Origin: Pseudorhodobacter aquimaris
GTDB lineage: Bacteria > Pseudomonadota > Alphaproteobacteria > Rhodobacterales > Rhodobacteraceae
NCBI RefSeq assembly: GCF_001202025.1
Contig: NZ_LGHS01000073.1
Coordinates: forward strand, 1-42,909
Length of the DNA: 42,909 nt
Direction: 5' to 3'
Shown piece by piece: positions 1 through 42,909 of this stretch. The position numbers were made by a program, and so were the translations under genes. How positions within the stretch are numbered: position 1 is the first letter of the stretch; each line of letters opens with the position of its first letter. The notes below the pieces were generated by a model that saw only the letters and a list, made by a program, of their open reading frames with translations, did no database searches and was not told where the DNA came from.

Positions 1-1
1 C

Positions 2-364
2 AACCGCATCATCGAATGGCGTGGCAAGCCCGGCACCATAAGAGTCGGCAACGGCCCGGAATACATCAGTGGAAAGCTAATGAAATGGGCCGAGGAACAA
101 GGGGTTACCATCCTACACATCCAACCCGGCAAACCTCAACAGAATGCTTACATTGAGCGCTACAACCGGACGGTCCGGCATGAATGGCTGGACCAATACA
201 TCATCGAAAGCATAGAGGAGGCACAAGATCACGCCACGCAATGGCTATGGACATACAACAACGACCGCCCGAACATTCCTCTCACGGTTTGCTTGCAAAC
301 CGTTGCCGGACAGCGGGGCATCGGCGGCATCACTCCCGCCCAGAAACTGAAAATGGCCGCGTAA
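2..364 (+). pseudogene. IS3-family transposase OrfB, C-terminal fragment, probably inactive
   Basis: This is the C-terminal third of an rve-type DDE transposase; the frame is open from base 2 with no start in view. The usual second catalytic Asp, in the family motif D-N-G-P-E, is Gly here (codon GGC at about 47-49, reading GNGPEY), a one-base change from GAC. The third catalytic residue is present in NAYIERYN. Near the end, the stretch normally reading RPNMGIGGITP is split by an in-frame insertion of 13 codons (277-315) that contains a perfect 9-bp hairpin. The substitution should abolish cleavage chemistry, so the copy is probably dead. Family identity is firm; the insertion is inferred from remembered family sequence. 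Confidence 0.75.
277..315 (+). repeat. 39-bp palindrome-bearing insertion inside the transposase gene
   Basis: Bases 284-292 (ACGGTTTGC) and 295-303 (GCAAACCGT) form a perfect 9-bp inverted repeat with a TT centre. The 39 bases separate codons for RPN from GIGGITP, which are normally joined by one Met. The length is a multiple of three, so the frame is kept. It could be a small palindromic repeat element or a templated insertion. No second copy was noticed in the window. Confidence 0.5.
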
Positions 365-373
365 GTTCTACGG

Positions 374-733
374 ATGCACCTCGTTAAAAAGGGGGGGATT
401 ACCGTTGCGCTTGACGATAGGTTTAAGAATTCTTCTGTAGAGTGGGATTTTTTAGCCGTCTCTAACAGCTTCACGCGTGACGCTGAATTGGAGGCCAAGC
501 AGACCGGAAAGCCTCGGGGTCTTGTACTTGAACTTGATGATCCCAGAATTCGAGTATGGGCTAAGACTTGGGGGCAGATCATAGACGAGTGTCAAGGTCG
601 CCTGACATTCTTTAAACGCGGGCTAGAGTATGAGGCAAATGACGAGCACGCGTTGCGCTACTTAAGCAACATAAGTGACGAATACCTGAGTGACGAAGTA
701 CGCCAAAAGATCTCAAAACTCGCAGCGGAATAA
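374..733 (+). pseudogene. C-terminal remnant of an ATPase-like gene cut by the IS3 element
   Basis: A 119-codon frame whose first ~10 codons come from the IS end; genuine sequence probably begins near 403. The protein reads as a C-terminal segment (for example RVWAKTWGQIIDECQGRLTF and a charged tail ending KLAAE) resembling the C-termini of GHKL/HSP90-type ATP-binding proteins of about 600-700 aa. No ATP-binding motif is present, because the N-terminal part would lie left of the IS. Base composition is lower in GC than the neighbours, consistent with an acquired accessory gene. The ATG at 374 is fortuitous. Identity is tentative; that it is a truncated remnant is more secure. Confidence 0.5.
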
Positions 734-765
734 TAAGGTGCAGGTCATTGTAATAAATATGAATT

Positions 766-852
766 TGGTGCGGGCGGTGGGACTCGAACCCACACGGGGA
801 CAAGCCCCAACAGATTTTAAGTCTGGTCTGTCTACCATTCCAGCACGCCCGC
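766..852 (-). tRNA. tRNA-Leu (anticodon UAA)
   Basis: Read on the minus strand, an 87-nt cloverleaf. The 7-bp acceptor GCGGGCG (846-852) pairs with CGCCCGC (770-776), followed by discriminator A and an encoded CCA (766-768). The anticodon loop is CTTAAAA, giving anticodon TAA. A long variable arm with a GGGGCTTGTCCCC-like stem is typical of class II tRNA-Leu. The T loop is GGGTTCGAGTCCC. It lies just downstream of, and convergent with, the broken ATPase-like gene. Confidence 0.96.
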
Positions 853-1064
853 ATCTGACGCTTTTTCCTATGCACCGGCCATAGCGACCGGTCGGGCAAA
901 AAGCCAGTCCCCCCTGATAATCCCGCAATCGCCTCCGCTTCAAGCGGTTTTCCTCTATTTTTCCGAAATCACGTTCCAATCACATGAAACCGGGCCGTCA
1001 GTGCAATTGACTTCATCTCGGGGCTGGGCCAAAACTTCGGCTATCATATTGCGGGGGAGCTTCT

Positions 1065-1763
1065 GTGAAGAAGATTTATAAAGACGCATCATCGGCGCTG
1101 GACGGCGTGCTGTTTGATGGGATGATGATCGCCGCCGGTGGCTTTGGCCTTTGCGGCATTCCGGAACTGCTGATTTCTGCTATTCGGGACGCGGGCACCA
1201 AGGGGCTGACGGTTGCCTCCAATAACGCAGGCGTTGACGGGTTTGGCTTGGGCGTTTTGCTTGAAACCCGGCAGGTCAAAAAGATGATCTCCTCTTACGT
1301 GGGGGAAAACGCGGAATTCATGCGCCAGTATCTTAGCGGAGAGTTGGAGCTGGAATTCAACCCGCAGGGCACCTTGGCCGAGCGGATGCGCGCTGGTGGT
1401 GCCGGTATTCCCGGTTTCTATACCAAGACCGGTGTTGGCACCGTGATTGCCGAGGGCAAGGATGTGAAGGTCTTTGACGGGCAGGAATACATCATGGAAA
1501 CCGGCATCGTGGCCGATCTTGCCATCGTAAAAGCATGGAAGGCCGACCCCTCGGGCAACCTTGTGTTCCGCAAGACGGCGCGCAACTTTAACCCCCCCGC
1601 CGCGACCTGCGGCAAAATCTGCGTGGCAGAGGTCGAGGAAATCGTGCCAATGGGCGCGCTTGATCCCGACTCCATTCACCTGCCCGGCATCTATGTGCAC
1701 CGCATTGTTCAGGGTGAACACGAAAAGCGCATTGAACAGCGCACCGTCAGAAAGGCTTCTTGA
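1065..1763 (+). CDS. scoA: 3-oxoacid CoA-transferase subunit A
   Basis: Subunit A of a class I CoA-transferase, which moves CoA between succinyl-CoA and a 3-oxo acid such as acetoacetate; it acts in the cytoplasm as a heteromer with subunit B. The 232-aa protein has the glycine-rich N-terminal motif [10 protein letters not shown] and the conserved [10 protein letters not shown] segment, and matches the family's usual length of about 230 aa. Translation starts at GTG 1065 after a GGGGGAG ribosome site at 1053-1059. The stop is separated by two bases from the subunit B start, as in a translationally coupled pair. It could serve ketone-body, polyhydroxybutyrate-derived acetoacetate or aromatic catabolism; substrate is not shown by sequence. 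Confidence 0.92.
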
Positions 1764-1765
1764 TC

Positions 1766-2395
1766 ATGGCTTGGGACCGGAACCAAATGGCGGCGCGCGC
1801 CGCACAAGAACTGCAGGACGGCTGGTATGTGAACCTCGGGATAGGGATTCCGACCTTGGTGTCCAACTACATCCCCGAGGGGGTCGAGGTGACGCTGCAA
1901 TCGGAGAACGGCATGCTTGGCATGGGCCCCTTCCCGATTGAGGGCGAAGAGGATGCCGATCTGATCAATGCGGGCAAACAGACCATCACCGAGCTGCCAC
2001 AGACCGCCTACTTCGATTCTGCGCAAAGTTTTGCGATGATCCGGGGCGGCAAGATTGCGATGGCGATCCTTGGCGCGATGGAAGTGGCCGAGAATGGCGA
2101 TCTGGCGAACTGGATGATCCCCGGCAAGCTGGTCAAGGGCATGGGCGGTGCTATGGACCTTGTTGCCGGTGTCGGCCGTGTGGTTGTTGTGATGGACCAT
2201 ACCTCCAAACACGGCGATTCCAAGCTGCTCAAGGAATGCACCTTGCCGCTGACGGGGAAATCCGTGGTCGACCGTATCATCACCAATCTGGGTGTGCTGG
2301 ATGTGGTTGAGGGCGGTTTGCGCATTGTCGAATGCGCCGATGGCGTCACTGAGGACGAGCTGCGCGCGGCAACCGAGGCGACCATCGTCGCTTAA
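1766..2395 (+). CDS. scoB: 3-oxoacid CoA-transferase subunit B
   Basis: The catalytic subunit of the same CoA-transferase. The 209-aa protein has LGIGIPTLV near residue 24 and the SENG motif, in which Glu47 is the residue that forms the glutamyl-CoA thioester intermediate. The start ATG at 1766 gives the family N-terminus MAWDRNQMA; a TTG at 1760 is in frame but less likely. A hairpin able to terminate transcription in both directions follows the stop and is shared with the convergent lytic transglycosylase gene. The pair probably forms a two-gene operon. Confidence 0.93.
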
Positions 2396-2401
2396 ACATT
2401 C

Positions 2402-2430
2402 AAAGGGCGCGCAGATCGTGTGCGCTCTTT
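2402..2430. terminator. bidirectional terminator hairpin between scoB and the lytic transglycosylase gene
   Basis: Arms AAAGGGCGCGCA (2402-2413) and TGTGCGCTCTTT (2419-2430) pair over 12 positions with two G-U pairs and a 5-base loop. A and T runs flank the stem on both sides, so it can act for both convergent genes. It overlaps the last codon of the minus-strand gene. Confidence 0.6.
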
Positions 2431-3301
2431 ATCCCCCTGCCGCGATTACCTTGAACACACAGGGGTCACTCACAAGCTCGGGCGGGGTCAGGCACAGCCC
2501 CTGCGCCACCTGCCACGCCGCCAGCACCTTGGGCACGTAGTCGCGGGTCTCGGCATAGGGGGGCACCCCGTCATTGGCCCGCACGGCCCCCTCCCCCGCG
2601 TTATAGGCCGCAAGCACCATTAACGGGTCGCGGTCAAACTCTGCCATCAGCCAGTTAAGATAGGCCACGCCGCCCTTGATGTTTTGCGCCGCATCCGTGG
2701 CATCGGTCACGCCGAACCGTTCAGCTGTGGCAGGGATCAGTTGCATCAACCCCTGCGCACCGGCCGAGCTGACAGCATCTGCACGTCCGGCGCTCTCAAC
2801 CCCGATCACCGCCAGAACCAAAGCCGGAGAGACATTGGTCCCGATCGTTGCTTTAAGTATCTCGGTGCCGTATTTCCCGGCCACCTCTTGCATGTGCTGC
2901 AAACGCGGGGCGCGCACCGATGCCCCCGCCGGACCCTTGGACAGGCTGGCCATCGCCAGTGTAAAGCGTCCATCCCTTGCGGTCTGAACGGCCGGAACCG
3001 CATCCCAGTACCAAGCATAGCTGGCAGATGGGGCAAGCGCGGCCCCTTTTACAGTCGGTGCCAGGATTTCGGGAATCGCCTGCGGGGCCACCACCAATCG
3101 TTTGGCCTGGTCTGCCGGGTCAATCTGTACGGTAATGCGCGGGCCGACCCTGTTGGTATCTACCTTAACGCGACGGGCCGAAAAGTCATCCTGATAGGGC
3201 GCGGTTTGCGCCAGCGCCATAACAGGCATACCCAAGCCGACGATTATCGACAGGGCAAGCAAAAGGGGGACAACCCGCTTTACCATGTGAATACTGCTCA
3301 T
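2429..3301 (-). CDS. Lytic transglycosylase (SLT domain), secreted
   Basis: A 290-aa murein lytic transglycosylase, which cleaves the MurNAc-GlcNAc bond in peptidoglycan. Residues 1-32 form a signal peptide ending MALAQ. The SLT/goose-lysozyme-like domain spans about 155-265, with catalytic Glu169 in GVESAG, the QGLMQL motif, and AAYNAGEGAV. The middle region (35-150) is not recognised. Start ATG 3301 is preceded by a purine-rich AAGAAAAG; an internal ATG at 3286 has no better site. It is transcribed away from the tad pilus locus, and such enzymes often open the wall for envelope machines, but the link is only positional. Confidence 0.88.
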   Translation of the reverse strand: MSSIHMVKRVVPLLLALSIIVGLGMPVMALAQTAPYQDDFSARRVKVDTNRVGPRITVQIDPADQAKRLVVAPQAIPEILAPTVKGAALAPSASYAWYWDAVPAVQTARDGRFTLAMASLSKGPAGASVRAPRLQHMQEVAGKYGTEILKATIGTNVSPALVLAVIGVESAGRADAVSSAGAQGLMQLIPATAERFGVTDATDAAQNIKGGVAYLNWLMAEFDRDPLMVLAAYNAGEGAVRANDGVPPYAETRDYVPKVLAAWQVAQGLCLTPPELVSDPCVFKVIAAGG

Positions 3302-3517
3302 TTTCTTTTCTTTTTTAGATAATCGCAGGATTCACCCTCACACGCTAGGATTTTGATAGCAAAACCGGCGACAAGGGCCGAAACCGGCGCGATTGTCACA
3401 ATGGTTGTTTCAAACTCTTCAAAGAATCTCGGCTTTTCCACCACCGTCAATGCGCAGCCGCACCGGGCGTTAATCATAATCTGCCCTCAAATATCCGCTG
3501 AAAGGGCCTGAAAAGGG

Positions 3518-3532
3518 TTAATGTTTCGCTAA
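3518..3532 (+). promoter_or_regulatory. Candidate CtrA-binding box upstream of the pilin genes
   Basis: TTAA (3518-3521), 7 bases, then CTAA (3529-3532): one mismatch from the alphaproteobacterial CtrA consensus TTAA-N7-TTAA. CtrA activates the Flp pilin gene pilA in Caulobacter. The site lies about 180 bp before flp, rather far for a core activator site, so the transcription start would need to be upstream of 3650. Confidence 0.35.
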
Positions 3533-3559
3533 TGGAACCGAGCGTTTCCATAACGTTAA
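3518..3559. repeat. Nested imperfect inverted repeat in the pilus promoter region
   Basis: Inner arms ATGGAA (3532-3537) and TTCCAT (3546-3551) are perfect. Outer arms TTAATGTT (3518-3525) and AACGTTAA (3552-3559) match at 7 of 8 positions with a 6-base bulge on the left side. This may be an operator or a transcript structure. Confidence 0.4.
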
Positions 3560-3713
3560 TTATATCAAGAAACGACCCAACCCTTGCCCCAATCGCGCCA
3601 TGTTTAAAGGGGTATATAGGGTCATACCGCAACGGCAGCGAAGCAAACGAAGACCCGCTGCTTGAAAACGGTTTCGATCTGAACCAACGATATCCATGAA
3701 AGGGATCAATACC

Positions 3714-3917
3714 ATGCAAATCAAAACATTCATCCGCAAGTTTTTCAATGACGAATCCGGTGCTGTGACTGTGGACTGGGTCGTCCTGACCGCAGCGATT
3801 GTCGGCCTTGGCATGGTCGTGATGACCCTCGTTGGCGGCGGCATCGAAGATATGGGCCAGAACGTAGCTGATACCCTAGGCGAACAAGCAATCGGCTACG
3901 TGTCTGCTGAGGATTAA
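3714..3917 (+). CDS. flp: Flp-type pilin 1
   Basis: A 67-aa prepilin of the Flp/Fap family, the major subunit of tad pili, processed at the inner membrane by the CpaA/TadV peptidase and assembled outside the cell. The leader MQIKTFIRKFFNDESG ends at Gly16; the mature part starts AVTVDW, with Asp at +5 and Trp at +6 in place of the Glu-Tyr common in other Flp pilins. A hydrophobic helix spans about 22-42. Start ATG 3714 is chosen because AAAGGGA lies 8 bases upstream; the in-frame ATG at 3696 has no ribosome site and breaks the leader rule. It heads the tad locus and is followed by a stable hairpin. Confidence 0.92.
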   Translation: MQIKTFIRKFFNDESGAVTVDWVVLTAAIVGLGMVVMTLVGGGIEDMGQNVADTLGEQAIGYVSAED

Positions 3918-3950
3918 TCGGCCACACTACTGCCGCTTGAACGCGAAAAA

Positions 3951-3980
3951 CAAGGCCGCATCCGGAAGGGTGCGGCCTTG
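3951..3980 (+). terminator. Strong hairpin after flp1
   Basis: CAAGGCCGCA (3951-3960) and TGCGGCCTTG (3971-3980) form a perfect 10-bp stem with a 10-base loop. No T run follows, so it may be a partial terminator or a 3' stabiliser that keeps pilin mRNA above that of the assembly genes. Confidence 0.55.
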
Positions 3981-4109
3981 GTTGGTGCGAAACATCGATG
4001 ATCCCTAATGTCTCCGAAACTAGAAAACGCTAGTTGACCCAGCATATTTCATGCCCGGGTTCAGGGTCGGCCCCGGTTCAGATGGTCATCGAGAGCAGAG
4101 GGATGATCA

Positions 4110-4304
4110 ATGGCAAATTTACTTATCAAGTTTTTAAAATCTGAAACCGGCGCGATTACGGTCGACTGGGTGGTTTTAACCGCAGCAATCATTGGCCTTG
4201 GTATGATTGTGTTAATGCCTATCGCTTATACCGCAGATAGCTCCGCTGAAAAAATCGGTGACCAGATCGGCGAGATGGAGCTGGGTTATACCAGCAGCAG
4301 ATAG
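4110..4304 (+). CDS. Flp-type pilin 2 (paralogue)
   Basis: A 64-aa second Flp prepilin. The leader ends at Gly14 (KSETG), followed by AITVDWVVLTAA, almost the same core as pilin 1. The C-terminal half diverges (MPIAYTADSS and an acidic amphipathic stretch). The start ATG 4110 has AGAGGGA upstream. The two paralogues lie 192 bp apart with a hairpin between them, so they may be expressed at different levels. Pilin 2 could be a minor or alternative subunit. Confidence 0.9.
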   Translation: MANLLIKFLKSETGAITVDWVVLTAAIIGLGMIVLMPIAYTADSSAEKIGDQIGEMELGYTSSR

Positions 4305-4346
4305 GAACCGGGGTCTATGGCCCTGAAGCATTAAGGGGATCGAAAT

Positions 4347-5195
4347 ATGCGCATGATATTCGGACTTGTCCTGCTTGTCGGGCTGGCTCTTGCCGGGGCG
4401 GCGGTATGGATGGTGCAAGGCTATGTCAGTCAGGCCCAAGTCGAGGTCGCGCGCGAAAAAGCCTCCCGCCTTAAGCTGGGGGAGTTGATTGAAGTTTATG
4501 TCGTCACCAAAACCCTGCCCTACGGCGTCCCCATCACCAAAGACGATGTGCAGCTTGCAACTTTTCCGGTTAAATCTCTGGCCAAAGGTGCCTTTCTGAC
4601 CGAGGAGGCCCTGTTTCCCGGCGGCGAAAAGCAACCACGCTATGTTTTGCGCCAGATGGAAAAGCTGGAACCGGTCCTGGCCGTTAAAATCACGGAGCCG
4701 GGGGCGGCCCTAGGCCTGACGTCACGTCTGTCAAAGGGCAAGCGCGCCTTTGCCATAAAGGTGGATGTCTCCTCGGGTGTGTCAGGCTTTGTCCAGCCGG
4801 GCGACAATATTGACATCTATTGGACTGGATCCACCCCGGAAAGCCGGAACAATTTTACCCAATTGATTGAAACGGCTATCAAAGTGGTCGCGGTTGATCA
4901 GGCCGCCAACAGTGATCGCAGTGCCGCGACCGCCATGATCGCCCGCACCGTTACAGTCGAGGCAACGCCACAACAGGTCGCACGCCTTGCCCAAGCGCAA
5001 GCAACCGGCAGCCTTTCGCTGTCGCTTGTGGGCGCGGGCGATGAGACAATCGTTGAAAGTGTCGAAGTAGACAGCGCAGATCTTTTGGGTCTTCACACCG
5101 CAGAACCCGTCAAGGTAGAGCGCGAGAAGGAATGCACAATTAAAACCCGCCGCGGCGCAGAGGTGGTGGAGATGCCGATTCCCTGCACTAATTAG
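4347..5195 (+). CDS. cpaB: Flp pilus assembly protein CpaB (RcpC)
   Basis: A 282-aa periplasmic pilus assembly factor anchored by an N-terminal membrane helix (about residues 3-26). The SAF-like domain follows (about 46-110, with YVVTKTLPYGVPITKDDVQ), then the RcpC/CpaB region (about 128-230, with FAIKVDVSSGVSGFVQPGDN and a DIYWTG segment). CpaB is thought to support the outer-membrane secretin. The start ATG 4347 follows AAGGGGATCG. It sits directly downstream of the pilins and upstream of the secretin gene, the usual order for tad loci. Confidence 0.93.
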   Translation: MRMIFGLVLLVGLALAGAAVWMVQGYVSQAQVEVAREKASRLKLGELIEVYVVTKTLPYGVPITKDDVQLATFPVKSLAKGAFLTEEALFPGGEKQPRYVLRQMEKLEPVLAVKITEPGAALGLTSRLSKGKRAFAIKVDVSSGVSGFVQPGDNIDIYWTGSTPESRNNFTQLIETAIKVVAVDQAANSDRSAATAMIARTVTVEATPQQVARLAQAQATGSLSLSLVGAGDETIVESVEVDSADLLGLHTAEPVKVEREKECTIKTRRGAEVVEMPIPCTN

Positions 5196-5431
5196 GCCGC
5201 ATAGAATCTACCGGATTTAGTGGGCAGGCACTCTTAAAACCACCTTGGGTTGCAGGCTCTGCGTCCCCTGTTGCAACATATCCACATCAAGAACGCGCTT
5301 TAAGGTTTTGATTCTTGCAATAAAACCAAAAGACCTACAAAATGCACTCAAGATGGGCATTTAGACCTATCGCTCTGGCGTGCCTGTTTTCAGGCATACC
5401 CGATACCGAGGCGCGATTGAAAGGCAGTGAT

Positions 5432-6841
5432 ATGAGAATGCAGACCCTTCTGAGGGCTACGGCACTTGGCCTTGCTCTGCTCCAGCCCGTTTATTCCGGA
5501 GCGCAGGCCCAGAGCCTGCGGGTCATGAGTGGCGCACCTTCGCGGGCCTTGCAGGTTCCGATGAACCGCGCCGTGGTGGTTGAAAGCGATACCGCCTTTG
5601 CCGAGCTTTCCATCGCAAATCCCGGCATTGCCGATATTTCTACCCTCTCTGAAAAGTCGATCTATGTATTGGGCAAAGCGCCCGGCCGGACAACAATGAC
5701 CCTTCTGGGGGCGGATGGGCGACTCATTTCCAACGTTGAGGTTCATGTCACCCCCGACATCGCGGAATTCAAAGAACGCCTGAGGCAGATTCTTCCCGGT
5801 GAGCAGATCGAGGTTCGCACCGCCAATGATGGCATCGTCCTGTCTGGCACTGTTTCCAGCACGGCCAAACTCGACCGCGCGCTGGATCTGGCCAACAGAT
5901 ATGCCCCCGAACGGGTCTCTAATTTAATGAGTGTGGGCGGAAACCAACAAGTCATGCTTAAGGTACGCTTCGCCGAAATGCAGCGCTCCGTCTCCAAAAG
6001 CCTCTCTGCCTCACTCGGGCTTAACGGTTCAATCGCCGGCGGTGATGTCGGCACCAAGGGCGGATCAGGCGTTTTTACGGATGGCAGCGCGCTTGACGGG
6101 GCCTTTTCGGGCGGGAGCTACAGTTCCCCCGCGGGCACCAATGGCAATATGACCCTTGGCTTTTCCGCAGGCAGCCTGCAATTTGCGGTCTTGCTGGAGG
6201 CGCTGGAAAGTAAGGGGGTTGTCCGCACGCTGGCCGAACCAAACCTGACCGCGCTGTCGGGGCAAGAGGCCAAATTTCTGGCGGGTGGCGAATATCCGAT
6301 CCCGGTGTCTGGCGGCGATGGCACGGTTACCATTGAATATAAACCCTTCGGCGTAGAGATGAACTTTACCCCCGTGGTGGTTGATGGCGATGTGATCAAC
6401 CTGACGATCAACGCCTCGGTATCCTCGATCGACAACTCGGTCACGCTGGAGGCCGGGGGCTTTACGATCAACGCCTTCAAACGGCGCGAAACTTCAACCA
6501 CCGTGGAAATGCGCGACGGGGAGAGCTTTGCCATTGCCGGGTTGTTGCAGGACGACTTTCGGAATTTGAACGGACAGGTGCCGTGGCTGGGCGATATTCC
6601 CGTGATCGGTGCGCTGTTTCGCAGCGCCGAGTATCAGCGGGCGCAGTCGGAACTGGTGATCATCGTCACCCCGCATCTGGTGACTCCGACCCGAGGTGAG
6701 GCGCTGGCGCTTCCGACCGACCGCGTCAGACCCCCGACCGAGCGTGAGTTCTTTCTCTTTGGCAAAGTTTCCGGCACAGGTGCGGCCGGTGAAGTTGCCC
6801 GACAGGATTTCAGCGGTTCCTATGGCTATGTGATGGAGTAA
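5432..6841 (+). CDS. cpaC: Tad secretin CpaC (RcpA), outer-membrane channel
   Basis: A 469-aa secretin through which the Flp pilus leaves the outer membrane. A signal peptide covers about residues 1-27 (MRMQTLLRATALGLALLQ, ending AQAQ). An N-terminal pilus-type domain and a BON-like segment (SGTVSSTAKLDRALDLA) precede the C-terminal secretin domain with VPWLGDIPVIGALFRS and the ELVIIVTPHLV motif. Start ATG 5432 is chosen over an upstream in-frame ATG at 5342 because AAAGG lies 7-8 bases before it and it opens the signal peptide. The 236-bp gap after cpaB may hold a separate promoter. Confidence 0.94.
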   Translation: MRMQTLLRATALGLALLQPVYSGAQAQSLRVMSGAPSRALQVPMNRAVVVESDTAFAELSIANPGIADISTLSEKSIYVLGKAPGRTTMTLLGADGRLISNVEVHVTPDIAEFKERLRQILPGEQIEVRTANDGIVLSGTVSSTAKLDRALDLANRYAPERVSNLMSVGGNQQVMLKVRFAEMQRSVSKSLSASLGLNGSIAGGDVGTKGGSGVFTDGSALDGAFSGGSYSSPAGTNGNMTLGFSAGSLQFAVLLEALESKGVVRTLAEPNLTALSGQEAKFLAGGEYPIPVSGGDGTVTIEYKPFGVEMNFTPVVVDGDVINLTINASVSSIDNSVTLEAGGFTINAFKRRETSTTVEMRDGESFAIAGLLQDDFRNLNGQVPWLGDIPVIGALFRSAEYQRAQSELVIIVTPHLVTPTRGEALALPTDRVRPPTEREFFLFGKVSGTGAAGEVARQDFSGSYGYVME

Positions 6842-6845
6842 GCGG

Positions 6846-7481
6846 ATGCGGATTTCGAAACTCTTTTTGGGGGCATCCCTCCTGACACTGGCCGCCTGCG
6901 GTCCAGGCTTTGACCAAGAAATTGGCGGCGGTGCCACAGATTTCGGCAATGCCACAATGAACAATACCCTGATCCAGTCTGGGCAAAAGGACTATGCAAT
7001 TGCCTTGGCGGGCCGTTTCGCGCGTGAAGTGCCCTCAACAATCACATTCGCTTTTGATTCAGCACATCTGGATGCAAGATCGGTTTCCATCCTGCGCCAG
7101 CAAGCGGATTGGATCAAGGCGTTTCCCGAGGTACGGTTCCGCGTCTATGGCCATACCGATCTGGTCGGGACGTCAAGCTATAACAAGGCGCTCGGCCTGC
7201 GGCGCGCCAAGGCTGTGGTGGCCTATTTCGCAAGTCAGGGCATCAGTCGGGACCGGCTGGAAGCGCTTGCCTCTTTTGGCGAAACCCGCCCGCTGGTGCA
7301 AACCGCTTCACCGGAAGAACGCAACCGTCGCACCGTCACCGAAGTGTCCGGTTTTGTGAAAAATCATCCGACCGTGTTGAATGGGAAATATGCTGCCGTG
7401 ATTCACCGGGAATATATCGACCTTGCACGACGTCCCCATCCGGCAAATCAGATCATCCAAACGCAGACCAACCCCGGCTAG
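6846..7481 (+). CDS. OmpA-family lipoprotein of the tad locus
   Basis: A 211-aa protein with a lipoprotein signal (lipobox LAAC, Cys19) and a C-terminal OmpA/MotB peptidoglycan-binding domain at about 55-165, with FAFDSAHLD, the YGHTDLVG motif and NRRTVTE. It probably anchors the secretin complex to peptidoglycan. It starts 5 bases after cpaC, with GGAG in the end of cpaC as ribosome site, so the two are coupled. In this position many other tad loci have cpaD; this OmpA-like gene occupies the slot here, which fits Rhodobacterales loci. Confidence 0.88.
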   Translation: MRISKLFLGASLLTLAACGPGFDQEIGGGATDFGNATMNNTLIQSGQKDYAIALAGRFAREVPSTITFAFDSAHLDARSVSILRQQADWIKAFPEVRFRVYGHTDLVGTSSYNKALGLRRAKAVVAYFASQGISRDRLEALASFGETRPLVQTASPEERNRRTVTEVSGFVKNHPTVLNGKYAAVIHREYIDLARRPHPANQIIQTQTNPG

Positions 7482-7492
7482 GCGCTTTGAGG

Positions 7493-7518
7493 GCAGGCAG
7501 GGTTGATTCTGTGCCTGC
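7493..7518 (+). terminator. Weak hairpin after the OmpA-like gene
   Basis: GCAGGCA (7493-7499) pairs with TGCCTGC (7512-7518) around a 12-base loop. There is no clear T run. It may separate the cpaBC-ompA transcript from the cpaE group, which has a 266-bp leader of its own. Confidence 0.3.
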
Positions 7519-7747
7519 ATCTTAGACCTATCAGGGCGGGTTATAGTGATAACATGGTTACTATTTTGCAAAAAACCCGAAAGAAGAGCCTTTTAGCCCC
7601 AATATCGCCAAGATTGTCCACCATCTTACCCGGAATGAGGCCAATTGCGCAGCGGTTGGCGGCGGGGTTTTTCCACGCTCTAGCGACCGTTTTGTCAATT
7701 TTGCAAACGCGATTTAGGGTGGACCCGCTTTTAAAGGGCATACCAAG

Positions 7748-9018
7748 ATGACAAGTGTAGCAAACCTCCATCCCGATCCGACCCCGATTGTGGCCTGCAC
7801 AATATCGCGCGATGTGCAAAACTTCGATCTTCTGATTGACGATATGGAAATTGAATTGGGCGAGAGTTGGGGTGACCTCTCTTTTGAGGACGCCCCTGTC
7901 TTTCTGAACCAGCCAGAATCGGGAAGTCTGGAGTTTGTTGCGATCGCAGTAGATGGTGATGATGTACAGGTTCTGGACCCGATCGCGAACCTTATCACCC
8001 AGGCGAAATCCAATGACATCAAGGTTATATTGATCGCACATGATGTTAACCCGGTCGCCCTGCATCAGCTGCTGCGTCTGGGCGCCGATGACTTTGTCCC
8101 CTACCCTTTGCCGGAAGGGGCGCTGCATGATGCAATCGCCCGGATGCGCCGCGCCACGACCGAGGTCGCCTCTGACCTTCCCTATCCAGAGGCAGAGCCT
8201 GACCCCGAGAACAGGCCCAGCCTCAAGGCCGGGGGCGACCACGAAGGTGTGGTCTTGCCGGTGCACGGTATGGCGGGTGGCGTTGGTGCATCAACATTCG
8301 CATGCAATTTGGCATGGGATCTGGCGACCGTCAGCAAAACGGATGCCCCCCGTGTTTGCCTTTTGGATTTTGATTTCCAGTTCGGCGCGGTTTCGACCTA
8401 TCTGGACCTGCCACGTCGCGAGGCGGTGTTTGATATTTTGCAAGACACCGAAGGGGCCGATACCGAGGCCTTTTTGAAATCCATGCGACCTTCAACGACA
8501 AGCTGCATGTCTTTACCGCGCCGCCTGATATGCTGCCGCTGGACATTGTGCAGGGTGAGGACATCGACCGCCTGATCGATATGGCACGGCAAAACTTCGA
8601 TTTTGTCATCATCGATATGCCCTCTACGATTATCAGCTGGACAGAAACCGTTCTGACCCGTGCGCATATTTACTTCGCCTTAATGGAACTCGATCTACGC
8701 TCGGCACAGAACGTTCTCCGCCTCGTGCGTGCCCTCAAGGCAGATGCGCTGCCGTCAGACAAGCTGCGCTTTATCTTGAACCGTGCGCCGAAGTTTACGG
8801 ATCTGTCCGGCAAAAGTCGGGTTAAACGAATGGCTGAAAGCCTGGATATCGACATCGAAGTGCAGCTGCCGGACGGGGGTGCCCAAGTAACGCAGGCCAA
8901 TGATCACGGGCTGCCCTTGGCGGAATCTTCTGCCAAGAATCCGATGCGCAAGGAAATCCAGAAGCTGGCAAAGTCTTTGTATGATCTGAACAAATCAGCG
9001 GAGGCGGCCAGAGGATAA
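7748..9018 (+). pseudogene. cpaE: Pilus localisation ATPase CpaE (TadZ), frameshifted as given
   Basis: A MinD/ParA-like ATPase that positions tad pili at the pole. The first frame (7748-8575) gives a receiver-like N-terminus (about 15-135) and a deviant Walker A (GMAGGVGAST, lacking the usual Lys) at about residue 175. The conserved reading then moves to the -1 frame near 8485: ATG-CGA-CCT in frame one would be ATG-GCG-ACC with one extra G. It then continues as ATFNDKLHVFTAPPDMLPLD through to 9018, with the FVIIDMP Walker B. One missing G explains everything; this is either a sequencing or assembly error or a real loss. The start ATG 7748 has AAAGGG upstream. The repaired protein would have about 424 residues, normal for CpaE. 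Confidence 0.88.
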
Positions 9019-9043
9019 AAACGACTGAAGGGGTGCATAGACC

Positions 9044-10501
9044 ATGTTCTCGCGTTACAAAAAGACCGCCGAAGCCGCTCCAAAAGCTGCAAAATCCGCT
9101 GCGGTCTCAGCGTTGCAACCGGTTGAGACCCGGCCCGCGGCACCCGAGCCGAAACCCTCAGCCCCAAAGCGTACCGCGCAAGTCACCATCCGCCCATCCG
9201 CTGAGGCGGTTGCCGTAGACAAAGAGAAAAAGCGCAAAGACCGCTTGATGGAGCTCAAGGTAGAGCTGCATAAAAAACTGCTTGAAAACCTGAACCTTGC
9301 CGCCCTCGAAACCGCGTCAGAAGCCAACTTGAAGGCCGAGATTTCTGCGATCGTTTCCGAAGCGCTGGATGAGATGTCGGTCGCATTGAATAAGGACGAC
9401 CGCACGATCCTCAATCAGGAGCTCTATGACGAGGTCATGGGCCTTGGCCCGCTGGAGACCCTGCTCAAGGACGAAACGGTTAACGACATTTTGGTGAACG
9501 GGCCAAAACGTATTTTTATTGAGCGGGCGGGCAAACTTACCCTGACAGACATCACCTTCAAGGATGAGCGTCATTTGCTGCGTATCATCGACAAGATTGT
9601 CTCGGCCGTCGGGCGCAGGGTGGACGAATCCAATCCCTATTGCGATGCACGTCTGGCGGATGGCAGCCGCTTCAACTGCATGGTGCCCCCCGTCGCGGTA
9701 GATGGCAGCCTCGTCTCCATCCGGAAGTTCAAGAAGGACAAGCTGGGCGTCCCCGATTTGGTCAGTTTCGGCGCCTTTACCGAGGAAATGGCTGCCTATC
9801 TGCAAGCCGCGGTTTCCACCCGTCTGAACATCATCGTCTCGGGCGGAACGGGTTCGGGAAAAACCACCACGCTCAATGCTTTATCCTCTTTCATCGATAA
9901 TTCCGAACGGGTGTTGACGATTGAGGATACCGCCGAATTGCAATTGCAACAGATCCATGTCGGGCGCATGGAAAGCCGCCCCGCCAACGTTGAGGGCAAG
10001 GGTGCTGTGACCCAGCGGGATTGTCTGCGCAACGCACTGCGGATGCGCCCCGACCGGATCATCGTCGGGGAAACCCGCGGCGAGGAGGTCATAGACATGC
10101 TACAGGCTATGAACACCGGTCACGACGGGTCCATGACCACCATCCACGCCAACTCTGCCCGTGATGCAGTATCGCGCCTCGAAAATATGATCGCAATGGC
10201 CGGGATCGAGATGCCGCTAAAAGCCGTCCGGTCCCAGATTTCATCCGCTGTAAATCTGGTGGTACAGGCCAGCCGTCTTCAGGATGGCACCCGCCGAATG
10301 ACCTCTATCACCGAGATCACCGGGATGGAGGGAGAGGTCATTTCCATGCAGGAAATCTTTCGATTCGAACGGCTTGGCCTTGCACCGGATGGCGCGATCA
10401 TCGGGCGTTTCAATGCCACTGGCGTGCGGTCGCATTATTCCGAGCGTTTCCGCCAATGGGGCTATGACCTGCCCGCATCCATTTATGAACCCATCGTCTA
10501 A
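9044..10501 (+). CDS. cpaF: Flp pilus motor ATPase CpaF (TadA)
   Basis: A 485-aa secretion ATPase of the PulE/VirB11 superfamily that drives pilus extension and probably retraction, bound to the inner-membrane platform. Residues 1-60 are Ala/Pro/Lys-rich and probably flexible. The N-terminal domain spans about 100-235. Walker [10 protein letters not shown] is at about 265-273, an Asp box with TIEDTAEL follows at about 295, and Walker B/His box [15 protein letters not shown] with [12 protein letters not shown] is at about 335-370. Start ATG 9044 follows AAGGGGTG. It lies 25 bases after cpaE. Confidence 0.96.
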
Positions 10502-10510
10502 GGACAAGCC

Positions 10511-11479
10511 ATGCAATTCAGTGCAGCCCCTCTGATCTACATTCTGATTTTCGTGGCCGTTCTTGTGCTGGTCGAAGGTCTTTACCTGACGGTGTTCGGC
10601 AAATCCATCAGTCTGAACAGCCGTGTCAGCCGCCGTTTGGAGCTTTTGGAAAAATCCGGCAATCGTGAACAAGTTCTGGAGCAGCTTCGCAAGGAAATGG
10701 GCCAACACCTGAAGGCCCGCGGCATCCCGCTTTACTCTATTCTGGCGGCCAAGGCGCAAAAGGCAAACATCGCGTTTTCCCCCCGGCAGCTGGTGTTGAT
10801 CATGGCAGGTGTGTCCGTTTTTGCCTATCTCGGCCTTACCATCGGCACCGCAGCAGAACCAGCCGTGCGCGCCGTTATCGCCATCGCGATGGGCATCGGT
10901 GGCGTCTACACTTGGGTCGCGCGCAAAGCAAAAGCGCGCATGGATCTAATGGATGAGCAATTGCCCGATGCGGTGGAACTTATGGTGCGCTCCTTGCGCG
11001 TGGGGCATCCGTTTTCATCGGCTATCAATATTGTCGCAAAAGAGGTCGCTGATCCTTTGGGCACCGAATTCGGCATCATCGCAGATGAGGCGGCATATGG
11101 GCGTGATATATCCGAATCGCTCAAGGAATTTGCCGAACGCATGGACAGTCAGGATCTGCGGTTTCTGGCTGTTGCAGTCACCATTCAGCAAACGTCGGGC
11201 GGCAATCTGGCCGAGATTTTGCACGGGCTGGCGCAAGTAATTCGCGCCCGGTTCAAGCTGTTCCGCCGTGTGCGCGCGATCACGGCCGAGGCGAAATGGT
11301 CCGGTATGTTCCTTTCCGGTTTTCCTATCGTTGCCCTTATCGGGATTCAGGTGATCAAGCCAGATTACTATGACAACGTCAAAGAGACTTCTGCCTTCAT
11401 TCCCGCCGCTTTGGTGGTGGGGGCATTTCTTGTGATCAACGTGATCTTCATGAAGATCATGGTCAATATCAAGGTATAG
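10511..11479 (+). CDS. tadB: Tad inner-membrane platform protein TadB
   Basis: A 322-aa GspF/T2SSF-domain protein that forms the inner-membrane platform with TadC. Membrane helices lie at about 5-25, 93-112, 115-133, 262-282 and 295-318. The T2SSF domain (about 155-280) has LPDAVELMVRSLRVGHPF and the QQTSGGNLAEIL motif. Start ATG 10511 has AAGGA 6 bases upstream, and the gap to cpaF is 9 bases. Confidence 0.94.
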   Translation: MQFSAAPLIYILIFVAVLVLVEGLYLTVFGKSISLNSRVSRRLELLEKSGNREQVLEQLRKEMGQHLKARGIPLYSILAAKAQKANIAFSPRQLVLIMAGVSVFAYLGLTIGTAAEPAVRAVIAIAMGIGGVYTWVARKAKARMDLMDEQLPDAVELMVRSLRVGHPFSSAINIVAKEVADPLGTEFGIIADEAAYGRDISESLKEFAERMDSQDLRFLAVAVTIQQTSGGNLAEILHGLAQVIRARFKLFRRVRAITAEAKWSGMFLSGFPIVALIGIQVIKPDYYDNVKETSAFIPAALVVGAFLVINVIFMKIMVNIKV

Positions 11480-11489
11480 GATTGGGAAT

Positions 11490-12464
11490 ATGTTTGCGAC
11501 GATTCAGCAGATGCTTGTCGACAAGCTTGGTCCTTTGGGCCCGCTCTTTGTGGTTGGCGGGCTCGGGTTTGTTTTGGTACTGGTGGCATTGCCCGTTATA
11601 ATGCGCAAGCCGCCTGAGCCCTTTGACAAGATCAAACGCCAGCGCGACACATATAAGGCACCTAAAGAGGCCGGCCTGCGTATGGGCGGCAATGGTGGTG
11701 CCAGCGAAAAACTGCAGAAATACTCTACCTTTCTGGAACCGCAAAACGCCGAAGAACTTTCCGCATCCCGATTGAAACTCTTGCGCGCTGGCTACCGGGC
11801 CAAAAATTCTGTGCAGCTTTTCCATTTTTTGCAGTTGGTATTGGGGGTCGGGCTTTTGTCACTTGGCGTCATCTATGCCCTGTTCCTGCAAAGTCAGGGG
11901 GATGTCTCAACCCAGATGCTTGTGATTTGTACCATCGGACCGGGTGCAATCGGGTATTATATACCACAATATTGGGTTCAGCGCCGCATCCAGCAGCGTC
12001 AGGATGAAATCGTATCCGGTTTTCCCGACGCGCTGGACATGATGTTGGTCTGCGTTGAGGCGGGCCAATCGCTGGATCAATCCATCATGCGTGTGGCAAA
12101 GGAAAGCCGCGCCGGCTATCCGGCACTGGCTGATGAATTCGACACAATCGCCCATGAGGTAAAGGCCGGCAAGGAACGCATCGCAGTGTTGAAGGATATG
12201 TCCGAACGGGTTGGCATTGCCGATGTGTCGTCCTTTGTAACAACGCTGGTACAATCGGCCAGTTTCGGCACCTCTATCGCTGAGGCCCTGCGTGTCTATT
12301 CTGCCGAAATGCGCGATAAACGTGTCATGCGCGCCGAAGAAAAAGCAAATACCTTGCCCACCAAGCTAACCCTCGGCACAATGCTGTTTACCGTACCGCC
12401 CTTGATGATCATCCTGATCGGGCCGTCGGTTCACGGGATTACCAAAGCGCTTGGCGGGGGCTGA
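11490..12464 (+). CDS. tadC: Tad inner-membrane platform protein TadC
   Basis: A 324-aa second T2SSF-domain platform protein and partner of TadB. Hydrophobic helices lie at about 19-38, 111-132, 140-160 and near the C-terminus (about 295-315). The T2SSF domain has FPDALDMMLVCVEAGQSLDQ and a LVQSASFGTSIAEALRVYS stretch. It begins 10 bases after tadB and ends 9 bases before the TPR lipoprotein gene, so all are probably in one transcript. Confidence 0.94.
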   Translation: MFATIQQMLVDKLGPLGPLFVVGGLGFVLVLVALPVIMRKPPEPFDKIKRQRDTYKAPKEAGLRMGGNGGASEKLQKYSTFLEPQNAEELSASRLKLLRAGYRAKNSVQLFHFLQLVLGVGLLSLGVIYALFLQSQGDVSTQMLVICTIGPGAIGYYIPQYWVQRRIQQRQDEIVSGFPDALDMMLVCVEAGQSLDQSIMRVAKESRAGYPALADEFDTIAHEVKAGKERIAVLKDMSERVGIADVSSFVTTLVQSASFGTSIAEALRVYSAEMRDKRVMRAEEKANTLPTKLTLGTMLFTVPPLMIILIGPSVHGITKALGGG

Positions 12465-12473
12465 ACACTGACT

Positions 12474-13043
12474 ATGATACGGCGACCATTTGTTTTGATC
12501 TTGGGGATGGTCCTGCTGGCCGCCTGTCAGTCGACGCAAGGTCTCTCTGCCGCGGAACGTGCGCGCAATGCGCCCCCTTCGGCCGACGCCAAGGCCAAGG
12601 GTATTGACGGGTTGCTGGTCGGGCACCGACTGATGGAAGCACAGGAATTTGACCTTGCGCTGCGCGCCTATTTACGTGCTGCAGCTGAACAGGGCATGAC
12701 CGCCGATGTCCTTTCCGCGATAGGATCGGCCAATTTGCGCTTGGGTCGTCTGGGTCAGGCGGAAACGCTTTTGCGTCAGGCGGTCAAGGCGGATCCCACC
12801 TCCGTTCCGGCCCATAACAACCTTGGCGTGGTATTGATGGAGCGCGGCAAACTTGGCGAGGCCCGCGCAGTTTTCCAACAGGCCTATGCGCTGGATAGTG
12901 GCGGTTCAGACTCAATCCGGGAAAATCTGCGGCTTTCTATCGCGCGCAGCACGGCCGCTGTGTATGATGAGGGGACACAAAACCACGACTTTACCTTAGT
13001 GCGGCGGGACCAAGGCCAATATGTCCTCCTCTCCCAGCTCTAA
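12474..13043 (+). CDS. tadD: TPR lipoprotein TadD
   Basis: A 189-aa lipoprotein with lipobox LLAAC (Cys18) and tetratricopeptide repeats at about 55-155 (for example NNLGVVLMERGKLGEARAVF). TadD homologues are periplasmic outer-membrane-anchored factors needed for secretin assembly, like pilotins. It begins 9 bases after tadC. Assignment rests on context and TPR structure. Confidence 0.82.
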   Translation: MIRRPFVLILGMVLLAACQSTQGLSAAERARNAPPSADAKAKGIDGLLVGHRLMEAQEFDLALRAYLRAAAEQGMTADVLSAIGSANLRLGRLGQAETLLRQAVKADPTSVPAHNNLGVVLMERGKLGEARAVFQQAYALDSGGSDSIRENLRLSIARSTAAVYDEGTQNHDFTLVRRDQGQYVLLSQL

Positions 13044-13071
13044 GACCTCGAGCAGCAATAAAGGACGCAAA

Positions 13072-13929
13072 ATGCGCCACCCAGTCTTTTTCGCCCTGTG
13101 CTTTGGCGCCATGGTTGCTTTGTCAGCCTGCCAACAGGCATCCCAATCCGAGGTCAACCGTGCCGTGAAATCGGTAAACGTGATTGATGAATCCAACCTC
13201 AACGACATTATGCTTACCGTGGGTGACCCGAACGAATCCGTTGCCTATTTCCGCAAAACGGCGGCCGAGAGCCCCGACCGTGTTGACCTGAAGCGCGGAC
13301 TTGCCAAATCCTTGGTCCGCGCCAAAAAACCGCAAGAGGCCGCAAGCGTTTGGGCAGAGGTCATGCGCGACCCTTCTGCCACCGCGAATGACCATGTCGC
13401 ATATGCCGATGCGCTGATCCGGTCCAACAACTGGAAACAGGCCGAGGCTGAGCTGAACAAAATCCCCCCCACCCATGAAACCTTTGAGCGTTACAAGCTG
13501 GAGGCGATGGTTGCCGATTCAAACAAAAACTGGAAAAAGGCCGATAGTTTTTACGAGATCGCGGCAGGGCTGACCACTACCCCCGCCGGCGTCTACAACA
13601 ACTGGGGCTATTCCAAGCTGACGCGCAGCGATTTCAAGGGGGCGGAAAAGCTGTTCTTTGACGCGCTCACCTATGATCCGTCGCTGTTCACGGCCAAGAA
13701 CAATCTCGTTCTGGCCCGCGGCGCGCAACGTCAATATGAGATTCCCGTGATCAAAATGACCCAGACCGAACGTGCGCAGCTTCTGCATACGCTTGCCCTG
13801 ACCGCTATCAAACAAGGCGATGTGCGGATCGGAAAAGGCCTGCTTCAAGAGGCGATTGACACCCACCCCCAACATTTTGATGCTGCTGTGCGCTCATTAG
13901 AGGCCTTGGATGCGAATGTGACAAACTGA
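13072..13929 (+). CDS. Second TPR lipoprotein of the tad locus
   Basis: A 285-aa lipoprotein with signal MRHPVFFALCFGAMVALSAC (Cys20) and several TPR-like helices at about 60-260. Start ATG 13072 is preferred over in-frame ATG 13021 because it has AAGGAC 7 bases upstream and opens directly into the lipoprotein signal; the longer form would put 17 polar residues before it. It lies 28 bases after tadD and overlaps the peptidase start by one base (TGATG). It may act with TadD in secretin assembly. Confidence 0.85.
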   Translation: MRHPVFFALCFGAMVALSACQQASQSEVNRAVKSVNVIDESNLNDIMLTVGDPNESVAYFRKTAAESPDRVDLKRGLAKSLVRAKKPQEAASVWAEVMRDPSATANDHVAYADALIRSNNWKQAEAELNKIPPTHETFERYKLEAMVADSNKNWKKADSFYEIAAGLTTTPAGVYNNWGYSKLTRSDFKGAEKLFFDALTYDPSLFTAKNNLVLARGAQRQYEIPVIKMTQTERAQLLHTLALTAIKQGDVRIGKGLLQEAIDTHPQHFDAAVRSLEALDANVTN

Positions 13930-14417
13930 TGCAAATGACCCTTCCCCAACTGATCTGGTTCCTACCCTTCACCCTGCCCATCGCGATCTGGGTGTCATGG
14001 TCGGATATGAAGTTCATGAAGATCCCGAACAAAGCCGTTATCGCCTTGGCCTTGGTCTATCTTGTCGTCGGCCCCTTTGTCTTTCCGCTTGGGGTTTGGG
14101 GCTGGGGTTGGGCACTGATGGGTATTGTGCTTTTGGCAGGCTTTATCGCAACTGCGGCCGGGCTGATGGGCGCGGGTGATGCGAAATTTGCGGCCGCGAT
14201 GGCACCGTTTTTCGCCACCGCCGATGTGCGCATCGTCTTTGCGCTTTTTTCGGCCTGCCTGCTAGGCGCCTTCACCAGCCACCGCCTGATGAAACGCGTG
14301 CCCCGATTCCGGGCTGCCACCAATGATTGGGAGAGTTGGACAAACAAGGATTTCCCGATGGGGCTGGCGCTTGCGGGGACTTTGATCTTTTACCCGTTAC
14401 TTGTCGCACTTATTTAA
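13929..14417 (+). CDS. cpaA: Prepilin peptidase, CpaA/TadV type
   Basis: A 162-aa A24-family aspartic peptidase in the inner membrane that removes the leaders of the Flp prepilins. Catalytic Asp residues are Asp26 in WSDMKFMKIPN and Asp84 in GAGDAKF (the GxGD motif). Membrane helices lie at about 5-25, 36-55, 59-80, 97-113 and 142-160. The start overlaps the preceding stop in TGATG, a coupled junction. Length fits the short TadV type, which lacks the methylase domain. Confidence 0.92.
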   Translation: MQMTLPQLIWFLPFTLPIAIWVSWSDMKFMKIPNKAVIALALVYLVVGPFVFPLGVWGWGWALMGIVLLAGFIATAAGLMGAGDAKFAAAMAPFFATADVRIVFALFSACLLGAFTSHRLMKRVPRFRAATNDWESWTNKDFPMGLALAGTLIFYPLLVALI

Positions 14418-14489
14418 GGCGTTTTCACCCTTTCGAAACGCTTCTTCCCGCAGGATAGCCACGAGCTTGATCCAAAACGGGTAGACCTG

Positions 14490-15806
14490 ATGAACGTTCA
14501 GACAGTGCCGCCGAATGTCCTTGCCCCGCCGCCGCCCAAAACCCTGGCAGAGGTCGGGATTTCCATGGTGATGATGCGAGATATCTTGTTGAAAACAATG
14601 TTTCGCACCAATCTTGATGTCACCTCCGGGGTTGCGCGCGCTGTATCGCTGCCCGTTCAGCTTACACAAGAATTGATTGACCTCGCCAGAAGTCAGCGCC
14701 TGCTTGAGGCGACGGGTACATTACACGCGACATCCAGCAGCGAGATGGGCTATCAGTTGACCGAGGCCGGCAAAGCCCGCGCGCTGGATGCACTGACGCA
14801 GTCAGAATATTACGGCGCGATGCCGATCCCGCTGGCCGATTACCGCGTTCAGGTAGAGCGACAATCCGTCCGCAACATCCGCCTGACCCGCGAACAGCTT
14901 ACCGCCGCCATGGGGCATCTGATTTTGCCGCCCGACCTTTTGTCAAACCTTGGCCCGGCGATCACATCGGGCCGTTCCATCCTGATGTACGGGCCACCCG
15001 GAAACGGTAAGTCCAGTATTTCCAACGGGATACGGGATGCCATGGGCGACAAGATTTATGTCCCCCGCGCCTTGGAATATGCGGGCCAGGTGATCACACT
15101 TTATGACCCCATCGTCCATTCCGCCGCTGAGGAGGCGATTGACAACCCCAACTCCCTGCGCCGAACTTCCAACCGTTTCGACAATCGCTATGTCTATTGT
15201 GAGCGCCCGACCGTAATCACCGGGGGGGAGTTATCGCTGGACATGCTTGATCTGACCTATAATCCCACGGCGCGAACCTATCAGGCGCCGTTGCAACTGA
15301 AATCCACGGGCGGGATTTTCATTGTGGACGACCTTGGCCGTCAGGCAGAGCCGCCGCAAAAACTCGTAAACCGCTGGATTGTCCCGCTGGAAGAAGGCAA
15401 GGATATTCTCGCCTTGCAGTCAGGCGAAAAATTCACCGTGCCCTTTGATACATTGGTCATCTTTTCCACCAACTTCCATCCCAATGAGATTTTTGACGGG
15501 GCGGCCCTACGACGTATTTTCTTTAAAATCAAAATTGACGGGCCGGATCAGGCGAATTTCCTAAAGATTTTCGCGATGGTCGCACGGGCCAAGAAAATGC
15601 CGCTGGATGAACAGGCGATGATGCATCTGATGAAGGTCAAGTTCCCGACCATTCAAAACGTCTATGCCAACTACATGCCAAAATTTCTTGTCGAGCAGAT
15701 GATGGCAATCTGTGACTTTGAAAACAGCCCATATCACATGACCCCCGACCTCATCGATCGGGCCTGGGGCAATATGTTTGTCAAGGCAGAGAAGATTGAT
15801 CACTAG
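14490..15806 (+). CDS. AAA ATPase at the end of the tad locus, role unknown
   Basis: A 438-aa AAA ATPase. The N-terminal 100 residues look like a helix-rich, winged-helix-like region (QELIDLARSQRLL, QLTEAGKARALDAL). The ATPase module has Walker A YGPPGNGKSS (about 167-176), Walker B GGIFIVDDLG (about 270-280), sensor-1 region VIFSTNFHP (about 325) and Arg-finger region ALRRIFFKIKI (about 340). It lies 72 bases after the prepilin peptidase on the same strand and is probably co-transcribed. Similar proteins are annotated only as ATPase in related tad loci; a role as a remodelling factor for pilus parts is a guess. Confidence 0.8.
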   Translation: MNVQTVPPNVLAPPPPKTLAEVGISMVMMRDILLKTMFRTNLDVTSGVARAVSLPVQLTQELIDLARSQRLLEATGTLHATSSSEMGYQLTEAGKARALDALTQSEYYGAMPIPLADYRVQVERQSVRNIRLTREQLTAAMGHLILPPDLLSNLGPAITSGRSILMYGPPGNGKSSISNGIRDAMGDKIYVPRALEYAGQVITLYDPIVHSAAEEAIDNPNSLRRTSNRFDNRYVYCERPTVITGGELSLDMLDLTYNPTARTYQAPLQLKSTGGIFIVDDLGRQAEPPQKLVNRWIVPLEEGKDILALQSGEKFTVPFDTLVIFSTNFHPNEIFDGAALRRIFFKIKIDGPDQANFLKIFAMVARAKKMPLDEQAMMHLMKVKFPTIQNVYANYMPKFLVEQMMAICDFENSPYHMTPDLIDRAWGNMFVKAEKIDH

Positions 15807-15840
15807 GCCGCTGGCCTTGCGGCACAGAACCTCCCCTTTG

Positions 15841-17475
15841 CTACCCCGCTACCTCATCGGATGGATCTTTGCGCGGTGTGTCATCACGCAAGGATATCGC
15901 CTGCCGCTCAATCATGCGGTGGACCTTGGGTCGCTCTTGCCCCCGGTGCAGCTTTAGCACCTGTTCGTAGGATTCAGCATCGGCCTGTGTACGGCGCTCA
16001 TGGTGGCGGACATATTCGACCCAGGTTGGAACATGGTAGGTTTCTGTCCAGACATCCGGGTTTTCAAGGTCACGCAACAACGTCCATTGCTGCGCACCGT
16101 CGCGGATTCTGATACGCCGCCGCGTGCTCATCACCGCCAAAAATGCGCTGACATCCTGCTGGGCGATTTCATAGTCGACCATGATCATGATCGGGCCACT
16201 GCGTTGTTTCAACTCCAACCTCAGCGGGGGTTCTTTAAAGGTATTCAATGGGTTGAGATCAAGCTCCGAGGAATCCGGCAGGGGAAGTTTCAACCCGACC
16301 AAGGCGCCAAGAACCAGCAAGGCGGCGGCCAGAAACATCGCAAGGCTCGCACCAAAATTTTCGGCGATGATGCCCCAAGCCCAGCTTCCGCCCGCCATGC
16401 CGCCAAACACCCCGGTCTGATAGAGCGCAAGCGCCCGACCGACGACCCAGCGCGGCGTCGACAGTTGCACCGTCACATTGAACAGGGACAGGGCCAAAAC
16501 CCAACTGCCGCCGGCAAACAGCAGCGCCGCACCGCTGATCACATAGTGACGGCTAAGAGCCAAGGTGGTACAGCTCACGGCAAAGGCAAGGAATGCCGAT
16601 TGGGTGATACGCTCGTTCTGGAAACGCGCGCGCAGGCGGGCATTCATCAACGCGCCCCCGACCGCGCCCATGCCGAAACATCCCAGAAGCACGCCATAAA
16701 CAAACGCCCCGCCTTGCAACAGTTCCCGTACAATCAACGGCAGCAACGCCAGCACGGCAATGGCGGACAGGCCGAACAGAAAACCGCGAAAGATCACTTT
16801 TATCAAATTGGGAGACATCGCCACATAGCGCAGCCCCGCAAAAAACGCACTGCCCATCCGTTCGCGCGGCAAGCGTCGTTGCGGCGTCGGGCGACGCCAG
16901 AACCAAAGTGCTGCGATAATCCCGACATAGCTAAAGGCGTTCACCGTAAAGGCCGCCGCGGCCCCCGCAATCGCCACAATCGCCCCCCCCGCCGCAGGGC
17001 CGACGCTGCGCATCAGGTTGAACCCCATGCTGTTCAACGACACCGCCGCCGACAGTTCATCACGCGAAACGATATCACCCATGGAGGCCTGCCAGGAGGG
17101 GTTATGCAATGCCGTCCCGCAGCCGATCAAAAAGGTGAACGCCAGCAACAGCCACGGCGTCAGCATCCCCTCATAGGCCATGACGGCAAGCACGGTTGAG
17201 ACGGCCAGCATGAAGGATTGCGCGATAAGCATGACCTTGCGACGGTCAAAATTATCCGCAAACACGCCTGCCAAAAGCGAAAAAATCATGATCGGAAGCG
17301 TCACCGAGGCTTGCACCAGCGCAACCATGCTTTGCGACTCGGTCAATGATGTCATCATCCACGCCGCCCCGACGGCCTGCACCAGCCCCCCGAAGTTTGA
17401 AGCAAGGGCAGCAATCCAGAGCATCCGGAACGTCTGGTTTTGAAAAAGCGTCAGTGTCGATGTAGTTTGCGGCAC
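15841..17475 (-). CDS. MFS transporter of the MFS_3 (EntS-like) type
   Basis: A 544-aa major facilitator exporter. Twelve membrane helices occupy about residues 15-405, with GVFADNFDRRKVML as the loop 2-3 signature. A soluble C-terminal domain follows (about 420-520, with MVDYEIAQQDVSAFLAVM and WTLLRDLENPDVWTETY), as in MFS_3 proteins. Related exporters move siderophores or small toxic compounds. The start is GTG 17475 with AAAGGAG 7 bases upstream. It is divergent from sbcD; direct repeats GTTACAG at 17501 and 17522 lie just upstream. It ends 34 bases from the tad ATPase gene, convergent. Confidence 0.9.
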   Translation of the reverse strand: MPQTTSTLTLFQNQTFRMLWIAALASNFGGLVQAVGAAWMMTSLTESQSMVALVQASVTLPIMIFSLLAGVFADNFDRRKVMLIAQSFMLAVSTVLAVMAYEGMLTPWLLLAFTFLIGCGTALHNPSWQASMGDIVSRDELSAAVSLNSMGFNLMRSVGPAAGGAIVAIAGAAAAFTVNAFSYVGIIAALWFWRRPTPQRRLPRERMGSAFFAGLRYVAMSPNLIKVIFRGFLFGLSAIAVLALLPLIVRELLQGGAFVYGVLLGCFGMGAVGGALMNARLRARFQNERITQSAFLAFAVSCTTLALSRHYVISGAALLFAGGSWVLALSLFNVTVQLSTPRWVVGRALALYQTGVFGGMAGGSWAWGIIAENFGASLAMFLAAALLVLGALVGLKLPLPDSSELDLNPLNTFKEPPLRLELKQRSGPIMIMVDYEIAQQDVSAFLAVMSTRRRIRIRDGAQQWTLLRDLENPDVWTETYHVPTWVEYVRHHERRTQADAESYEQVLKLHRGQERPKVHRMIERQAISLRDDTPRKDPSDEVAG

Positions 17476-17500
17476 AAGGCGCTCCTTTCCCCGACCCGTC

Positions 17501-17528
17501 GTTACAGCAATTGATACCGTTGTTACAG
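17501..17528. promoter_or_regulatory. Direct repeats upstream of the MFS gene, possible operator
   Basis: GTTACAG occurs at 17501-17507 and 17522-17528, 21 bp apart, two helical turns on the same face. It lies 25 bases before the MFS start codon and about 85 bases before sbcD. No regulator gene is adjacent. Confidence 0.25.
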
Positions 17529-17611
17529 GATCAGAGCAACTGCCCGCCCATAGAGGAGTTCACCTTCCTTGCGTGACAGTATATCACCAAGCAACCCTTC
17601 AAGGAGCCGTC

Positions 17612-18829
17612 ATGCGCATATTGCACACCGCCGATTGGCACATCGGCCAGACCCTGAACGGCTTTGACCGCGAGGCCGAACACCGCGCCTTTCTGGATGC
17701 TTTGGCTGAGGTGATCGTGACCGAAGAGGTCGACGCGCTTTTGGTCGCGGGTGATGTCTTTGACGGCATCAACCCCTCGGGTCAGGCACAGCGTTTGCTT
17801 TACGCCGCCATCGCGGATTTCCTGCGCCGCCGTCCCGGCCTGACCATTGTGATGATCGCAGGCAACCATGACCCTGCCGCCCGTCTTGAGGCCCCCGAGG
17901 CCGTCCTGCGCGCCTTGGGCGTTCATGTCTTGGGCAGCCTGCACCGCGATGGGGCCGCGGTCGATATGGACCGTCATCTGATCCCGCTGACGGATGCGAA
18001 CGACACCCCGCGCGCGCATGTTCTGGCCATACCCTATCTGCGGCTAGGGGATTTGCCGGGCTATGCGGTGGGGATGCAGGGCGATGGTGAAAGCGCCGTG
18101 GTGACCGCCGTGCGCGCGCTGCACGCGGGCATGGTTGCGCAGGCCCTGCCCCGCACGGGCGGGCTGCCGCTCTTGGCGATGGGGCATCTGACCTGTGCGG
18201 GCGGGCTTGAATCTGAGGGTGCCGAGCGCCGGATCCTGATTGGCGGCGATCATGCGGTGCCGCCTGAAATCTATCCCAGCGGGCTGGATTATGTCGCCTT
18301 GGGCCATTTGCACCGTGCGCAGAACCTCGATGGTGGGCGGGTGCGCTATTCCGGCTCTCCCTTCCCGCTTTCGGCCAGCGAGATCGCCTATGACCATGGC
18401 GTCACGCTTGTGGATCTGGACGCAGGACCGCCGCACCGCCATATCCCGATGCCGCGCCCCGTGGCCTGTCTGCGGCTGCCAACGGCCGGATTTGCGCCGC
18501 TGGAACAGGTGGAAACCGCGCTCATAGCACTTGACCTTGACGCCGGGACGCCTGCGGGCTTGCGCCCCTTTGTCCATATCGCGCTGATCCCCGACCGGCC
18601 CATGCCCACCTTGATGGCCGAGGTTGAGGCCCTGCTGGACCGCCACCCCGTCCGCCTCGCCTCGCTGCGCATCGACCGCAGCACTGCGGAACAGCCAGAG
18701 GCGCCCCCGGCCTCATTGGCCGATACCACACCCGAGGATCTTTTCCGCGCGGCCTTTCGCCAGACCCACAGCCTTGATCCCGACAACAGCCATCTCAGCG
18801 CCTTTCGTGACGCGCTGTCCGAGGTATAG
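17612..18829 (+). CDS. sbcD: Exonuclease SbcCD subunit D
   Basis: A 405-aa Mre11-type nuclease subunit that, with SbcC, cleaves DNA hairpins and processes blocked double-strand ends. The five phosphoesterase motifs are visible: HTADWHIGQ (about 5-13), GDVFDG (about 46-51), AGNHDPA (about 84-90), GHLTCAGG (about 190) and GHLHRAQ (about 231). Start ATG 17612 is chosen because AAGGAG lies 6-7 bases before it and it opens directly into MRILHTADWH; an in-frame start at 17573 lacks such a site. sbcC begins three bases after the stop. Confidence 0.95.
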   Translation: MRILHTADWHIGQTLNGFDREAEHRAFLDALAEVIVTEEVDALLVAGDVFDGINPSGQAQRLLYAAIADFLRRRPGLTIVMIAGNHDPAARLEAPEAVLRALGVHVLGSLHRDGAAVDMDRHLIPLTDANDTPRAHVLAIPYLRLGDLPGYAVGMQGDGESAVVTAVRALHAGMVAQALPRTGGLPLLAMGHLTCAGGLESEGAERRILIGGDHAVPPEIYPSGLDYVALGHLHRAQNLDGGRVRYSGSPFPLSASEIAYDHGVTLVDLDAGPPHRHIPMPRPVACLRLPTAGFAPLEQVETALIALDLDAGTPAGLRPFVHIALIPDRPMPTLMAEVEALLDRHPVRLASLRIDRSTAEQPEAPPASLADTTPEDLFRAAFRQTHSLDPDNSHLSAFRDALSEV

Positions 18830-18832
18830 CCG

Positions 18833-21800
18833 ATGCGCATCCTGTCTATTTCCGGCCAGAATATCGCCAGCCTTGCCGCACCATTCGAGATCGATTTTAC
18901 CGCCGAGCCGCTGCACAGTGCCGGCCTTTTTGCCATCACCGGCGAAACAGGGGTCGGCAAATCCTCGATCCTCGATGCGATGTGCCTTGCCCTTTATGGC
19001 GAGGCCCCGCGCCTGACCTTGGGCGGGTCAAAGGACGATGTGCCCGATGTCGGCGCCGACACGATCAAGGCCCAGGACGCGCGCTCAATCCTGCGGCGGG
19101 GCGCGGCGCAAGGCTGGGCGGCGGTCAGCTTTGTCGGCCTCGACGGTGTCGCCTATAAGGCCGTCTGGACCGCGCGCCGGGCCCGCGACCGCGCCACCGG
19201 CAAGCTGCAAGCCGTGCAGCGCAGCCTGAGCCGCATCGCCGATGGTCACGTTCTAGCCAGCCAGATCACCGCCGTATCCGAGCAGGTGCAGATGCTCAGC
19301 GGCCTGTCCTATGATGAATTCCGCCGCACCGTTTTGCTGGCGCAAGGCGATTTTGACGCCTTCCTTAGGGCCGAAACCAACGACCGCGCCGCCTTGCTGG
19401 AAAAAGTCACGGGCACCAAGCTTTACCGCGACATCTCCGCCCGTATCTTTCAGCGCACCGAGGCCGTGCGCGGGGTCTATGACGGCCTGATCCTGCGGCG
19501 CGGCGAACATCGCCTGCTGACGGATGAGGACCGCGCAGCCCTTGAAGCGGAACGCGAAACCCTTGCCACGCAAAGCGATGCGGCGCACGCCCTGCGCAAG
19601 GCCCATACCGCCGATCTGGATCGCCACGCCCGCCATGCCAATGCCAAGGCCAAGCTGTTGGCGGCACAGACCGCCGAGACACAGGCCCTTGCCGCACAGG
19701 CTGGTGCTGCCGCTGATCGTGACCTCTTGCACCGGATCGAGGCGGCCGAACCCCTGCGCCTGCCGTGGGAAAATGTCAAAGCCGCCGAAGAGGCCCGCAC
19801 CAACGCCGAGGCCGCCCTTGCCGATGCCATCACCGCCCTGACCGCTGCCGAGGCCACGACCGCAGAGCGCCAAGCTGCGGCCACCCGCGCCCAACAAGCC
19901 CAAGCCGAACGTGAGCAGGAATTCAAGACATTCGGCCCCCTCTGGACCCGTGCGGCGCAATTGGACACGCAGATTCTTTCAGCCCGCCAAGAGGCTGCGA
20001 ATGCCTCAGACACCGCCAAAACCGCGACGTCCGAGGCCGCAACCGCCCGCCAAAATGCCGTCGATCTGCTGTCAGCACATGCCAAGGCAGGCCAGTCACA
20101 GCAAGAGGCGAGCAACCTTCTGGCCACCCTCGGCGCGATTGCGCCCCTCGCGGATCAAAGGGACCAACTGATCCGGGATCTAAGCGCCCGCGACACAGCC
20201 GATAAAGCCCATGCCGATGCCACGGCCCGAGCCCGAGCGCTGGCCCAAAAAGCCACGGTCTTGGCCGCTGAAATTTCGCAATGCGATGCAGCCGATAATA
20301 AGGATCGCGATCAGCGCGACAGCCTGACGACACAAATCGCCAAACAGGCATCCCAAATTGCCACGATTGAGGCCAGCGCACCACAAGAGCGCGTTGAGAC
20401 CTGTTCCAGCCTGATCGCCGCCCTGACGGCACTGGACGCGGCGCAGCAAAACCACTTGGCGGGACAAAACCGCATCGACCGCGCCCAAACAGCCCATGCC
20501 AAAGCCACATCTGATGCCGAGGCCGCAGCCCTTGCGCGCGCCGCCGCCCTTGAGGCCGAAACGCGGGCGGATGCCACGCTGCAGGCCCTCGCCGCCCCGA
20601 TGGAACGTGCCGATCTTGCCGTGACCGAGGTTGCCCGCCAAATGCGCCTGCGCCTTGAGGCCGGGACCCCCTGCCCCGTCTGTGGCGCGACCGATCACCC
20701 GACCGCCTCGGATGCTGCCATTGCCAGCCTCGCGGCACAGTTGCGCTCAGATCAGGACGTCGCCCGTGTCAATGCCAAAGCCGCCCGCGACAGCGTGAAA
20801 GAGGCCGACACAAATGCCACGCTGGCCCGCGTGCAGAGGGAACAGGCCGAGACCGAGATTGCCACTGGCATCAAAGACTTGCACCGCGCTGCGACCGCGT
20901 GGCAACAGGCCTTTGACCAAGCCACAGCGACCGAAATCTGCCCGCCGTTGCCCGCGACGCCCCAAGCGCCCACCCCCTCGGTTGCCGTTGCCATTGCCCA
21001 AGGTGAAACCATGCGCCTTGCAGCCCGTGAAGAGACGCGCAGCCTCTCGGCCCTGCGCAAGAGCCATTCCGAGACGATGCAGCAACGTGACGCGCTGACC
21101 CTTGCCATGGAACAACGCACACAGGCCAAGGCAGCACTTCGCGAAGACATAGGCAAAACCGCACAAGAACAAGCGCTTGCCGATCAGACCGCTAGCCATC
21201 AACGCCAGCGGAAAGAGGCGCTTGATGCCACGCTGCTGCCGCTTCTGGAAAGGTTGGCAGAATCCGCGTCGGCACTGGACGATATCGCGGGCCTGCAACA
21301 GCGGATTGAAGAAAAACTGGACACGTTTACCACCGCCCGGGAGGCCTTGACGGCCGCCGACACCCGTCTTGCCGAGCTTACCCCCCGACTTGCAACGGCG
21401 CAATCGAGGGCCGAACAGGCAACGGACCGCGCCGATCAAGCCGCGCAGATGGCCACATCACGGCGCAATGCGCTCTGTGATCTGACCGAGCAGCGCGCCC
21501 GACTTCTGGGCGGGGAGCCTACCGAAACCCACCGCACCCGCATCAACACCGCCCGGCTTGACGCGCATACATTGGCCGAGGCAACCGCCCGCACCCTTGC
21601 CGAGGCAAGCACCCGCACTGGTACCGCTTTGGGTCAGAAGAGCGCGGCCCTTGCGGCGCTGGACAAGGCCAGCGCCAATGTGAGCCATCGCCAAAATGCC
21701 CTCAACGCGGCCCTCATCGAATCCGAGCTGACGGCACAAAGCCTTGGCGCTTTGCTAGGCCGTAAGCGCACCGAGGTTGAGGGTATTCGACGCGCCCTGC

Positions 21801-22558
21801 GTCAATATGACGAGGCGGCAACCGCGGCCAAAGCGACCAAATCCGCGCGTCAAACCGATGTTTCCCTAGCCGCCCAAGACCTGCCCGAAGCGGACGTCGA
21901 AACCCTGACTGACGCGCTCAACAGCCTCGATCTGGCCCAAAGCGCCCGTCAGGAACGTATCGGCGCGATCACCGGACAGTTGGGTGCGGATGCCGAGGCC
22001 CGCAAGGCGCTACAGGGGCTTGAGGCAGAAATCGTCACCGCCAAAGCCGATCTTGAGGTCTGGCAGGCGGTGAATGCCGCCGTCGGCTCACGCAGCGGGG
22101 ATAAATTCGCGCGCACCGCCCAGTCGATCACCCTTGATGTGCTGGTCGACCGCGCCAATCACCATCTTGCCGATCTCAAACCGCGCTACCGCTTGCGGCG
22201 AGCAACCGATCTGGCCCTGCATATCGCGGACCGCGACATGGGCGGCGAGACCCGCGCCACCCGCAGCCTTTCGGGCGGCGAGCGGTTTTTGGTCTCCTTG
22301 GCGCTGGCCTTGGCTCTGTCACGGATGGGCGGCAAGGGCGGATTGGCGGCAACGCTGTTCATCGACGAGGGCTTTGGCTCTTTGGATGCCGAAAGCCTCG
22401 ATCTTGCCATCGACGCGCTGGAAACCCTGCAATCGCAGGGCCGCAGCGTCGGCGTCATCAGCCATGTTGAGGCGATGAAGGACCGAATCCCCGTGCAAAT
22501 CCGCGTCAAACGTCAAGGCAATGGCAAAAGCAGCGTGCAGGTGGTTGCGCCAAAATAG
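18833..22558 (+). CDS. sbcC: Exonuclease SbcCD subunit C (SMC-like ATPase)
   Basis: A 1241-aa Rad50-type ATPase partner of SbcD. Walker A GETGVGKSS lies at about 37-45. Long Ala/Gln/Glu-rich coiled coils flank the zinc hook CPVCG near residue 614. The ABC signature LSGGERFLVSLALALA is at about 1144, Walker B TLFIDEGFGSLDAES at about 1175-1190, and the H-loop VISHVEAMKDRIPVQI near 1215. Length is within the family range (1000-1250). The high-GC Ala-rich coiled coil creates many long shadow frames on both strands; those are ignored. Confidence 0.96.
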   Translation: MRILSISGQNIASLAAPFEIDFTAEPLHSAGLFAITGETGVGKSSILDAMCLALYGEAPRLTLGGSKDDVPDVGADTIKAQDARSILRRGAAQGWAAVSFVGLDGVAYKAVWTARRARDRATGKLQAVQRSLSRIADGHVLASQITAVSEQVQMLSGLSYDEFRRTVLLAQGDFDAFLRAETNDRAALLEKVTGTKLYRDISARIFQRTEAVRGVYDGLILRRGEHRLLTDEDRAALEAERETLATQSDAAHALRKAHTADLDRHARHANAKAKLLAAQTAETQALAAQAGAAADRDLLHRIEAAEPLRLPWENVKAAEEARTNAEAALADAITALTAAEATTAERQAAATRAQQAQAEREQEFKTFGPLWTRAAQLDTQILSARQEAANASDTAKTATSEAATARQNAVDLLSAHAKAGQSQQEASNLLATLGAIAPLADQRDQLIRDLSARDTADKAHADATARARALAQKATVLAAEISQCDAADNKDRDQRDSLTTQIAKQASQIATIEASAPQERVETCSSLIAALTALDAAQQNHLAGQNRIDRAQTAHAKATSDAEAAALARAAALEAETRADATLQALAAPMERADLAVTEVARQMRLRLEAGTPCPVCGATDHPTASDAAIASLAAQLRSDQDVARVNAKAARDSVKEADTNATLARVQREQAETEIATGIKDLHRAATAWQQAFDQATATEICPPLPATPQAPTPSVAVAIAQGETMRLAAREETRSLSALRKSHSETMQQRDALTLAMEQRTQAKAALREDIGKTAQEQALADQTASHQRQRKEALDATLLPLLERLAESASALDDIAGLQQRIEEKLDTFTTAREALTAADTRLAELTPRLATAQSRAEQATDRADQAAQMATSRRNALCDLTEQRARLLGGEPTETHRTRINTARLDAHTLAEATARTLAEASTRTGTALGQKSAALAALDKASANVSHRQNALNAALIESELTAQSLGALLGRKRTEVEGIRRALRQYDEAATAAKATKSARQTDVSLAAQDLPEADVETLTDALNSLDLAQSARQERIGAITGQLGADAEARKALQGLEAEIVTAKADLEVWQAVNAAVGSRSGDKFARTAQSITLDVLVDRANHHLADLKPRYRLRRATDLALHIADRDMGGETRATRSLSGGERFLVSLALALALSRMGGKGGLAATLFIDEGFGSLDAESLDLAIDALETLQSQGRSVGVISHVEAMKDRIPVQIRVKRQGNGKSSVQVVAPK

Positions 22559-22570
22559 CGGCTGAACCGT

Positions 22571-23779
22571 TTACGCGCCACCCTCATCGGCGGCAAGAAA
22601 GGCAACCAGGCTGTCCAGAAACTGCACGCAAGTGTCCAGCTGGTCCAAGGCCACAAATTCATTGGGTTTATGCGCCTGATCAATAGAGCCGGGCCCGACG
22701 ATTACCGCAGGGATGCCGCCGATCTGCTCAAACACGCCACCCTCAGACCCATAGGAAACCTTACCCCCCCATTCCGGCAAAAGCCGTGCATAACGGTTGA
22801 AGCCGAGGGTATTGCGGGCATCGCCCATGGCGGGATAGGCAAAGATCCGTTCAAAGGTGATGCCTGTGCTTGCGGTTTTTGCCTGCATCGGGACGGCGAC
22901 CTCATGCGCTATTCTGTCCAGAAGCGCGGCCAAATCAGCCTCCGGGTCCATCCCGCTGATAGAGCGTAATTCAAAGGTAAATTCGCAATTCTCCGGCGTG
23001 ACATTGGTGGCAACCCCGCCGTTCACCATCGTCACCAGCATCGTTGCATGGGGCACGGTGAAATCGGGATCAAACGGCCCTTCGCCCTCATAACGTTGGC
23101 CACGTTCCGAGATCAGGGCAATCGCCTTTGCCGCATATTCGATCGCATTGACATGTTCGGGCGCAAAGGACGAATGCCCCGAGGTGCCCGTCACCTTTGC
23201 GCGCATGGCGATCTTGCCCTTTTGGCCGGTGATCAGCTGCATCATCGACGGCTCACCGATGATGGCGAGTTCGGGCGGAACCGGAAGCCCCGCCAGATAT
23301 TGCGCGATTGCCGGCGCGCCAAGACAGCCGACCTCTTCATCATAGGAAAAGCACAGATAGACCGGACGCGACAGCGCCGCACGCGCCAGATCCGGTGCCA
23401 CTGCCATGACACAGGCGGCAAAGCCCTTCATGTCACAGGCCCCGCGCCCGAAAAGCTTGCCATCACGGATCTCGGCGACAAAGGGGTCGCTTGTCCACTC
23501 CGGCTCATTGGCGGGCACCACATCGGTATGGCCGGACCAGACGACACCGGGTTTATCCTCGGGGCCAAAGGCCGCAACAAGATTGGCCTTCTGTCCTGTC
23601 TCATCTGGCAAGATGGTGATCCGCGCGCCAAGATCGGCAAAGTAACCGGCCATGAAATCGATGAGCGGCCGGTTTCCATTGCGCGAGACCGTATCAAAAG
23701 CGATCAAATTTGCCAGATGCTCTGCGGCCTTGCCCGTCCGGTCATTGGTTGCGCAGGTGGTCCCGTCCAAGAGTGTCAT
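22571..23779 (-). CDS. argE: Acetylornithine deacetylase-like M20 peptidase
   Basis: A 402-aa M20-family metallohydrolase. Metal and catalytic residues are His84 and Asp86 in SGHTDVVP, Asp116 in GACDMKG, and Glu148-Glu149 in SYDEEVG. This matches ArgE, which removes the acetyl group from N-acetylornithine in arginine synthesis. The start codon overlaps the tctA stop by four bases (ATGA), so it is translationally coupled to the transporter. That context suggests it might hydrolyse an imported N-acyl amino acid rather than, or as well as, acetylornithine. It ends 12 bases from sbcC, convergent. Confidence 0.85.
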   Translation of the reverse strand: MTLLDGTTCATNDRTGKAAEHLANLIAFDTVSRNGNRPLIDFMAGYFADLGARITILPDETGQKANLVAAFGPEDKPGVVWSGHTDVVPANEPEWTSDPFVAEIRDGKLFGRGACDMKGFAACVMAVAPDLARAALSRPVYLCFSYDEEVGCLGAPAIAQYLAGLPVPPELAIIGEPSMMQLITGQKGKIAMRAKVTGTSGHSSFAPEHVNAIEYAAKAIALISERGQRYEGEGPFDPDFTVPHATMLVTMVNGGVATNVTPENCEFTFELRSISGMDPEADLAALLDRIAHEVAVPMQAKTASTGITFERIFAYPAMGDARNTLGFNRYARLLPEWGGKVSYGSEGGVFEQIGGIPAVIVGPGSIDQAHKPNEFVALDQLDTCVQFLDSLVAFLAADEGGA

Positions 23780-25266
23780 TGTTCAACTCTTCTTTCTGTT
23801 TTCGATTTCTGGATTTCACGACGGATCGTCAGCCCAAGCACAAAGATGATCAGCGCGGCAAAGACCCATGTGATCGGCGAGGACAACAACACCGACAAAT
23901 CACCGCGCGAAATTGCCAGCGCACGCCGCAGGTTTTCCTCGATCATCGGGCCAAGGATAAAGGCGATCAGGAAGGGTGCCGCAGGGATGTTTAACAAGAA
24001 CATGCCAAAACCGACCACGCCCATCACCAAAAGCACCGCGACATCAAAGGTGCTTGAAGCGATGGAGTAGATGCCAAAGATGCACAGCAACAGCACCAGA
24101 GGCGTCAGCAGGCTTTGCGGAATAAGCGCCACTTTGGAAAACATGCGCATCGTGATCTTGCCCGCAAAGAACAGCAGGACCGAGGACACCAGCATACCAA
24201 TCAGCAGCATGTAAACTTCGTGGATATTGGTCTGGAACAGCAACGGCCCCGGCGTCAGCCCTTGGATCATAAAGGCACCCAGCATCACGCCGGTGATCAC
24301 ATCGCCCGGCACACCCAGTGCCAAGAGCGGGATCATCGTCGCGCCACATGCGCCGTTATTGGCCGATTCCGAGGCGGCGATGCCCTCCAGCTCTCCCTTG
24401 CCGAAATTTGCACCGTTTTTCGAGCTGCGCTGCGCCTCGCCATAGGAAAAGAAAGCCGCCGAGGATGGCCCGATACCCGGAATTGCGCCCAGCACGGAAC
24501 CGATGACGGAGCCTTTGAGAATGCTGCGCAATGACCCCATAAACTCGGCGCGGGTGATGTTTTGCGCGCCCAATGTGGCGGCATCTTCGGTCGTGGCCGC
24601 GCGCATCACGATCAGCTTGATCAGCTCTGGCAAAGCGAACAGCCCGATCAGAACCGGCGCAATCGACAGCCCCGCCTGCATATCAGGCAAAAAGGCAAAG
24701 CGGAAAGAGCCGTACATATCCTCCCCAACCGTGGCGAGCAAAAGCCCCAGCGCCGCAGAAATCATGCCCAGCAACAAGGAATTGCCCGACACCCCAGCAA
24801 CCGTGGTCAGCGCGAAAAGCATCAGCATGAAAAATTCGGGCGGCCCGATGTGCAGGGCCAGTGCCGCCAGTGGCACGGCGAAAAAGATCAGGGACATATT
24901 CGACAGGAAATCCCCGATCACGGATGAATAAAGCGCCATGTTCAACGCCTTGCCCGCCTTGCCCTGCTGCGCCAGAGGATAGCCGTCAAGCGCGGTACAG
25001 GCCGCCGAGGCGGTGCCCGGTGTCTTGATCAGAATGGCCGAGACCGACCCGCCATAGGTGGACCCTTTGTACAAAGCGACCAGCAACAGGATCGAGGGCA
25101 CAGGGTCCATATAAAAGGTAAAAGGCAGCGCCAGGGTCACGGCCATCGTGCCCGTCATGCCGGGGATGGCCCCCACGATCACCCCGCCCCAGATGCCGGC
25201 GGCCATGATCAGAAGGTTTTGCAAGGTAGCAACGGCCACCAGCGCCGAGAGGATCTCTTCGATCAT
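23776..25266 (-). CDS. tctA: Tripartite tricarboxylate transporter permease TctA
   Basis: A 496-aa large membrane subunit of a TTT transporter, which imports carboxylates with a soluble binding protein. Many hydrophobic helices are present. Family motifs include IPGMTGTMAVTLALPFT (about 33-50), GSTYGGSVSAILIKTPGTA (about 68-86) and the second IPGIGPSSAAFFSYGEAQR (about 263). It starts 12 bases downstream of tctB, and its stop overlaps the argE start. Substrate cannot be read from sequence; citrate, tartrate and phthalate-like substrates are known in the family. Confidence 0.95.
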   Translation of the reverse strand: MIEEILSALVAVATLQNLLIMAAGIWGGVIVGAIPGMTGTMAVTLALPFTFYMDPVPSILLLVALYKGSTYGGSVSAILIKTPGTASAACTALDGYPLAQQGKAGKALNMALYSSVIGDFLSNMSLIFFAVPLAALALHIGPPEFFMLMLFALTTVAGVSGNSLLLGMISAALGLLLATVGEDMYGSFRFAFLPDMQAGLSIAPVLIGLFALPELIKLIVMRAATTEDAATLGAQNITRAEFMGSLRSILKGSVIGSVLGAIPGIGPSSAAFFSYGEAQRSSKNGANFGKGELEGIAASESANNGACGATMIPLLALGVPGDVITGVMLGAFMIQGLTPGPLLFQTNIHEVYMLLIGMLVSSVLLFFAGKITMRMFSKVALIPQSLLTPLVLLLCIFGIYSIASSTFDVAVLLVMGVVGFGMFLLNIPAAPFLIAFILGPMIEENLRRALAISRGDLSVLLSSPITWVFAALIIFVLGLTIRREIQKSKTERRVEQ

Positions 25267-25278
25267 AGGTATCTCCGA

Positions 25279-25773
25279 TCAAAAGCCGAGCAGCTTGGCC
25301 AGCGCACCCTTGGGGAACTGCGTGCCGAGCGCGGAATTAAAGAACAACAACAGCAAAACCGGCGCCGCAAAGGCAAGCAGCGCAATCCAGATGCGGTAGC
25401 CACGCTCCCCGGTCATCAAAACCATCGTCAGGGTCAGGAGCATCGTCGCAACCAAGAACCCGGTATAGGGCATCACCACCAAAAACAGGACGAATGCGAC
25501 CAGAACTCCCAAGAACCGAAGACCCATCCGCGCAGCAGAGCTGCCATCCGTTTTAATCGGCTCATCCACCGGCTGGCCTTCGCGAAATGCGAGCAAAAGA
25601 ACCAGCACCCCAAGCGCGACACCAACCAGCGATACCGCCTTTGGCCACATATCGGGCGGCGGGGCGAATCCGGGAATAAAGGCCGGGCGGGGTACGAATA
25701 CGGGCACAAGGACAAAGGCGCAAAGCGCGAAAAACGCAATGAATAATAGCCCCCGCAAAACAGGCTTGGTCAT
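25279..25773 (-). CDS. tctB: Tripartite tricarboxylate transporter small membrane subunit TctB
   Basis: A 164-aa small membrane subunit with about four helices (residues 7-25, 44-62, 85-112 and 124-155). Such subunits are poorly conserved, and assignment rests on size, topology and position between tctC and tctA. The start ATG 25773 has AGGAGCG 6-8 bases upstream. A large hairpin separates it from tctC. Confidence 0.88.
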   Translation of the reverse strand: MTKPVLRGLLFIAFFALCAFVLVPVFVPRPAFIPGFAPPPDMWPKAVSLVGVALGVLVLLLAFREGQPVDEPIKTDGSSAARMGLRFLGVLVAFVLFLVVMPYTGFLVATMLLTLTMVLMTGERGYRIWIALLAFAAPVLLLLFFNSALGTQFPKGALAKLLGF

Positions 25774-25839
25774 GGCAACGCTCCTGAGAAAATGGAGATC
25801 TGGACGGAAATAAAATCGGCCGTCTTATCAGGCCGGAAA

Positions 25840-25870
25840 GACAGGTGGGCGATCGCCGCGCCCACCTGTC
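25840..25870 (-). terminator. 12-bp perfect hairpin just after tctC
   Basis: GACAGGTGGGCG (25840-25851) pairs perfectly with CGCCCACCTGTC (25859-25870) around a 7-base loop. It begins 6 bases after the tctC stop, on the minus strand. A second, smaller CGGCC/GGCCG stem follows at about 25817-25835. The pair lies inside the tctC-tctB gap and probably attenuates read-through or protects the tctC message so that the binding protein exceeds the membrane subunits. Confidence 0.6.
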
Positions 25871-25876
25871 AACATC

Positions 25877-26848
25877 TTACTGCGGCAAATAGCCGAAGTC
25901 TTTGGCAAGACCGTTGAAAAGCTCATACTGGCTTTTGGCGTAATCGGTCATATCCACAGTGCCGATGGTCGAGATCGACCCGCGACGCGCGGCCAGATCC
26001 AGCCATTTTTCATCCGTTGCCACCTGACCAAGGGCTTCGTGCCATTTGGCAACCACTTCATCGGGCAGGTTTTTCGGGGCGTAAAGCGCGCTCCAACCCG
26101 TGATCTGGCCGGCTTTTTCATAGCCAAGCTCTTGGGCCGTTGCGACGTCTGGCAGGCTTTCAACACGCGAAGGTGCGAACACCATCAGGGCCTTCATGTC
26201 ACCGCTTTCGATATGCGGCATCAAGGAGGCTGCGGCCATGGCCACGAAATCCACATGCCCGCCCAGAAGAGCCGTCGCCAATGCACCGCCCCCTTTGTAA
26301 GGCACCAAGGTCGCCGCCGTCAGCGGGTCCAGACCGTTGTCAGCCAAAAGCGCCTGGGTGGTGAAACCGTCAATCGCGGTCGCCCCCGAGGCGGCATAGG
26401 TCATCGCGCCATTGCTGTCCTTGATCGCCGCGATCAGACCTTCGACATTGTCATAGGGCGCATCGCTGCGCACCGCGAGGATCATCGGCGTGGCTTCCAG
26501 CGCGCTGAGGAACGTATAAGAATCCCATGCAACCGCAGAGTCCGGCATCACCGCAGGCGACAACGCCATACCAACACGCGCCAGCAACAACGTATAGCCA
26601 TCCGCATCCGCATCCGACACGAAACGCGCGCCATTCATACCGCCGGCACCGGGTTTGTTCATCACGGTAACAGGTTGGCCCAAGAACGGTTGAACCGTTT
26701 CAGCCAAGGCACGACCCGCAAGATCGGAAGCTCCACCCGGACCGTAAGGCACCACCAATGTAACCGCCTGATCAGGATAGGATTGAGCCATCAACGGCCC
26801 TGTCGCTGCCACAACGGCAAATGCAATCGATCCAAGTAATTTTTTCAT
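25877..26848 (-). CDS. tctC: Tripartite tricarboxylate transporter binding protein TctC
   Basis: A 323-aa periplasmic substrate-binding protein of the Bug/TctC family. The signal peptide covers residues 1-22 (MKKLLGSIAFAVVAATGPLM, AQS). Family features include YPDQAVTLVVPYGPGGASD and NKPGAGG near 65. Start ATG 26848 has GAGAGG 8 bases upstream; the longer frame from 26902 would put 18 polar residues before the signal peptide. It is the first gene of the tct group and divergent from a LysR regulator. Confidence 0.93.
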   Translation of the reverse strand: MKKLLGSIAFAVVAATGPLMAQSYPDQAVTLVVPYGPGGASDLAGRALAETVQPFLGQPVTVMNKPGAGGMNGARFVSDADADGYTLLLARVGMALSPAVMPDSAVAWDSYTFLSALEATPMILAVRSDAPYDNVEGLIAAIKDSNGAMTYAASGATAIDGFTTQALLADNGLDPLTAATLVPYKGGGALATALLGGHVDFVAMAAASLMPHIESGDMKALMVFAPSRVESLPDVATAQELGYEKAGQITGWSALYAPKNLPDEVVAKWHEALGQVATDEKWLDLAARRGSISTIGTVDMTDYAKSQYELFNGLAKDFGYLPQ

Positions 26849-26901
26849 ATGTACCTCTCTTTCGTCCGATTTATCGGACTGTTGGATAGTAATACAATTC
26901 A

Positions 26902-26954
26902 CAGTATGCGAAATTTAACAATAGTTGATGCAAAGTTGCGTAATATGCATACTG
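26902..26954. promoter_or_regulatory. Dyad in the tctC-lysR intergenic region, candidate LysR operator
   Basis: CAGTATGC (26902-26909) and GCATACTG (26947-26954) form a perfect 8-bp inverted repeat 37 bases apart. Inside it, ATGCA (26928-26932) and TGCAT (26946-26950) form a second dyad with a 13-base spacer, the geometry of a LysR box. The 117-bp region lies between the two start codons, so it should control both. The right arm runs up to the lysR ribosome site at about 26954-26960. Confidence 0.45.
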
Positions 26955-26965
26955 AGGGGTGCATT

Positions 26966-27877
26966 ATGTTTAAGACACGGGAACTAAAGGCCTTTGACGC
27001 CTATATGAAATTGGGCGGGGTCAAATTGGCTGCGGAATATATGGATACAAGCCAGCCAATGGTAAGCCGTCTGCTGTCCTCATTAGAGGCGAAGGCAGGG
27101 TTTGCGTTGTTTCAGCGCAAACGAAATCGACTCGCCCCTACCGCCGAGGCTTTCCGATTTCATCAGACAGTCACCCACCATCTGGCCGGTCTGCGCAATC
27201 TGGAGCTTGAGGCTGGCGCCATCGCCAGTGGGCAAGTCGGCCATCTGGTGATCGCCGCCCAGCCAGTTTTTTGCGACACGTTTCTGCTGGATGCCTTGGT
27301 AAAATTTCGGAAGAAACATCCCCAAGCCACGATCCAGATTGTGGATGTCGGCATGGCGGAAATGCTGCGTATGATTAGCGAACAACGCTGTGATCTGGCC
27401 TTTGGCATCACCCTAAATGCCGAAGCCTTTGGCGGCGACGCCCTGTCGCTCGCCCGCTGCGAGGCGCAATGCATCCTGCCCATGGGGCATCCGCTGGGGG
27501 ATATGGACGAAATTCCATTGCCCCGCCTGCGCAAGGAGATGTTCATCGACCTGGCCCAAGGCAGCCCACTACGGCGGCGGATAGATCACATGATGGAAAC
27601 CATCCAAGTTCATCGCACCATCATCGCAGAACTGCGTACGGTGCACACAATTGTGCGGCTGGTAGAACGCGGCGAAGGCATTGCGATCATTGATCCCGTC
27701 GCCCATCAACTGCTTGATCCAAATCGGGTGACAGTCCACCGTTTGATCCCCGCAATCAATTGGGATATCGCGCGCTTTATCCCGCATGAGCGCCCGCTAA
27801 GCACAGTTGGACAGGCCTTTGCCGAAGCCGTCGCTCATGAAATTGACAGCTTGAAACGCGCAGGTGTCGTTTCATGA
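26966..27877 (+). CDS. LysR-family transcriptional regulator of the tct cluster
   Basis: A 303-aa LysR regulator. The N-terminal helix-turn-helix lies at about 5-60 (GGVKLAAEYMDTSQPMVSRLLSSLE), with the effector-binding domain at about 90-295. Start ATG 26966 is chosen because GAGGGGT lies 5 bases before it and it gives the usual LysR N-terminus; an upstream ATG at 26849 would add 39 unrelated residues. Divergent placement next to tctC makes it the likely regulator of the transporter, probably responding to the substrate. It is followed by 155 bases without a gene, then tRNA-Val. Confidence 0.92.
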   Translation: MFKTRELKAFDAYMKLGGVKLAAEYMDTSQPMVSRLLSSLEAKAGFALFQRKRNRLAPTAEAFRFHQTVTHHLAGLRNLELEAGAIASGQVGHLVIAAQPVFCDTFLLDALVKFRKKHPQATIQIVDVGMAEMLRMISEQRCDLAFGITLNAEAFGGDALSLARCEAQCILPMGHPLGDMDEIPLPRLRKEMFIDLAQGSPLRRRIDHMMETIQVHRTIIAELRTVHTIVRLVERGEGIAIIDPVAHQLLDPNRVTVHRLIPAINWDIARFIPHERPLSTVGQAFAEAVAHEIDSLKRAGVVS

Positions 27878-28032
27878 AGGTCCGTCAGGCCAGACGAGGC
27901 GCTTCACGCCAGTGAAGGTTTTGGCAAGGCTATGCCCCAACAGGTGCAAACCCAATATCCGCCAATCAATGGGCTCATGATCACATCAACCCTGCCGTTT
28001 TCGTGGCACTTTTGCTGCAAAGATAAGGGGAA

Positions 28033-28107
28033 TGGTGGGTGATAAGGGATTTGAACCCCTGACATCTTCGATGTGAACGAAGCGCTCTACCACTGAGCTA
28101 ATCACCC
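28033..28107 (-). tRNA. tRNA-Val (anticodon CAC)
   Basis: A 75-nt minus-strand cloverleaf. The acceptor GGGTGAT (28101-28107) pairs with ATCACCC (28037-28043), followed by discriminator A and encoded CCA (28033-28035). The anticodon stem CTTCG/CGAAG encloses TTCACAT, giving anticodon CAC. The T loop is GGGGTTCAAATCCC. It lies 13 bases downstream of the HU-like gene on the same strand. Confidence 0.95.
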
Positions 28108-28120
28108 GATAGAGCGTGGT

Positions 28121-28555
28121 TTAATCCTTGTCGCTCTTGGCCGCAAGTCCCTCTTTGCTCTGGTTGTTCAAACTGGTTTTCGCACCCGGCCGACGTAGTT
28201 TAAGGATCAAAACGTCGCTGCCGCCCTCGGTTTTTTGGCGGTTCACCTTCATTTTTCCCAGCGGCGGAATGTTCAGCACCTCTCCCGCTGACAACGCATC
28301 ACCCAAAACACCCAAGGACGCCTCTAGGATCAATTTGACATCTTTCTTTTTGGCGCCGGTGGCCTTGACGACCCGCTCCACCATTTCTTGTTTTTTAAGC
28401 ATATGCGGCTGGTCAGCGGCCGTATCCGCCACCTTCGGCGTGTCAGCATTGCCCGAGCCGTGAACGGAAACGGTCGGCACGACCACCGCCGCCGGTGCAA
28501 TGGCTGCTTTGACCGTGCTTTGCGCCTTCGGAGCCATTGTTCGGGGTTTTACCAT
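28121..28555 (-). CDS. HU/IHF-like DNA-binding protein with N-terminal extension
   Basis: A 144-aa protein. The first ~50 residues are low-complexity Ala/Val/Pro/Thr-rich. Residues about 52-125 resemble an HU/IHF fold (KKQEMVERVVKATGAKKKDV, then LGVLGDALSAGEVLNIPPLG). The long beta-arm with its conserved Arg-Asn-Pro is replaced by a short turn (RQKTEGGSDVLILKLRRP), so minor-groove insertion is doubtful. The start ATG 28555 has AGGAC upstream; ATG 28537 is another possibility. It may bind DNA as a nucleoid protein. It is separated from lon by 143 bases holding the lon terminator. Confidence 0.75.
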   Translation of the reverse strand: MVKPRTMAPKAQSTVKAAIAPAAVVVPTVSVHGSGNADTPKVADTAADQPHMLKKQEMVERVVKATGAKKKDVKLILEASLGVLGDALSAGEVLNIPPLGKMKVNRQKTEGGSDVLILKLRRPGAKTSLNNQSKEGLAAKSDKD

Positions 28556-28651
28556 AGTGGGTCCTGCTTTCTTTTAATCAATCATGAGAAAACTGCGCGT
28601 GTTTTGGGGCGGTCAGTGTAACAGCGTTTTGCATCATGCCGTTAAATGAAG

Positions 28652-28681
28652 AAAGGGCGCAAGCAATGCCTGCGCCCTTTT
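28652..28681 (-). terminator. Terminator after lon
   Basis: AAAGGGCGCA (28652-28661) and TGCGCCCTTT (28671-28680) form a perfect 10-bp stem with a 9-base loop. It lies 18 bases beyond the lon stop on the minus strand. The A/T ends of the stem are compatible with intrinsic termination in either direction. Confidence 0.7.
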
Positions 28682-28698
28682 GATTTAGACAAACACCT

Positions 28699-31107
28699 TT
28701 AATGCGCTGTCTGTTGAATGGCGCTATCAGCACGGGCCTGACGTGCTGCAGCGGCGGCCTCCTCGGCGGCCTCATCCCACTCGACCGGCTCCGGTTGGCG
28801 CACCAAGGCATGTTTCAACACTTCGCGAACATGGGTCACGGGAATGATGGTCAGCCCTTCCTTCACATTGTCAGGAATTTCCGAAAGATCTTTCTCATTC
28901 TCTTTCGGGATCAGAACGGTTTTAATACCGCCCCGTAATGCCGCCAACAGTTTTTCCTTCAAGCCACCAATCGGCATCGCATTCCCGCGAAGCGACACTT
29001 CACCCGTCATCGCAATATCCTTGCGCACCGGAATTTGCGTCAGCACCGAAACAATCGACGTCACCATCGCAAGACCGGCAGATGGACCATCCTTGGGGGT
29101 CGCCCCGTCTGGCACGTGGACGTGAATATCAAGCGCCTCAAACTTTGGCGGTTTGACCCCAATTTCGGGACTGATCGAGCGGACATAGCTGCTGGCCGCA
29201 TCGATGGATTCCTTCATCACATCGCCCAGCTTACCCGTGGTTTTCATCCGACCCTTGCCCGGCAAACGCAACGCCTCAATCGAGAGCAGTTCACCGCCGA
29301 CGGACGTCCATGCAAGGCCGGTCACTACGCCAATCTGGTCTTCTTCCTCAGCCAGACCATAGCGATGGCGCTGCACACCAAGGAAGCCTTCCAGCCCCTC
29401 AATCGTCACATCAACCGATTTGGCATTACCCTTCACGATCTCCGTCACGGCCTTACGCGCCAGCTTTGCCAGCTCCCGCTCAAGGTTACGTACGCCGGCC
29501 TCACGGGTATAGGTGCGGATCACCTCCAAAAGCGCATCATCGGCAATCGAGAATTCACTCTTTTTTAAGGCGTGGTTCTTGATCTGCTTGGGGATCAGAT
29601 GCTGCTTGGCGATCTCGCGCTTTTCATCCTCAGTATAGCCCGACAGCGGAATAATCTCCATCCGGTCCAAAAGCGGCCCCGGCATGTTATAGCTGTTGGC
29701 CGTGGTCAGGAACATGACGTTCGACAGATCATATTCCACTTCCAGATAGTGGTCGGTGAAGGTTGCGTTTTGCTCCGGGTCCAGCACCTCAAGCATCGCA
29801 CTGGCCGGATCGCCGCGGAAGTCCTGTCCCATCTTGTCGATTTCATCCAACAAGATCAAAGGATTGGTTGTCTTGGCCTTCTTCAGCGCCTGAATGATCT
29901 TGCCGGGCATCGACCCGATATAGGTCCGCCGGTGACCACGGATTTCCGACTCGTCGCGCACACCACCCAAAGAGATACGGATAAATTCACGCCCCGTCGC
30001 CTTGGCCACAGACCGCCCCAAAGAGGTTTTCCCGACACCGGGCGGGCCGACCAAGCACAGAATCGGACCTTTCATCTTGGCTGAGCGCGCCTGAACGGCG
30101 AGATACTCGACGATCCGTTCCTTGACCTTTTCAAGCCCGTAGTGGTCGGTATCAAGCACAGCCTGCGCCTTGCCCAGATCCTTTTTCACCCGCGATTTGG
30201 TGCCCCACGGCACGCAAAGCAGCCAGTCGAGATAATTGCGCACGACGGTTGCTTCCGCGCTCATCGGACTCATGTTTTTCAGCTTCTTCAGCTCGGCATC
30301 GGCTTTTTCACGAGCCTCTTTCGACAGGGCTGTTTTGGCAATCCGCGCCTCAAGCTCGGCAATCTCGTTCTGGCCTTCGTCGCCATCGCCAAGCTCTTTC
30401 TGAATAGCCTTCATCTGCTCATTCAAATAATACTCGCGCTGGGTGCGTTCCATCTGGCTTTTGACCCGGGTCTTGATCTTTTTCTCGACCTGCAGAACGC
30501 TCATCTCGCCCTGCATATGGCCGTAGACCAACTCCAACCGCTTGCCGATATCCAGCGTTTCCAAGAGGATCTGCTTTTCAGCGACCTCGACGCCCAAATG
30601 CCCGGCGGCCAGATCGGCCAGTCGCGACGGCTCACGGGTTTCGGCAACGGCCGAAAGCGCCTCTTCGGGGATGTTTTTCTTGATTTTGGCGTAGCGCTCA
30701 AACTCGTCGGCAACCGCGCGCACCAAGGCAGTCACGGTTTCTTCCTCACCCGGAAGCTCGGTCAAAGCCTCGGCTTCGGCCTCAAAAAAGTCCGGGTTTT
30801 CGACGAATTCGGTAATGCGCACACGGGATTTACCCTCGACCAGCACCTTCACGGTGCCATCGGGCAATTTCAGCAGTTGCAACACATTGGCCAAGACACC
30901 GGCGCGGTAGATACCATCCGCATCGGGGTCATCAACCGTCGGGTCGATCTGGCTGGACAACAGAATCTGGCGATCCTCTGCCATCACCTCTTCCAGCGCA
31001 CGTACTGATTTTTCGCGCCCTACGAATAGCGGCACAATCATATGCGGGAACAACACGATATCGCGCAGGGGCAATACAGGGTAGCTCGGGGATTTGATCT
31101 CGCTCAT
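28699..31107 (-). CDS. lon: ATP-dependent Lon protease
   Basis: An 802-aa Lon (LonA type), a cytoplasmic homohexameric protease that removes misfolded and regulatory proteins. The N-terminal substrate domain spans about 10-205, a coiled-coil linker about 205-300, and the AAA module has Walker [10 protein letters not shown] (about 355) and Walker [12 protein letters not shown] (about 420). The C-terminal protease domain has catalytic Ser676 (GPSAG) and Lys719 (KEK). Start ATG 31107 follows AAGGAAATGAG. A heat-shock-like promoter lies about 75 bases upstream. Length is typical. Confidence 0.97.
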
Positions 31108-31180
31108 CTCATTTCCTTATCTGGCAGGAAGGCCATGTCCCGACATTTCGGCAACATCGGCTTTCCCCACATTGGATAGT

Positions 31181-31211
31181 ATATTTGGTGTTGCGCTGCC
31201 ACGCTTTCAAC
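31181..31211 (-). promoter_or_regulatory. Candidate RpoH (heat-shock) promoter of lon
   Basis: Read on the minus strand: GTTGAAA (31211-31205), 16 bases, then CCAAATAT (31188-31181). It matches six of seven positions of the CTTGAAA -35 element; the -10 fits CCCCATNT at five of the seven fixed positions. It lies 73-104 bases before the lon start. lon is a heat-shock gene in many proteobacteria. Confidence 0.35.
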
Positions 31212-31301
31212 CAGTCCGGTCCAATTTGCACCAATCATGCCCGGATGGCAAATGCACAGCAAGCGTCGATTTACACAGATTTTGTATAAATCTGGCCACA
31301 C

Positions 31302-31658
31302 TCATCCAATCGGCAAAAGCGCGGCTGCAATACGTCGACCCTCTGACAGCAGCACGTTATAGGTGCGCGCCGCCGCAGGGGAATTCATCACCTCAACCCC
31401 GATGCCCGCAGCCTCCAACGCCTCACGAAAGGCTGTGGGAACATGGGCAATCTCGGTTCCCATCCCCACAAACAGCACATCGATCTTGTCAACCAGCGCC
31501 AACGGTGCCGCCGTATCTTCCAGTCCACCCCAAGGGCCGGCGTCCCAAGGCGTTACCAGCATCGGACCATGGATAACCTGCCCTGCAACGCGAAAGAAGC
31601 CCGGCCCATAGCTGTCGATGGGCTGGGCGTTTTCATATGTGATTTCAGTCAGCCGCAT
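31302..31658 (-). CDS. Mth938-like (DUF498) domain protein
   Basis: A 118-aa protein of the Mth938/NDUFAF3 family, with GPGFFRVAGQVIHGPMLVTP at about residues 18-37, a LFVGMGTEIAHVP loop (about 62-74) and NSPAAARTYNVLLSEGRRI near the C-terminus. Its eukaryotic relative is a complex I assembly factor; the bacterial role is not established. It starts 3 bases after the secF stop, so it is probably co-transcribed with secDF. Confidence 0.88.
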   Translation of the reverse strand: MRLTEITYENAQPIDSYGPGFFRVAGQVIHGPMLVTPWDAGPWGGLEDTAAPLALVDKIDVLFVGMGTEIAHVPTAFREALEAAGIGVEVMNSPAAARTYNVLLSEGRRIAAALLPIG

Positions 31659-31661
31659 GGA

Positions 31662-32627
31662 TCACGCATCAACATTGGAAAACGGGGTGCCCGGTGCATC
31701 ACCCTTTTTCGGGTCCCGATCAACGCCAAGATAAAGCACAACGTTCTTGGCCACATAAACCGAAGAATAGGTGCCCACCACAACGCCAAATGTGATGGCA
31801 AAGGTAAATCCACGAATCACATCGCCGCCCAGCACCAAAAGCGCGGTCAGCGCCACCAATGTTGTCCCCGAAGTCATTAAGGTCCGGCTAAGGGTCTCAT
31901 TCACGGCAAGGTTCATCACATCGATCAGTGGTGTGGTCTTATATTTTACCAGATTTTCGCGCAGCCGGTCGAATACCACCACAGTGTCGTTGATCGAATA
32001 CCCCAAAATTGTCAGCAGGGCCGCAATCACCGCCAGATCGAACTTGATCTGGAACAAGGAAAATATGCCGACGGTAATGATCACATCATGCGCAAGCGAC
32101 ACCACAGCGCCAACGGCAAACTGCCATTCAAACCGCAGCCAGATATAAACCAGAATCGCCCCCAGCGCCCCCAGAACCGCCAGCACGGCCGACCAGATCA
32201 GTTCCCCCGAGACCTTCGGGCCAACGGATTCCACCGATGGAAAGCTGATTGAGGGATCAACTTCTTGCAGAACAGCCTCAATCTCAAGGATCAGCTCCGG
32301 TGTCACCGCCTCATAGCCTTCCTGGGCCTGCACACGCACCATCGCCACGTTTTTGTCGGCGCCAAAGCTGGGGTCAAACACCTCGGTGATGGTCACATCG
32401 CCCAACCCCAAAGGCTCCAGCGCTGCACGGTAAGCCCCCACGTCCACCGCAGCGGTGCTCTCGGTGCGGATCGTGGTACCACCCTTGAAGTCTATACCGA
32501 AATTCAACCCCATCATCGCAATGATGACCAAGGCTGCAATCACCGCAACGACAGAAGCACCAAAGGTATATTTGGCATAACCAAAGAAATTGAAGTTTGT
32601 CTCTTGTGGAACAAGTCTTAGACGCAT
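31662..32627 (-). CDS. secF: Protein translocase subunit SecF
   Basis: A 321-aa membrane protein, partner of SecD in the proton-driven late step of Sec export. One N-terminal helix (about 20-42), the FGIDFKGGTTIRTE segment, a periplasmic domain (about 50-140) and five further helices follow, with LTILGYSINDTVVVFDRLREN in the conserved RND region. It starts 10 bases downstream of secD. Confidence 0.95.
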   Translation of the reverse strand: MRLRLVPQETNFNFFGYAKYTFGASVVAVIAALVIIAMMGLNFGIDFKGGTTIRTESTAAVDVGAYRAALEPLGLGDVTITEVFDPSFGADKNVAMVRVQAQEGYEAVTPELILEIEAVLQEVDPSISFPSVESVGPKVSGELIWSAVLAVLGALGAILVYIWLRFEWQFAVGAVVSLAHDVIITVGIFSLFQIKFDLAVIAALLTILGYSINDTVVVFDRLRENLVKYKTTPLIDVMNLAVNETLSRTLMTSGTTLVALTALLVLGGDVIRGFTFAITFGVVVGTYSSVYVAKNVVLYLGVDRDPKKGDAPGTPFSNVDA

Positions 32628-32637
32628 GGTTTCACCC

Positions 32638-34305
32638 TCACACTTCGATGGTTTTGGGGCGGCGGTACTGGAACCACGTTGCCACGAACAACCGCGTCAC
32701 AAATATCGCGGTAAAGACAGAGGTCAGGATCCCGATCCCCAAAGTGACCGAGAACCCGCGCACAGGGCCAGAGCCGACCATGAACAGAATCGTCGCGATG
32801 ATGAACGTCGTCACATTGGCATCCACAATCGCGGAAAGCGCCTTTTCATAGCCAAGCTCAATCGCCCTCGCCGGACCGCGCGCCGTTTTAAGCTCTTCGC
32901 GGATACGCTCAAACACCAACACATTGGCGTCAACCGCCATGCCGATGGTCAACACGATCCCGGCAATCCCAGGCAGGGTCAAAGTCGCACCGATCATGCT
33001 TAGCGTGCCAAAAATCAGCATCACGTTGAACCCCAGAGCGACCGAGGCCATCACACCGAACCAGCCATAAGATGCGATCATAAAGACCAGAACCGCCCCC
33101 ATCGCGACCAATGAGGCAAGCCGCCCCGCGTCAATGCTGTCTTGCCCCAACTCGGGACCGATCGTACGCTCTTCCAAAAAGGTCATTTCGGCAGGCAAGG
33201 CCCCCGCACGCAGCAACACGGCCAGATTGGTGCTTTCCTCAACGGTGAAGTTCCCTGTGATAATCCCCGACCCACCCGAGATATGCGATTGGATAACAGG
33301 GGCCGAAATCACCGCGTCGTCCAGCACAATCGCAAAGGGGCTGCCGATGTTATTCGCGGTATAATCGCCGAATTTGCGCCCGCCCGAGGGGTTAAACCGG
33401 AAATTAACAGCCGGACGGTTGTTTTGATCAAAGGCGGGCTGCGCATCGGTCAGATCCTCGCCCGTTACCACAGGCGTCTGTTCGACGATGTAATATTGTC
33501 CCTCGTTATCAAGCGAAGGCAAAAGCAGATTGCGCGCGCCGGGATTGGCGCCTGGGTCACTGGTCTGCCCCACCACCGGATTGAATGTCAGCTTGGCCGT
33601 GGTCCCGATCAGCGCCTTGAGTTCGGATGCAGACCCGATGCCGGGAACCTGGATCAGGATCCGGTCATCCCCCTGACGCTGGATTGTCGGCTCCCGCGTG
33701 CCGGCCGCATCGACACGGCGACGAATGATTTCCAACGACTGCTGGATGGTGCGGCTGTCGGTCGCCACACGTTCCGCCTCGGACAGTTGCACGACGATCA
33801 CATCGCCTTCTGACGTGACTTCAATGTCGTTTTGCCCGACACCCGTCAGCGAAACCACGGGCGTCGCCAAGGCGCGCACGGCGGCAAGCGCGACCGGCAT
33901 CCCTTCGGGCTTGGCAATCGCCACCCGCAAAACACCGTCAACCGATGGCTGTCTGCGGACCCCGCCGACATCATCGCGCACATCGCGCAAGGCATCGCGC
34001 ACATCAGGCCACATGCCATCGATTCGCGCGGAATAGACATCGGCGACCTGAACCTCGGCCAGCAGATGCGCACCGCCGCGCAGATCCAGCCCGAGGTTCA
34101 CCAACCCCGAGGGCAGGTAAGACGGCCACTTGGCAATGGCCGCCTCCTGCTCGGGCGTGGCAACACCCCCCGCTGCATCCACCGCCGCTACGGCGTCGTT
34201 ATGCGTTTCAACCTGACTATAAAACAGGTTCGGCACAGTCAGGATAACCCCGAGGGCGCAAAGCCCCCAGATTATCACGCGCTTCCACAGCGGGATCTGC
34301 AACAT
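32638..34305 (-). CDS. secD: Protein translocase subunit SecD
   Basis: A 555-aa membrane protein of the RND superfamily. The N-terminal helix (about 9-28) is followed by LGLDLRGGAHLLAEV (about 73-87), the large periplasmic P1 domain, and a C-terminal block of helices with GMAVDANVLVFERIREEL (about 465-482). With SecF and YajC it uses the proton gradient to pull exported proteins through SecYEG. It starts 19 bases after the yajC stop. Confidence 0.96.
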   Translation of the reverse strand: MLQIPLWKRVIIWGLCALGVILTVPNLFYSQVETHNDAVAAVDAAGGVATPEQEAAIAKWPSYLPSGLVNLGLDLRGGAHLLAEVQVADVYSARIDGMWPDVRDALRDVRDDVGGVRRQPSVDGVLRVAIAKPEGMPVALAAVRALATPVVSLTGVGQNDIEVTSEGDVIVVQLSEAERVATDSRTIQQSLEIIRRRVDAAGTREPTIQRQGDDRILIQVPGIGSASELKALIGTTAKLTFNPVVGQTSDPGANPGARNLLLPSLDNEGQYYIVEQTPVVTGEDLTDAQPAFDQNNRPAVNFRFNPSGGRKFGDYTANNIGSPFAIVLDDAVISAPVIQSHISGGSGIITGNFTVEESTNLAVLLRAGALPAEMTFLEERTIGPELGQDSIDAGRLASLVAMGAVLVFMIASYGWFGVMASVALGFNVMLIFGTLSMIGATLTLPGIAGIVLTIGMAVDANVLVFERIREELKTARGPARAIELGYEKALSAIVDANVTTFIIATILFMVGSGPVRGFSVTLGIGILTSVFTAIFVTRLFVATWFQYRRPKTIEV

Positions 34306-34324
34306 AAAATATGGCTTTCTGAAC

Positions 34325-34648
34325 TTAGGCCGCAGCCGGTTCGGTTTTGGACATGACCTGCGCGATCGTGTGCTTGAGCGCCTTGACCTTCACACCATCA
34401 GCGATTTCCACCTCAACGATACCATCATCGCCAACCTTGACGACCTTGCCAATCAGACCGCCCTGCGTCAGCACTTGGTCGCCACGGCGCAGCGCCTCAA
34501 CCATCGCTTTATGCTCTTTTAGCTTCTTTTGCTGGGGGCGGATCAACAGAAAATACATGATCGCAAAGATCAAGACCAATGGCATCAACGAGGTTAAAGT
34601 ACCGGTAAGACCATCAGCGGCCTGCGCATAGGCTGGGGTTGCAAACAT
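34325..34648 (-). CDS. yajC: Preprotein translocase accessory protein YajC
   Basis: A 107-aa single-span membrane protein of the SecDF-YajC complex. A hydrophobic helix lies at about 17-38 (LMPLVLIFAIMYFLLIRPQQ), followed by KKLKEHKAMVEALRRGDQVLTQGG and a small cytoplasmic domain. It is the first gene of a yajC-secD-secF-Mth938 operon. The start ATG 34648 follows GAGAGGAA. Confidence 0.95.
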   Translation of the reverse strand: MFATPAYAQAADGLTGTLTSLMPLVLIFAIMYFLLIRPQQKKLKEHKAMVEALRRGDQVLTQGGLIGKVVKVGDDGIVEVEIADGVKVKALKHTIAQVMSKTEPAAA

Positions 34649-35014
34649 TCAAAAATTCCTCTCGGTCGGTGGGGAAAACCCCTGTTTTATCGCCGCGCAC
34701 CCTATATCCGGCGCGCGGTCTTCGCAAGCCGATGTGAAAGCGCCACATCCTGCCCATATAGGCAAAACGCGCCCACGTCCAAGGGCAGCACCTCAACCAA
34801 GCGCAAAACTTTTACAGACGCATAGAGCGGCTAGAGATTTCGTACTTTTTTTATCTTTACTTTTCAGCGCAGTAAAAGGGGCATATTTCTTCTCCACATT
34901 AAACGCGAGAAAAGAGGATCGGTTTTACAAGCATCAATGGCCGAATAAAGCATAGAACGCCAAATGCGTACCAAGAGTTCCATCTTGAATACCAACCCCC
35001 AGCCGACGCGATCG
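34649..35014. other. 366-bp intergenic region upstream of yajC
   Basis: It lies between yajC and the FliM-like gene, both on the minus strand. No gene is seen. A T-rich tract (about 34838-34865) and an A/T-rich stretch follow. It should hold the promoter of the yajC-secDF operon; no clear sigma-70 elements were picked out. Confidence 0.5.
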
Positions 35015-35974
35015 CTATCCCGCTTTTTGGACAGGCGCCGAAGCTGTGGGCGGGGCTGCTTCAAGAACTTTGACTTGTGTAACCTGGGCGGCAGGTTTCC
35101 CTTCCTCCGCGAGGCGCACCGCTCGCATGCCGCGGTTTTGTCCCAGCTTTCCGCCCGCCAGCCGCACACCATCCAATCCTTCGATGTCAATATGGTCCAA
35201 GGCTGCCGCCCCGATCGGAAGCTGGTCACCCGGCTTCAAGTGCATTGTCAGGTCCAATGGCACCTTTACCCGAGCCAAGACCGCGATCAATTCCACATTG
35301 GCTTCCTGTACCTGCTGCCCCAAAGCGGCACCGAAAACCATGGCTGCGGCGCGATTTGGGGTGGTCTCCAGCAATTTTGGCTGACGCCCCTTGCCATCCG
35401 CCGGCAATGCCAACAAAACCTCGCCGGTTTTTGCCCCGTCGGACAAGGAAACATCTGCGTGCAATAAACGATAAGAGACATCCTCCAAGAGCAAGCCAAG
35501 CGGGCGGGCGTCTTCAAGAAAAGATGCGTAACGGAACCCGCTGGCCCAGATAAGATCCGCCGATTGCAAGAGCTCTGCTTCCAACCCGTCCAAAGCACGG
35601 TCGATCATTTCGGCAACCATAGCCGCATCGGTCCGTGTCGGCCTGCGGGTCAGGGGTGGCGCAGTACTGACCTTGCCAACCATCTGCATTTCCAAAATCC
35701 CGGACAACACCTCCGGCGACAACACCAAGAGCCCCAAGCCATCCTTCGGACCTTCCAGCATAATGATCAGCGCACGTTCAGGAAGCAGCTCCAGCAACTC
35801 CGTTAACGAGCGCCGGTTCTGACGCAGGTCCGACACCACCAAGTCCAGATCCACCGCATCACGCGCCGCACGCGCCAGCGCCAGCTTCCATGACCGGCCT
35901 GCACCCTTCACCTCAGGAGGCGCCGCACTCTTGCGAGACAGGTCAATTTTACGTTTTATACCGTTGTGTTCCAA
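35015..35974 (-). CDS. FliM/FliN-family (SpoA) protein, orphan flagellar switch-like
   Basis: A protein of about 320 aa (360 if the upstream ATG at 36097 is used). The FliM-like middle part (about residues 60-190, with RRPTRTDAAMVAEMIDRALD) is followed by a C-terminal SpoA domain (about 230-300, with LARVKVPLDLTMHLKPGDQLPIG). Start: TTG at 35974 has AAGGGGG 6 bases before it and gives an N-terminus (EHNGIKRKIDLSRK) like that of related FliM-type proteins, whereas ATG 36097 adds 41 unrelated residues and runs toward the tRNA. It may act as a second motor-switch component. No other flagellar genes are near. Confidence 0.78.
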   Translation of the reverse strand: MEHNGIKRKIDLSRKSAAPPEVKGAGRSWKLALARAARDAVDLDLVVSDLRQNRRSLTELLELLPERALIIMLEGPKDGLGLLVLSPEVLSGILEMQMVGKVSTAPPLTRRPTRTDAAMVAEMIDRALDGLEAELLQSADLIWASGFRYASFLEDARPLGLLLEDVSYRLLHADVSLSDGAKTGEVLLALPADGKGRQPKLLETTPNRAAAMVFGAALGQQVQEANVELIAVLARVKVPLDLTMHLKPGDQLPIGAAALDHIDIEGLDGVRLAGGKLGQNRGMRAVRLAEEGKPAAQVTQVKVLEAAPPTASAPVQKAG

Positions 35975-36114
35975 AGAAACCCCCTTCGCCGCCCCGTCTA
36001 TTTTACAGAAACAAGTTTCTGATCTGTTAACGATGGCAAACTCTTCTTGACCCTTCCGGCCGTTGCGCTTAGCACTTGGCCATCCGAACGGGTGCAAAAT
36101 TCCTGCCCCGCTCC

Positions 36115-36191
36115 GGGCCTGTAGCTCAACTGGTTAGAGCAGGGCGCTCATAACGCCTTGGTTGCGGGTTCAAGTCCTGCCGGGCCTACCA
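36115..36191 (+). tRNA. tRNA with CAU anticodon, probably tRNA-Ile2 (lysidine)
   Basis: A 77-nt cloverleaf. GGGCCTG (36115-36121) pairs with CGGGCCT (36181-36187) with two G-U pairs, followed by discriminator A and encoded CCA (36189-36191). The anticodon loop CTCATAA gives CAU. C4-G69 and C5-G68 match the determinants used by TilS to convert C34 to lysidine in tRNA-Ile2; elongator Met tRNAs usually lack both. D and T arms are regular. It marks the edge of the accessory island. Confidence 0.85.
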
Positions 36192-36212
36192 TTCCCTCTT
36201 GTCACATGCCAA

Positions 36213-36251
36213 TAGGGCATAAGTTTGCCCGTTTTAGGGGTAGTTTTGCCC
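36213..36251 (+). repeat. Two direct repeats at the island's tRNA-proximal end
   Basis: TAGGGCATAAGTTTGCCC (36213-36230) and TAGGGGTAGTTTTGCCC (36235-36251) share TAGGG, TA and TTTGCCC, start 22 bases apart, and sit just inside the proposed TGT terminus. Tn7- and Tn5053-like ends carry such arrays of about 20-bp transposase-binding sites. Confidence 0.55.
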
Positions 36252-36309
36252 ACTCCCTGTCAAGAGAAATCTACCAGCGCACGCCAATCGCTTGCGTCTG
36301 TTGATGGAA

Positions 36310-38148
36310 TCAGGCGTTCCTGTGTCCGGTCGCGCGTAATGCCTCCTCGACCTCGCTACGAAGATAGAGCGTCCCGACATTTCCTTTGCCCGCCAGATAG
36401 GGCCGGACAGCCGCACCATTTAGGATGCTGCGCGAAATATTTCGCTGCAGCCCGAACTCCTGTTCGATCATCGTCAGGTTCAGAAAGCGGGCGCGGAACA
36501 CGGCGATAGATGATTCCGAAACCGTCCACATGCGCCGTCGCGTGACGGGGTGGATAATGGATTCTGCTGCCAGGTCTCCGGATTCTACCAAGGCTAGAAG
36601 CTGCGCCGCATCGCGGATTCCGATCCCGCGCCCGAATTCGGAGAGAGATGCCGCACGACCAGTCTCCGCAGGGGAGGCGTTCTCCATGTTAATGACATCG
36701 GCGATACTGACCTGAAACCCATGATAGCCCGCACTTGGTGACTGTTGTCTCAAACTCAGGAGCCCCGCGCGCAGGCTAGCGAAGATCCGAGCGATGCTCA
36801 CGCCGGTTCGAGCTTGGGCAATCTGGATAGGAACCCAGTCCTTCGCATCACCAGGGTCGCTGGGCAGAACATAGCCTTTTAACTCACGGATCAGGATCTC
36901 TGCGTCCTTCGGATCCCACCGCAACCGCGCCGTGTTTAAGGAGGTGCGGGGCATCAGGATTCCTGCGTGCTCCAGCGCCGTCATTTCGCCCTTGGTGGCC
37001 CCGAGCGCTTTCCGTAACACCCCGTCCGGAACGAGTGCCGAGATGCTCTCCAGCAGAGAGGCGAATTTGCGGGCATCGAATGTCACACGCGCATGGGGGC
37101 GGTGATCATCGGCGGCGATTGCTCCGGCCTCGACCAGCAACGGTCTCAAGCGGTCAGGATTGACGCTGAGCTCATTCGCGGCGGTGGCGACCGAGTGAAC
37201 ACGCCGCTCGGGAATAACGTGGCCAAGGACACTTTCTCCGGCGGCCAACGGCCAGAGGTCGAGAACTGCTTCGCGCAGGATACCCCGGAACACGTCAAAG
37301 GCTAGCTCCTGATTAAGATGTCGACCCAGTGTCGTGAACATTCGATGGTAAACCTGCCGGACACCATCACCCACGCCATCACCTTCGAAAGACAGCTGGA
37401 TCAGTTTAGCTTTAATCGCGTCCGGCCCATGCCTGACGATCTCGAAGCCGGCCGCACATGCCGCGTGCTGATGGGCGATGGGATCTGCTTCTGCCGGGAT
37501 CAGCCCCGTTCCAAACATCCGACAAAACGCGGCGGCTGCGGAGGTGCTGTGCGGGGCAAGCCATGTCTGGTCTGGTTGCCTGGAAAGACGGTCATCCAAC
37601 CAGAGATCGAAGCAAGAGGGTTCGATGTCCGCCCCGTCAATCTGACCGGACATGATCCGATCCAAAATCAGGCGCAGCTGGAACTGCATGTCAAACCTGC
37701 GCGCAGGTTGATCCTCAGTCCATAACGGCACAAGCCGCATGCTATGGTGAAGACATGTCGAGACCTCACGAAGTTGCCAGTCGCCCCGCATGACCATGGC
37801 GCTGGTTGGCTCGGATGGGGCTAGGGCGGCATCTTCGCGCAAGCAAGCGGGACAGCCGCGGACAATAGGACTGCGCAAGGCTCGCGAGATGACGGTGTCG
37901 CCTCTATAGTCCAATCGAACATTGCCGACGCGGACGCCAGTCCAGGACAAAAGCTCTTCTGTGTCGTGAGGCGTAAGTCGCGCCCAGGCGGACAGTGCTT
38001 CAATCATTTCAGGATCGCAGATCAGGAAGCGGTTGAAGCTCCCTCTCAAATCGTATGCGAATTCCGGAGTTGCGACACCCTTTGAGGCCGCCAGCCGCGA
38101 CAGATAGGACGGCAAGGTCTCACGGTCGGCGGGGCGAAGTTGTGTCAT
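36310..38148 (-). CDS. TniQ-family protein (TnsD/TniQ-like)
   Basis: A 612-aa TniQ-family protein. Residues 10-140 match the TniQ domain: LPSYLSRLA near 12-20, and a zinc-binding set Cys99, Cys102, Cys132 and His135 (CPAC, CLHH). The remaining ~470 residues are helix-rich with several helix-turn-helix-like segments (for example ISRSILNGAAV near 585), fitting DNA recognition. In Tn7-, Tn5053- and CRISPR-associated transposons, TniQ/TnsD chooses the target. Here it reads toward the tRNA end of the island with no transposase or TniB/TnsC gene beside it. It could be the surviving targeting gene of a transposon whose other genes lie beyond the window, or a domesticated protein. Confidence 0.82.
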   Translation of the reverse strand: MTQLRPADRETLPSYLSRLAASKGVATPEFAYDLRGSFNRFLICDPEMIEALSAWARLTPHDTEELLSWTGVRVGNVRLDYRGDTVISRALRSPIVRGCPACLREDAALAPSEPTSAMVMRGDWQLREVSTCLHHSMRLVPLWTEDQPARRFDMQFQLRLILDRIMSGQIDGADIEPSCFDLWLDDRLSRQPDQTWLAPHSTSAAAAFCRMFGTGLIPAEADPIAHQHAACAAGFEIVRHGPDAIKAKLIQLSFEGDGVGDGVRQVYHRMFTTLGRHLNQELAFDVFRGILREAVLDLWPLAAGESVLGHVIPERRVHSVATAANELSVNPDRLRPLLVEAGAIAADDHRPHARVTFDARKFASLLESISALVPDGVLRKALGATKGEMTALEHAGILMPRTSLNTARLRWDPKDAEILIRELKGYVLPSDPGDAKDWVPIQIAQARTGVSIARIFASLRAGLLSLRQQSPSAGYHGFQVSIADVINMENASPAETGRAASLSEFGRGIGIRDAAQLLALVESGDLAAESIIHPVTRRRMWTVSESSIAVFRARFLNLTMIEQEFGLQRNISRSILNGAAVRPYLAGKGNVGTLYLRSEVEEALRATGHRNA

Positions 38149-38849
38149 GGCTGGGCAGATCCTTATCGGGCGGTAGTATAACCCAGATTAGCCTGGAAGG
38201 GCAGAGGTGCTCACGCCCCTAGGCCCTCGCCATCACTGCAAATGCGAAAAAAGAAAACCGATTTCATCTTTCGCAAGGGGGTAAACGGGCCCGAAGCCAA
38301 GCGGGGTTGGCGATCAGGCTCTTCGAGATAAGAAATTCGCACAACAATATTTTTATCGTTTTAAATCAATAAGATATGTGTTGTCATAGGCGTTCCTCCG
38401 CGTTAGTGTAATGGGGTGGATACGTTCGAATCTGGCTGTCCATCAATGACGGCGCGGGCTTGCAAGTGCGCCTGCCTGCGACCCCGACGACCTGCTCTGC
38501 TTCACCGGTTATGCCGCGGTTAGGTCCTTGCAGCCGATGAGTGCGCCATTTCTGACCCACCGATGCATCCGCCATCGGTGTCGATGGAGGATTGCCGATG
38601 AAGACAATACTGCTCTGAACAACTGGTAGCGCTTCGACGCGCGCTCTGCCTGCAGCCACGCTAATTGACGCGCCAGCTCATCTACACGAGCGGCGAACGG
38701 CGAAAGGGGTGGCCATCGCAGGGTGAATGACGCCGCAACCCACAGTGGCGATCAAGCCTGTCCTCACAAGCAGGCACCGCCTGTCTCGCAAAATTCGCTC
38801 CCGGCCGGGCTTTCTCGGCCGCCGGTCCCCTCATGCCTGGAGTTATCTC
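38149..38849. other. 701-bp region between tniQ and the AAA ATPase gene
   Basis: Divergent promoters must lie here. An A/T-rich stretch (about 38338-38380) is a candidate promoter zone. At 38416-38540 the plus strand has coding-like sequence split by a one-base shift (YVRIWLSINDGAGLQVRLPA, then CDPDDLLCFTGYAAV), possibly the eroded end of an accessory gene. No intact gene was recognised. Confidence 0.45.
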
Positions 38850-39959
38850 ATGGCCACCATTCCCTTCATTGAGGCTCGGTTCTTCGATCCGAGCGAAAGC
38901 CGCTTCGAACTCGAGAACCGCCTCAGACGGCACCTGCGCATGCTGCGCGTTAAGAAGTTGCCGCCGAGTGTGCTGATGCCGCCCGAAGATGCGCTGGATG
39001 ACATCGACAGCTTCGACCCGCATCTGATGGGGATCATCGGCATCACCTCCGATGACGATGCCTGCATCAAGCGTCGGGTCAAGCGACTCCAAGACCGGCG
39101 TAAGGCTGCCTCCGGCCTCGAGCATCTTCGATCCGATGACCGGACCCGGCTGGAGGCGCTGAAAGACGGCGCACGACTGGTCTCGATCCCGAGCGAACAT
39201 CGCGCCGATGAATTGGCAGCGGCTTTACACGAGGACATGCCGTGGATGGCACTGGCGACCGAAATCGTCTGGCAGGCCATGCGCCGCTCCGTTCGGGAGG
39301 GTTGGCCGGGGCTTCGTGTGCCACCTTTGCTGCTCGACGGTCCGCCAGGCATCGGCAAGAGCCACTGGGCGCGCCGCCTTGGTGAGTTGCTGGCGGTGCC
39401 CACCACGGTGATCGAAGCCACGGGCGAGAACGCTAGTTTTGGCATCGTTGGATCGCAGCGCGGATGGGGCGGTTCCTACCCCGGTCGCTTGATCGAAACC
39501 ACGTTGCAACATCGTGTGGCCAGCCCAGTGATGGTCGTGGATGAGGTTGAAAAAGCGGGGCTGGCCACGTCAAACAAGGGGCACACCTTTGGGCTGGCCG
39601 AAGCACTGTTGCCGCTTCTGGAACCTCTGACGGCAAAGCGTTGGAGTTGTCCCTATTATCAGGTGAAGTTCGATATGAGCTGGGTGGTGTGGGTGCTGAC
39701 ATCGAACGACTGCCGGCTGCTCCCGGAGCCATTGCTCAGCCGCTGTCCGCCGATCCAGATGCGCCATCTTACCCCCGCGGAGCTCCTGGGCTTCGTTCGC
39801 CGCGAAGGGGCCAAGCGCGCCTTGTCCGAGACTGCGGTCGAAGCGATCTGCGAGGTCCTCTCCCATCCGTCCATCCAACGTCACCACCTGAGCCTACGGG
39901 TCGCCATTCGGATGCTGCAACGCGCTGACGATCTCGACAGCGGACCGATGCAGCACTGA
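38850..39959 (+). CDS. Lon-like AAA ATPase without protease domain
   Basis: A 369-aa AAA ATPase. Residues 1-140 are an unrecognised charged helical region. Walker A GPPGIGKS is at 164-171 (Lys170), followed by a Trp/Tyr-containing loop GWGGSYPG (about 205-212), Walker B VMVVDEVEKAG (227-237), sensor-1 VLTSND (about 289) and an Arg-finger region LLSRCPP (about 300). The module follows the order of the Lon AAA domain, but the protein ends before any Ser-Lys protease domain. Start ATG 38850 has GGAG 8 bases upstream; an in-frame ATG at 38727 would add 41 low-quality residues. It heads an operon with two small genes. Confidence 0.82.
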   Translation: MATIPFIEARFFDPSESRFELENRLRRHLRMLRVKKLPPSVLMPPEDALDDIDSFDPHLMGIIGITSDDDACIKRRVKRLQDRRKAASGLEHLRSDDRTRLEALKDGARLVSIPSEHRADELAAALHEDMPWMALATEIVWQAMRRSVREGWPGLRVPPLLLDGPPGIGKSHWARRLGELLAVPTTVIEATGENASFGIVGSQRGWGGSYPGRLIETTLQHRVASPVMVVDEVEKAGLATSNKGHTFGLAEALLPLLEPLTAKRWSCPYYQVKFDMSWVVWVLTSNDCRLLPEPLLSRCPPIQMRHLTPAELLGFVRREGAKRALSETAVEAICEVLSHPSIQRHHLSLRVAIRMLQRADDLDSGPMQH

Positions 39960-39997
39960 GCCATCTGCCCGATTTTCAAGGAACAAAAGGTGAATAT

Positions 39998-40465
39998 ATG
40001 AAGTTGTTACCCGACGACCGAGACTGGATCGACAAGGCACTTTTCGCCATCAACGCTGTTGAGGCAGGACCATCCGACGCCGACATCACGAATGCGCCGG
40101 TCCTGTCCGACTGGATGCCCGCGATCTCTCCGTTCTCGCACGTGATCCTGGTGGGTAAAGTGGTCGGCCACCCAACTCTTGGCACCCGCAGCATCACGAC
40201 TTCCCAGTTGATCGCGATCCATCCCGAAGCCGGCTGGGCTAGGACGGTGTCGCGTTGGTATGGTCTCGCGCAGCCAAAGCCTGCGTCTAAGGAAATCTTC
40301 GCGAGTAACCTTGGTCTGAAGAGCCCCATTGCGGCCCGGTTTGCGATCACCGGCTTCATCACCCTGGCTAATTTGGGCGATCTCGACGAGATCCTCTCGG
40401 CAAACATCGTGCAGATCCGCCAAATTGATGCGGCCGACCGCGCCGCGTCCGAACAGGAGGACTGA
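39998..40465 (+). CDS. Small conserved hypothetical protein, possibly DUF6634
   Basis: A 155-aa cytoplasmic protein with no signal or membrane segment. The central part (about 40-95: MPAISPFSHVILVGKVVGHP, then TTSQLIAIHPEAGWARTVSR, WYGLAQ) resembles small alphaproteobacterial island proteins that I recall as DUF6634; that name is tentative. The C-terminus is acidic and polar. It lies 38 bases after the AAA gene, and its stop is one base from the phosphoesterase start, so the three genes form a compact operon. Function is unknown. Confidence 0.6.
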   Translation: MKLLPDDRDWIDKALFAINAVEAGPSDADITNAPVLSDWMPAISPFSHVILVGKVVGHPTLGTRSITTSQLIAIHPEAGWARTVSRWYGLAQPKPASKEIFASNLGLKSPIAARFAITGFITLANLGDLDEILSANIVQIRQIDAADRAASEQED

Positions 40466-40466
40466 C

Positions 40467-41021
40467 ATGCATTGGTTCTCCTCCGATCCGCATTATGGCC
40501 ATCACAGGATCATTGATTTCTGCAACAGGCCGTGTCCAGACACCGCCGCGATGAATGCACAGCTCTTGGCTGAGTGCCGCGAGCGGGTCGGGCCCGATGA
40601 CGATCTCTGGATCCTCGGCGATTTCAGCGCGGGAAAAGCCACGGACGCACAGCGGCGGGAGGTGCGCAGTATTTTCCACGCCCTCCCGGGGCGTCGACAT
40701 CTGATCAAGGGCAACCATGACGTCCCTTGGGTGCGCGATCTGCCTTGGGACAGCATGGCGGAAACTGCCGACATCGTGGTGGATGGGAGACGTCTCTACC
40801 TGTGTCATTATCCTATGATCACCTGGCCTGGCGCGCGGCGGAATGGCCTGCAGCTCTTCGGCCACGTTCACCAGAATTGGCAGGGCTCTCGAAACGGCAT
40901 CAACGTAGGGGTTGACGCTTGGGACTTTCGCCCTGTGACACTGCCCGAGATCGAACTGCGCGCGGCCACGCTGCCAGTCAATGCCCATTGGCATCAGGTC
41001 GAACCGCGCAGCATGCGTTGA
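40467..41021 (+). CDS. Calcineurin-like metallophosphoesterase
   Basis: A 184-aa metallophosphoesterase with the full metal-site set: SSDPHYGH (5-12), GDFSAG (about 52-57), KGNHD (about 80-84), CHYPMITWP (about 110-118) and FGHVHQNW (about 131-138). Start ATG 40467 follows AGGAGG and lies one base after the preceding stop; the longer frame from 40329 is an overlap with the previous gene. Possible substrates are phosphodiesters, nucleotides or phosphoproteins. It is the third gene of the AAA operon. Confidence 0.85.
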   Translation: MHWFSSDPHYGHHRIIDFCNRPCPDTAAMNAQLLAECRERVGPDDDLWILGDFSAGKATDAQRREVRSIFHALPGRRHLIKGNHDVPWVRDLPWDSMAETADIVVDGRRLYLCHYPMITWPGARRNGLQLFGHVHQNWQGSRNGINVGVDAWDFRPVTLPEIELRAATLPVNAHWHQVEPRSMR

Positions 41022-41168
41022 TGCGCAGGGCGGCGAGAAGTCTTGATGCCCGCTCGGCTGAAGGAGGCCCGCACGCGGAATCTTGCGTTCGGACCCAGCG
41101 CGATGGCCGCGTTGGTAGTAATCTCAGGAGTGCATCGCCTACGCCTCCTTGCTGTCCAAGGCACGAAA

Positions 41169-42037
41169 TCAACGTTCAAGCCGCACACGCAGTCGGCGCG
41201 CACGCTCTTTGAAAGCTGCTTCTCCTCCCTCCAGGATATCGCATACTTGCCGCCGCATACCTGCATCCTCAAGTCCACCGGAGACATAAGTGATCGGAGG
41301 TAGCTCGCCAGGACTATGAGTGCCGGCGGTCGCAACGATGATCTGATCAGCATCCGTATTGATGACTAGGTTGGCGTTGTGCGTCACCATGATTACCTGA
41401 CGCTTCGCCTTGGCCGATATGAACAGGCTTACCAGTTCGTCGAAGATCGACTTCGGATCGAGGTTTTCCTCCGGTTGGTCGATAATTAGGGGGCGGTGAT
41501 CGGTATCATCGAGCGCTAGGTAAAGAAGAAGCAGGACGATCCCTCTCGTGCCGGGCGACAGTTTACTTATGTCGGTCCCTTCATAGTCGATGCTATATTC
41601 AATCTGGATGTGGTCAGTGCTGAACAGCCATTTGGCAAACCGCATTAGCCAACGACGATATGCCGGAGCGTCATTAGCCGGAACCTTCGCAACCGCCGTC
41701 AGATCATCCTGCCATGCTTCCGTGAATAGTTTTAGCGCCTGACCGATCGCCGAGACGTCACCCTTCTCCCAAGCGGCACGCATATGCTGGTTGGCCCATT
41801 GTGCAATCGATCCCTTACCCTTGAAATCACCCGTCTGGCGAAGATCGAACAGCTGCTCGCCCAATGCGGCCCACCCTCCTACATCGGCGCGGCGTGTCGC
41901 TGAAAAGGATAGTTTCCGCAATGTGCCTTCTGCGGCGTGCAGTCGATCCACGAGCGGCTGATAAAGATCTCTAAGAACCTGCTCCTCGGCGAGGATCGCT
42001 TTGAAGACGCGAAGGTAAGTCTCCTGCCGATGTTGAT
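41169..42037 (-). pseudogene. C-terminal part of an ABC/TrlF-like ATPase gene, interrupted by IS21
   Basis: An open frame on the minus strand from the IS21 border to 41169 codes for about 289 residues. It begins DNQHRQETYLRV at the IS edge, so the natural N-terminus is missing. Features of the C-terminal ATPase half are SPGTRGIVLLLLYLALDD (signature-like), RPLIIDQPEENLDP (Walker B and D-loop) and VIMVTHNANLV (H-switch). The pattern resembles TrlF-like or other large AAA/ABC ATPases found in defence islands. Walker A must lie beyond the IS. A GTG at 41951 could start a fragment, but a functional product is unlikely. Confidence 0.7.
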
Positions 42038-42080
42038 TGTCACTGAGAACTGACCCGGCATTGTCACCGAGACTTGACCC
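42038..42080. repeat. Tandem 19-bp terminal repeats of the IS21 element
   Basis: Two 19-base copies at 42038-42056 and 42062-42080 differ at only three positions (TGTCAC[T/C]GAGA[A/C][C/T]TGACCC). They are presumed IstA binding sites at the end of the element. Confidence 0.8.
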
Positions 42081-42103
42081 ACCCAGCTGTTATGTTCTTT
42101 GCG

Positions 42104-42895
42104 TCATGATGGCGTCAATGCTGCTGTCTCCTTTCGTTTCTTTTTCGCTGTCTCAGAGCTGGCCTTGAACCGATAGCTGTCATTACCTGTCTCAAGGATG
42201 TGGCAGCGGTGGGTTAGGCGGTCGAGTAGCGCGGTGGTCATTTTCGCATCGCCGAACACGCTGGCCCATTCGCTGAAGCTCAAGTTCGTGGTGATGACGA
42301 CGCTGGTGCGCTCGTAGAGTTTACTGAGAAGGTGGAACAACAACGCGCCTCCCGAAGCGCTGAACGGCAGATATCCCAGCTCATCCAGGATCACCAAGTC
42401 GGTTTTCACCAACGCCTCAGCGATCTTTCCGGCCTTGCCTTGGGCTTTTTCCTGCTCCAGCGCATTGACCAACTCAACCGTTGAGAAGAAGCGGACGCGT
42501 TTACGGCGATGTTCGATCGCTTGGATGCCAAGAGCGGTAGCGACATGCGATTTCCCGGTTCCTGGGCCCCCGATCAGCACTACGTTTTCGGTCCCATCCA
42601 TGAACTCGCAGCGATGCAACTGGCGAACCAAGGCTTCACGGATTTCACTGGCGGCAAAGTCGAAGCCAGAGGGGTCCTTGTATGCCGGGAAGCGTGCCGC
42701 CTTCATTTGATAAGCGACGGAACGAACCTCACGTTCAGCCATTTCGGCCTTGAGCAGCTGCGACAACATGGGGATCGCTGCGTCGAAAGCGGGCGATCCT
42801 TGCTCATGCAGGTCCTGCACAGCCTGCGCCATGCCTGGCATTTTCAGGCTACGCAACATGATGACGATGGCAGCACCAGCGGGATCATGACGCAT
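42104..42895 (-). CDS. istB: IS21-family helper ATPase IstB
   Basis: A 263-aa DnaC-like AAA ATPase that helps the IstA transposase choose and engage a target. Walker A GGPGTGKS is at 109-116 (Lys115), Walker [13 protein letters not shown] at about 170-181, and a sensor region [13 protein letters not shown] at about 202-214. The tail is Lys-rich. The start ATG 42895 is supported by the family N-terminus [20 protein letters not shown]; another ATG follows nearby. The reading frame of istA would overlap just to the right. Confidence 0.93.
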
Positions 42896-42909
42896 GACGT
42901 GTTCCCCCC

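Follow-up and report, generated by a model that had tools for sequence, protein, structure and literature searches.

A probable transposon end beside the tRNA in the window

The locus raises the question whether the DNA that begins just behind a tRNA gene of Pseudorhodobacter aquimaris is one end of a transposon directed to that gene. The contig (NZ_LGHS01000073.1, analysed over its full 42,909 bp and here called the window) very probably does carry such an end: the DNA from 36207 rightwards is best explained as the end, on the target side, of a Tn7-like transposon guided by TniQ, probably tens of kb long, with tRNA-Ile2 as its attachment site. The original prediction had proposed an end of this kind, and tRNA adjacency, conserved ends and tnsABC in relatives, together with a target duplication in Paracoccus sp. 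DMF-8, bear it out.

The attachment gene, tRNA-Ile2(CAT), lies at 36115–36191 on the plus strand and is intact with an encoded CCA. ARAGORN labelled this tRNA Met, its anticodon being CAT. Four CAT genes occur among the 29 distinct tRNAs of the genome (30 of the 37 tRNA matches were read), and because the other three look like two initiator genes and one elongator Met gene, which we take them to be, Ile2 is the better label, as had been predicted. Two congeneric genomes matched positions 36000–36191 (90% and 83%), the matches ending at 36192 and 36197, and unrelated DNA therefore starts directly 3' of the tRNA. A relative in P. fontiphilus agrees with the window only from approximately 36205.

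Fifteen chosen loci, the window included, were aligned from different tRNA contexts. They have in common a block consisting of TG, 8 bp, GCATAAG..TGC, GGTTTT..TGC.CACCC and TGTCAAG, from which some members depart in part. In the window the block covers 36207–36267 on the plus strand, with the terminal TG at 36207, 15 bp 3' of the tRNA. It includes two imperfect direct repeats, GGGCATAAGTTTGCCC at 36215–36230 and GGGGTAGTTTTGCCCAC at 36237–36253, which are putative TnsB sites 1 and 2, followed by the conserved TGTCAAGAGA at 36258–36267. By manual count the repeats agree at approximately 11 of 17 positions, and the pair was absent from the output of an ungapped repeat finder. The two direct repeats announced earlier are thus present, though imperfect. 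Their importance lies in the recurrence of both blocks in the 14 other element ends aligned; TnsB would bind both. Across the aligned elements the variable stretch from CCA to TG is approximately 10–16 bp long (manual count), and the termini are TG, often TGC. A pattern built from the window and DMF-8 ends had a single occurrence in the window and none in 100 shuffled versions, a result that speaks only for its uniqueness. No plasmid matched the end region of the window.

A complete relative in Paracoccus sp. DMF-8

The position of the terminus was settled by a complete element in Paracoccus sp. DMF-8 (NZ_JARJHL010000010.1, approximately 796812–849763, 52,952 bp; coordinates derived by arithmetic). 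Here tRNA-Arg(CCT) at 796725–796801 is followed by 10 bp and then, at 796812, by an element end matching that of the window. Beyond it come tniQ, the AAA, DUF6634 and phosphoesterase genes, approximately 42 kb of further DNA, tnsA, tnsB and tnsC, and finally an inverted end at 849763. CAAAG stands outside both ends as a perfect 5-bp target duplication, and the terminus is therefore fixed at the base matching 36207. This moves it 7 bp further in than the TGT at 36200 originally taken as the terminus, and the distance to the tRNA, put at 8 bp, measures 15 bp. CCTCT likewise gives way as flanking duplicate to TCACA (36202–36206), which by analogy with CAAAG is the candidate 5-bp target duplication of the window copy. 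A second copy of TCACA flanking the window element was not found in any sequence examined.

The DMF-8 element shows Tn7-type insertion, and it is the only complete element for which a target duplication was worked out. It has inverted ends with repeated transposase sites as well as the 5-bp duplication, while the window holds the proximal end only. The DMF-8 genome has a second copy of tRNA-Arg(CCT) on another contig. When the joined flanks of the element were compared with 121 genomes of the genus, none of the matches listed ran past the junction as an empty site would. In Paracoccus genomes, many full copies of tRNA-Arg(CCT) are accompanied on the same strand, approximately 9–46 kb away, by a 3' fragment of the kind left by integrase islands, spanning approximately positions 28–31 to 77–80.

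TniQ and its relatives beside tRNA genes

The first gene inside the end (36310–38148, minus strand) encodes an intact TniQ/TnsD-type target selector of 612 aa (PF06527, E 2.4e-17), and its C-terminus faces the tRNA, as predicted. A structure model of the protein (pLDDT 83, pTM 0.60) matched solved TniQ proteins with a best E of 3.8e-5; the N-terminal fold resembles solved TniQ, and the C-terminal part is rich in helix-turn-helix-like units. The model also weakly matched DNA-binding proteins resembling MerR and Xis (E of 0.4 or higher), which would suit these units and is no evidence taken alone.

TniQ matches were obtained in 95 of the 394 genomes of the family. Twenty TniQ loci were taken from GTDB contigs, and 53 loci were examined, 48 distinct and 40 near-full-length (at least 85% of the query covered). 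In 21 of the 40 near-full-length loci a tRNA 3' end faces the TniQ C-terminus at a distance of no more than 350 bp (12 Arg-TCT, 5 Arg-CCT, 3 CAT and 1 Gln-TTG); without two later-added loci, L099 and L117, the count is 19 of 38. Of 772 other ORFs with a length of 100 aa or more in the stretches retrieved, 2 were placed likewise beside a tRNA, and these control stretches, chosen around such elements and partly overlapping, are if anything enriched in tRNA sites. Two loci, L071 and L068, have a tRNA 1.4 and 2.8 kb from tniQ, respectively. No tRNA was found beside tniQ in 17 of the 40, including L040, which by eye adjoins a tRNA-Arg fragment. A 3'-half fragment of tRNA-Arg(CCT) adjoins L078, which stands outside the 40, having only the last 95 codons of tniQ on its contig.

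When 37 TniQ proteins were placed on a midpoint-rooted tree, those with a tRNA close by fell in one group of 24 (support 80), made up of 19 members with a tRNA within 350 bp, one with a fragment (L040), one with a distant tRNA (L068) and three with none. The remaining 13 of the 37 rows, on other branches, had no tRNA within 350 bp. One TniQ branch (L049/L073, L082, L074 and L077) comes from genomes that carry tnsABC, with no tRNA beside tniQ. A search for the attachment site of the tRNA-less branches gave no inverted 13-mers shared between the two sides in G432 and G334, and a single, chance-like one in G433.

These data bear on another origin of the boundary, namely insertion of an ordinary tyrosine-integrase island into the tRNA, with tniQ as passenger cargo. 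Such an origin can draw on tRNA genes being common integrase sites, on the 3'-half fragments of tRNA-Arg(CCT) some tens of kb from full copies in Paracoccus and on the fragment of this kind directly at the element end of P. fontiphilus. We regard it as highly unlikely, since the conserved end begins 10–16 bp outside the tRNA and not within it, the same end recurs behind four kinds of tRNA, and the DMF-8 element combines tnsABC with inverted ends and a duplication of 5 bp. None of the seven window proteins scanned is an integrase; the far boundary, where such an island would have a direct repeat of the tRNA 3' end, lies outside the window.

Neighbouring genes and insertion sequences

Further into the Tn7-like element, the window encodes an AAA ATPase (38727–39959, plus strand; PF00004), a neighbour conserved in the DMF-8 element and in some others. 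Its gene recurs beside tniQ or tnsA in the window, DMF-8 (L167), L069, L071, L085 and L118, and the best PADLOC match of the protein was weak. It is followed on the same strand by a DUF6634 protein (39998–40465; PF20339) and a metallophosphoesterase (40467–41021; PF00149), each cargo or accessory and 54% and 82% identical in DMF-8, respectively. On the minus strand lies the C-terminal remnant of an AAA_21 (Ppl/AriA-like) ATPase (41169–42030), cut by an IS21-family copy (42031–42909, minus strand, istB at 42104–42895) with which the contig ends. Contig C23 of the same genome (L107) also holds a type III restriction enzyme and a candidate defence protein, PDC-S08; judged by sequence, these genes and the Ppl/AriA-like remnant are candidate defence cargo.

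The IS21-family element accounts for 20 ends in the 77 contigs of the genome (the window and 19 further places) and breaks up both the assembly and the transposon. Joining the window to C23 through IS21 target duplications was tried and abandoned: comparison by eye of the flanks of the 20 ends gave one agreeing pair, C11 with C13, and left the flank of the window unpaired. Elsewhere in the genome, contig C15 carries at approximately 19994–22582 (L002, L106) a distant second TniQ together with a transposase gene of the Mu type, which may represent a Tn402/Tn5053-like element.

Transposition genes and the state of this copy

The absence of a transposase, noted in the original prediction, holds for the window; the genome, however, encodes TnsA on C23 (9,428 bp), along with a TnsB interrupted by IS21. 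The two proteins are 84.8% and 87.0% identical to their DMF-8 counterparts, respectively, and C23 gave the only strong TnsB-profile match in the genome. Neither a protein search nor one with DMF-8 DNA recovered TnsC or the far end from the genome; an empty result of this kind, lacking a positive control, is weak evidence. The window copy has therefore probably lost its mobility.

We infer that the window end and C23 belong to one common element. There is some chance, clearly the smaller one, that the C23 genes come from a different element than the window tniQ, as the contigs are unjoined, the IS21 flanks unpaired and a second TniQ relic lies at another tRNA of the genome. Against such a separate origin, which would be compatible with the Tn7-like reading, the closest relatives found for TniQ (79%), TnsA (85%) and TnsB (87%) all lie in the single DMF-8 element, and no other strong TnsB-profile match exists in the genome.

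The original prediction had also called the element possibly degraded or domesticated. Degradation is likely, TnsB being broken by IS21; nothing was found in favour of domestication. That tniQ has become a domesticated or orphan gene at the tRNA, retained for another role, is in our view very unlikely: tniQ is intact, TnsB truncated and TnsC and the far end missing from the searches, as such a history would have it, but the genome still encodes TnsA and TnsB with 85–87% identity to the DMF-8 proteins, the AAA, DUF6634 and phosphoesterase genes are common to both elements, and the end is intact. Recent decay of the transposon fits better than a new role for tniQ.

In relatives, TnsA, TnsB and TnsC were all present in DMF-8, Donghicola, Ruegeria, Pacificibacter, G294, G334, G099 (the same species as G433), G432, G434, G435 and G438; in some tnsABC-bearing genomes tniQ is on a separate contig or of a branch without tRNA. 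None of the three was found in the fetched long stretches of G247, G225, G015, G007, G348 and G335. The TnsB profile matched solved CAST TnsAB (E 2.6e-21) and Tn7 TnsB (E 0.0017), and the TnsC of relatives gave a TniB/AAA match. TnsA had no Pfam match, and a model of it (pLDDT 77, three sequences) matched Tn7 TnsA (1t0f/1f1z, E 3.6e-8, TM approximately 0.4). The tnsA and tnsB genes are separate frames in L070, L076, L069 and others, with no fused TnsAB.

At the position of the active-site residues Q130-x-K132 of Tn7 TnsA, 15 of 16 aligned TnsA rows have (F/Y)-V-R and one has Y-V-K (L070, L069, L076, L107, L169, L085, L111, L116, L119, L120, L170, L172, L179, L180, L181 and L183, some of which are the same element). 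Going by these residues, the TnsA nuclease may be altered or dead, which, if true, could mean cointegrate products.

Target choice and its changes

On contig C30 of the window genome, a 58-aa C-terminal TniQ relic lies approximately 150 bp behind tRNA-Arg(CCT), and a second tRNA of this genome has therefore probably also been used as an attachment site. Sister proteins in the TniQ tree can differ in target, as do those of the window (Ile2) and DMF-8 (Arg-CCT), which at 79% identity are separated by one target change, and those of L035 (Arg-TCT) and L039 (CAT). Over the 20 labelled rows of the tree, with L040 counted as Arg-TCT, at least 8 target changes are needed. In L174 (approximately 7140–7260) and L181 (approximately 615–665), two Tn7-like ends stand back to back, by eye with approximately 8–10 bp between them, which suggests tandem insertion at the same site. 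It is possible, though rather doubtful, that one TniQ lineage reads a 3' half common to several tRNAs, leading to isoacceptor hopping and tandem stacking, with the active-site residues of TnsA changed.

Two candidate determinants of target choice were discarded. TniQ residues 401–500 had been considered as the tRNA-reading part on account of an identity dip in two target-switched pairs, which failed its control: among pairs of more than 45% identity the dip was -0.129 in the 22 that share a target and -0.128 in the 9 that do not (p 0.84), and over all pairs it was slightly larger for the same target. A TCCT motif after the T-loop, by eye frequent in the 23 target tRNAs and present in 5 of the 29 tRNAs of the window genome, was dropped as a shared mark, the 23 being four isoacceptors and non-independent.

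Proposed mode of insertion

The locus is read as a Tn7-like end because TniQ C-termini face tRNA 3' ends far more often than control ORFs do, because an end sequence is common to 15 loci behind different tRNAs, and because the DMF-8 element is complete, its inverted ends each flanked by CAAAG. It is so read also because the TnsA, TnsB and TnsC of relatives match known proteins, with TnsA and TnsB present in the genome itself, and because of the TniQ relic on C30 and the back-to-back ends in L174 and L181. What is observed is the anatomy, the position beside tRNAs, the conservation of the ends, a single 5-bp duplication and the presence of tnsABC in relatives. In the proposed mechanism, the C-terminal helix-turn-helix array of TniQ would bind the 3' part of the tRNA gene, and the bound TniQ would recruit TnsC, which would activate TnsA and TnsB seated on the repeat sites at both ends. 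Insertion would take place approximately 10–16 bp behind the tRNA, always with tniQ on the tRNA side and tnsABC at the far end, and would yield a 5-bp duplication while leaving the tRNA whole. We infer these binding partners, and that the window element moved in this manner.

Comparison with known elements

The closest counterpart of the window element, that of DMF-8, has the same end, the related TniQ, TnsA and TnsB and the shared AAA, DUF6634 and phosphoesterase genes, and differs in being complete and in standing behind tRNA-Arg(CCT). Tn7 is alike in its TnsA, TnsB and TnsC with a TniQ-domain selector, its 5-bp duplication and its whole attachment gene. However, Tn7 targets glmS and the present group tRNA genes, and whereas the tns genes of Tn7 sit together at one end, in the present group tniQ occupies the side next to the tRNA and tnsABC the opposite one, between termini beginning with TG, often TGC.

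Elements of the Tn7 type that target tRNAs are already known, and insertion via TniQ/TnsD behind tRNA genes is published. A review describes tRNA genes as repeatedly adopted attachment sites of Tn7-like elements, also via TnsD and TniQ (PMC11406308), and insertions located downstream of tRNAs are mentioned by Benler et al. (PMC8649781). The I-B2/I-D CAST (PmcCAST, McCAST and CyCAST) and their non-CRISPR relatives are likewise Tn7-like, with TniQ/TnsD directing insertion behind tRNA genes. In contrast to the separate TnsA and TnsB of the present group, this tRNA-targeting branch has fused TnsAB (PMC11406308) and CRISPR-guided second pathways, and CyCAST inserts approximately 30–33 nt behind tRNA-Leu (PMC10293859), compared with 10–16 bp behind several tRNAs here. 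Type V-K CAST resemble the present group in using mostly diverse tRNA genes as attachment sites, which differ between close relatives (PMC11406308), but find them by a guide RNA, whereas the present group has a large TniQ.

A literature search covering mainly the main texts of openly accessible articles listed no paper on the present group. The little-described group consists of new tRNA-targeting Tn7-like elements that work in a known way. It adds to the Rhodobacteraceae a group of Tn7-like elements with an often-changing tRNA attachment site, and its target-switching TniQ proteins form a natural set in which to study the reading of tRNA genes by proteins of the TnsD type.
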